Below are positions 1 to 39,171 of a DNA stretch of 39,171 bases, in pieces. Within the stretch, counting starts at the first letter, position 1; each line of letters opens with the position of its first letter. The DNA is from an uncultured Mediterraneibacter sp. Lineage in GTDB: Bacteria; Bacillota; Clostridia; Lachnospirales; Lachnospiraceae. The notes under the pieces were generated by a model. It searched no databases. It was not told the origin of the DNA and was given only the letters and a program-made list of their open reading frames with translations. The stretch lies in the NCBI RefSeq assembly GCF_934330165.1, contig NZ_CAKRGI010000023.1, forward strand, positions 1 to 39,171. Reading direction: 5' to 3'. The position numbers were made by a program, and so were the translations under genes.

Positions 1-20
1 TTCTTTCCGATTTTTTACAT

Positions 21-49
21 ATGATAGAGCGAGGGCATCACTCTATCAT
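21..49. repeat. 9-bp inverted repeat (hairpin) beside WYL remnant
   Basis: ATGATAGAG (21-29) and CTCTATCAT (41-49) form a perfect 9-bp stem with an 11-nt loop. There is no clear U-tract on either strand, so it is not a canonical terminator. It lies just upstream of where the WYL homology begins and may mark a junction. Confidence 0.4.
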
Positions 50-53
50 CTAA

Positions 54-629
54 TCTGATGATTTTGCGACACCCTCTATTCATAATGCAATTTCAGAAAA
101 TAAGAAAATAAAGTTCCAATACTATCAGTGGAATGTAAAAAAAGAAATAGAACTTCGCCATAATGGAGCATGGTATCATATCAGTCCGTGGGGACTTTCC
201 TGGGATGATGAAAAGTATTATCTGGTAGGTTATGATTCGGATGCTGAGAAGATTAAACATTACCGGGTAGATAAAATGCTTCATATCCGCTCGTCAAACG
301 AGAACCGGGAAGGAAAAGAGTTTTTTAATAAGCTTGACATGGCTGATTATGCGAAGAAAAGCTTTGGAATGTTCGGAGGAAAAGAACAGACTGTAAAACT
401 ACTGGTAAAAAATAGCCTGGCAGGAGTTATCATTGACCGTTTCGGAAAGAATATGATTTTGTTCCCTGCAGATGATGAACACTTTACTGTGAATGTAGAT
501 GTTCATGTCAGCAGACAGTTCCTTGGATGGGTGTTTTCATTGGGAGACGGTATAAAGATTGTTGGACCAGCTGATGTAGTGGAGCAGATGCGAATTGAAA
601 TTAAAAGATTGACAGATCAATATTCATAG
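54..629 (+). pseudogene. WYL-domain transcriptional regulator, C-terminal remnant
   Basis: The open frame encodes the C-terminal half of a WYL-family regulator. The segment WYHISPWGLSWDDEKYYLVG holds the diagnostic WYL-like core, followed by HYRVDKM and a C-terminal extension (FGMFGG, NSLAGVIIDRFG, FLGWVFSLGDGIKIVGP) typical of Clostridia WYL proteins. Full-length members are about 300-330 residues and start with a winged-helix HTH. Here the frame closes at a TAA just before position 54 and nothing upstream resembles an HTH, so the gene has lost its 5' half. An ATG at 276 could start a 117-residue product, but that would lack both the DNA-binding domain and most of the WYL fold. I read this as a pseudogene and the first of a run of remnants. 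Family assignment is confident; loss of function is inferred. Confidence 0.75.
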
Positions 630-650
630 AAAAATGGAGGATAATCCAAG

Positions 651-899
651 ATGGCGGAAATAGAAAATAGCAGGGATTTGATTAGTGTATTATGGAGTGG
701 GGCAGATATTTTGCGTTCAAAAATGGATGCAAATGAGTATAAAGATTATCTGTTAGGAATCGTATTTTATAAATATCTATCAGATTCCTTTTTGATTAAA
801 GTATATGATTTGCTTTATGACGAGAAACCAGCTACATTGAAAGAAGCATTAGCGGACGAGAGTGCAGAAGAACTGAAAGAGCAGCTTTCAGAAGAATAG
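651..899 (+). pseudogene. Type I restriction-modification methyltransferase HsdM, N-terminal fragment
   Basis: The 82-residue product matches the extreme N-terminus of type I methyltransferase M subunits (the HsdM_N helical region): LISVLWSGADILRSKMDANE, then YKDYLLGIVFYKYLSD. A complete HsdM is roughly 500 residues and carries the SAM-dependent N6-adenine methylase domain with its NPPF motif. All of that is missing: the frame ends at TAG after residue 82 and no later frame resumes the protein. A plausible ribosome binding site (ATGGAGG) precedes the ATG. No hsdS or hsdR lies nearby. The fragment cannot be catalytic and is best treated as a decayed remnant. It is flanked by other truncated accessory genes. 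Confidence 0.75.
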
Positions 900-941
900 G
901 CAATGGTTAGGCATATTTAAATGCAGGAAGGAAATTTTTTA

Positions 942-1160
942 ATGAGTGAGCAGAAAAGAAAAATTGGTTTTACTGTTGCGTGTGTAAATGAATTTGCCAA
1001 TAGGCATAAGCTGAGCAATAAAGAGGCATTTCAGTATCTTTTTCAATTTAAAGGAATAGCTTTTATTAAAGAAAATTATGATGTGGAACATACGCTGGAC
1101 TTTGATACTATATTAGATGATTTGGGAATTTTATGTAAAAAAAATGGGGGTACATTATGA
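942..1160 (+). CDS. DUF3791-family small protein
   Basis: A 72-residue protein with the DUF3791 pattern: ACVNEFANRHKLSNKEAFQY, then KGIAFIKENYDVEHTL, DDL and a terminal NGG. I chose the ATG at 942 because AGGAAGG lies about 8 nt upstream; an in-frame ATG at 921 has no such site. DUF3791 genes are commonly found directly before a DUF3990 gene, and the pair is suspected of being toxin-antitoxin-like. That arrangement is recognisable here, with the stop codon overlapping the start of a degraded DUF3990 frame. The function of DUF3791 is not established. This copy appears intact at family length, but its partner is broken, so it may be an orphan. Confidence 0.7.
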   Translation: MSEQKRKIGFTVACVNEFANRHKLSNKEAFQYLFQFKGIAFIKENYDVEHTLDFDTILDDLGILCKKNGGTL

Positions 1161-1270
1161 GATAATATCATGGGAGCAATATAGTGCTTGATAATATAAA
1201 TCTGGTAATGTGCAGACCATATAAGGATTTCGGGATACGGACAACGGAAGAATGGGCAAAATATGCATAG
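1157..1270 (+). pseudogene. DUF3990-family remnant (partner of DUF3791)
   Basis: From the ATG at 1157 that overlaps the DUF3791 stop, the frame reads M-R-stop, then YHGSNIVLD, LVMCRPYKDFG and EEWAKYA before a TAG at 1268. The YHGS start and the CRPYKDFG block are hallmarks of DUF3990 proteins, in which an intact copy continues with a GKGFYLT-like block. Here that block is deleted directly after DFG, codon 3 is a nonsense TAA, and the frame ends within about 37 codons of a protein normally about 150 residues long. So at least three lesions are visible. DUF3990 has been related to ADP-ribosyltransferase-like folds; I cannot test that here. Confidence 0.65.
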
Positions 1271-1706
1271 TGGGCTTTTTGAACATATTTGTATTGACCC
1301 GGATGGACCTGAATGTTACTGTGGTCATCGTGGATGTCTTGAGACTTACTGTTCAGCTAACGCTTTGAAAGAAGCTGCAGGAATGCCAATTAAAGACTTT
1401 TTCAATATCCTGCACACTACGCAGACTCCTACGCTTCTTCGGATTTGGAGAGACTATTTGGATCACCTTGCTTTTGCAATTCGTAATCTGAACCTCGTGA
1501 TAGACAGTCCGGTAATTATAAGCGGATACCTTGCACCTTATTTTCGTAATACCGATATGCAATATCTGTTAGAAAAAATTAATGAACAATCTCTTTTCCA
1601 CATGGAAGAGGATCAGCTTCTGGTTGGTAATCACGGGCAATATACTCCGGCAATCGGAGCTGCTCTCTATTATGTGAAAGAATTTTTATCACCTGTAGTT
1701 TCATAA
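1263..1706 (+). pseudogene. ROK-family protein, C-terminal fragment
   Basis: The 147-residue frame encodes the second half of a ROK protein (sugar kinase or NagC/XylR-like repressor). The segment CYCGHRGCLETYCSA (about residues 19-33) contains the ROK zinc motif CxCGxxGCxE, followed by the helical C-terminal lobe and the GxxxPAIGAALYY tail. A full ROK protein is 300-400 residues; the N-terminal ATP-binding DxGxT region and any HTH are absent. The junction with the preceding DUF3990 remnant lies near position 1263-1275, since the two frames touch there. No ribosome binding site fits the ATG at 1263. I call it a truncated pseudogene. Confidence 0.75.
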
Positions 1707-1724
1707 AAGAAAAAGCAAATTATT

Positions 1725-2600
1725 TTAAAAATTAATATATCCCTGCAGCCAGATCACGCCCTTAAATCTTCTTCCGATCTCCGGCTGTCCCATGACCTCG
1801 TCAGTCGGCACACAAACGTCAAATTGCAGTTCATTCACACTCAGCTTCATCTGATACAGCCGAACGCCTGTAGCACCGTTTATACGCTCTCTGACGGCAA
1901 GTATCTCACCCATAATGGAATAAATATCGCACTCAGCCCCATAAGGCATAAAATAAGTATCTACGATCGTAAAGACATCTTCATTTTTCAGCCTTTTCGA
2001 CATTTTTGAGTACACGTCAATATCATCCAAAGTCAGCGTCTCAATTGCCGTCTGATCCCCGTTCCGTGCTGCATTCATCAATTCCCGGCGATTATCAGAT
2101 GCTGCCTTTTCCCATTGTATCTGCTGTTCGTTTTTTACGACCGGAAGTAAAATCATCCCCGATAATGCCAGCCCTGAAAATGTAACAGAAGTTTGCACAC
2201 CTTCCGCAAATCCGGCTTTTCTTTCCCTCATGTATTCAATTCCGTTTTGAATTGTGAAGATCAGGCTGATACCTACTTTTGCATCTTCACATAAGCCAAC
2301 GTACTGTTCTTTTTCAATCTTACGTTCTACTGTAATATCAGCATAGGTGGTAATACCACTGCCTGTGAAATATGGAAAATAGTATGCTCTTTCAAACTTC
2401 TCATCTTCCGTCAGTTCCCCGCAGACTGAAATACCGATTCCCTGTCCGTATTCTTTTTGAAATTCGCAGAAATCTTCTCCCTGCCTGTAAGATACTACTG
2501 TCTGATGCGTAAAATTTTCTTCTGTTTCAGATAATATTTTTTTTAAATCTTTTCTTGTATGAATATTATTGAATCCTATCGCTTTTAAATATTGATGCAT
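1725..2600 (-). CDS. DUF3881 family protein
   Basis: A 291-residue soluble protein beginning MHQYLKAIGFNNIHTRKDL, which I recognise as the DUF3881 family, conserved in Lachnospiraceae and of unknown function. The length matches the family. No signal peptide or transmembrane segment is visible. Internal landmarks are YYFPYFTGSGITTYADITVE, a GISLIFTIQNGIEYM block, a central TLDDIDVYSKMSKRL helix and a C-terminal IGRRFKGVIWLQGYINF. Its neighbour across a 170-bp gap is serS, on the same strand. The gap contains a strong hairpin, so it may be a separate transcription unit. The plus-strand remnants end about 20 bp from its stop, so the two converge. Family call fairly confident; no function can be assigned. 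Confidence 0.65.
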   Translation of the reverse strand: MHQYLKAIGFNNIHTRKDLKKILSETEENFTHQTVVSYRQGEDFCEFQKEYGQGIGISVCGELTEDEKFERAYYFPYFTGSGITTYADITVERKIEKEQYVGLCEDAKVGISLIFTIQNGIEYMRERKAGFAEGVQTSVTFSGLALSGMILLPVVKNEQQIQWEKAASDNRRELMNAARNGDQTAIETLTLDDIDVYSKMSKRLKNEDVFTIVDTYFMPYGAECDIYSIMGEILAVRERINGATGVRLYQMKLSVNELQFDVCVPTDEVMGQPEIGRRFKGVIWLQGYINF

Positions 2601-2623
2601 TGTCTATTTCTTTCTTTTCTGGA

Positions 2624-2632
2624 TTATCCACA
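2624..2632 (+). promoter_or_regulatory. Isolated DnaA box
   Basis: TTATCCACA matches the consensus DnaA box exactly. It lies in the intergenic region just upstream of the DUF3881 start (minus strand), about 12.8 kb from dnaA. Confidence 0.5.
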
Positions 2633-2651
2633 CGGTTTCATTTATAAACGT

Positions 2652-2691
2652 GAATAATTCACAGCAAATCCTGGTTTACTGTGAATTATTC
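2652..2691. terminator. Stem-loop between serS and DUF3881
   Basis: GAATAATTCACAG (2652-2664) pairs perfectly over 13 bp with CTGTGAATTATTC (2679-2691) across a 14-nt loop. On the plus strand it is followed by a U-rich run; on the minus strand, the direction of serS, the tail is weak. It probably ends or attenuates serS transcription. Confidence 0.5.
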
Positions 2692-2773
2692 TTCTATTGT
2701 AATTTTTATTCTTTTATAAAAGTTCTCTGATTATTTTATCGTATCTCATGCTTCAATACTCTAATAATCGTAA

Positions 2774-4060
2774 TTATTTCTTTGGTGTAATTTCTTTATT
2801 TCCACCCATATATGGCTGAAGAACCTCAGGAATCTTTACAGATCCATCTGCCTGAAGGTTATTCTCAAGGAATGCGATCAACATTCTCGGTGGAGCAACA
2901 ACTGTATTATTCAATGTATGTGCAAAGTAGCTGCCTTTTTCACCTTTAATACGGATACCAAGTCTTCTTGCCTGAGCGTCTCCAAGGTTGGAGCAACTTC
3001 CTACCTCGAAATATTTTTTCTGTCTTGGTGACCATGCCTCTACATCTACTGATTTTACTTTCAGATCAGCCAGGTCTCCTGAACAACATTCCAGAGTACG
3101 AACCGGAATATCCATGGAACGGAAAAGATCTACTGTATTTTTCCACAGCTTGTCATACCACTCTTTGCTGTCTTCCGGCTCACAGACAACAATCATTTCC
3201 TGCTTCTCAAACTGATGGATTCTGTATACTCCACGTTCCTCAATTCCATGAGCACCTTTTTCTTTTCTAAAGCATGGAGAATAGCTTGTCAGAGTCTGTG
3301 GCAGCTCTGCCTTATCTAAGGTTGTACCAATAAATTTACCGATCATAGAATGCTCACTTGTACCGATAAGATAAAGGTCTTCACCTTCGATCTTATACAT
3401 CATTGCATCCATTTCAGCAAAACTCATAACACCTGTTACAACATTGCTTCTGATCATAAATGGCGGAACACAATAAGTAAATCCTCTGTTGATCATGAAA
3501 TCTCTTGCATAAGCGATTACTGCTGAATGAAGTCTCGCAATATCTCCCATCAGATAATAGAATCCATTTCCTGCTACTCTTCTTGCAGCATCAAGGTCAA
3601 TTCCGTTAAAAGATTCCATGATATCTGTATGATACGGGATTTCAAAATCAGGAACAACCGGCTCTCCAAATCTCTCCACCTCAACATTTTCACTGTCATC
3701 TTTTCCAATCGGTACAGAAGGATCAATAATATTTGGAATGATCATCATATTCTTTTTGATCTTTTCTTCTACTTCTTTTTCTTCTTCAGAAAGTTCATTG
3801 ATTCTTCCGTTACTCTCTGCTACTTTCTTTTTCAGTGCTTCTGCTTCTTCAAACTTCTTCTGAGCCATCATTGCACCAATCTCTTTGGATGCCTTATTTT
3901 TCTCTGCACGAAGTACCTCTACTTCCTGCTTGATTTCTCTATTTCTTTTATCCAGTTCGATCACTTCATCTACCAGAGGAAGTTTTTCATCCTGAAACTT
4001 ATTCTTAATATTCTGCTTTACAACATCCGGATTACTTCTTAAAAATTTAATATCTAACAT
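2774..4060 (-). CDS. serS: Seryl-tRNA synthetase
   Basis: Charges tRNA-Ser with serine in the cytoplasm. The 428-residue protein has the expected layout: an N-terminal tRNA-binding antiparallel coiled coil (MLDIKFLRSNPDVVKQNIKN, then a long charged heptad region to about residue 105), followed by the class II catalytic core with the motif 2 region (SPCFRKEKGAHGIEERGVYR), QFEKQEM, and the C-terminal motif 3 region ending NTVVAPPRMLIAFLENN. Length is normal for the family. The ATG is preceded by AAAGGA. It is the last gene of parA-parB-DUF4446-serS, 25 bp after DUF4446. I looked for a T-box leader, which often controls serS in Firmicutes, and found none upstream, consistent with expression from the parA promoter. 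Confidence 0.97.
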   Translation of the reverse strand: MLDIKFLRSNPDVVKQNIKNKFQDEKLPLVDEVIELDKRNREIKQEVEVLRAEKNKASKEIGAMMAQKKFEEAEALKKKVAESNGRINELSEEEKEVEEKIKKNMMIIPNIIDPSVPIGKDDSENVEVERFGEPVVPDFEIPYHTDIMESFNGIDLDAARRVAGNGFYYLMGDIARLHSAVIAYARDFMINRGFTYCVPPFMIRSNVVTGVMSFAEMDAMMYKIEGEDLYLIGTSEHSMIGKFIGTTLDKAELPQTLTSYSPCFRKEKGAHGIEERGVYRIHQFEKQEMIVVCEPEDSKEWYDKLWKNTVDLFRSMDIPVRTLECCSGDLADLKVKSVDVEAWSPRQKKYFEVGSCSNLGDAQARRLGIRIKGEKGSYFAHTLNNTVVAPPRMLIAFLENNLQADGSVKIPEVLQPYMGGNKEITPKK

Positions 4061-4085
4061 GATTTTTTCCTTTCATTCCCTTTAC

Positions 4086-4613
4086 TTAATTTTTAGAACT
4101 TTTTATATCATATTCTTCCTGATAGATTGCTTTTTCCAGACAATCTCTTTCTTCCTCAGAAAGCTCAATATAACTCTCACCTTTTATCACTTCTTTGATA
4201 TAAGTATAACATCCTTCTCTGCTATGCATTGCATTAAGAATCCATCCTGTATTATTTTCATCCAACATAGTCAATGCAAAACTGAGATCTCCTCCCATCT
4301 CATGAAATGCGTCATACTTTACAATACCAACTTTCTGATAATGTCCTTCCATCTTTTTATAGATTTTATCAATTTCATCTCGATTTTCTTCTGCAATCTT
4401 TTCAATTTTTTTCAGCTTTTCAAACCGGCGAAAGATTGATTTTTCCAGACTTTTTCCATTTTTCCCCTTCATAAATACATTATAACTGTTCTGTAAGCGA
4501 TTATATTTATCATAAACCAGACATAGTAATACGATAATTACCACTTGCAGCACAAATAGAATAACAAACAGGTAGAACGGATCTATCCCGAGACTTCCTA
4601 GTATTCCGCCCAT
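4086..4613 (-). CDS. DUF4446 family membrane-anchored protein
   Basis: A 175-residue protein with one N-terminal transmembrane helix (about residues 12-34, FYLFVILFVLQVVIIVLLCL), a charged coiled-coil-like stretch (about 55-90, FRRFEKLKKIEKIAEE) and a C-terminal domain with KVGIVKYDAFHEMGGDLSFA, LTMLDENNTGWILNAMHSRE and EEYD near the end. This is the DUF4446 pattern, a family of unknown function that I know as a common neighbour of the soj/spo0J pair in Clostridia. It lies 21 bp after parB and 25 bp before serS in the same direction, so it is very likely cotranscribed. The membrane anchor beside a chromosome-segregation pair is suggestive, but no mechanism is known. Confidence 0.8.
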   Translation of the reverse strand: MGGILGSLGIDPFYLFVILFVLQVVIIVLLCLVYDKYNRLQNSYNVFMKGKNGKSLEKSIFRRFEKLKKIEKIAEENRDEIDKIYKKMEGHYQKVGIVKYDAFHEMGGDLSFALTMLDENNTGWILNAMHSREGCYTYIKEVIKGESYIELSEEERDCLEKAIYQEEYDIKSSKN

Positions 4614-4634
4614 TATTTATACATCTCCTTTTAC

Positions 4635-5549
4635 TTATTCTCCCCTTGGTATTGTCATGAGCAGATCATAAATACGCTCAAGTTCTTCCTCTGAATAATA
4701 TTCTATCTCTATTTTCCCTTTTCCATTCGCTTTTTGATTCACACTGACTTTTGTTCCCATAATATTTTTTATCTGCTCTTCTATATTTTCATATATGAAC
4801 ATTTGTTCTTGCTTTTCTTTTTTAACTTCCTTTTTAGGATTCTTAAGTGCTTTTACCAACTTTTCAGTCTCTCTTACACTTAATTTTTCATCAAAAATCT
4901 TATTTGCCAGTATGAACTGCTGTTCTTCATCATCTATTGCAAGTAACGCTCTTGCATGTCCTGTACTGATCATATCATCTATGATCATTTGCTGGACTCT
5001 GGGACTTAGTTTCAGCAAACGCATTGAGTTAGTGACTGCTGTTCTGCTCTTTGATACCCGTTCTGCAACTTCATCCTGCTTTAGCTGAAATTCCTGAAGA
5101 AGTCTTTTAAACGCCATAGCTTCTTCGATAGGGTTCAGGTTCTCTCTTTGAATATTTTCTATCAGAGAAATTTCAACAATTTCCTGGTCTGTATAGTCTT
5201 TTACAATAATCGGAACTTCTTTGATTCCTGCAAGCTTTGCAGCACGCCATCTTCTTTCCCCGGCAATAATTTCATAATAATTTTTCTTTTTTTGCACAAG
5301 AAGGGGCTGTAAAATACCAAATTGCCTGATAGAATCTGCAAGTTCCATAAGTGCATCTTCATCAAAATCTTTTCTGGGCTGATCCCGGTTCGGTTCAACC
5401 TCATTGATCCTTACCATAATTTCTCCCGATTTTGGTGAATCATTCTCCTTTTCCTGCTTCTTTTCAACTTTTGAAGCAGAAATGTCATTTTTCTTGTTAG
5501 GTATAAGACTATCAAGTCCCTTACCTAATCCACTTTTCTTCCCCGGCAT
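4635..5549 (-). CDS. parB: Chromosome-partitioning protein ParB (Spo0J)
   Basis: Binds parS sites and spreads as a CTP-dependent clamp, loading condensin and organising the origin. The 304 residues contain a basic N-terminus (KKSGLGKGLDSLIP) of the type that contacts ParA, the CTP-binding ParB/Srx motifs GERRWRA (97-103) and ENIQREN (131-137), a central helix-turn-helix (about 157-182, LKQDEVAERVSKSRTAVTNS) that reads parS, and a C-terminal dimerisation domain after a lysine-rich linker. Length is normal. The gene starts 2 bp after parA. Two parS copies lie about 90 bp upstream of parA, so the protein's targets sit beside its own operon promoter. Confidence 0.97.
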   Translation of the reverse strand: MPGKKSGLGKGLDSLIPNKKNDISASKVEKKQEKENDSPKSGEIMVRINEVEPNRDQPRKDFDEDALMELADSIRQFGILQPLLVQKKKNYYEIIAGERRWRAAKLAGIKEVPIIVKDYTDQEIVEISLIENIQRENLNPIEEAMAFKRLLQEFQLKQDEVAERVSKSRTAVTNSMRLLKLSPRVQQMIIDDMISTGHARALLAIDDEEQQFILANKIFDEKLSVRETEKLVKALKNPKKEVKKEKQEQMFIYENIEEQIKNIMGTKVSVNQKANGKGKIEIEYYSEEELERIYDLLMTIPRGE

Positions 5550-5551
5550 AT

Positions 5552-6319
5552 TTATTCTTCTCCTTTATTGATCACTTCTTCTGCTAATAACAGATAGCTC
5601 TCTGTTCCCTTTGATTTTGGGTCATAGAGATTAATTGGCATTCCATAACTTGGTGCCTCGGCTAATCTTACATTTCGCGGAATGATCGTCTTATAGATAT
5701 TCTGATTTAAATTATCTTTTACATTTTCAACAACCTGCAAAGATAAATTTGTTCTTGCATCATACATAGTAAATACAACGCCCTCAATCTCCAGTGCTGG
5801 GTTCAGGCGTTCCTGTACAAGTTCAATGGTATGAATAAGCTGGCTTAATCCCTCCAATGCGTAATACTCACATTGAATTGGAACAAGAACTGAATCAGAT
5901 GTTGTCATTGCATTAATGGTCAACATACTAAGTGCCGGAGGACAATCAATAATGATAAAGTCATATTTTTCTTTTACTTTATTGACTTCATCCCTGAGAA
6001 TGTATTCTTTATTGTCCACACCTATCAATTCAATCTCTGCGGCCGAAAGATCTATATTAGATGGAAGAACATCAAGATTTTCAATTACTTCTTCACATAT
6101 ACACTCTTCTATTCCTATATTTTCAATTATCAGATCGTATACTGTCTTCTCGACTTCATTTTTATCTATTCCAAGTCCACTGGACATATTTCCCTGTGGA
6201 TCCATATCGATTGCCAATACTTTTTTCCCAAGACTAGCTAATGATGCCGATAAGTTAATTGCTGTTGTTGTCTTCCCTACACCGCCTTTTTGATTAGCGA
6301 TTGCTATAATTCTTCCCAT
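5552..6319 (-). CDS. parA: Chromosome-partitioning ATPase ParA (Soj)
   Basis: ATPase that works with ParB in origin segregation and, in Bacillus, regulates DnaA. It starts MGRIIAIANQKGGVGKTT with the deviant Walker A motif KGGVGKTT at residues 11-18, followed by DMDPQGN (A' motif) and IIIDCPPALSMLTINA (Walker B region). I chose the ATG at 6319, giving 255 residues, because AAAGGAG lies 7 nt upstream and the protein then begins exactly at the family's N-terminus; the open frame extends upstream to 6388 but that part is not conserved and overlaps the promoter. A TATAAT with an upstream TG (extended -10) sits at 6351-6356 on the minus strand. Confidence 0.97.
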   Translation of the reverse strand: MGRIIAIANQKGGVGKTTTAINLSASLASLGKKVLAIDMDPQGNMSSGLGIDKNEVEKTVYDLIIENIGIEECICEEVIENLDVLPSNIDLSAAEIELIGVDNKEYILRDEVNKVKEKYDFIIIDCPPALSMLTINAMTTSDSVLVPIQCEYYALEGLSQLIHTIELVQERLNPALEIEGVVFTMYDARTNLSLQVVENVKDNLNQNIYKTIIPRNVRLAEAPSYGMPINLYDPKSKGTESYLLLAEEVINKGEE

Positions 6320-6350
6320 CTTTGTACTCCTTTCTTTCGGACACTTCATT

Positions 6351-6359
6351 ATTATATCA
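6351..6359 (-). promoter_or_regulatory. Extended -10 promoter of parA operon
   Basis: Read on the minus strand, TGATATAAT combines a perfect TATAAT (6351-6356) with an extended-10 TG. The -35 region 17 bp upstream is a poor TGGAAT. The nearest parS site lies about 50 bp further upstream, close enough for ParB to affect initiation. Confidence 0.55.
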
Positions 6360-6406
6360 TCTTTCTTTTCATTATTCCACAACATCATCTATTAAAAATC
6401 AAAAAA

Positions 6407-6422
6407 TGTTTCACGTGAAACA
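6407..6422. promoter_or_regulatory. parS site 1
   Basis: TGTTTCACGTGAAACA is a perfect 16-bp palindrome identical to the Firmicutes parS consensus. It lies between the divergent parA and alpha/beta hydrolase promoters, 46 bp centre to centre from site 2. Confidence 0.95.
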
Positions 6423-6452
6423 TTTTTTTGATTTTCTACGATTTACAACTAA

Positions 6453-6468
6453 CGTTTCACGTGAAACA
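6453..6468. promoter_or_regulatory. parS site 2
   Basis: CGTTTCACGTGAAACA matches the parS consensus at 15 of 16 positions; only the first base differs. It ends about 35 bp upstream of the TATAAT that probably serves the plus-strand hydrolase gene. Confidence 0.9.
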
Positions 6469-6502
6469 TTCTTTATGTCTTTATTTGTTTTATAAAATGT
6501 AG

Positions 6503-6508
6503 TATAAT
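6503..6508 (+). promoter_or_regulatory. -10 element of alpha/beta hydrolase promoter
   Basis: A perfect TATAAT, with a weak TTTATT -35 at 17-bp spacing, about 80 bp before the hydrolase start. The two parS sites are immediately upstream. Confidence 0.45.
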
Positions 6509-6587
6509 TATATCAGATGATGCTTACTATTTTACAGGAGAATTGTCATATTTTGCATTATCAAATTTATAAAGGCAGGTGACTATT

Positions 6588-7550
6588 TTGAGTTTAAAGA
6601 AAAATCTTACATTTTTTACTGCACTGACCGGGACAGTAATTGGTACGATGCATGTAGTGAACAGAATCTTTCAATATATTTCTACCGCAGATAATATTCT
6701 TTCAGATGATAAATACGATTACTATAATTGGAGATTTGGAAAGATTGCTTATAAGAAGACCGGATCAGGATCGCCCGTTCTCTTGATTCATGATCTAAAT
6801 GTATGTTCTTCTTCCTACGAATTTGAAAAAGTCTGTTCCAAATTATCAAAGACAAATACCGTATATTCGATAGATCTGCTGGGATGTGGTCGTTCTGATC
6901 ATCCCGCATTTACTTATACTAATTTTCTTTATGTAGAACTGATTACTAACTTTATCAAGCATATTATCGGAGAAAAAACAGATGTAATTGTATCCGGTGA
7001 ATCGTGTCCATTTGTATTGATGGCATGTGCTAATGATGATTCTATTATTAACAAAGTAGTGATGATTAATCCTCCGAATCTTGTAAAAATGGCTAAAATA
7101 CCAACTAAAGCAAGTAAACTATTTAAAAAGCTTATTTTTACACCGGTTATTGGTACATTTATCTACAACTTAAATGTAAATAAGAAGACAATCCTTCAGA
7201 AATTTATATTTTCTTATTATTATGCTCAAAATGATATTAAAGAAAAAGATATTCTGACTTACTTTGAATCATCCCATAAAGACCATACGCATTCCAAATA
7301 TCTTTACGCTTGTCAAAAGTCACGATATTTAAATGCAAATATTGTTCACTGTCTTTCCAGACTGACGAACAGTATTTATATTATAGTTGGAAATTCTAAT
7401 CCGGAGAATATTCTTGCAGCTAATGAATATCAGAATTATCTTCCTTCTATTGAAATTAAGGGAATCGCAAAGACAAAACAAATGCCACATATGGAAAAAC
7501 CTGAAGAATTCTTTAGCGATGTAAAGATTTTTTTATCTGATGCTCAATAA
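6588..7550 (+). CDS. Alpha/beta hydrolase-fold protein, membrane-anchored
   Basis: About 320 residues. The N-terminus (LTFFTALTGTVIGTMHVVNR) is hydrophobic and probably anchors the protein. The hydrolase fold follows: an oxyanion-loop segment (SPVLLIHDLNVCSSSYEFE), YSIDLLGCGRSDHP, a nucleophile elbow SGESCPF with the expected Ser, and a C-terminal MPHMEKPEEF with the expected His. The usual acid position after the sixth strand reads VGNSNPEN, so the canonical Asp is not obvious. I favour the TTG at 6588, since AGGTGA lies 5 nt upstream; a GTG at 6579 sits inside that site. Substrate is unknown. Similar genes beside soj are common in Lachnospiraceae from what I know. Transcription diverges from parA across the parS pair. 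Confidence 0.75.
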   Translation: MSLKKNLTFFTALTGTVIGTMHVVNRIFQYISTADNILSDDKYDYYNWRFGKIAYKKTGSGSPVLLIHDLNVCSSSYEFEKVCSKLSKTNTVYSIDLLGCGRSDHPAFTYTNFLYVELITNFIKHIIGEKTDVIVSGESCPFVLMACANDDSIINKVVMINPPNLVKMAKIPTKASKLFKKLIFTPVIGTFIYNLNVNKKTILQKFIFSYYYAQNDIKEKDILTYFESSHKDHTHSKYLYACQKSRYLNANIVHCLSRLTNSIYIIVGNSNPENILAANEYQNYLPSIEIKGIAKTKQMPHMEKPEEFFSDVKIFLSDAQ

Positions 7551-7626
7551 TTAAATTTTATGTCTCATTAATTATTGAAATATAAAATTTAAAGCAATTT
7601 TTAGATGAGTTTTTCACAAAAAGTAA

Positions 7627-7699
7627 AAAGTTATCCACATTATCCACATAAGATATCAACATCATGTGAATATCTTATGTGGATAATGTGGATAACTTT
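7627..7699. repeat. 30-bp perfect inverted repeat carrying four DnaA boxes
   Basis: The left arm (7627-7656) and right arm (7670-7699) are exact reverse complements with a 13-nt loop. Each arm has two directly abutting consensus boxes: TTATCCACA at 7631-7639 and 7640-7648, and their complements TGTGGATAA at 7678-7686 and 7687-7695. U-rich tracts flank the stem on both strands, so the transcript of either convergent neighbour (hydrolase, rsmG) would fold into a strong terminator-like hairpin. It starts within 80 bp of the hydrolase stop and ends about 10 bp from the rsmG stop. Both a terminator role and DnaA binding are inferred; the repeat itself is directly visible. Confidence 0.9.
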
Positions 7700-7708
7700 C
7701 TTGTTTTT

Positions 7709-8452
7709 TTACTTTTTTATGGGTTCTTTTGATGGCAAACCTGCTTTTCTTGGATATTTTCCGGCTGTATTCTTAATTTTTTTGATTTTCACAAGCGATC
7801 TTCCCATATCTGTACCGGGTAACTGAAATTTATCTACATCTGTTATCTTTCCTCCCAGTACTTTTACTGCAAATTCAGCATCTCTTATCTCCTCAGCAGA
7901 ATCCCCACTTTTATAGGAAATAAATTCTCCTTCTACTTTTACAAACGGAAGACAATATTCACTCAATGTTGCAAGATTTGCCACTGCTCTCGATACACAC
8001 AGATCAAAACCTTCTCTGTATTCCTTTTTCTTTGCAAAATCTTCCGCTCTTCCATGAATTGTACGGATTTTTTCCAATCCCAGCGTACGAATCACTTCAT
8101 CAAGAAATTTAATTCTTTTATTTAACGAATCCAATAATACAACTTCCAGCTCCGGATACACTATCTTAAGTGGGATTCCCGGAAATCCAGCTCCTGTTCC
8201 TATATCGATCACTGACCGAACCTGATGCATATCCTTCACTCTGGCAATTGAGAGACTGTCTGTAAAATGCTTTAAGTTAACTTCTTCATACTCTGTAATT
8301 CCTGTAAGATTCATTACTTTATTCCATTCTACAAGAAGTTCATAATATTGATTGAACTGTTCTTTCTGATGTTCATTTAACTCTATTCCAAGATTTGCAA
8401 GTTCTTCCGTAAATTTTTCACTGCTTCTGCTCTCTCTCTGTTCTTTTTCCAC
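7709..8452 (-). CDS. rsmG: 16S rRNA (guanine-N7)-methyltransferase RsmG
   Basis: Methylates N7 of the 530-loop guanosine (G527 in E. coli numbering) of 16S rRNA using SAM. The SAM-binding motif VIDIGTGAGFPGIPLKI is present, followed by LLDSLNKRIKFLDEV and the SRAVANLATLSEYCLPF block typical of GidB. The N-terminal WNKVMNLTGI matches the family. Two GTG codons are candidates; I chose 8452 because AGGAGG is 6 nt upstream, whereas the GTG at 8458 abuts it. The product is about 247 residues, normal for Firmicutes. It is the last gene of the leftward run after mnmG (103-bp gap) and ends beside the DnaA-box palindrome. Confidence 0.96.
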   Translation of the reverse strand: MEKEQRESRSSEKFTEELANLGIELNEHQKEQFNQYYELLVEWNKVMNLTGITEYEEVNLKHFTDSLSIARVKDMHQVRSVIDIGTGAGFPGIPLKIVYPELEVVLLDSLNKRIKFLDEVIRTLGLEKIRTIHGRAEDFAKKKEYREGFDLCVSRAVANLATLSEYCLPFVKVEGEFISYKSGDSAEEIRDAEFAVKVLGGKITDVDKFQLPGTDMGRSLVKIKKIKNTAGKYPRKAGLPSKEPIKK

Positions 8453-8555
8453 TGTCACCCTCCTATAATAAATACGGATATTGAAAATTATTTGCGGGAT
8501 ATAATATATCGTGTATAATACATTGCATACTATGTATTATGATATAAATCTATTT

Positions 8556-10448
8556 TTATTTACTCCCAAGATATACAAGAAGGACTGAGATATCTGCAGG
8601 TGATACTCCGGAAATCCTCGATGCCTGACCAATAGAAGCCGGGCGGATCTGATTCAGTTTCTGCTTAGCCTCCAGCCTGAGACTCTGAATCGAATCATAA
8701 TCAATATTTTCCGGTATCCGCTTATTCTCAAGTTTCTTAAATTGCTCTACCTGACGCATCTGACGCTTAATATAGCCGTCATATTTTATATTGATATCAA
8801 CCTGTTCCTTCACATCGTATGGAAGCTCCGGCCGTGCATTATCCACAGGAGCCAGTTTTTCATAGGATAATTCCGGTCTGCGGATCAGCTCTGCCAATGT
8901 GGTTCCTGATGTAAGCGGAGTACTTCCGTATACCTCCAATAACTTCTGAACTGCCTCTGAAGTACCTAAATTCACATGATCAACACGCTCAATTTCCTTT
9001 GCGATCAGTTCTTCCTTTTTCAGCAGGCGTGCATATCTTTCATCATCAATCAATCCAACCTCATGCCCAATTGCCGAGAGTCTGATATCTGCATTATCCT
9101 GCCTTAAAAGCAGCCTGTATTCCGCTCTTGAGGTCATCATACGATACGGTTCGTGGCTCTCTTTTGTAACCAGATCATCAATCAGGACACCGATATATCC
9201 CTGAGAACGGTCAATCACGATTCCTTCTTTTCCCTGCAATTTTCTTGCAGCATTAATTCCTGCGATCAGTCCCTGTGCAGCTGCCTCTTCATAACCGGAA
9301 CTTCCATTAAACTGTCCACCGCTGAAGAGTCCTTCGATTGCTTTAAATTCCAGAGTACTCTTTAACTGCCGTGCATCAATGCAGTCGTATTCGATTGCAT
9401 ATGCATTTCTTACAATCTTTGCATGTTCCAGACCCGGAACACTCCGATACATCTCATACTGAACATCCTCAGGCAGTGAGCTGGACATTCCCCCCACATA
9501 CATCTCTGTTGTCTCATTTCCCTCCGGTTCAATGAACACCTGATGTCTGTTCTTATCCGGGAACTTAACGACTTTGTCTTCAATAGATGGACAGTATCTC
9601 GGACCTGTTCCCTCAATCGCCCCCGAAAAGAGAGGTGAACGGTTCAGATTACTTCTGATGATCTCATGCGTCCTTTCATTTGTATAGGTCAGCCAGCAGG
9701 AAGCCTGGTCGATCTGAACACTCTCCGGGTCTGTCGTAAATGAAAACGGCACAACCCGTTCATCCCCCTTCTGCTCTTCCATTTTTGTAAAATCAATGGA
9801 ATTTTTATCAATCCGGGCAGGTGTGCCGGTCTTAAACCGATACATCCTGATTCCAAGTGCTTTCAGACTGTCTGTCAGGTAATTTGCACTTTGCAGCCCG
9901 TTAGGTCCTGTATGCGTGCTTATTTCACCATAAATGCAGCGAGCCTTTAAATATGTGCCTGTGCATAATACAACTGCTCTACAGCGGTATATCGCCCCTG
10001 AATAGGTCTGTACACCGGTAATCTTTCCATCTTCTGTCAGAAGCTCTGTTACTTCCATCTGCCGGATATCCAGATTCTCCTGATCCTGCAGTACCTGACG
10101 CATGGTTCTGCTGTAATTTGCTTTATCGGCCTGAGCTCTGAGCGAATGAACTGCCGGTCCTTTGGAGCTGTTCAGCATCTTTGACTGGATAAAAGTACGG
10201 TCAATGACCTTTCCCATTTCCCCGCCAAGTGCATCCAGTTCTCTTACAAGATGACCTTTGGAACTTCCACCGATATTTGGATTACATGGCATCAATGCAA
10301 TACTGTCTACACTCACCGTAAACATCACTGTCTTAAAGCCAAGCCTTGCCGTTGCCAGTGCCGCCTCACAGCCTGCATGCCCTGCACCGACTACAGCCAC
10401 ATCATATTCATCTTTATTTTCCCATACAGAATTTGCTGAATATTTCAT
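8556..10448 (-). CDS. mnmG: tRNA uridine 5-carboxymethylaminomethyl modification enzyme MnmG
   Basis: FAD-dependent partner of MnmE that installs the cmnm5 group on U34 of several tRNAs. The 630-residue protein opens with the FAD-binding [20 protein letters not shown] (about residues 17-36), continues with the MPCNPNIGG block and GKGP-type [19 protein letters not shown], and has the conserved [19 protein letters not shown] segment ([19 protein letters not shown]). Length and domain order are normal. The ATG at 10448 lies inside the 3' end of mnmE (35-bp overlap), with GGGAGAAG as ribosome binding site, so translation is probably coupled and the two subunits made together. A consensus DnaA box (8839-8847) falls within the coding sequence. 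Confidence 0.97.
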
Positions 10449-11847
10449 TTACTAAATCTTCTCCCATTGATTCTCCCGTAATATTTCCAAGTTCTTCATA
10501 AGCATCCATCAGATCGATCGAATAAAAATCCTCCGGCATACCCTTCTCGATACTTTCTATTACTTTTTTCATACTTTCCATTGCATTCACCAATGCACTT
10601 TTCTGTCTCGCATTGGTAATATAAATTTCCTCATTAAAAGAAATATTTCCACGCAGGAACATTTCCTTTACCGTATCCTGAAATGTCTGGATTCCCTGCT
10701 CTTCTTTTGCAGAAATCTGGATCACCGGAATATTTTCTGATACTGTATACGTCTGACCTTCTGATTTTTCTGTCTGTTCTGCTTCTTTTTTCAGATCAGA
10801 AATTTTTTTGCGGATGAGGTTTTCATCAACCACCATCTTCAGGTCTGATTTATTCAAAAGTATAATTGCTTTCTTATCATAAATCAATTCCATGATTTTT
10901 TCATCATTTTCATCCAGTTTTTTTGATGCATCCACCACATAAATAATCAGATCGGCTTTCTGAGCATATTCTTTTGCTTTATCTACACCCATTTTTTCTA
11001 CTAAATCCTCTGTCTGACGGATTCCCGCAGTATCGATCACATTCAGATTCAGTCCCTGCAGTCTGATCTGTTCCTCAAGGACATCCCTGGTCGTTCCTGC
11101 AATATCCGTTACGATCGCCCGGTCATGCCCTGCAAGCAGATTTAAAAGAGAAGACTTCCCGGCATTCGGCTTACCCACAATTACAGTCTGAATGCCCTCT
11201 TTCATGATTCTTCCATCATCCGCAGAGTCAATCAGTTTCTGTAATTTTTCAATGATCTCTTCTGACACGACTTTCAATATTTCTCCATATCCATCCACAC
11301 TGATATGTTCCGGGTCATCCAGTGCAGTTTCGATAAATGCAGTATGATACAAAATCTTACTCCTCAGTTCATTAATGGCAGATTTCACACTGCCCTTCAA
11401 CTGACTAACGGAACTTTGCAGGGCATATTCATTTTCAGAATTAATCAGGTCGATCACCGCCTCTGCCTGTGACAGATCCATTTTCCCGTTCAGGAAAGCT
11501 CGTTTGGTAAATTCTCCCGGTTCTGCCGCTCTTGCACCGTATTTCAAAACCGTTTCCAGCACCCGGCTCACTACATACGTTCCACCGTGACAATTAATCT
11601 CTACTGTATCCTCTCCGGTAAATGTCCCTGGACCATGCATGACCATCATGAGGACTTCATCTATTGTCTCTTCTCCGTCTGTAATATGTCCATAATGAAT
11701 TGTATGGTCTGTCACTTCTGTAATATTTTCTTTTCCCCTGTATACTTTATCTGCTATTTCCAGAGCCTCGCTTCCGCTCAGTCTGACGATTCCAATTCCC
11801 GAATTGGTCATCCCTGTGGAAATAGCTGCGATCGTGTCCTTTTTCAT
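10414..11847 (-). CDS. mnmE: tRNA modification GTPase MnmE
   Basis: GTPase that acts with MnmG in U34 modification. Residue positions from the chosen ATG: formyl-THF-binding N-terminal domain ([20 protein letters not shown], about 5-24), G domain inserted in the helical domain with GKPNAGKS (225-232), DTAG (272-275) and NKSD (332-335), and the C-terminal FCMGK, a variant of the usual FCIGK whose Cys is conserved. The ATG at 11847 is favoured over the GTG at 11853 because AGGCAG is better spaced and family members begin M-x-x-DTIAAI. A terminator hairpin lies between jag and mnmE, so part of its expression may come from readthrough or a local promoter. Confidence 0.97.
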
Positions 11848-11871
11848 ATTCACACTGCCTTTCTAAAGCTG

Positions 11872-11926
11872 AAAAAAGGACGTTTCACAACCTCACGAAA
11901 GTATCCGTGAAGCGTAAACGTCCTTT
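11872..11926 (-). terminator. Rho-independent terminator after jag
   Basis: On the minus strand AAAGGACGTTT (11926-11916) pairs with AAACGTCCTTT (11885-11875), with an inner TCACG/CGTGA stem, and is followed by a run of T. It would end the rpmH-rnpA-yidD-yidC-jag transcript before mnmE. Confidence 0.8.
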
Positions 11927-11938
11927 CGCTTCAAATGA

Positions 11939-12745
11939 TTATCTCTTTAATGTTATAACAACTTTTCTGTAAGGCTCTTCTCCTTCACTGTGCGTCGTTA
12001 CATAAGGATCTGACTGAAGTGCTGAGTGAATGATCCTTCTTTCATACGGATTCATCGGCTCAAGTGCAACCGGTCTTCTGTTCCTTTTTACTTTATGTGC
12101 AATGTTCTTCGCAAGATGCTTCAGCGTCTCTTCTCTTCTTGCCCGATAATTTTCTGTATCAAGCTTTACTCTTACATAACCATCCTGATGCTTGTTCGCA
12201 ACACGGTTTGCAAGATACTGAAGAGAATCCAACGTCTGACCTCTCTTACCGATCAAGATTCCCATATGCTCACCACGCAGGTCTGCACAAAGTGCTCCAT
12301 CTTCATCAATAGAAGTTTCAATCTCAACTTCCATATTCATTGCCTTCATTGTATCTGCAAGGAAAGTCTTTACTGCTTCAACTGTCTGCGGCTGAACCTC
12401 TGCAAGTTCTCTTGCTTTCTTCTGCTCTTCTGCAGGCTTCTCTTCCTTCTTTTCAACCACAGGAGCTTCTTCTTTTACTTTTTCTTTTACCGGCTCTGCA
12501 GGTTCTTTTTCTTCCCTGACTTCTTCAACCGGTGCAACCGGTTCTTCCTCAACAACTTCCAGTTCTGGTTCAGGCTTTCTTCTTGCCTCGATCACTGCCT
12601 GCTTCATACCAATTCCAAGGAATCCGGAACTTCCCTTTTCAATTACTTCATATTCCAGTCTGTCGCTTGTTACGCCTAACTGAATCATTGCCTCTGTAAT
12701 AGCGTCATCTACTGTCTTAGCTGATACTCTGATACTACCATTCAT
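11939..12745 (-). CDS. jag: RNA-binding protein Jag (KhpB/EloR)
   Basis: Cytoplasmic RNA-binding protein; KhpB/EloR homologues form a complex with KhpA and affect cell elongation and sporulation. The order is typical: Jag-N domain (residues about 3-52, ending SGFLGIGMKQAVIEA), a low-complexity Glu/Lys/Pro/Val linker (about 55-120), a KH domain with GILIGKRGQTLDSLQYLANR, and a C-terminal R3H domain with RREETLKHLAKNIAHKVK and ERRIIHSALQ. I chose the ATG at 12745 because AAGGAAGG lies 7 nt upstream and the Jag-N homology starts there. It is 68 bp after yidC, its standard neighbour, and is followed by a terminator. Confidence 0.95.
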   Translation of the reverse strand: MNGSIRVSAKTVDDAITEAMIQLGVTSDRLEYEVIEKGSSGFLGIGMKQAVIEARRKPEPELEVVEEEPVAPVEEVREEKEPAEPVKEKVKEEAPVVEKKEEKPAEEQKKARELAEVQPQTVEAVKTFLADTMKAMNMEVEIETSIDEDGALCADLRGEHMGILIGKRGQTLDSLQYLANRVANKHQDGYVRVKLDTENYRARREETLKHLAKNIAHKVKRNRRPVALEPMNPYERRIIHSALQSDPYVTTHSEGEEPYRKVVITLKR

Positions 12746-12813
12746 CTCGATTCCTTCCTTTCTCATACTCAGATACTTTTACCGATCTGATCAGGACAGA
12801 CAACTCTTTATCT

Positions 12814-14145
12814 TTATTTTCTCTTTTTCTTTTTAGAATCCTTTTCCGCACTTTCCGTCTTCGGTTCTGCGGTCTCAAGTCCCTGATTATATCTGCTTAC
12901 AAGATTTGCCTTTGAAGTAAGACTGCCCGGCTTTGCCTTCTGAGCCTTTGCCTGAGCCTCCTGAATCTTTGAATCTCTTTCAGATTCACTGATCCCGGAC
13001 TGTCCTTTCGTCACTTTACCGGCATTTCTTGTGCTTGTTGTAGCCATCTTATTGATCTCTTTTGCCGGAGCACCATGCTTCTCTCTCTTTTTCTGAGCTT
13101 TCTTCTGATTCTCTGCGATCATTTCATCCAGAGACTTTGTGCTAAGGTACTTATTAATCGCAAGCTGCTGTATGCATCTTACAAGTGCACTTGCTGCCCA
13201 GTAAAGACCAAGACCTGCCGGAAGTGTGAATCCCATTACGACTGAGATCAGCGGCATCGTGTATGTCATGGCATTCATGGAACCTGCCATCGGACTATCC
13301 TTATCTGCTGAAGCTGCATTTGGCTGAAGCTTCACACTGATAAACTGAGTCAGACCTGCAAGAACAGGAATCAGTACTGCAAGGATCACTCCGACGATAG
13401 AACCGTTATGAAGTGCTGTTGTCAACTGAGTGAGTGGCTGCTCACCGATATTGATTCCAAGGAAACTGTTCAAGTGAGTTACCTGGTTCATCGTCTGATG
13501 AGCAAGATCCGAAATACTCGGGATCTTATCTAACAGCTTATCCCATGTGGAATCCTGAAATTTATAAAGTACATTTACGATTGTATCTGCCTGAGAATAA
13601 TCATTTGTTTTTGCACTCATGAGAACCGGGCTTGCTTCTCCGATCTTCTCCATGATCTTCTGGAATCCATCTGTATTCATGATGGCTTCTGTTACAGGCA
13701 TATAGACATTCTTCACACCCTTAACGTAGGTCGGAATGTCTCTGATTACAGGATACAAAGCAAAAAGGATCGGCATCTGGATCAACATCGGAAGACATCC
13801 ACCGCTCATGGAAGTTCCATACTTCTCATAAACCATATTGATCTCTTCCTGCTGCTTCATCATTGAAGCCTGATCTTTCTTTCCTTCGTATTTCTTCTGG
13901 ATCTTTCTGATCTCAGGCTGCATTACAGCCGACATCTTTGAAAATTTCTGTTGTTTAATTGTAAGTGGGATCATCAGAGTATAAACGATGATCGTGAAAA
14001 TGATAATACATACACCGATGTTCTCAATACCGATTGCACTCAGAATATTAAAGATCCCATTCATTACCTGACCCAGCAGCCAGGCAATCTGCTTGATAAT
14101 AGGCCAGTCTCCGTAGCCTGAAGCTAAAAGTCCATAAACTTCCAT
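12814..14145 (-). CDS. yidC: Membrane protein insertase YidC (OxaA)
   Basis: Inserts and folds inner-membrane proteins with or without SecYEG. The 443 residues show the YidC/Oxa1 core: first core helix IGVCIIIFTIIVYTLMIPL, the cytoplasmic helical hairpin (MQPEIRKIQKKYEGKKDQAS), YGTSMSGGCLPMLIQMPILF, and later helices ending GFTLPAGLGLYWAASALVR. A long basic tail (after about residue 345, ending KKKKRK) is usual for Gram-positive YidC and may contact ribosomes. There is no lipoprotein-type signal peptide, unlike Bacillus SpoIIIJ. In the groove region the conserved Arg of the first core helix appears as Lys (IKQQKFSKM). It follows yidD by 12 bp. Confidence 0.95.
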   Translation of the reverse strand: MEVYGLLASGYGDWPIIKQIAWLLGQVMNGIFNILSAIGIENIGVCIIIFTIIVYTLMIPLTIKQQKFSKMSAVMQPEIRKIQKKYEGKKDQASMMKQQEEINMVYEKYGTSMSGGCLPMLIQMPILFALYPVIRDIPTYVKGVKNVYMPVTEAIMNTDGFQKIMEKIGEASPVLMSAKTNDYSQADTIVNVLYKFQDSTWDKLLDKIPSISDLAHQTMNQVTHLNSFLGINIGEQPLTQLTTALHNGSIVGVILAVLIPVLAGLTQFISVKLQPNAASADKDSPMAGSMNAMTYTMPLISVVMGFTLPAGLGLYWAASALVRCIQQLAINKYLSTKSLDEMIAENQKKAQKKREKHGAPAKEINKMATTSTRNAGKVTKGQSGISESERDSKIQEAQAKAQKAKPGSLTSKANLVSRYNQGLETAEPKTESAEKDSKKKKRK

Positions 14146-14157
14146 TACTTATCCTCC

Positions 14158-14370
14158 TTAAGGTACCGGATCATATCCGCCTTTTGAAAAAGGATTGCAG
14201 CGCAGGACTCTCCATATTGCCAACACACCGCCCTTTAAAGCACCGTATTTTTCGATTGCTTCAACTGCGTACTGCGAACAAGTTGGATAATATTTACACG
14301 TATTGTATCTTTTCATTTTAGATAAATACTTTCTGTAAAAGCGAATCATCCATAAAAGGATGCGTTTCAT
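14158..14370 (-). CDS. yidD: Membrane protein insertion efficiency factor YidD
   Basis: A 70-residue protein with the full YidD signature: [12 protein letters not shown], then the [20 protein letters not shown] block, [20 protein letters not shown] and a DPVP ending. YidD sits at the inner face of the membrane by an amphipathic helix and assists YidC. The open frame extends upstream to 14427 over rnpA, but the ATG at 14370 gives family length and has GGGAAG about 8 nt upstream. It lies between rnpA (28 bp) and yidC (12 bp), the usual order. Confidence 0.95.
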
Positions 14371-14398
14371 ATGCGCCACTTCCCTTTCAATGATCGTT

Positions 14399-14734
14399 TC
14401 AGATATAGATGTGATGAAGCTTTCCAAGATGGATCAGTGCATTCTCAATCTCATGGTAAGACTTTTCCTTCGCACTCGTTCTCGCAATTACTACAATGTC
14501 ATATCCACACTGGAAATGGTCTTCCGATAACCGGTAGCTTTCTCTGATCAGCCGCGTAAGATGATGCCTGACCACACTGTTCCCTACCTTTTTACTGACT
14601 GATATACCGACTCGGTTCTTATTTTGTTCATTGGGGATAATATACATTACAAGACATTTATTTGCATAGGAATTTCCATTTTTATAGACATACTGAAAAT
14701 CCCTGGTTTTCTTTAAAGATTCGGAAAATTTCAT
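14399..14734 (-). CDS. rnpA: Ribonuclease P protein component
   Basis: Protein subunit of RNase P, which removes 5' leaders from pre-tRNAs together with the rnpB RNA. The 111 residues begin [20 protein letters not shown] and contain the RNR-type signature in [20 protein letters not shown] followed by TRLIRESYR, the RNA-binding basic helix. I took the ATG at 14734 rather than the GTG at 14749, which lies 15 bp upstream inside the ribosome binding region (AGAGGG). It lies 71 bp after rpmH; the short hairpin in that gap could set the ratio of L34 to RnpA transcripts. Confidence 0.96.
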
Positions 14735-14787
14735 CAATACCCTCTTCACTGCTTTTCATGCATTTAAGCTTTTTTAAATAGAAGAAA

Positions 14788-14807
14788 AGGCCACATATAT
14801 GCGGCCT
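14788..14807 (-). terminator. Weak terminator or attenuator between rpmH and rnpA
   Basis: On the minus strand AGGCCGCATATATGTGGCCT folds with AGGCC/GGCCT plus the self-complementary CATATATG, and is followed by TTTCTTCT. It overlaps the rpmH stop codon. Partial termination here would make rpmH mRNA more abundant than rnpA mRNA. Confidence 0.55.
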
Positions 14808-14940
14808 ATGCTGATAACTGCTTTCTTCCTTTTGCTCTTCTAGCTGCCAGAACTTTTCTTCCGCCTGCTGTACTCATTCTTGCTCTGAATCCGTGAACTT
14901 TAGATCTTGATCTCTTTTTTGGCTGAAATGTCATTTTCAT
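14806..14940 (-). CDS. rpmH: 50S ribosomal protein L34
   Basis: A 44-residue, very basic ribosomal protein: [20 protein letters not shown], then [20 protein letters not shown] and QLSA. This is an unmistakable L34; the usual start is MKxTFQPxxRxRxKxHGFRxRM. The ribosome binding site GGGAGGTG lies 7 nt upstream of the ATG. It is the first gene of the leftward operon, transcribed from a near-consensus promoter about 90 bp upstream, and its start faces oriC and dnaA, the standard Firmicutes arrangement. Confidence 0.97.
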
Positions 14941-15037
14941 TTTCTTACACCTCCCTTTACCTGATATACCTTATATAATAAAGTATTCACAATATTAACT
15001 CTTCTACTGTCTCCAATTCGAGAAGACATCGTTCTAG

Positions 15038-15066
15038 ATTATAATTGGAAAATGCCCTAAAGTCAA
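15038..15066 (-). promoter_or_regulatory. Sigma-A promoter of rpmH operon
   Basis: On the minus strand TTGACT (15066-15061) and TATAAT (15043-15038) are separated by exactly 17 bp. This is near consensus and suits a ribosomal protein gene. The expected start point is near 15031. Confidence 0.85.
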
Positions 15067-15116
15067 GCATTCTGTTACAATTTTCACCTGTAAACTTTTA
15101 TATTTTTTTGATTTTT

Positions 15117-15411
15117 AATTTTCCCACATAAACGTGGATAAAATTAAAAATCCCGAAAAGCCTTATTTTATCGGCATTACAATAGTTTCTCCACACATTT
15201 ATCCCACCCTTATCCATGAGTTATCCACAAAGTTATCAACATATGTGGATAACTTGTGGAAAAGCTGTGTATAACAACTAAATATTGTGTAGAAAACTAT
15301 AAAATAATATCGAAAAACCTTGTATTTCCTCGATTCTTGCGATGTGGAAACTGTTTATAAAGTTATACACATTGATTTTTCATTGCTTATGAAGCTTTTT
15401 TGATGTAAAAT
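15117..15411. other. oriC part 1: DnaA-box cluster upstream of dnaA
   Basis: The 529-bp gap between rpmH and dnaA holds the first half of the origin. Exact or near DnaA boxes: TTATCCACG complement (15133-15141), TTATCCACA (15221-15229), TTATCAACA (15233-15241), TGTGGATAA (15244-15252), TGTGTATAA (15266-15274) and TTATACACA (15363-15371), with degenerate copies near 15199 and 15211. The tight group at 15221-15274 has both orientations. The surrounding sequence is very AT-rich. The dnaA promoter (15383-15411) lies just after the last box, so DnaA autorepression is likely. Apart from the rpmH promoter I see no gene in this gap. Confidence 0.9.
15383..15411 (+). promoter_or_regulatory. Sigma-A promoter of dnaA
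   Basis: TTGCTT (15383-15388) and TAAAAT (15406-15411) with 17-bp spacing. The expected start is near 15418, about 50 nt before the dnaA ATG. A DnaA box lies just upstream at 15363-15371. Confidence 0.65.
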
Positions 15412-15469
15412 GTAGTGGAGAGAGTCTACCCAAATTTCTCTCTATTATATTGATTAGGAGTTACTTTCG

Positions 15470-16840
15470 ATGAACATTGTAGAAAAAAATTGGAATCAGA
15501 TATTAAATAAGATGAAGCAGGAATACTGTTCATCAAATATTGCCTATAATACCTGGGTTGCACCTTTGACTGTTTATGAAGTCAAAGATAATACTGTATA
15601 CATTCTTGTTAAATTAAAGGCAAGTCTTGAGCATATTGAAGAAAAATATCTGCTTCCTTTTAAAGTCTGCATCGCTGAGATTACCGGTGTAGAATATGAA
15701 GTTGCCTTTGTTACGGAAAATACCGCTGTAATTCAGGAAAAAAAGGACATTGCAGTTAAAAATACCCGTGTTAATGCAATTTATGAAAAAGCAAATCTGA
15801 ATCCGAAATATACATTTGATACCTTTGTTGTCGGAAGCAACAACCGTTTTGCACATGCTGCTTCTGTTGCGGTTGCTGAATCTCCGGGCGAAAGCTACAA
15901 TCCTCTTTTCTTATATGGAGGTGTAGGACTTGGAAAAACTCATCTGATGCACTCGGTTGCCCATTATATTTTAAAGCACGATCCGTCTAAAAAGGTACTT
16001 TATGTAACCAGTGAGACCTTTACAAATGAACTGATCGAAGCTCTGAAAGTCGGTAAAAACGGAAATGAAATGGCTATGACCAGCTTTCGCGAAAAATACC
16101 GGAACAATGATGTCCTTCTCATCGACGATATCCAGTTTATTATCGGTAAGGAAAGTACCCAGGAAGAGTTTTTCCATACCTTTAATAATCTGCACCTTGC
16201 CGGAAAGCAGATTATCATCTCCAGTGATAAACCTCCAAAAGATATGGAAACACTGGAGGCCAGACTTCGTACTCGTTTTGAATGGGGGATGATCGCAGAT
16301 ATTTCCTCACCTGATTATGAGACAAGAATGGCGATCCTGCGTAAAAAAGAAGAACTGGACGGACTGGAAAAATACCATATTCCAGATGAAGTTATGCAGT
16401 ATATCGCCAATAATATCAAGTCCAATATCCGTGAGCTGGAGGGATCTCTGAATAAACTGATCGCACTTTCTAACCTTGAAAATAAACCGATCGATATTCC
16501 TCTTGCTGCAGAAGCATTGAAAGATATGATTTCACCGGATGATAACCGTGCAGTTTCACCGGAATTGATCATTGAAGTCGTTTCCGAACACTTTAATGTA
16601 CCTGTTGCTGAACTAAAAGGTAAAAAAAGAAACGCTGAAATCGTACTTCCACGCCAGATTGTCATGTATCTTTGCAGAAATATGACTGATACACCATTAA
16701 AATCCATTGGTGCATTACTTGGCGGTAAGGATCATGCATCCATCAGCCATGGAGTTAAAAAGATCGAACAGGATATACAGACAGATGAAGCTTTAAATAA
16801 TACTATTAATATTATAAGGAAAAAGATCAATCCTATTTAA
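15470..16840 (+). CDS. dnaA: Chromosomal replication initiator protein DnaA
   Basis: ATP-dependent initiator that binds the flanking boxes and opens oriC. The 456 residues show domain I (about 1-90), a short linker, the AAA+ domain with Walker A GGVGLGKT (150-157), Walker B LLIDD (216-220) and an arginine-finger region LEARLRTRFEWG, and the domain IV DNA-binding signature GGKDHASISHGVKK (418-431). Length is normal for Clostridia. TTAGGAG precedes the ATG. A consensus-spaced promoter and several DnaA boxes lie upstream, so autoregulation is expected. It is followed by the second half of the origin and dnaN. Confidence 0.98.
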   Translation: MNIVEKNWNQILNKMKQEYCSSNIAYNTWVAPLTVYEVKDNTVYILVKLKASLEHIEEKYLLPFKVCIAEITGVEYEVAFVTENTAVIQEKKDIAVKNTRVNAIYEKANLNPKYTFDTFVVGSNNRFAHAASVAVAESPGESYNPLFLYGGVGLGKTHLMHSVAHYILKHDPSKKVLYVTSETFTNELIEALKVGKNGNEMAMTSFREKYRNNDVLLIDDIQFIIGKESTQEEFFHTFNNLHLAGKQIIISSDKPPKDMETLEARLRTRFEWGMIADISSPDYETRMAILRKKEELDGLEKYHIPDEVMQYIANNIKSNIRELEGSLNKLIALSNLENKPIDIPLAAEALKDMISPDDNRAVSPELIIEVVSEHFNVPVAELKGKKRNAEIVLPRQIVMYLCRNMTDTPLKSIGALLGGKDHASISHGVKKIEQDIQTDEALNNTINIIRKKINPI

Positions 16841-16884
16841 TAGAAATTGTATCTGCCTTTTATTCCCTTAACAGTAAACTATTA

Positions 16885-17144
16885 TGTTGATAACTATGTA
16901 GATAAACTGTGGATTCTTATGTGGAAAAGATATGGATAAGTTTACTGTTAATTTTCAACAGATTTTTATCCCCACAGTTTCCACAAGAAATTATTTTGAT
17001 ATCTACAGAGTTATCCATATACAAAAAGCCTTAATTTATAAGGGCTGGAAGTAGTTTTTCACTTATCCACAGCCCCTATTACTGATAAGACGGAATTTTT
17101 TTCATTTATATATCTATAAAAGCCGCCCCGGAACTTTATCCACA
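16885..17144. other. oriC part 2: DnaA boxes and candidate unwinding element before dnaN
   Basis: The 338-bp dnaA-dnaN gap contains boxes or near-boxes TGTTGATAA (16885-16893), TGTAGATAA (16897-16905), TTATCCCCA (16966-16974), TTATCCATA (17011-17019), TTATCCACA (17063-17071) and TTATCCACA (17136-17144). After the 17063 box comes a GC cluster (17072-17076), then CTA-TTA-CTG triplets and a T/A-rich stretch (17094-17120). That order (box, GC spacer, DnaA-trios, AT-rich DNA) matches the basal unwinding element of Bacillus subtilis. With part 1 this makes a bipartite origin around dnaA. No gene is present in the gap. Confidence 0.85.
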
Positions 17145-17178
17145 AACCCGGTACAGACCCGAAAGGAGTTATCATCAT

Positions 17179-18288
17179 ATGAAAATTATTTGTACGAAAT
17201 CGAATCTTGCAAAAGGAGTCAGCATTGTTGCGAAAGCTGTTCCATCTAAGACGACCATGCCAATCCTTGATTGTATTCTTATTGATGCTACTACAGATGT
17301 CGTAAAGCTGACGGCAAATGATATGGAACTTGGCATTGAGACATCAATTGATGGCGACATTATTGAACGTGGTATTATTGCCCTGAATGCAAAAATCTTT
17401 TCTGAAATCGTAAGAAAACTTCCGGACAGTGAAATTACGATCGAGACAGAATCCGATACGCAGGCTCTGATTACTTGTGAAAAAGCTAAATTCAGCATTG
17501 CAGCTCAGTCCGGAGATGACTTTTCCTATTTACCTGCAATCGAAAGTAATGATTTTATCACGGTATCTGAATTTACACTGAAAGAAGCAATCCGTCAGAC
17601 CATTTTCTCTATCGCTGATAATGATACGAATAAAATGATGACAGGAGAACTGTTCGAGATTACTGAGAATGTTCTGAAAGTAGTCTCTCTTGATGGTCAC
17701 AGAATCTCGATCAGAAAGATCGAACTGAAAGATTTTTATGAACCAAGAAAAGTCATTGTTCCAGGAAAAACTCTTCAGGAGATCAGTAAGATCATTGGAG
17801 GAGAAGCTGAAGCAGAGGTTCAGATTTCATTTACAAAGAACCATATTGTATTCGAATTTGACAGAACAGTTGTTGTATCAAGACTGATCGAAGGAGAATA
17901 TTTCAGAATCGATCAGATGCTTTCCAGCGACTACGAGACAAAAGTCCGGGTAAATAAAAGAGAATTACTGGATTGTATCGACCGTGCAACACTTCTTATC
18001 AAAGAAGGAGACAAGAAGCCGATTATCATTGATATCAAGGATGATGCAATGCAGATGATGATCAAATCACAGATTGGTTCCATGGATGAAGTGATTCTCT
18101 GTACAAAAGATGGAAAAGATCTGATGATCGGATTTAACCCGAAATTCCTGATCGACGCACTGCGAGTCATTGATGATGAAGAAGTAGATCTTTACTTCAT
18201 GAATGCAAAAGCTCCTTGCTTTATCAAGGATGAGGAACAAAGTTATATTTATCTGATTTTGCCGGTTAATTTTAATGCGGCAGTTTAG
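17179..18288 (+). CDS. dnaN: DNA polymerase III beta subunit (sliding clamp)
   Basis: Forms the ring-shaped processivity clamp for Pol III. The 369-residue protein has the three-fold repeated clamp fold; recognisable blocks are MPILDCILIDA, DGHRISIRKIEL and the C-terminal YLILPVNF, equivalent to the family's ending around the MPM/PxRL motif. Length is normal. AAAGGAG lies about 12 nt upstream of the ATG. It follows oriC part 2 and is probably cotranscribed with yaaA, which starts 9 bp after its stop. Confidence 0.97.
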   Translation: MKIICTKSNLAKGVSIVAKAVPSKTTMPILDCILIDATTDVVKLTANDMELGIETSIDGDIIERGIIALNAKIFSEIVRKLPDSEITIETESDTQALITCEKAKFSIAAQSGDDFSYLPAIESNDFITVSEFTLKEAIRQTIFSIADNDTNKMMTGELFEITENVLKVVSLDGHRISIRKIELKDFYEPRKVIVPGKTLQEISKIIGGEAEAEVQISFTKNHIVFEFDRTVVVSRLIEGEYFRIDQMLSSDYETKVRVNKRELLDCIDRATLLIKEGDKKPIIIDIKDDAMQMMIKSQIGSMDEVILCTKDGKDLMIGFNPKFLIDALRVIDDEEVDLYFMNAKAPCFIKDEEQSYIYLILPVNFNAAV

Positions 18289-18297
18289 GAGAGAAAA

Positions 18298-18513
18298 ATG
18301 GAACAATTTAAACTTCGTGAAAGTGATGAATTTATCAAGCTTGGACAGGTACTGAAAGCTGCCGGACTGGTAGAAAATGGTGTGGAAGCAAAAGAAGTCA
18401 TACAGAACGGACTGGTAGCTGTCAATGGTGAGATTGATACAAGACGTGGCAGAAAGCTGTATCCGGGCGATACAGCAACTTTTGATGGAAATGAAATAAA
18501 AATTGAAAAATAG
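18298..18513 (+). CDS. yaaA: S4-domain RNA-binding protein YaaA
   Basis: A 71-residue S4-like protein: FIKLGQVLKAAGLVENG, then AKEVIQNGLVAVNGE and the RRGRKLYPGD basic turn, the standard YaaA/RlbA pattern. Such proteins have been linked to 50S ribosome assembly. It sits 9 bp after dnaN with AGGAGAG as ribosome binding site, and before recF, the canonical order. A strong hairpin separates it from recF. Confidence 0.92.
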   Translation: MEQFKLRESDEFIKLGQVLKAAGLVENGVEAKEVIQNGLVAVNGEIDTRRGRKLYPGDTATFDGNEIKIEK

Positions 18514-18524
18514 TTGGAAAACGT

Positions 18525-18567
18525 GTAAAATAGCATATGAGAGTCTGTCTCAGGGATGCTATTTTAC
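18525..18567 (+). repeat. Two-part hairpin between yaaA and recF
   Basis: GTAAAATAGCAT (18525-18536) pairs perfectly with ATGCTATTTTAC (18556-18567); inside, TGAGA and TCTCA add a second 5-bp stem. There is no U-tract, so it is not a standard terminator. It ends just before the recF ribosome binding site. Confidence 0.7.
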
Positions 18568-18582
18568 GGTAGTGGGACAGAT

Positions 18583-21614
<3,032 letters not shown>

Positions 21615-21632
21615 TATTTAACAGCGACGAGC

Positions 21633-21772
21633 CATACAGTTTGTTCAGGAGCAATGGCGAGTTTACTCGGCAAGTGCTTTTGAACGAACTGTGTGGGTTG
21701 GCATTGGAAATGCCAACCCAGCGAGAAAATCGTAGATTTTCGAGATGGCGAGGAGGGAGAGTTCCCGAGCCG
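21633..21772 (+). other. Multi-hairpin structured element between gyrB and gyrA
   Basis: Four stem-loops can be drawn in 140 nt. Stem 1: 21633-21647 with 21681-21695, 15 bp including two G-U pairs, enclosing a smaller CGAG/CTCG hairpin. Stem 2: TGGGTTGGCAT (21694-21704) with ATGCCAACCCA (21710-21720), 11 bp perfect. Stem 3: GAAAATC/GATTTTC (21725-21741). Stem 4: a GC-rich GGC...GCC fold (about 21747-21772). No U-tract follows, so it is not a simple terminator. The composition (repeated GCGAG/CGAG motifs) differs from the flanking genes and could mark a dispersed intergenic repeat or a cis-acting RNA. I do not recognise a named family. Confidence 0.75.
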
Positions 21773-21814
21773 GAAAAATTCTCACCAATATCGACAGAAT
21801 TAAGGAGATAAGAG

Positions 21815-24340
21815 ATGGAAGATAATATTTTTGATAAAGTCCATGAAGTCGATCTGAAGAAGACGATGGAAACTTCCTACATCGATTATGCCATGAGTGT
21901 AATTGCATCCCGTGCCCTTCCTGATGTAAGAGACGGATTGAAGCCGGTACAGCGAAGAATCCTGTATTCAATGATCGAATTAAATAATGGTCCGGATAAG
22001 CCACACCGTAAATGCGCCCGTATCGTTGGTGATACAATGGGTAAATATCATCCTCACGGAGACAGCTCAATTTACGGAGCTTTGGTTAATCTGGCACAGG
22101 AATGGTCTACTCGTTACCCACTGGTAGATGGACATGGAAACTTCGGTTCCGTAGACGGAGACGGAGCAGCGGCCATGCGATATACAGAGGCACGTCTGAG
22201 TAAAATTTCCATGGAAATGACTGCCGACATCAATAAAGACACAGTAGATTTCACACCAAACTTTGATGAGACGGAGAAAGAACCCTCAGTTCTTCCATCA
22301 AGATTTCCGAATCTTCTTGTAAATGGTACATCAGGAATTGCTGTAGGAATGGCAACCAATATTCCACCACACAATCTGAGAGAAGTGATCGCAGCAGTAG
22401 TAAAGATCATTGACGATCAGATCGAAGATAAAGAAGAGACAACGATTGAAGAAATTTTGCAGATCATTAAAGGACCTGATTTTCCGACGGGTGCAGAGAT
22501 CCTTGGTACAAGAGGCATTGAAGAAGCATACAGAACAGGTCGTGGAAAGATCCGTGTGCGTGCAATTACCAATATTGAGCCGATGCAGAATGGAAAAAAC
22601 CGGATTATTGTAACAGAACTTCCATTCATGGTAAATAAAGCAAGACTGATCGAGAAGATTGCAGAGCTTGTAAGAGATAAAAAAATTGATGGAATCACAG
22701 ATCTGAGCGACCAGTCGAGCCGTGAAGGTATGCGGATCTGCATTGAATTACGCCGTGATGTGAACCCGAATGTAATTCTGAATCAGCTTTATAAGCATAC
22801 GCAGCTGCAGGATACATTTGGCGTTATTATGCTGGCACTGGTTGGCAATCAGCCAAAAGTAATGAATCTTCTGGAGATGCTGAATTATTACCTGAAGCAT
22901 CAGGAAGATGTAGTTACGAGAAGAACCAAATATGATCTGAATAAAGCTCAGGAAAGAGCCCACATTTTAGAAGGATTGCTGATTGCACTGGATAATATTG
23001 ATGAAGTGATCAAAATCATCCGTGGTTCTCAGAATGTTCAGATCGCAAAGCAGGAATTGATTAAAAGGTTTGGTCTGTCAGAAGCTCAGGCTCAGGCAAT
23101 CGTAGATATGCGTCTGCGTGCATTGACCGGTTTGGAAAGAGAAAAGATTGAAGCAGAGTATGCTGAACTGATGAAGAAGATTGAAGAGTTTAAGGCGATT
23201 CTTGCAGACAAAAAGCTTCTGTTAGGTGTAATTAAAAAAGAAATTCTTGTGATTTCTGAAAAATACGGAGATGACAGAAGAACCCGCATCGGATATGATG
23301 AGTTTGATATTTCCATGGAAGACCTGATTCCACGAGAAAATGTCGTGATTACCATGACAAAACTTGGCTACATCAAGAGAATGACAATGGATACGTTCAA
23401 GAGTCAGAACCGTGGCGGAAAGGGAATCAAGGGAATGCAGACGCTGGAAGATGATTATATCCGTGAGTTGTTCGTGACAACGAGCCACCATTATATCATG
23501 TTCTTTACAAATACAGGGCGTGTTTACAGAATGAAAGCATATGAGATTCCTGAGGCAGGAAGAACTGCAAGAGGAACTGCGATCATTAATCTGCTTCAGC
23601 TGATGCCGGAAGAAAAAATTACAGCGATCATTCCGATCCGCGAATACGAAGAAGGAAAATATCTGTTCATGGCAACAGAAAAGGGACTTGTCAAAAAGAC
23701 ACCGATCCAGGATTACGCAAATGTAAGAAAAACCGGTCTGGCAGCAATCGCACTCAGAGAAGATGATCGTCTGATCGAAGTAAAAGTAACGGACAATACA
23801 GAGGATATTCTGCTTGTTACGAGAGATGGTATGTGTATTCGCTTCAATGAGACGGACGTACGTTCTACAGGACGTGTATCTATGGGAGTACGCGGAATGA
23901 ATCTGACGGATAACGATGTAGTGATCGGAATGCAGACTGCAAGTCAGGGAACAGATCTGCTTATTGTATCTGAAAAAGGTATGGGTAAGCGTACCAATAT
24001 GGATGAATTTACACGTCAGAACCGTGGCGGTAAAGGTGTGAAATGCTATAAGATCACAGAGAAGACCGGAAATGTAGTTGGTATGAAAGCAGTGGATGAA
24101 GACAGCGAGATCATGATCATCAACACAGAGGGAATCATCATTCGTATGAAGTGTTCTGATATTTCTGTATACGGAAGAATTACTTCGGGTGTGAAGCTGA
24201 TTAATCTGAAAGAAAAAGATAAAGTTGCAAGTGTTGCAAAAGTAAGAAAAGCTTCCGCAGAAATTGACGGAGAACAGGTAGAAATCTCTGATGGGGAAGA
24301 GCCTGAAAGCGAAGCATCAGACAATTCAGAAGAATCCTAG
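21815..24340 (+). CDS. gyrA: DNA gyrase subunit A
   Basis: Breakage-reunion subunit of gyrase. The 841-residue protein has the winged-helix and tower regions with [18 protein letters not shown], the [14 protein letters not shown] quinolone-pocket loop, and the catalytic Tyr123 in AMRYTEARL. The C-terminal DNA-wrapping beta-pinwheel follows, with the GyrA box as QNRGGKG (in [13 protein letters not shown]) and a second QNRGGKG copy later. It ends in an acidic tail ([16 protein letters not shown]), usual for gyrase. AAGGAGATAAGAG precedes the ATG. The position matching E. coli Asp87 is Gly88 here. A strong terminator follows. Confidence 0.98.
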
Positions 24341-24390
24341 ATTCAGGAAGAAGAAGTAATTCTACTTTAGAAGCAGAATAAGAAAAGTTG

Positions 24391-24430
24391 ATCGCACGAC
24401 AGAAAAAACTGCCGTGCGATTTTTCTTTTA
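24391..24430 (+). terminator. Rho-independent terminator after gyrA
   Basis: ATCGCACG and CGTGCGAT, extended by CAG/CTG across one mismatch, form a stem of about 11 bp over an A-rich loop, followed by TTTTCTTTT. It closes the dnaA-gyrA gene run. Confidence 0.9.
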
Positions 24431-24547
24431 AAAAGAAAAAGAGTGGTGTATGATAGTATCAAAGACAAATATAAAAATAAAGTCAAATAAAAAGATCAGA
24501 GTCGGGATAAGAAAGGCAATGCAGGAAGTAATTTAGGGGGTGAAAAG

Positions 24548-25729
24548 ATGAAGAAGAAAGAGTTGAAAAAAGTTCTGATCAAAAAAGGACTGGCAGTCGG
24601 AATGATATTTCTTCTTTTACTGGCGGCAGAAGGATGCCAGAAAAAAGATAGCTCAGTGGCAGATCAGTCGGATTCTAATATACAGCAGGAAGAAAATAAA
24701 AAAAATACAGATAAGAAAAATGAGAATCCAGATACTGAAAAATTGGATCAGAATAAAAAGGATGAGTCTTCATCTGCAGAGAATAATGCAGACAATGAAG
24801 AGAAGATTGACGATCAGAAGCAGGAGAAGGTTGCATTTTTAACTTATGAGGAAATGGTGGCAGATGAAACTTCCATTTATGATGAAGCACAGTTAAAAAA
24901 AGCAAAAGAAATACTGGAAAATGGAACTTATGAAAATGCAGCAAATACAGTTATAAAGGATGGTTCTTTTATCTGGGTGATGCTTCCGCAGGATTCAGGT
25001 ATGCAGAAGACCTATTATCTTGTATGCAGATCGGAAGATGCAGGAAAAGCATGGGAATATATGCAGGAAGAGTATGCGGTGACAGCCGGAATTGACGATA
25101 TCTGTTCAAAAGATGGATATGTTCTTCTGACATCGGGTTCAGGAATGAACTGGTCGAAAATTGAAATTTTTGCTGAGAATGGAAATAAAAAATATGCAGG
25201 TTCTGACAGTGAAGAGATCCTTCCTGAAAAGTATCAGCTGATGGCAGAAAGAGCGTGTGCAAAAATAAAAAAAGTTGATACTAAAAAGAAGCAGATAGAA
25301 CTGGAATGGTATGGAGTTGAGAACCAGAAAGAAGCATTCTTAACAGAGAAGTTATCCTTTAGTGGTCAAAATGTAGAATTTGATTCAAAAGTGGAAGATT
25401 ACCTTGCATATCGTGACCAGGAAGAAAAGACAGGATATACTTTTGCAAAGGCAGATTCAGAAATACTGAAAGAAGAGGATCTCAGAAAAATTTACGATCA
25501 GGAAAAACTGATCGGTGAGATTTCTTCTGCATACTCGATCCGAATTGCGATTAATGAAATTTATGCCAGAAAAGGATATGATTTTACAGGTACGGCTTAT
25601 GAAAATTATTTCAGTCAGAAAAGCTGGTATGCTCCGGTAAAGGGAAAAATCGTGCAGGAGTCGGAAATTAATCAGTACGAAAAAGAAAATATTGATTTAC
25701 TTGTAAAACTGGAAAAGACTTATAAATAA
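24548..25729 (+). CDS. Putative lipoprotein of unknown function
   Basis: A 393-residue secreted protein. The N-terminus is basic, then hydrophobic (GLAVGMIFLLLLAAEG), and ends at Cys30 (LAAEGC), which resembles a lipobox although Glu at -2 is unusual. Residues about 31-100 are a low-complexity Asn/Lys/Asp/Glu/Ser linker such as usually tethers lipoproteins to the membrane. The rest contains a segment with YDEAQLKKAKEILENGTYEN and a C-terminal region with the YARKGYDF motif (about 350) and SQKSWYAPVKG, which resembles the YARHGRxF-type YARHG domain of extracellular Clostridia proteins. GGGGGTG lies upstream of the ATG. It stands alone between two terminators, so it is a monocistronic unit. Secretion is well supported; the function is unknown. 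Confidence 0.7.
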   Translation: MKKKELKKVLIKKGLAVGMIFLLLLAAEGCQKKDSSVADQSDSNIQQEENKKNTDKKNENPDTEKLDQNKKDESSSAENNADNEEKIDDQKQEKVAFLTYEEMVADETSIYDEAQLKKAKEILENGTYENAANTVIKDGSFIWVMLPQDSGMQKTYYLVCRSEDAGKAWEYMQEEYAVTAGIDDICSKDGYVLLTSGSGMNWSKIEIFAENGNKKYAGSDSEEILPEKYQLMAERACAKIKKVDTKKKQIELEWYGVENQKEAFLTEKLSFSGQNVEFDSKVEDYLAYRDQEEKTGYTFAKADSEILKEEDLRKIYDQEKLIGEISSAYSIRIAINEIYARKGYDFTGTAYENYFSQKSWYAPVKGKIVQESEINQYEKENIDLLVKLEKTYK

Positions 25730-25776
25730 AATAGTAGGAGAATGGTTGGAGAAAAGACTGACTGTTGAAAAAATGG

Positions 25777-25811
25777 ACGGCATCCGCAGTAAAATGTGGA
25801 TGTCGTTTTTT
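25777..25811 (+). terminator. Rho-independent terminator after lipoprotein gene
   Basis: ACGGCATCC pairs with GGATGTCGT (one G-U) over a 12-nt loop and is followed by TTTTTT. Confidence 0.85.
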
Positions 25812-25852
25812 CACTTATTCAATCTGCTTAAAAGCAGGAAAAATGTTTAGAG

Positions 25853-25861
25853 TGTGGATAA
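25853..25861 (-). promoter_or_regulatory. Isolated DnaA box
   Basis: TGTGGATAA, the complement of the consensus box, lies in the otherwise featureless stretch 25812-26010 between the lipoprotein terminator and bofA. Confidence 0.45.
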
Positions 25862-26018
25862 GCCGGGCAGAGGTTGAAGATAACTGTTCCGAAAAAATCA
25901 AAGGATGTGGAAAACGTATGAAAAAATTGTGGAAAATAAAAAAGTAGAGTTCTGTAGTATTTCAAAGCATAGGGAAAAGTCCGGAGGAATAAAATAGAGC
26001 AAGGAGTAGTCATGGAGT

Positions 26019-26240
26019 ATGAGGAAAAAAATGAAAAAGAAGATGACAGGACTGATCCTGCATTTTTTCGCAAGAGCAGTAGTTGGAATGATGTTGATAT
26101 TTATAATAAATCAGTGGGTTCTTCCGGCTGATTCTTCAATTAATGTGGGATTAAATCCCGTATCCTTTTTGACATCCGGAACTCTTGGTATTCCTGGGGT
26201 CTGCCTGCTTTATGGGATTACTTTCTATCAAATTTTGTGA
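26019..26240 (+). CDS. bofA: BofA-family protein (pro-sigma-K processing regulator)
   Basis: A small membrane protein of 73 residues with two hydrophobic segments: ARAVVGMMLIFIINQWV and, after the signature GLNPVSFLTSGTLGIPGV, CLLYGITFY. The NPV-x6-G-x-LGIPG block is the hallmark of BofA. In Bacillus subtilis BofA sits in the outer forespore membrane and inhibits the SpoIVFB protease until sigma-K is needed. The start is uncertain: the ATG at 26019 or at 26031, the latter with GAGG at a better distance. An overlapping ATG at 26012 opens another frame without family resemblance. The gene precedes the Tad leader, but a promoter lies between them, so I regard it as a separate unit. Confidence 0.85.
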   Translation: MRKKMKKKMTGLILHFFARAVVGMMLIFIINQWVLPADSSINVGLNPVSFLTSGTLGIPGVCLLYGITFYQIL

Positions 26241-26276
26241 GATTTTAACAAAAAGTATTTTTTTGAAATCAGGGAC

Positions 26277-26305
26277 TGGACAAACCAAAAAAGGCTGTAT
26301 ATAAT
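26277..26305 (+). promoter_or_regulatory. Sigma-A promoter of Tad pilus operon
   Basis: TGGACA (26277-26282) and a perfect TATAAT (26300-26305) are 17 bp apart. The apparent ATG at 26304 overlaps the -10 box, so a protein starting there cannot come from this promoter. Confidence 0.75.
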
Positions 26306-26311
26306 GCGTCT

Positions 26312-26440
26312 TACACGACAGGCATCACCTGTTGTCGCACCGGTTGAAGAGGAAAGATCGGTGTATCTAAGTGCCGGAAGTGGACATCCGGTGGCTTTTA
26401 TCTTTATTCGATGCTGCAGGTTCGCAGCAGTAATTCAAGT
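26312..26440 (+). promoter_or_regulatory. Structured 5' leader of Tad operon (unidentified)
   Basis: About 130 nt follow the promoter before cpaE. Hairpins can be drawn at ACGACAGG/CCTGTTGT (from 26316), CACCG/CGGTG, a GC-rich GCCGGA/TCCGGT stem followed by TTTTATCTTTATT, and GCTGC/GCAGC. The GC-rich stem plus T-rich run resembles a terminator within the leader, and so an attenuation or riboswitch-like switch. I compared it mentally with c-di-GMP-I, c-di-GMP-II and several other riboswitch cores and found no match. Confidence 0.5.
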
Positions 26441-26441
26441 T

Positions 26442-27452
26442 ATGATACGTGAAAAAGCAGAGGAAAGGAGTGGTCAGGCTCAATTTGTGATCTGCGATGT
26501 TCAGAGAGAATATGCAGAAAATCTGATGAATATTATTTCGGAAAAATTAAAAGATGAGTATCAGTTTCACCTGTTTTGGAATCTTCAACAACTGAAAGAG
26601 TTTTCAGAGAAGATGCCGGTCAGCAGACTTCTTATAGCGGAGGAATATTCAGCAGAAAAGAGAAAAGAGATTTTCGCAGAAAACCGTTATCTTTTGACGG
26701 GAAAAAGGAGTCAGGAAAAAGAGCGGGAAGGAGAGGATGACTGGTTTCAGGAAGAAGTTCCGGTCTACAGATATCAGAGTGCAGCGGTCATTTTGCAGAA
26801 AGTAACCGGGAGGATGGAACTGAAAGAAAAAGTAGTAGCGGATACATCGGTACGCGGGTTGATCGGAGTTTATTCCCCGATTCACCGGATCGGAAAGACC
26901 AAATTTGCTATTCGTACTGCGAGGCAACTGGGAAGAAGTGTCCCGGTATTATATCTGAACCTGGAAGGTAACTCAGGAGATAATTACTATTTTCAGAACA
27001 GGGAAGGAAACGACCTTGGAGATCTTTTGTATTATATGCGGCAGGACAATATGAATCTTGGATTGAAGCTTGTCGGTATGATCAGGCAAAAAGGAGGAGT
27101 AGATTATATCCCGGCGATCAGAAATGAACAGGACTTCAGGAATGTGGATCGTGAAGAATGGCTGCGGTTGTTTGAAGCAATTCTGGAAAAAAGTATTTAT
27201 GAGATTCTTCTTCTGGATCTTGGGGACAGTATCAACGGACTTTATCAGATACTGGAAAATTGCGGAAGAATTTATACACCGTATATTGATGAGGGAATCG
27301 CCAAGGCAAAGCTGGAGCAATATGAAAAGAGTCTGCGGATCTCAGGTCATGGAGAAATTCTTTCCCGGACAGTGAAAAAAAGGATTGGACGGTCCAAAAT
27401 GCAGGAACGATATCTTCTGGAAAAAAGAGGGGAGGCTCAAAAAGATGAATGA
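26442..27452 (+). CDS. CpaE/TadZ-like Tad pilus assembly ATPase
   Basis: ParA/MinD-like protein thought to position the Tad machine at the membrane. From the ATG at 26442 it has about 336 residues: a receiver-like N-terminal domain (FVICDVQREYAENLMNII), then a P-loop domain with GVYSPIHRIGKTKFAIRTAR, a deviant Walker A in which GKT is kept but the KGG is not, and LLLDLGDSINGLYQIL in the switch/Walker B area. The start is doubtful. The ATG at 26442 has no good ribosome binding site, whereas a GTG at 26470 with AGAGG upstream reads VVRLN and would join the conserved FVICD only after one extra T near 26484-26486. The frame upstream to 26304 overlaps the promoter. It overlaps cpaF by 8 bp. Confidence 0.75.
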   Translation: MIREKAEERSGQAQFVICDVQREYAENLMNIISEKLKDEYQFHLFWNLQQLKEFSEKMPVSRLLIAEEYSAEKRKEIFAENRYLLTGKRSQEKEREGEDDWFQEEVPVYRYQSAAVILQKVTGRMELKEKVVADTSVRGLIGVYSPIHRIGKTKFAIRTARQLGRSVPVLYLNLEGNSGDNYYFQNREGNDLGDLLYYMRQDNMNLGLKLVGMIRQKGGVDYIPAIRNEQDFRNVDREEWLRLFEAILEKSIYEILLLDLGDSINGLYQILENCGRIYTPYIDEGIAKAKLEQYEKSLRISGHGEILSRTVKKRIGRSKMQERYLLEKRGEAQKDE

Positions 27453-28665
27453 AAGAAGGGCTGAACTGATTTATGGACAGGTGTTGCAGCGGATGGATAT
27501 GACCAGAGAGACCGGGGATGAAGAACTGCAGGAACTGATCCGTATGACACTGGAAGAAGCTTCAGAAAAAGAATATCTGCCATTGAATGAAAAGATCGAA
27601 TTGAGCAGGGAACTATTTCATGCATTCAGAAAGCTGGATATCCTTCAGGAATTACTGGAAGATCCGAAAATTACAGAAATAATGGTGAATGGAACGGATC
27701 ATATTTTTTATGAAAAAGGCGGGCGGTTGTTTCGGTCAGAAAGAAAATTCATGTCAGAAGAAAGGCTGGTTGATGTGATCCAGCAGATTGTAGGTGAGGC
27801 AAACCGGTATGTTAATGAGGCTTCTCCTATCGTGGATGCAAGACTGAAAGATGGATCCCGTGTCAATGTAGTCATGAAACCGGTGGCAGTAAACGGACCG
27901 ATCCTTACGATACGAAAATTCCCGGAAGAACCATTGACGATGAAGAAGCTGATCGACTGTGGAAGTATGACAGAAGAAGCGGCACAGTTCATCAGAAAAC
28001 TGGTTGTTGCAAAATACAATATTTTTGTGAGTGGAGGAACAGGTGCCGGGAAAACTACATTTCTGAATGCAATGTCGGATTTTATACCGAAAGATGAGCG
28101 AATCATAACGATTGAAGATAATGCGGAAATGCAGATAAGAGGAGTGACGAATCTTGTGAAGCTGGAAGCGAGGGGAGCAAATCCGGAAGGAGAAGGAGCT
28201 GTGACGATCAGAGATCTGATCCGCTCTGCCCTGAGAATGAGACCTGACAGGATCATTGTAGGAGAAGTTCGTGGAGATGAAACGGTTGATATGATCTCAT
28301 CTGCCATGCTGAATGGACATAGTGGATCAATGTCTACAGGACATGCAAATAATCCTACTGATATGCTTCACAGACTGGAGACGATGATGCTGATGGGGAT
28401 TGATCTTCCTTTAACGGCAGTTCAGAGACAGATTGCTTCGGCACTGGATATTATTATCCATCTCGGAAGGTTAAGAGATAAAAGCAGAAAAGTACTACAG
28501 ATTACAGAAATTGGGAGATATGAGTCTGGCAAGATTCATACAAAGACTTTATATGAGTTCAGGGAGGAGGGAATGGAGCATGGAAAAATTAAAGGAACAC
28601 TTATGAAAGTGGCTGAGCTGTCGAATCAGGAAAAACTCATGGCTGCAGGATATAAAGAAGCATGA
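27445..28665 (+). CDS. CpaF/TadA-family secretion ATPase
   Basis: Hexameric ATPase that drives Tad pilus assembly. The 406 residues from the ATG at 27445 carry an N-terminal regulatory domain (LLEDPKITEIMVNGTDHIFY, VDARLKDGSRVNVVMKP) and the VirB11/GspE core: Walker A GGTGAGKTT (197-205), an Asp box near IEDNAEMQI, Walker B IIVGEVRGDE (270-279, with Glu274) and the His box region TGHANNPTDMLHRLE. Length is normal. GGGGAGG about 9 nt upstream decides the start; the frame extends upstream inside cpaE. The gene is flanked by cpaE and tadB, with coupled starts. Confidence 0.96.
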   Translation: MNERRAELIYGQVLQRMDMTRETGDEELQELIRMTLEEASEKEYLPLNEKIELSRELFHAFRKLDILQELLEDPKITEIMVNGTDHIFYEKGGRLFRSERKFMSEERLVDVIQQIVGEANRYVNEASPIVDARLKDGSRVNVVMKPVAVNGPILTIRKFPEEPLTMKKLIDCGSMTEEAAQFIRKLVVAKYNIFVSGGTGAGKTTFLNAMSDFIPKDERIITIEDNAEMQIRGVTNLVKLEARGANPEGEGAVTIRDLIRSALRMRPDRIIVGEVRGDETVDMISSAMLNGHSGSMSTGHANNPTDMLHRLETMMLMGIDLPLTAVQRQIASALDIIIHLGRLRDKSRKVLQITEIGRYESGKIHTKTLYEFREEGMEHGKIKGTLMKVAELSNQEKLMAAGYKEA

Positions 28666-28711
28666 ATATCTGATCGGTATTGCAAAGAGTACAGTTATTT
28701 TCGGGCTGATC

Positions 28712-29368
28712 TTGTATTTATTTTATGAGTCATTTCTGCCTGGGATCGTTCTTTTCCCGGTCTGGGGATTTTACATGAAAGAGTGGATGGAAGAAATGAC
28801 AGACAAAAAAGAAGAAGAATTCCGGGTTCAGTTTAAAGACAGTATTCAGATTATGGCGGGAGCTTTAAAAGCCGGATATTCAGCAGAAAATGCGATCAGA
28901 GAAACCTGTCATGACTTAAAGCCAATGTACAAAAGTGAGTCAAGGATCATCAAAGAATATGAGATTATGATACGAAAAATAAAAATCCATATACCGGTAG
29001 GACAAGTACTGAGTGAATTTGCAGAAAATGTAGATCAGGAAGATGTAGATAACTTTGTGACGGTTTTTACTACTGCCCAAAAGAGTGGTGGGGACAGTAT
29101 TGTGATTATCAAAGATGCGGTAAAAGTTATCAGCGAAAAGATGGAGACAGAGAAAGAGATTCAGACAATGATCGCATCAAAAAAACTGGAGTTTGAGATT
29201 ATGAGCATGATTCCCTTTGGAATGATCGGGTATATGAAGCTGACCTTTGGTGATTTTCTGAAGGTACTGTATGGGAATCCTGCAGGGATCATTGTGATGA
29301 GTATCTGCCTTGCTTTATATTTTACAGCGTATATATGGGGAAGGAAGATGATACGAATTGAAGTTTGA
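28712..29368 (+). CDS. TadB-like type II/IV secretion F-domain membrane protein
   Basis: Polytopic platform protein of the Tad pilus. It has an N-terminal membrane segment (YLFYESFLPGIVLFPVWGFY), a T2SSF-type cytoplasmic domain with DSIQIMAGALKAGYSAENAI and VFTTAQKSGGDSIVIIKDA, and C-terminal helices ending in MSICLALYFTAYIWGRKM. The start given is a TTG with no good ribosome binding site. The frame is open back to about 28607 and the residues just upstream (EYLIGIAKSTVIFGLIL) complete the first membrane helix, so translation very likely begins further upstream, overlapping the end of cpaF, at a non-ATG codon such as CTG 28643. The C-terminus overlaps tadC by 11 bp. Confidence 0.85.
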   Translation: MYLFYESFLPGIVLFPVWGFYMKEWMEEMTDKKEEEFRVQFKDSIQIMAGALKAGYSAENAIRETCHDLKPMYKSESRIIKEYEIMIRKIKIHIPVGQVLSEFAENVDQEDVDNFVTVFTTAQKSGGDSIVIIKDAVKVISEKMETEKEIQTMIASKKLEFEIMSMIPFGMIGYMKLTFGDFLKVLYGNPAGIIVMSICLALYFTAYIWGRKMIRIEV

Positions 29369-30590
29369 AAAGAAGACAGTCTACAGATCAGGAAGTATAG
29401 TTATTGTCTCTGTAGTCATTAGTATTGTTGTATTTCTGAGTGACAGGGGAGCAGGATTAGAAAAAAATCAAAATGGACAGGTGATACTTTCGCGTGAAGA
29501 ACACGGAAAGGGAAATAAGACAGAAGAATTGGAGGCAAAAATAGGAAATGACAGTGAAAAGATACAGATCGATCTATCAGAACGGGAATATAGTGAGACT
29601 GAGATTGCAGATGTATTTCGGAATGCGGAACAGAAACTGGAACAGACAATCCTTGGGGAAAATAAAAGTCTTGATGAAGTGAGATCAAATCTGAATCTGT
29701 TCAGTTCTTTTCCTGACACGGGAATTTCGGTTGAATGGGATTCTGATCATCATCAAGTAATAGACAGTCAGGGAACTATCTTTCAGGATGATCTGACAGA
29801 GGGCGGGACATTAGTGAAGCTGACTGCAAAGTTAAAATATAAAGAACAGAGTGAAAAATATGAATTTTATGTTCGGATATTTCCGGTAAGGGAAAGTAAA
29901 AAAGAAAAAATAGCACGAGAACTTAAAGAAGCTGTTCAGAAAGAGGAAGAAGATACCAGGACAGAAAAATATTTAATCTTACCGGATGAAATCAATGGAA
30001 TAAAAATCGCCTGGAGTTATGAGAAAAATTCAAAAGCCGTCGGAATCCTTATAGTCGGGGGAGGAGCGGCAGTGATGGTCTTTGTATCAGAGGATCAGAA
30101 AAAGAAAGAAAAAAAGAAAAAAGAACGTGAAGAGATGAAAAGGGACTATCCACAGATCATAAACCGATTCAGCTTGTATATCGGAGCGGGAATGTCTGTA
30201 AGAAATGCGTGGCAGCGTATCGCGGAAGATTATAGAAAAAATAAGGAGCGTACGGGAATAAGAAAAGCTTATGAAGAGATGATCTATACAGAAAATCAGA
30301 TGAAAAATAAAGCGGCAGAGTCAGAGTGTTATGAAGAATATGGAATCCGGTGTGGATTGTCTGTGTATCGCCGATTTGGTACACTGCTGTCCCAAAATCT
30401 GCGTAAAGGATCAAAGGGATTAAGCGAATTATTGAAAAGAGAAACCGGGGATATGTTTGAGGAAAGAAAAAAGCAGGCAAGAAAGCTTGGAGAAGAGGCG
30501 GGAACAAAGCTGATGATCCCATTATTTATGATGCTGGCAGTTGTATTTATTATTGTGATAGTTCCGGCTTTTTTTACAATCCAGATTTAA
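29358..30590 (+). CDS. TadC-like platform protein with N-terminal Ig-like domain
   Basis: A 410-residue protein in two parts. The C-terminal half is TadC-like: a membrane helix (AVGILIVGGGAAVMVFV, about 226-243), a T2SSF-type domain (YPQIINRFSLYIGAGMSVRN to RKLGEEAGTKLMIPL) and a final helix (FMMLAVVFIIVIVPAFF). The N-terminal half is unusual: one membrane helix (about 12-28) and then about 150 residues with helix DVFRNAEQKLEQTILGENKS and a beta segment ISVEWDSDHHQVIDSQGTIF followed by GTLVKLTAKLKY, which resembles the atrophied bacterial Ig-like domains found in surface proteins. Topology places that domain outside the cell. The start is TTG at 29358 with AAGGAAG upstream. Normal TadC proteins lack this domain. 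Confidence 0.8.
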   Translation: MKFEKKTVYRSGSIVIVSVVISIVVFLSDRGAGLEKNQNGQVILSREEHGKGNKTEELEAKIGNDSEKIQIDLSEREYSETEIADVFRNAEQKLEQTILGENKSLDEVRSNLNLFSSFPDTGISVEWDSDHHQVIDSQGTIFQDDLTEGGTLVKLTAKLKYKEQSEKYEFYVRIFPVRESKKEKIARELKEAVQKEEEDTRTEKYLILPDEINGIKIAWSYEKNSKAVGILIVGGGAAVMVFVSEDQKKKEKKKKEREEMKRDYPQIINRFSLYIGAGMSVRNAWQRIAEDYRKNKERTGIRKAYEEMIYTENQMKNKAAESECYEEYGIRCGLSVYRRFGTLLSQNLRKGSKGLSELLKRETGDMFEERKKQARKLGEEAGTKLMIPLFMMLAVVFIIVIVPAFFTIQI

Positions 30591-30628
30591 AACCTATGTG
30601 AAATTCAGATGAACGGAGGAAAATGCAG

Positions 30629-30895
30629 ATGAGAAATGTTGTTGGTAAAATGAAGCAGAGAATGCAACCGAAAATAGAACGGTTTACTACAGGTTGTAAA
30701 GCATTGTGTGACTCTAAAAAAAGACAACGGGTGGGAATGCTTGCCGGTAAGAAGTATGTATCAGGAATTACGGTAATAGAACTGGTATTGATCCTGGTGA
30801 TCATTATTGCTTTGCTTGTTATTTTTAAGGAGCAGTTGGTTGATCTGCTGAATACTATTTTTGAAAAGATCACATCAGAGAGTTCCGGTATCTGA
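30629..30895 (+). CDS. Flp-like pilin precursor
   Basis: The likely major pilin of the locus. The product is 88 residues with a basic pro-region of about 46 residues, then G followed by ITVIELVLILVIIIALLVIF: a Gly cleavage site, Glu at +5 and a hydrophobic helix, the type IVb prepilin pattern. The mature part would be only about 42 residues, ending SESSGI. Typical Flp precursors have leaders of 10-20 residues, so this pro-region is long. I chose the ATG at 30629, with GGAGG 9 nt upstream, over the ATG at 30623, which is too close. The gene follows tadC by 38 bp and precedes the DUF5702 gene by 1 bp. Confidence 0.8.
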   Translation: MRNVVGKMKQRMQPKIERFTTGCKALCDSKKRQRVGMLAGKKYVSGITVIELVLILVIIIALLVIFKEQLVDLLNTIFEKITSESSGI

Positions 30896-30896
30896 G

Positions 30897-32330
30897 ATGA
30901 AGAAAGGAGAAATCACGGTCTTTCTGAGTCTGACGGTTGTGTTGCTGGCGTCTTTTATTTTAGGAATGATGAATGTAGCGAATATCCAACTGATGAAAAA
31001 TCAGGCAAGAATTGATGTAGACAGTGCGTTGTATTCTTTGTTTGGAGAATATCAGACAGATTTGCTGGAAGAGTATCATATTTTCGGTATAGAGGAAACT
31101 TATGGCACGGGAAATCTGCAGGAAGAAAATCTGCTTAGACGAATGCATTATTTTGGAACGGAAGGAATCGTACATGAGATAAAAGGAATCCAGTATTTGA
31201 CAGATCTTGATGGCATGGGATTACGGGAGCAGATCATTACATATATGGAACAGAAATACGGGATTGAGTATGCACGTAATCTGGCAGGTATGACCGGAGA
31301 ATGGGAAGAAGTTGAAATTCAGGAAAAGGAAGCGGAAGAAAATCAGAATCAGTCAATAGAAGAGATGAAGCAGATGTCTGAAGAGATGGAAAAAGATCAT
31401 CAGGAGAAGATAGAAAATCCTTTTGACTGCATGGAGAAGATAGAAGCAAATGGAATCCTTTCTTATGTGCTGCCGAAAGATAAAAAGTTATCAGGCAAAG
31501 AGATAAATCGGGACAGGCAGGTATCCCTAAGAACGAGAGTCGCAGGAAGAGGAAATTTTCCAGCAAGAAAAAATCTTAGTGGGACAGAGGAACGACTTTT
31601 ATTTAATGAGTATGTCCTGAAAAATTTAGAGAATGCAGCGGGAAGAGAAACGGAAAAAGAGGAGTTGGAAGATCGGGCGGCTGTGAGTGATGGAAATAAA
31701 ATCTATCAGGAAGAAAAGAAAAAAAGTCTGGATTATGAAGTGGAATATCTTCTTGCAGGAAAAAAATCAGATAAAGAAAATCTTGAATCGGTTTTAATGA
31801 AACTCTTTCTGATCCGAATGGGAATGAATTATATCTGCCTGCAAAAAGACAGTGGAAGAAAAGCTGAAGCGGAAGTGCTGGCTGGAACAATCTGTACTTT
31901 ACTGCTTATGCCGGAAGGAACAGAAGTTGCAAAGCAATTAATTTTAGCTGCCTGGGCAGGCAGTGAAAGTGTTGCGGATCTGAGAACGCTTCTCGCAGGT
32001 CAGAAAGTACCGGCAATTAAGACTTCGGAGAATTGGAGCGTGTCCCTCGCAGAACTTCCAGTGATTTTGAGCAGTGACAAGAGAGCAGAGGTCAAAGAAA
32101 TGGAAAGAGGATTATCCTACAATGATTATCTGCGGATACTGCTGTACTTGAAAGATACAAAAGAAGTGACCATGAGGCTGGCAGATCGAATTGAAGAAAC
32201 TATCAGAAACCTGCCGGAGAAAGAATATTTTCGCATAGATCAGTGTGTCACGAAGCTTGAAATAGAAAATAAAGTGACTGTATATGGAGATATATCCTAT
32301 ACATTTCCTGCTTACTTTGGATATCAATAG
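30897..32330 (+). CDS. DUF5702-family protein of the Tad locus
   Basis: A 477-residue protein that begins MKKGEITVFLSLTVVLLASF, with a pseudopilin-like N-terminal helix and the conserved ITVFLSL, followed by ANIQLMKNQARIDVDSALYS and DLLEEYHIFGI. This is the DUF5702 pattern, regularly found in Tad loci of Clostridia; the function is unknown, presumably a minor pilin or assembly factor exposed outside. The middle is a very acidic, Glu-rich coiled-coil-like region (about 140-200). The C-terminal part carries YNDYLRILLYL and ends in YTFPAYFGYQ. The ATG at 30897 is 1 bp after the flp stop; the frame upstream of it overlaps flp and is not conserved. Confidence 0.75.
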   Translation: MKKGEITVFLSLTVVLLASFILGMMNVANIQLMKNQARIDVDSALYSLFGEYQTDLLEEYHIFGIEETYGTGNLQEENLLRRMHYFGTEGIVHEIKGIQYLTDLDGMGLREQIITYMEQKYGIEYARNLAGMTGEWEEVEIQEKEAEENQNQSIEEMKQMSEEMEKDHQEKIENPFDCMEKIEANGILSYVLPKDKKLSGKEINRDRQVSLRTRVAGRGNFPARKNLSGTEERLLFNEYVLKNLENAAGRETEKEELEDRAAVSDGNKIYQEEKKKSLDYEVEYLLAGKKSDKENLESVLMKLFLIRMGMNYICLQKDSGRKAEAEVLAGTICTLLLMPEGTEVAKQLILAAWAGSESVADLRTLLAGQKVPAIKTSENWSVSLAELPVILSSDKRAEVKEMERGLSYNDYLRILLYLKDTKEVTMRLADRIEETIRNLPEKEYFRIDQCVTKLEIENKVTVYGDISYTFPAYFGYQ

Positions 32331-32379
32331 ATCGGATCAATTTACTATAAACAGCCATACAGATTTATATAGGTTCATA

Positions 32380-32473
32380 GAGATTATCCCCGGTGCAGAT
32401 GTCCTTTCCGACACCCATTTTTAAAGTACTGACGATGAGTCGGTACAGTCTTATCCCGTACCCCTCATACGGG
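32380..32473 (+). promoter_or_regulatory. Structured gap upstream of tadE-like gene
   Basis: The 177-bp gap after the DUF5702 gene holds at least two clear hairpins: GTACTGAC/GTCGGTAC (32426-32446, one T-G pair) and CCCGTA/TACGGG (32455-32473), plus a possible GGTG/CACC stem near 32391-32415. No U-tract follows. It may be an internal leader or an RNA-processing site that sets the stoichiometry of the pilus genes. Confidence 0.5.
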
Positions 32474-32507
32474 AAACCTCACAAATTTATAGAAAGGAAA
32501 AACTGCG

Positions 32508-33329
32508 ATGATAAAGCTGAATAAAGATAGCAACAGTCCACAAATGGAAAGGGCATCTGCACCGGGGATAAAAGTAAAAAAATATAATACAAAAGGAATC
32601 ATAACGATAGAAGCAGCACTTGCAATACCACTCTTTCTTTTTACAGTCATCTGTCTGATCTATCTGATAGAAGTGCAGAATATCAGATTGGTACTTCATA
32701 ATGCATCACAGAGTGCAGCAAAAGAAACGGTAGAAGACCTGGCTGTTTTGCCTGTATTTAATTCTGTGAAGATGCAGCAGAAGATAATAAAAAATATCGG
32801 GGAAGAACGACTGGAAAGAAGCCTTCTTGATGGTGGAGTTTCTGCAATAAGCTGTTGGAAATCTTATTATGATATGGTGCATGGCGAGGTAAATATTTGT
32901 GTGGAATATAAAGTGAAACTTCCAATCCCTCTACCGGGAAATTATTCTGCAAAATATGCAGAGAATATAAAAATGAGTGCGTGGAATGGATATCAGGATG
33001 GAGAAGATGCAGAAGGAGAGGATGAACTGGTCTATGTAACAGAACTTGGTACAGTATGGCACAGGAGCACTAGGTGTCCTTATCTGCAATTATCAATCCA
33101 GTATGTGCCATACACGGGACTTGGAACTATGAGAAATGAAAGCGGAGGCAGATATCATGCGTGTGAACGGTGCGTGATTGGAACCACTATGACCGGAATC
33201 TATATTACACAATACGGTGACAGATATCACAATTCGTTGAATTGCAGTGGATTAAAAAGAACGATAAGGACAATAAAAAAATCTCAGACAGCGGGAAAAA
33301 GAGGGTGTTCCAAATGTGCGTCAGAATAG
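32508..33329 (+). CDS. TadE-like pseudopilin with duplicated Cys/His C-terminal domain
   Basis: A 273-residue protein. Around residues 35-65 it has the prepilin-type motif G-IITIEAALAIPLFLFTVIC, with a Gly before and Glu at +5, so it is a TadE-like minor pilin; the pre-region is about 37 residues. An extracellular part follows (about 65-170). The C-terminal 90 residues hold two related copies of a Cys/His module: TELGTVWHRSTRCPYL ending HACERC, and TQYGDRYHNSLNCSGL ending CSKC. Each has H-x4-C and a terminal C-x2-C, a possible metal site or disulfide-bonded cap. I have seen this module in other Lachnospiraceae surface proteins but know no function. AAAGGAA precedes the ATG. Confidence 0.75.
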   Translation: MIKLNKDSNSPQMERASAPGIKVKKYNTKGIITIEAALAIPLFLFTVICLIYLIEVQNIRLVLHNASQSAAKETVEDLAVLPVFNSVKMQQKIIKNIGEERLERSLLDGGVSAISCWKSYYDMVHGEVNICVEYKVKLPIPLPGNYSAKYAENIKMSAWNGYQDGEDAEGEDELVYVTELGTVWHRSTRCPYLQLSIQYVPYTGLGTMRNESGGRYHACERCVIGTTMTGIYITQYGDRYHNSLNCSGLKRTIRTIKKSQTAGKRGCSKCASE

Positions 33330-33419
33330 AGCGGAAATGATTAAAAGTGAATGTAAGGTGATGGAAATAGAGGCAGAGTGAAAGCATTTAAAAATTGGGG
33401 AAAGGAGTCAGAAAAGTAT

Positions 33420-33872
33420 ATGAAATATGGAAATCTGGCAGGAAATGTGATGATGGGAGTGTACTTGATATTACTTTCTTATTCGGATATGAAAAGAAGA
33501 AAACTAAGTGTTGGAGTGATTGTATTGGGATTTCTTTCGGCACTGGTTTTTCAGGTAATTACCGGTATCGAATCATGGAGAGCTGTGGCAGGAGGAATTT
33601 TAACCGGGATTCTTTTTATGGGAATCAGCAGACTTACAGAAGAGAAGATCGGATATGGAGACAGTCTTTTGATTATTGTACTTGGTACTTTCCTTGGAAT
33701 GTGGAAGTTACTGATATTACTTTTGGGAGCATTTGGACTGGCGGCAGTGGTATCAATTCTGTTGATGATAAAAAGGAAGTTTACGAGAAAGAGTATGATC
33801 CCATTTGTCCCATTTCTTACAGTTGCATATATAGGGGAGATGCTGGGAGGAATGTTGAGTGGAGGAGTCTGA
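33420..33872 (+). CDS. A24-family prepilin peptidase (TadV/CpaA-like)
   Basis: Aspartic membrane protease that would process the Flp pilin and TadE-like precursors. The two catalytic aspartates are visible: SYSDMKRRKLS near residue 22 and the invariant GxGD motif in IGYGDSLLIIVLGTF near residue 81. The protein has about 150 residues and 5 or 6 membrane helices, lacking the N-terminal methylase domain, as in TadV/CpaA. I favour the ATG at 33420, with AAAGGAG about 12 nt upstream; a GTG at 33378 gives 14 more residues. It is followed directly by a second TadE-like gene that starts 4 bp after its stop. Confidence 0.88.
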   Translation: MKYGNLAGNVMMGVYLILLSYSDMKRRKLSVGVIVLGFLSALVFQVITGIESWRAVAGGILTGILFMGISRLTEEKIGYGDSLLIIVLGTFLGMWKLLILLLGAFGLAAVVSILLMIKRKFTRKSMIPFVPFLTVAYIGEMLGGMLSGGV

Positions 33873-33876
33873 ATCA

Positions 33877-34254
33877 ATGGGATATGTATCAGGAAGTACG
33901 GTTGTTGAAATGTCTTATATTATGCCGCTGATTTTGTTGATGTTTGTTCTGATCATCCATACAGTTTTTTACTTTTATGACAGGGCAGTCTTGAATGGAG
34001 CAGCCGCAGAAACTGCAGTTCTGGGAGCTGAACTGGAGAGGAGACATGGAGCAGAGGAGAAAAATCTGAAAGAATTTTTTGAAGAGAGAACTTCAGGAAA
34101 ACTGATTCTTATGACAGATCCATCGGTGGCAATCACCCGGACAGATAACAAGATTCAGGTGACTGCAATGGTACAGAAGGGAAGATTTGAACTGGAAGTC
34201 AGGCAACGGGCAATAATTGTAAACCCGGAGGAGAAGATCAGATGGATAAAATAA
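33877..34254 (+). CDS. TadE-like minor pseudopilin
   Basis: A 125-residue protein starting MGYVSGSTVVEMSYIMPLIL: a short pre-region, Gly, then STVVE with Glu at +5 and a hydrophobic helix to about residue 30, the TadE prepilin pattern. The rest is a small extracellular domain (ERTSGKLILMTDPSVAITRT, VTAMVQKGRFELEVRQRAI). GGAGGAG lies 9 nt upstream of the ATG at 33877; the frame upstream is a GTG inside the ribosome binding region. It is next to the peptidase gene (4 bp) and overlaps the following DUF6382 gene by 13 bp, so it is cotranscribed and translationally coupled. Confidence 0.8.
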   Translation: MGYVSGSTVVEMSYIMPLILLMFVLIIHTVFYFYDRAVLNGAAAETAVLGAELERRHGAEEKNLKEFFEERTSGKLILMTDPSVAITRTDNKIQVTAMVQKGRFELEVRQRAIIVNPEEKIRWIK

Positions 34255-35030
34255 AGTCACAGAGGCAATTGAATATACAGACTGAGGATCGGTGGGATGC
34301 ATCCTGTATTCATGTGGATGTTCCCATTTTACAGAAAGAAGATTACCAGCTTCAGATGCTTCAGAATAATCGGATCAGAGGACTGCTGGAACTGTCGGTG
34401 ACAGGGCGTGAAGAGAGTAGTCGGTATACTTATAAGACTTTGAATGGCACATCCTTGGAAGAACGATATCGGATGGAGGCAATGGGAAAAAAGGAAATCC
34501 TGGAATTAACGGAGCAGTTACTTTCACTAGGAGAAAAAGTGAAAGAGTATCTGCTTGATCCCAACAGGATCTTGCTGATGCCACAATGCATTTTTAAGAT
34601 CAGAGGAGAATACAATTTTTGTTATTTGCCGGTTGAATATCAGGGCTTTTGTGAGGCATATCATGGACTGACAGAATTTTTTGTGAAAAAAATCGATTAC
34701 AAAGATATAGAAGCTGTATTTTTGACCTGTATGCTCCATAAAGAGACGATGAAGGATACCTATGATCTGAAAGAGATTCTGAAAAAATACAGAGAAGAAG
34801 CAGGAGAAATATCTCTGCCGGAAAAAAGAGCAGAACAGAAACTGGATATTTTCGTGAATGAGGAAGGTGAAGAAGAATTATTTCCGTTGGAACATCCTCA
34901 AGAGCAGGATCTGGTATGTGAAGAAAAGAAGTATGGATTTTTTAAAAAATTTGGAAAGAAGATAAAAAGTGGATACTGGGGGGATTGGGAGGATCTGCTC
35001 ACGGAGGCAGAAAATAAAACTAAAATGTGA
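34242..35030 (+). CDS. DUF6382-like protein of the Tad locus
   Basis: A 262-residue soluble protein. It has an N-terminal domain with YQLQMLQNNRIRGLLELSVT, TYKTLNGTSLEERY and the segment NRILLMPQCIFKIRGEYNFC, YLPVEYQGFCEAYHGLTEFF. That is the pattern I associate with DUF6382, often seen at the start of FHA-domain proteins near Tad loci. Here no FHA domain follows; the C-terminal third is a charged Glu/Lys linker ending KKFGKKIKSGYWGDWEDLL. The YNFCYLPVEY strand-hinge-helix layout is reminiscent of a kinase-like fold, but I cannot support kinase activity. Start at the ATG at 34242, 13 bp inside the previous gene (GGAGG upstream). It is the last gene of the operon. Confidence 0.65.
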   Translation: MDKIKSQRQLNIQTEDRWDASCIHVDVPILQKEDYQLQMLQNNRIRGLLELSVTGREESSRYTYKTLNGTSLEERYRMEAMGKKEILELTEQLLSLGEKVKEYLLDPNRILLMPQCIFKIRGEYNFCYLPVEYQGFCEAYHGLTEFFVKKIDYKDIEAVFLTCMLHKETMKDTYDLKEILKKYREEAGEISLPEKRAEQKLDIFVNEEGEEELFPLEHPQEQDLVCEEKKYGFFKKFGKKIKSGYWGDWEDLLTEAENKTKM

Positions 35031-35047
35031 ATTTCTCGAAGAAAATG

Positions 35048-35077
35048 TGGACAACTTTTCAAAAATCAGCCTATAAT
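35048..35077 (+). promoter_or_regulatory. Sigma-A promoter of rhomboid gene
   Basis: TGGACA (35048-35053) and a perfect TATAAT (35072-35077) at 18-bp spacing, within the 78-bp gap after the DUF6382 gene. The -35 is identical to that of the Tad operon. Confidence 0.7.
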
Positions 35078-35108
35078 GTAAAAAAGTCAGGCGAAAAGAG
35101 GCACAAAT

Positions 35109-35744
35109 ATGAGAAAAAAACCGAAAGCAGTCTGTACTGTCGGACTGATTATTGTGAATATCGCAATCTTTATGGTATTAAGTTTACTGGGTGATACTGA
35201 GAATGGATATTTTATGCTCCATCATGGAGCAATGTATGAACCGATGATATTGGAAAATCAGGAATATTACCGCTTTTTTACCTGTATGTTCCTGCATTTT
35301 GGAATCCAGCATCTGCTGAATAATATGGTCATGTTGGGAGCTTTGGGATGGCAGTTAGAACCAGAGGTTGGGAAGGTAAAATATCTGTTGATTTATTTTA
35401 TCAGTGGACTTGGAGGCAGTGGTCTGTCTTTTGCATGGAACGTCATGCATGAAGAGCAGAGTGTATCGGCGGGAGCATCCGGTGCGATTTTTGGATTGAT
35501 GGGAGCATTGCTGTATGTTGTCATTGCCAACAGAGGAAGGCTGGGTGATCTTTCGGGAAAAGGTATGATGCTGATGGTTCTTCTTGGTCTCTATTGCGGA
35601 ATGACCAGTACCGGTGTTGATAATCTTGCTCATGTAGGTGGTCTGATCTGTGGGTTTATCCTGGCACTGATTCTGTATCGTAAAAAGAAAAAGCCTGCTT
35701 ATACAGCCGAGTGGATTCGGCAGTCAGCAGGCGATGATTTATAG
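35109..35744 (+). CDS. Rhomboid-family intramembrane serine protease
   Basis: A 211-residue membrane protease with at least six helices. The catalytic pair is present: Ser124 in AGASGAIFGL (GxSG motif) and His175 in NLAHVGGLICGF. The family hallmarks RFFTCMFLHFGIQHLLNNM (the HxxxN-type loop) and SGLGGSG are also present. Substrate is unknown; the position after the Tad locus is suggestive, but it has its own promoter. The C-terminus is unusual in that the last codons encode the stem-loop of the opposing gene's terminator. It converges on the kinase gene, with 5 bp between the stops. Confidence 0.93.
   Translation: MRKKPKAVCTVGLIIVNIAIFMVLSLLGDTENGYFMLHHGAMYEPMILENQEYYRFFTCMFLHFGIQHLLNNMVMLGALGWQLEPEVGKVKYLLIYFISGLGGSGLSFAWNVMHEEQSVSAGASGAIFGLMGALLYVVIANRGRLGDLSGKGMMLMVLLGLYCGMTSTGVDNLAHVGGLICGFILALILYRKKKKPAYTAEWIRQSAGDDL
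35682..35732 (-). terminator. Terminator of histidine kinase gene inside rhomboid coding sequence
   Basis: On the minus strand GCCTGCT (35732-35726) pairs with AGCAGGC (35699-35693), enclosing a GCCGA/TTCGGC hairpin, and is followed by TTTTTCTTTTTA. It is thus in the right direction and place, about 20 bp after the kinase stop, but lies in the last 20 codons of the rhomboid gene. Confidence 0.75.
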
Positions 35745-35749
35745 AAAAC

Positions 35750-36493
35750 TCATATAGGGAGGGAGAAAGTAAAGGTTGTTCCATGACCTTTTTGGGACTC
35801 AAAAGAGAGCGTTCCTTTATGAGCTTCGATAATTCTTTTTGAAACGGCAAGTCCCAGTCCCGTTCCACCGGGTTTGTGAGTGATGAAAGGTTCAAAGATC
35901 GTTTCATGAAGATCTTCTGAAATACCGCACCCGTTATCTTTACAGCAGATCACAATCCGGTCATCTATGCGGTCGGCAGTAAGCCGGATCTTTCGGCAGG
36001 ACTGTTCCATAACCGCATCTTTGGCATTGCGGAGAAGATTTAAAATAACTTCTTCCAGTTTAATCTTGTCACCGGTGAAACTTCCCATATCAGGCATGAT
36101 GCGGGAGGTAAATTCAATGGGATGAGCAGATTGTTCTGATTCAAGTGAGATTGCAAAGGAGATTGCGATATTTTTTAATAACTGTTCGATGGAAAAGACA
36201 GAAAGATGAAGTGTATTTCCATTGTTGTAATCAGAAAGTTCATTTAGTAAACTGCACATAAAATCAACATCATCCATGGTCTGCTTCCAGTTGGAAAATT
36301 CTTTTACTTCAGGATGTTCCAGTTCCATTATCTGTAGGGAGGAGGAAATTAAAGTAAGCGGATTTCGTATTTCGTGAGAGATCAAAGAGACAGCTTCCTG
36401 ATGATTTTTCAGAAGCCGGGTAATAATTTGACGGGCATCTTCATTCGTTTCCAGTAAGTGGTTCATCTTATTGATATCTATATTGGTAAGCAT
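35750..36493 (-). CDS. Soluble sensor histidine kinase without sensor domain
   Basis: About 247 residues from the ATG at 36493 (GAGGGA 7 nt upstream). It has a short N-terminal helix region (MLTNIDINKMNHLLE), the HisKA dimerisation domain with phosphoacceptor His40 in LISHEIRNPLTL, and a HATPase_c domain with the N box EEVILNLLRNAKDAV, the G1 box DNGCGIS and the G2 box GGTGLGLAVSKRII. There is no membrane segment and no PAS or HAMP domain, and no response regulator gene lies nearby. The domain order resembles sporulation-type phosphorelay kinases such as those feeding Spo0F/Spo0A, but that is speculative. The promoter region is shared with the divergent HIT gene (193-bp gap). Confidence 0.88.
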   Translation of the reverse strand: MLTNIDINKMNHLLETNEDARQIITRLLKNHQEAVSLISHEIRNPLTLISSSLQIMELEHPEVKEFSNWKQTMDDVDFMCSLLNELSDYNNGNTLHLSVFSIEQLLKNIAISFAISLESEQSAHPIEFTSRIMPDMGSFTGDKIKLEEVILNLLRNAKDAVMEQSCRKIRLTADRIDDRIVICCKDNGCGISEDLHETIFEPFITHKPGGTGLGLAVSKRIIEAHKGTLSFESQKGHGTTFTFSLPI

Positions 36494-36701
36494 GAGTAAG
36501 TCCCTCACTTTCTAAAAATAATCAGAAATAAAGATTTCTGACGGACTATTCTAACATCGGATACTTGAAAATGCAAGAAAAATCGTTCGACCTTTTTCGA
36601 CCGAAAAAACAGGTCTGTGTGTGTGTGAAAAAATCACTTCTCTTTTGGTAAAAAATAGTCTATACTACTTGTGAATACTGACGAGAAAGAGGATGAAATA
36701 A

Positions 36702-37109
36702 ATGAAAGATGAGAATTGTATTTTTTGTAAAATAGCAGCAGGTGAGATTCCTTCCGCTACACTTTATGAAGATGATGATTTCAGAGTAATACTGGATTTA
36801 GGACCGGCATCAAAAGGACATGCCCTGATCCTGCCAAAGAATCACTATCGTAATTTATATGATATTGATGATAAGGTAGCATCAAAGGCAATTCTTCTGG
36901 CTAAAAAAATGATTACGAAGCTGACCGATGTACTGAATTGTGATGGATATAATATTGTCCAGAATAATGAAGAAGCAGCAGGTCAGACGGTGTTCCATTT
37001 TCATATGCATATGATCCCGAGATATAAGAATGATAATGTGGGACTCGGATGGCATATGGGTGAACTGTCAGAAGCAGATAAAAATGAAATCTTAGAAAAA
37101 TTAAAATGA
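36702..37109 (+). CDS. HIT-family nucleotide hydrolase (HinT-like)
   Basis: A 135-residue HIT protein. The histidine triad is HFHMHMIPRY (His99, His101, His103; nucleophile presumably His101). The N-terminal CIFCKI (Cys6, Cys9) is the zinc site found in many bacterial HinT proteins. SKGHALILPKNHYRNLYDI and NNEEAAGQTV complete the fold. HinT enzymes cleave AMP from phosphoramidates and acyl-adenylates; substrates in vivo are unclear. It starts with ATG (AAAGAGG upstream). The sigma factor gene follows by 13 bp, so the two are probably cotranscribed. Confidence 0.95.
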   Translation: MKDENCIFCKIAAGEIPSATLYEDDDFRVILDLGPASKGHALILPKNHYRNLYDIDDKVASKAILLAKKMITKLTDVLNCDGYNIVQNNEEAAGQTVFHFHMHMIPRYKNDNVGLGWHMGELSEADKNEILEKLK

Positions 37110-37122
37110 TACCGGAGAAGAT

Positions 37123-37671
37123 ATGTTAACAGGAAATCGTGAATTTAACGAGAGTTATGAGAATTATAAAAATCTCATCCTGAGAACGGCATATACTTAT
37201 TCAGGCAATCGAGAGGCAGCAGAGGACATTACGCAAGAGACTTTTCTGAAATTGTATATAGGATACGACAGCATGAAGAAAGAGAATATCCCTTCATGGC
37301 TGTATACCACTGCGAAAAATATGGCATTGAACTATAAGAAAAAGGCAAAGTGGGAAGTATTGGCGATGGATGATGATGAGAGTGCTGTGCCAGAACCAGG
37401 TACAAAAAGCACAGAGGATGAATATCTGGGAGATGAACTGAAAAGGGAACAGAACGTACTTTATAAGAAGATCAGTGAGGAAATGAATAAAAAGAATCCC
37501 CGATGGTATGAAGCAATGGTTCTTGTTTACTATATGGATATGCCTCAGATGAAAGCGGCAGAACTGATGGGCATCAATCTGAGAACACTGCACAGTCTGC
37601 TACATAGAGCAAAGAACTGGATAAAGAAAAATTATAAAGCCGAATATGAAGAAATGAACCGGGAAGACTGA
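37123..37671 (+). CDS. ECF-type RNA polymerase sigma factor
   Basis: A 182-residue sigma-70-family protein. Region 2 covers YENYKNLILRTAYTYSGN and REAAEDITQETFLKLYIGYD, and the region 2.3/2.4 helix runs to SWLYTTAKNMALNYKKK. After an acidic linker (about 86-112), region 4 has ARWYEAMVLVYYMDM-like spacing (WYEAMVLVYYMDMPQMKAAE) and the HTH LMGINLRTLHSLLHRAKNWI. Length is typical for an ECF factor. GGAGAAGAT precedes the ATG. It is 13 bp after the HIT gene. A small membrane protein with the features of an anti-sigma factor starts at 38921, but murG on the opposite strand lies between them. Confidence 0.9.
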   Translation: MLTGNREFNESYENYKNLILRTAYTYSGNREAAEDITQETFLKLYIGYDSMKKENIPSWLYTTAKNMALNYKKKAKWEVLAMDDDESAVPEPGTKSTEDEYLGDELKREQNVLYKKISEEMNKKNPRWYEAMVLVYYMDMPQMKAAELMGINLRTLHSLLHRAKNWIKKNYKAEYEEMNRED

Positions 37672-37695
37672 TAAAAATACGTAAGACTTCCCGGT
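37658..37695. repeat. Stem-loop between sigma factor and murG
   Basis: ACCGGGAAG (37658-37666) pairs with CTTCCCGGT (37687-37695), a perfect 9-bp stem with a 20-nt loop. It includes the sigma factor stop codon. The two genes converge here. There is no clear U-tract on either strand, so termination is possible but not certain. Confidence 0.5.
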
Positions 37696-37716
37696 GGATT
37701 GGAGCAGGGGTAAAAA

Positions 37717-38778
37717 CTAAGAAACTTCTTCGATCAGACTGATGATCGTACCGATGGAATCCTGCTGACCGGAGTTCTTCATAGAATTTATGAAAGTAGT
37801 ACGGTTTTCATACAGAGTTTTTACAGCATTCAGAAGAGTTTCTTTTGTAAGCTGTTCTTCTTCAAGAACCAGACTGAATCCCTGACGTTCAAAAGAACGT
37901 GCATTGAGGATCTGATCACCGCGGCTTGCATTGGCAGACAGCGGGATAAGAAGGTTTGGCTTATGAAGTGCAAGCAGTTCACAGATTGCATTTGCTCCGG
38001 CTCGTGATATAACGATATCAGCGAGTGCGAACAGATTGCGGAGTTCATTTTTGATGTATTCAAATTGGCAGTAGCCTTCGACATCCTTTAAGGATTCATC
38101 CATTTTGCCTTTACCACACAGATGAATGATCTGGAAGTCTTTTAAAAGCTCAGGCAGTGCTTCACGTACAGCATTATTTACTGCTACAGCTCCAAGGCTT
38201 CCACCGATAACAAGGATAACCGGTTTGTCGGATGTGAAGTGGCACATATCCATTGCTGCAATCTTATTTCCGGACAGAAGTTCCTGACGAATCGGAGAAC
38301 CTGTAAGGACTGCTTTACCTTCTGGAAGAGATTTGAGCGTCTCAGGAAAATTACAGCAGACTTTGGCTGCTGAAGGAATAGCAATTTTATTGGCAAGGCC
38401 CGGTGTCATATCAGACTCATGAATGATAACCGGTACTTTGCAGCGTTTCCCGGCAAGTACAACGGGAACAGATACAAATCCTCCTTTGGAGAAGATGACA
38501 TCAGGCTTTAACTGTCTGATCAGTTTATGGGCTTCACGAAAGCCTTTCAGTACACGGAACGGATCAGTAAAATTCTGTACGCTGAAATAGCGTCGTAATT
38601 TTCCGGAAGAGATTCCGTGATAAGGGATACCGAAAGGTTCAATAAGTTCCTTTTCGATTCCCGTATAAGAACCAATATATTGGATATCGTATCCGAGTTC
38701 CTTAAGACGAGGAAGAAGGGCGATATTTGGAGTGACATGTCCGGCTGTACCACCACCGGTCAGAATGATTCGCTTCAT
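37717..38778 (-). CDS. murG: UDP-GlcNAc:lipid I N-acetylglucosaminyltransferase MurG
   Basis: Adds GlcNAc to lipid I to form lipid II on the inner face of the membrane. The 353 residues contain the N-terminal glycine loop ILTGGGTAGHVTPNIALL, VIFSKGGFVSVPVVLAGK and VPVIIHESDMTPGLANK, then the second loop VIGGSLGAVAVNNAV and the UDP-GlcNAc site ADIVISRAGANAICELLALH with the later NASRGDQILNA. Length is normal. The gene is outside any mur/fts cluster. AGGAGG lies upstream of the ATG, and a promoter with TTGACA and TAATAT lies 38817-38844. Confidence 0.96.
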   Translation of the reverse strand: MKRIILTGGGTAGHVTPNIALLPRLKELGYDIQYIGSYTGIEKELIEPFGIPYHGISSGKLRRYFSVQNFTDPFRVLKGFREAHKLIRQLKPDVIFSKGGFVSVPVVLAGKRCKVPVIIHESDMTPGLANKIAIPSAAKVCCNFPETLKSLPEGKAVLTGSPIRQELLSGNKIAAMDMCHFTSDKPVILVIGGSLGAVAVNNAVREALPELLKDFQIIHLCGKGKMDESLKDVEGYCQFEYIKNELRNLFALADIVISRAGANAICELLALHKPNLLIPLSANASRGDQILNARSFERQGFSLVLEEEQLTKETLLNAVKTLYENRTTFINSMKNSGQQDSIGTIISLIEEVS

Positions 38779-38816
38779 TATGGATAACCTCCTATTATTG
38801 AATTTAGACTATTTTC

Positions 38817-38844
38817 ATATTAATCTTATTTGAAAAAATGTCAA
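38817..38844 (-). promoter_or_regulatory. Sigma-A promoter of murG
   Basis: On the minus strand a perfect TTGACA (38844-38839) and TAATAT (38822-38817) are 16 bp apart, about 40 bp upstream of the murG ATG. Confidence 0.7.
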
Positions 38845-38920
38845 GATAAAAAGAAAGTGTGATGGTGGACGAGAAGAAGGAAGTTTGCACGTCTACAAAG
38901 AGACGGAAAAGGTGTAAAGA

Positions 38921-39171
38921 ATGAAGAATCTGAAAAAATTGTCATTGGAAGATGAAATTAACAGAGAAGCGGAAGAAATAGAGAAAAAGGTAAAGGAGAA
39001 TAAAGAAATTGAGGGAATGACTGTATCCGAGGATATGGAGACTGCCCTGTTCAATAAGATACAAGAATATGAATACGATAAGAGATTGAAGAAAGTAGTC
39101 TATCGTAAGAAGAAGCGGACATATGTGATCGGGGCGATTGCTGCAATTATCATTTTGATTTGTGGCAGTGT
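38921..39171 (+). CDS. Membrane protein, possible anti-sigma factor (partial)
   Basis: The gene starts at an ATG with AAAAGGTG upstream and runs off the window end after 83 codons. It begins MKNLKKLSLEDEINREAEEI, a highly charged cytoplasmic segment with a MTVSEDMETALFNKIQEYEY motif, and then enters a hydrophobic helix (TYVIGAIAAIIILICGSV). This layout (about 65 charged residues, then one membrane helix) is that of anti-sigma factors paired with Clostridia ECF sigma factors. The ECF gene lies 1.2 kb upstream on the same strand. Without the rest of the protein the call stays tentative. Confidence 0.55.
   Translation, partial: MKNLKKLSLEDEINREAEEIEKKVKENKEIEGMTVSEDMETALFNKIQEYEYDKRLKKVVYRKKKRTYVIGAIAAIIILICGS

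What the first reader, a model, noticed from the sequence alone, without database searches (positions are those of the whole stretch)
7627..7699. Perfect 30-bp palindrome made of four consensus DnaA boxes, 7.8 kb from dnaA
Two TTATCCACA boxes abut directly in each arm (7631-7639, 7640-7648; complements 7678-7686, 7687-7695), and the arms match over 30 of 30 bases. Chance formation is very unlikely, and a normal terminator has no need for exact DnaA boxes. It also has U-rich tails on both strands, between two convergent genes. It could be a dual element: a bidirectional terminator and a DnaA titration or reactivation site (compare datA, DARS, or Bacillus DnaA-box clusters), or a cruciform-forming origin accessory site. 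The arrangement is not one I know described.
Basis: partly seen in the sequence, partly recalled or inferred. Interest (0 to 1): 0.75.

Follow-up and report, generated by a model that had tools for sequence, protein, structure and literature searches.

The report
DnaA-box hairpin terminator near origin
Between two genes that point at each other, about 8 kb from the start of chromosome replication, a bacterium has a likely transcription-stopping hairpin whose two arms are built from four perfect binding sites for DnaA, the replication initiator; its close relatives kept these sites, so the hairpin probably also holds DnaA, which has not been tested here.

Summary
Of 35 delimited homologous gaps of the genus, 30 hold no exact box (one of them a decayed copy) and most of these hold another hairpin, so the basic job of the place is probably termination. 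But the window, its nearest held relative G001 (0 of 73 differences) and the sister species G009 (26 of 29 pairs identical, 3 compensatory changes, all four boxes still TTWTNCACA) share the palindrome; its gap scores (110, 97) exceed those of the 423 other genome pairs at similar divergence (at most 48). A second clade has shorter one-box-per-arm hairpins there. The element is single-copy in G001, and G001 alone of 397 sampled family genomes has the exact four-box form. Most likely it is a bidirectional intrinsic terminator that doubles as a strong DnaA-binding site, working like the DnaA-box clusters of Bacillus. Termination and DnaA binding are inferred, not shown. Terminators overlapped by DnaA boxes are known in E. 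coli; a stem made of boxes is a new variant.

The parts
7627..7656 (+). left arm of the perfect palindrome (30 bases)
7657..7669 (+). 13-nt loop / central spacer
7670..7699 (+). right arm of the perfect palindrome (30 bases)
7631..7639 (+). consensus DnaA box TTATCCACA (outer, left arm)
   Evidence: unchanged in G001 and G009
7640..7648 (+). consensus DnaA box TTATCCACA (inner, left arm, abutting); TTTTCCACA in G009
7678..7686 (-). consensus DnaA box TTATCCACA (inner, right arm); TTTTCCACA in G009
7687..7695 (-). consensus DnaA box TTATCCACA (outer, right arm, abutting)
7700..7719 (+). T-rich tail for transcripts of the hydrolase gene
   Evidence: sequence; a T-run follows also in G009
7618..7626 (-). 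T-rich tail for transcripts of rsmG
   Evidence: sequence
6579..7550 (+). alpha/beta hydrolase gene, converges on the palindrome
   Evidence: PF00561, PF12697
7709..8458 (-). rsmG (gidB), converges on the palindrome
   Evidence: PF02527
15133..15371 (.). DnaA-box cluster upstream of dnaA (presumed oriC part), for comparison
16885..17144 (.). DnaA-box cluster in the dnaA-dnaN gap (presumed oriC part), for comparison

Best explanation
A bidirectional intrinsic terminator between the convergent hydrolase gene and rsmG whose stem doubles as a strong DnaA-binding site: four DnaA boxes, two abutting in each arm. As double-stranded DNA the four boxes hold several DnaA molecules next to oriC and, because of their position, are duplicated soon after initiation; they buffer free DnaA as the DnaA-box clusters of Bacillus are thought to do. 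As RNA the same letters form the terminator stem for both genes. Shown here: anatomy, one copy in G001, conservation of sequence and pairing within the clade. Inferred: termination, DnaA binding, and any effect on initiation.
For: Structure and T-rich tails. G001 is identical over 73 of 73 bases while the rest of the gap differs at 19 of 91 aligned bases (p = 7e-6). G009, about 0.25 changes per residue away in a 7-protein tree and in one clade with the window and G001 (100/98), keeps 26 of 29 pairs and changes 3 on both sides, none on one side; the one change inside boxes gives TTTTCCACA, still TTWTNCACA and also present in the window's dnaA-side clusters. Of 425 pairs at 66-80% RsmG identity the two best gap scores are window-G009 110 and G001-G009 97; the other 423 reach at most 48, median of all 18. 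Window against G009: palindrome 101, against 78 and 62 for two oriC-side box stretches and 53 for parS. Abutting boxes recur: a pair with at most 1 mismatch in 54 of 58 genus genomes, at one conserved place upstream of a DUF1858 gene in all 28 stretches that I aligned; and 21 of 80 fetched database loci lie between murC and a DnaB_2-domain gene. One full copy in G001.
Against: 30 of 35 homologous gaps have no exact box, so the DnaA part is not needed in the genus. In G012 the related hairpin keeps RNA pairing partly by G-U while one box falls outside TTWTNCACA (read by eye). Other hairpins of the region are also unchanged between the window and G001 (0 of 26, 0 of 27, 0 of 30, 1 of 40; though 10 of 42 and 2 of 26 in two others), so that comparison is not specific to boxes. 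In G009 one ordinary terminator (gyrB-gyrA gap) is partly kept (40 of 46) and the mnmE-jag hairpin fully (33 of 33). Of 14 pairs at 81-88% RsmG identity, two keep high gap scores (136, 141) without boxes, the other 12 score 17-39. Conservation also covers the non-box inner arm. E. coli DnaA prefers paired boxes 2-3 bp apart, not 0 (PMC11317965, passages). Template-switch correction of palindromes could mimic compensatory change (general knowledge).
Confidence: 0.52

Rival explanations
1. Only a terminator. A perfect stem is the norm at this place; in this lineage the stem happened to be built from oriC-like box sequence, and palindrome correction or terminator selection keeps it without any role for DnaA.
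For: Hairpins without exact boxes at this place in most of the genus (30 of 35 gaps without exact box; 21 of the 29 without any copy have at least 11 perfect pairs); most hairpins of the region are unchanged between the window and G001; one ordinary terminator partly kept in G009; box decay with RNA pairing kept in G012.
Against: At the same divergence the gaps of other genome pairs are hardly alignable (423 pairs at most 48 against 97 and 110); two of three ordinary terminators tested are not found in G009; all four boxes still fit TTWTNCACA in G009; a second clade has exact-box hairpins at the same place (G019, G069).
Confidence: 0.3
2. DnaA-assisted terminator. Bound DnaA acts as a roadblock to RNA polymerase in both directions, so that termination strength follows DnaA level; because boxes stand in both orientations, transcripts from either side meet boxes in the active orientation.
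For: In E. coli DnaA bound near the asnC terminator hinders RNA polymerase; a DnaA box partly overlaps the glyVXY terminator beside datA, and replacing datA DnaA box 2 raises read-through (PMC10950094, passages; PMC11317965, passages). The site lies between two convergent genes; in G019 and G069 only one of the two boxes lies outside the hydrolase frame, so the hairpin overlaps its stop codon.
Against: The RNA hairpin with T-tails should terminate without help; no expression data; no sign that either gene needs regulation by DnaA.
Confidence: 0.12
3. A chromosomal A-site or cruciform: when single-stranded, each strand folds into a hairpin whose stem carries DnaA boxes and lets DnaA load the replicative helicase, or the extruded cruciform acts as an accessory to oriC.
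For: In E. coli, DnaA binds an ssDNA hairpin with one DnaA box and loads DnaB there (ABC primosome; PMC6127211, passages). As ssDNA both strands here fold completely (-30.6 and -30 kcal/mol).
Against: The three papers listed and the passages show a model template, not a chromosomal site; a 13-nt loop makes extrusion slow (general knowledge); nothing in the sequence asks for single-stranded DNA here.
Confidence: 0.05

Closest known systems
DnaA-box clusters (DBCs) outside oriC of Bacillus subtilis
   Same: DnaA boxes outside oriC in a Firmicute; deleting all six clusters causes early initiation, thought to be by more free DnaA (PMC5295017 section 25; PMC13220808 passages; the original paper, Okumura 2012, is not held).
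   Different: Here the boxes form one perfect palindrome inside a terminator stem; binding and phenotype untested; not shown to be one of a set.
DnaA boxes at transcription terminators of E. coli (asnC; the glyVXY terminator beside datA)
   Same: DnaA box overlapping or beside a terminator; DnaA bound there hinders RNA polymerase (PMC10950094 passages).
   Different: There a box overlaps or adjoins the terminator; here the stem itself consists of four consensus boxes, in both orientations, between two convergent genes.
A-site of the ABC primosome
   Same: A hairpin that carries a DnaA box in its stem (PMC6127211 passages).
   Different: The A-site has one box and was studied as ssDNA on an M13 template; here four boxes, chromosomal, no evidence of helicase loading.
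E. coli datA and DARS loci
   Same: Non-coding DnaA-box loci outside oriC.
   Different: They control the nucleotide state of DnaA, datA with IHF; no such activity shown here, and the loci and IHF are absent from B. subtilis (PMC13220808 passages).
Double DnaA boxes of the E. coli DnaA regulon
   Same: Pairs of closely spaced boxes (PMC11317965 passages).
   Different: E. coli pairs are 2-3 bp apart; here 0 bp, as at the DUF1858 and murC-DnaB_2 sites of relatives.
DnaA-dependent riboswitch of the E. coli his leader (rDnaA boxes)
   Same: DnaA boxes in an RNA with a terminator stem (PMC10989985 abstract and passages).
   Different: A leader attenuator with boxes around alternative stems; here a simple 3' terminator whose stem is the boxes.

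Membership tests
Intrinsic (Rho-independent) terminator | stable RNA stem-loop directly followed by a T-rich tract | tested here: met
   Both strands: -48.7 and -51 kcal/mol, T-rich tails. The simple scan did not list it, probably because its rule allows loops of 3-8 only.
Intrinsic (Rho-independent) terminator | RNA 3' ends at the site | not testable with these tools
   No transcript data.
DnaA-box cluster (DBC type) | several DnaA boxes close together outside oriC | tested here: met
   Four exact boxes in 65 bp, 7.8 kb from dnaA.
DnaA-box cluster (DBC type) | DnaA binds in vivo and removal changes initiation timing | not testable with these tools
   No ChIP or mutants.
datA / DARS | IHF (or Fis) site and control of DnaA-ATP hydrolysis or exchange | not tested
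   No search for such sites was made; B. subtilis lacks IHF and these loci (PMC13220808 passages).
datA / DARS | conserved locus across the lineage | tested here: not met
   Exact boxes in 5 of 35 delimited gaps of the genus.
A-site of the ABC primosome | hairpin with a DnaA box in the stem | tested here: met
A-site of the ABC primosome | DnaA-dependent helicase loading on ssDNA | not testable with these tools
   biochemistry needed
Mobile palindromic repeat (REP/MITE type) | several copies in the genome or on mobile DNA | tested here: not met
   One full copy in G001 (the window's own assembly is not held); no match in phage or plasmid records; exact pattern absent from viral contigs.
oriC | location beside dnaA | tested here: not met
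   7.8 kb away; box clusters beside dnaA lie at 15133-15371 and 16885-17144. An unwinding region was not sought.

The most novel reading that the evidence does not exclude
A DnaA-gated terminator: the same letters serve as a DnaA-binding palindrome in DNA and as a terminator stem in RNA, so that DnaA occupancy next to oriC and transcript ending of both convergent genes are physically coupled; each strand, when single-stranded, could also act as a DnaA-box hairpin for helicase loading. This would be a new kind of replication-transcription element that arose in one lineage of its genus.
Probability: 0.13. Interest if true: 0.75.

Novelty: new variant of a known kind. Interest (0 to 1): 0.48.

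Why it matters
How a Firmicute keeps free DnaA in check without the E. coli set (B. subtilis lacks Hda, SeqA, IHF, datA and DARS; PMC13220808, passages) is still open; whether this genus lacks them was not tested. A compact four-box element beside the origin, present in some species of a genus and absent in others, is a natural experiment: the same gap can be compared with and without boxes. If DnaA binds, it would show that a terminator stem can be recruited as an initiator-binding site, and that abutting TTATCCACA pairs, also found upstream of a DUF1858 gene and of DnaB_2/ATPase genes in relatives, are a DnaA module distinct from the 2-3 bp pairs of E. coli.

Tried and rejected
Mobile element: rejected, one full copy in G001 and no match in phages, plasmids or (exact pattern) viral contigs. 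Widespread class: G001 is the only one of 397 sampled family genomes with the exact four-box form (G009 was not in that sample). Of 30 of 397 family genomes with an AGTTATCCACA inverted pair, the one fetched locus of each lies near oriC genes in 24, between murC and a DnaB_2 gene in 1, in or by mnmE in 1, and 4 are unassigned (my reading of the rows). Only one of the 80, L139, has all four boxes, and it lies near oriC genes.

Window-G001 identity as proof of DnaA function: rejected, because several other hairpins are equally unchanged at that distance. Pair covariation as proof: weak, only two distinct sequences, 65 of 500 shuffles as high. RNA family: no Rfam match at the gathering score for window 7500-7800 or for three second-locus stretches. 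Literature: eight searches of the held library listed no paper on a terminator stem made of DnaA boxes; most subscription papers are not held, so this is no proof of absence.

Rows dropped: six genomes (G016, G032, G033, G065, G075, G078) had no delimited hydrolase end and are not among the 35 gaps. Held genus genomes in which RsmG was not found were not compared at this gap; the pattern searches covered all 58 held genus genomes. The gap of G019 and G069 ends at the hydrolase stop, so half of their hairpin lies outside the delimited gap. T-tails of the other genomes' hairpins were not scored. G009's assembly splits several genes (rsmG in three pieces; serS, parA, mnmG, yidC in two), so it may hold indel errors; paired substitutions in both arms are unlikely to be errors. 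G056 was left out of the concatenated tree of 37 rows for low coverage.

Full report
WHAT IS THERE. The palindrome is exactly as described: 30 of 30 paired bases (7627-7656 with 7670-7699), a 13-nt loop, and four exact TTATCCACA boxes, two abutting in each arm. It lies in the 158-bp gap between an alpha/beta-hydrolase gene (6579-7550, +) and rsmG (7709-8458, -), in the order serS, parB, parA, hydrolase, rsmG, mnmG, mnmE, jag, yidC, dnaA, dnaN, recF-like, gyrB, gyrA (Pfam matches; coordinates). Both RNA strands fold into a very stable hairpin with a T-rich tail, so it can end both convergent transcripts. Box clusters lie before dnaA (15133-15371) and between dnaA and dnaN (16885-17144), the bipartite oriC layout known from Bacillus and Clostridioides (PMC7561715, passages).

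RELATIVES. The window's own assembly is not held; the nearest held genome is G001 (38% of sampled 31-mers shared, RsmG 97% identical). Fifty-eight genomes of its genus are held. The gap could be delimited on both sides in the window and 34 of these (35 rows). Exact boxes occur in 5 of 35: window, G001, G009, G019 and G069; G012 has a decayed version; the other 29 have neither, though three of them (G035, G037, G071) hold one TTWTNCACA match. The 29 have perfect hairpin arms of 6-22 pairs, 21 of them at least 11. In a tree of seven proteins (37 rows) the window, G001 and G009 form one clade (100/98), and G019, G069 and G012 another (100/100), grouped (92/96) with G002, which lacks boxes. The two clades may share one origin with later losses, or be two gains; the tree does not decide.

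SEQUENCE OR ONLY PAIRING? (a) Window against G001: 0 of 73 differences in the palindrome, 19 of 91 in the rest of the aligned gap (p = 7e-6); 4-fold sites of four neighbouring genes are 7-14% diverged. But four other hairpins of the region have 0 or 1 differences too (and two have 10 of 42 and 2 of 26), so this shows a working hairpin, not working boxes. (b) Window against G009: 26 of 29 pairs identical, 3 changed on both sides, none on one side. The box change (A to T at the third base of the inner box, in both arms) keeps the box within TTWTNCACA (consensus as quoted in PMC7561715). (c) Control over the genus: among 425 pairs with RsmG identity 66-80%, the gap scores of window-G009 (110) and G001-G009 (97) are the two highest; the next is 48, the median 18. 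Of 14 closer pairs (81-88%), 12 score only 17-39, but two (G079 with G063 and with G005) reach 136 and 141 without boxes. Within the window-G009 pair the palindrome (101) scores above two oriC-side box stretches (78, 62) and parS (53). Of three ordinary terminators two are not found (25 and 24, no better than shuffles) and one, in the gyrB-gyrA gap, is partly kept (56; 40 of 46); the mnmE-jag hairpin is fully kept (33 of 33). So the palindrome is held unusually firmly for this place, although hairpins are not always lost.

ABUTTING BOXES AS A MODULE. An abutting pair with at most one mismatch occurs in 54 of 58 held genus genomes. In all 28 stretches that I aligned (27 of the 30 fetched loci, plus one of G019) it lies at one conserved place upstream of a small DUF1858 gene, between it and an NlpC/P60-SH3 gene, with a MecA gene beyond; the remaining loci were not inspected. 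In G001 this is 87 kb from the dnaA start. Exact same-orientation pairs 0-25 bp apart occur in 49 of 58 genomes: 72 listed, 48 with spacing 0 and 11 with spacing 2 (my count of the rows; many are one place seen in many genomes). In the wider database scan 21 of 80 fetched loci lie between murC and a DnaB_2-domain gene (recount in Tried and rejected). E. coli DnaA instead prefers pairs 2-3 bp apart (PMC11317965, passages). This makes it likely, not shown, that the abutting pair is a real DnaA target here.

HOW IT MOST LIKELY WORKS. As a terminator first (from anatomy, not from transcripts); as a DnaA site second (inferred from four consensus boxes, clade-level conservation of box letters, and re-use of the same pair elsewhere). 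The closest functional model is the set of DnaA-box clusters outside oriC of B. subtilis, whose joint deletion causes early initiation (PMC5295017 section 25; PMC13220808, passages). A DnaA roadblock at terminators is the nearest alternative with precedent (PMC10950094, passages). A DnaA-box hairpin that loads helicase (PMC6127211, passages) is the boldest reading and is not excluded; as ssDNA both strands fold completely.

AGAINST. The DnaA part is dispensable in most of the genus; in G012 box letters decay while the RNA hairpin survives partly through G-U pairs (read by eye); conservation in G009 includes the non-box part of the arm; only two distinct palindrome sequences exist for the covariation count, and 65 of 500 shuffles do as well; G009's assembly splits several genes.

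VERDICT. Real, non-random, lineage-specific. A new variant of known kinds (terminator overlapped by DnaA boxes; DnaA-box cluster near oriC), not a new category. Interest moderate because the decisive fact, DnaA binding, is easily testable and not yet known.

Noticed in passing
G001:C1:2647179-2647250 (L082, L270) and homologues among L067-L096: Conserved promoter-like region of a DUF1858 gene with a single box, the abutting TTATCCACA pair, and a TTGTCGAA stretch that resembles a Spo0A box (resemblance recalled); same place in all 28 stretches aligned.
   Followed up: partly
L271 (G019:C1:707733) and 21 of 80 loci among L097-L176: Abutting DnaA boxes between murC and a DnaB_2-domain gene, followed in L271 by an IstB/DnaA-like ATPase gene: possible DnaA control of helicase-loading genes.
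   Followed up: partly
window 25853-25936: Three same-orientation boxes (one exact, two TTTTCCACA) within 84 bp in a long intergenic gap on the other side of dnaA; exact box also in G001 at 10384.
   Followed up: no
window 6401-6474: Two parS-like palindromes (TGTTTCACGTGAAACA; the second starts with C) upstream of parA; one copy matched at 29 of 30 in G009.
   Followed up: no
window 2624-2691: Exact DnaA box just beside the hairpin in the gap downstream of serS, another box-terminator neighbourhood.
   Followed up: no
L001 / G001 rsmG-hydrolase gap: G001 carries about 80 extra bases with an inverted repeat next to the hydrolase stop that the window lacks.
   Followed up: no
G001 whole chromosome: Exact boxes are skewed in strand: 16 of 22 on - in the first half of the contig, 22 of 35 on + in the second half (counted by hand; no test made).
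   Followed up: no
G009:C12 (L267, L306): Several housekeeping genes split into two or three pieces, probably assembly indels.
   Followed up: no
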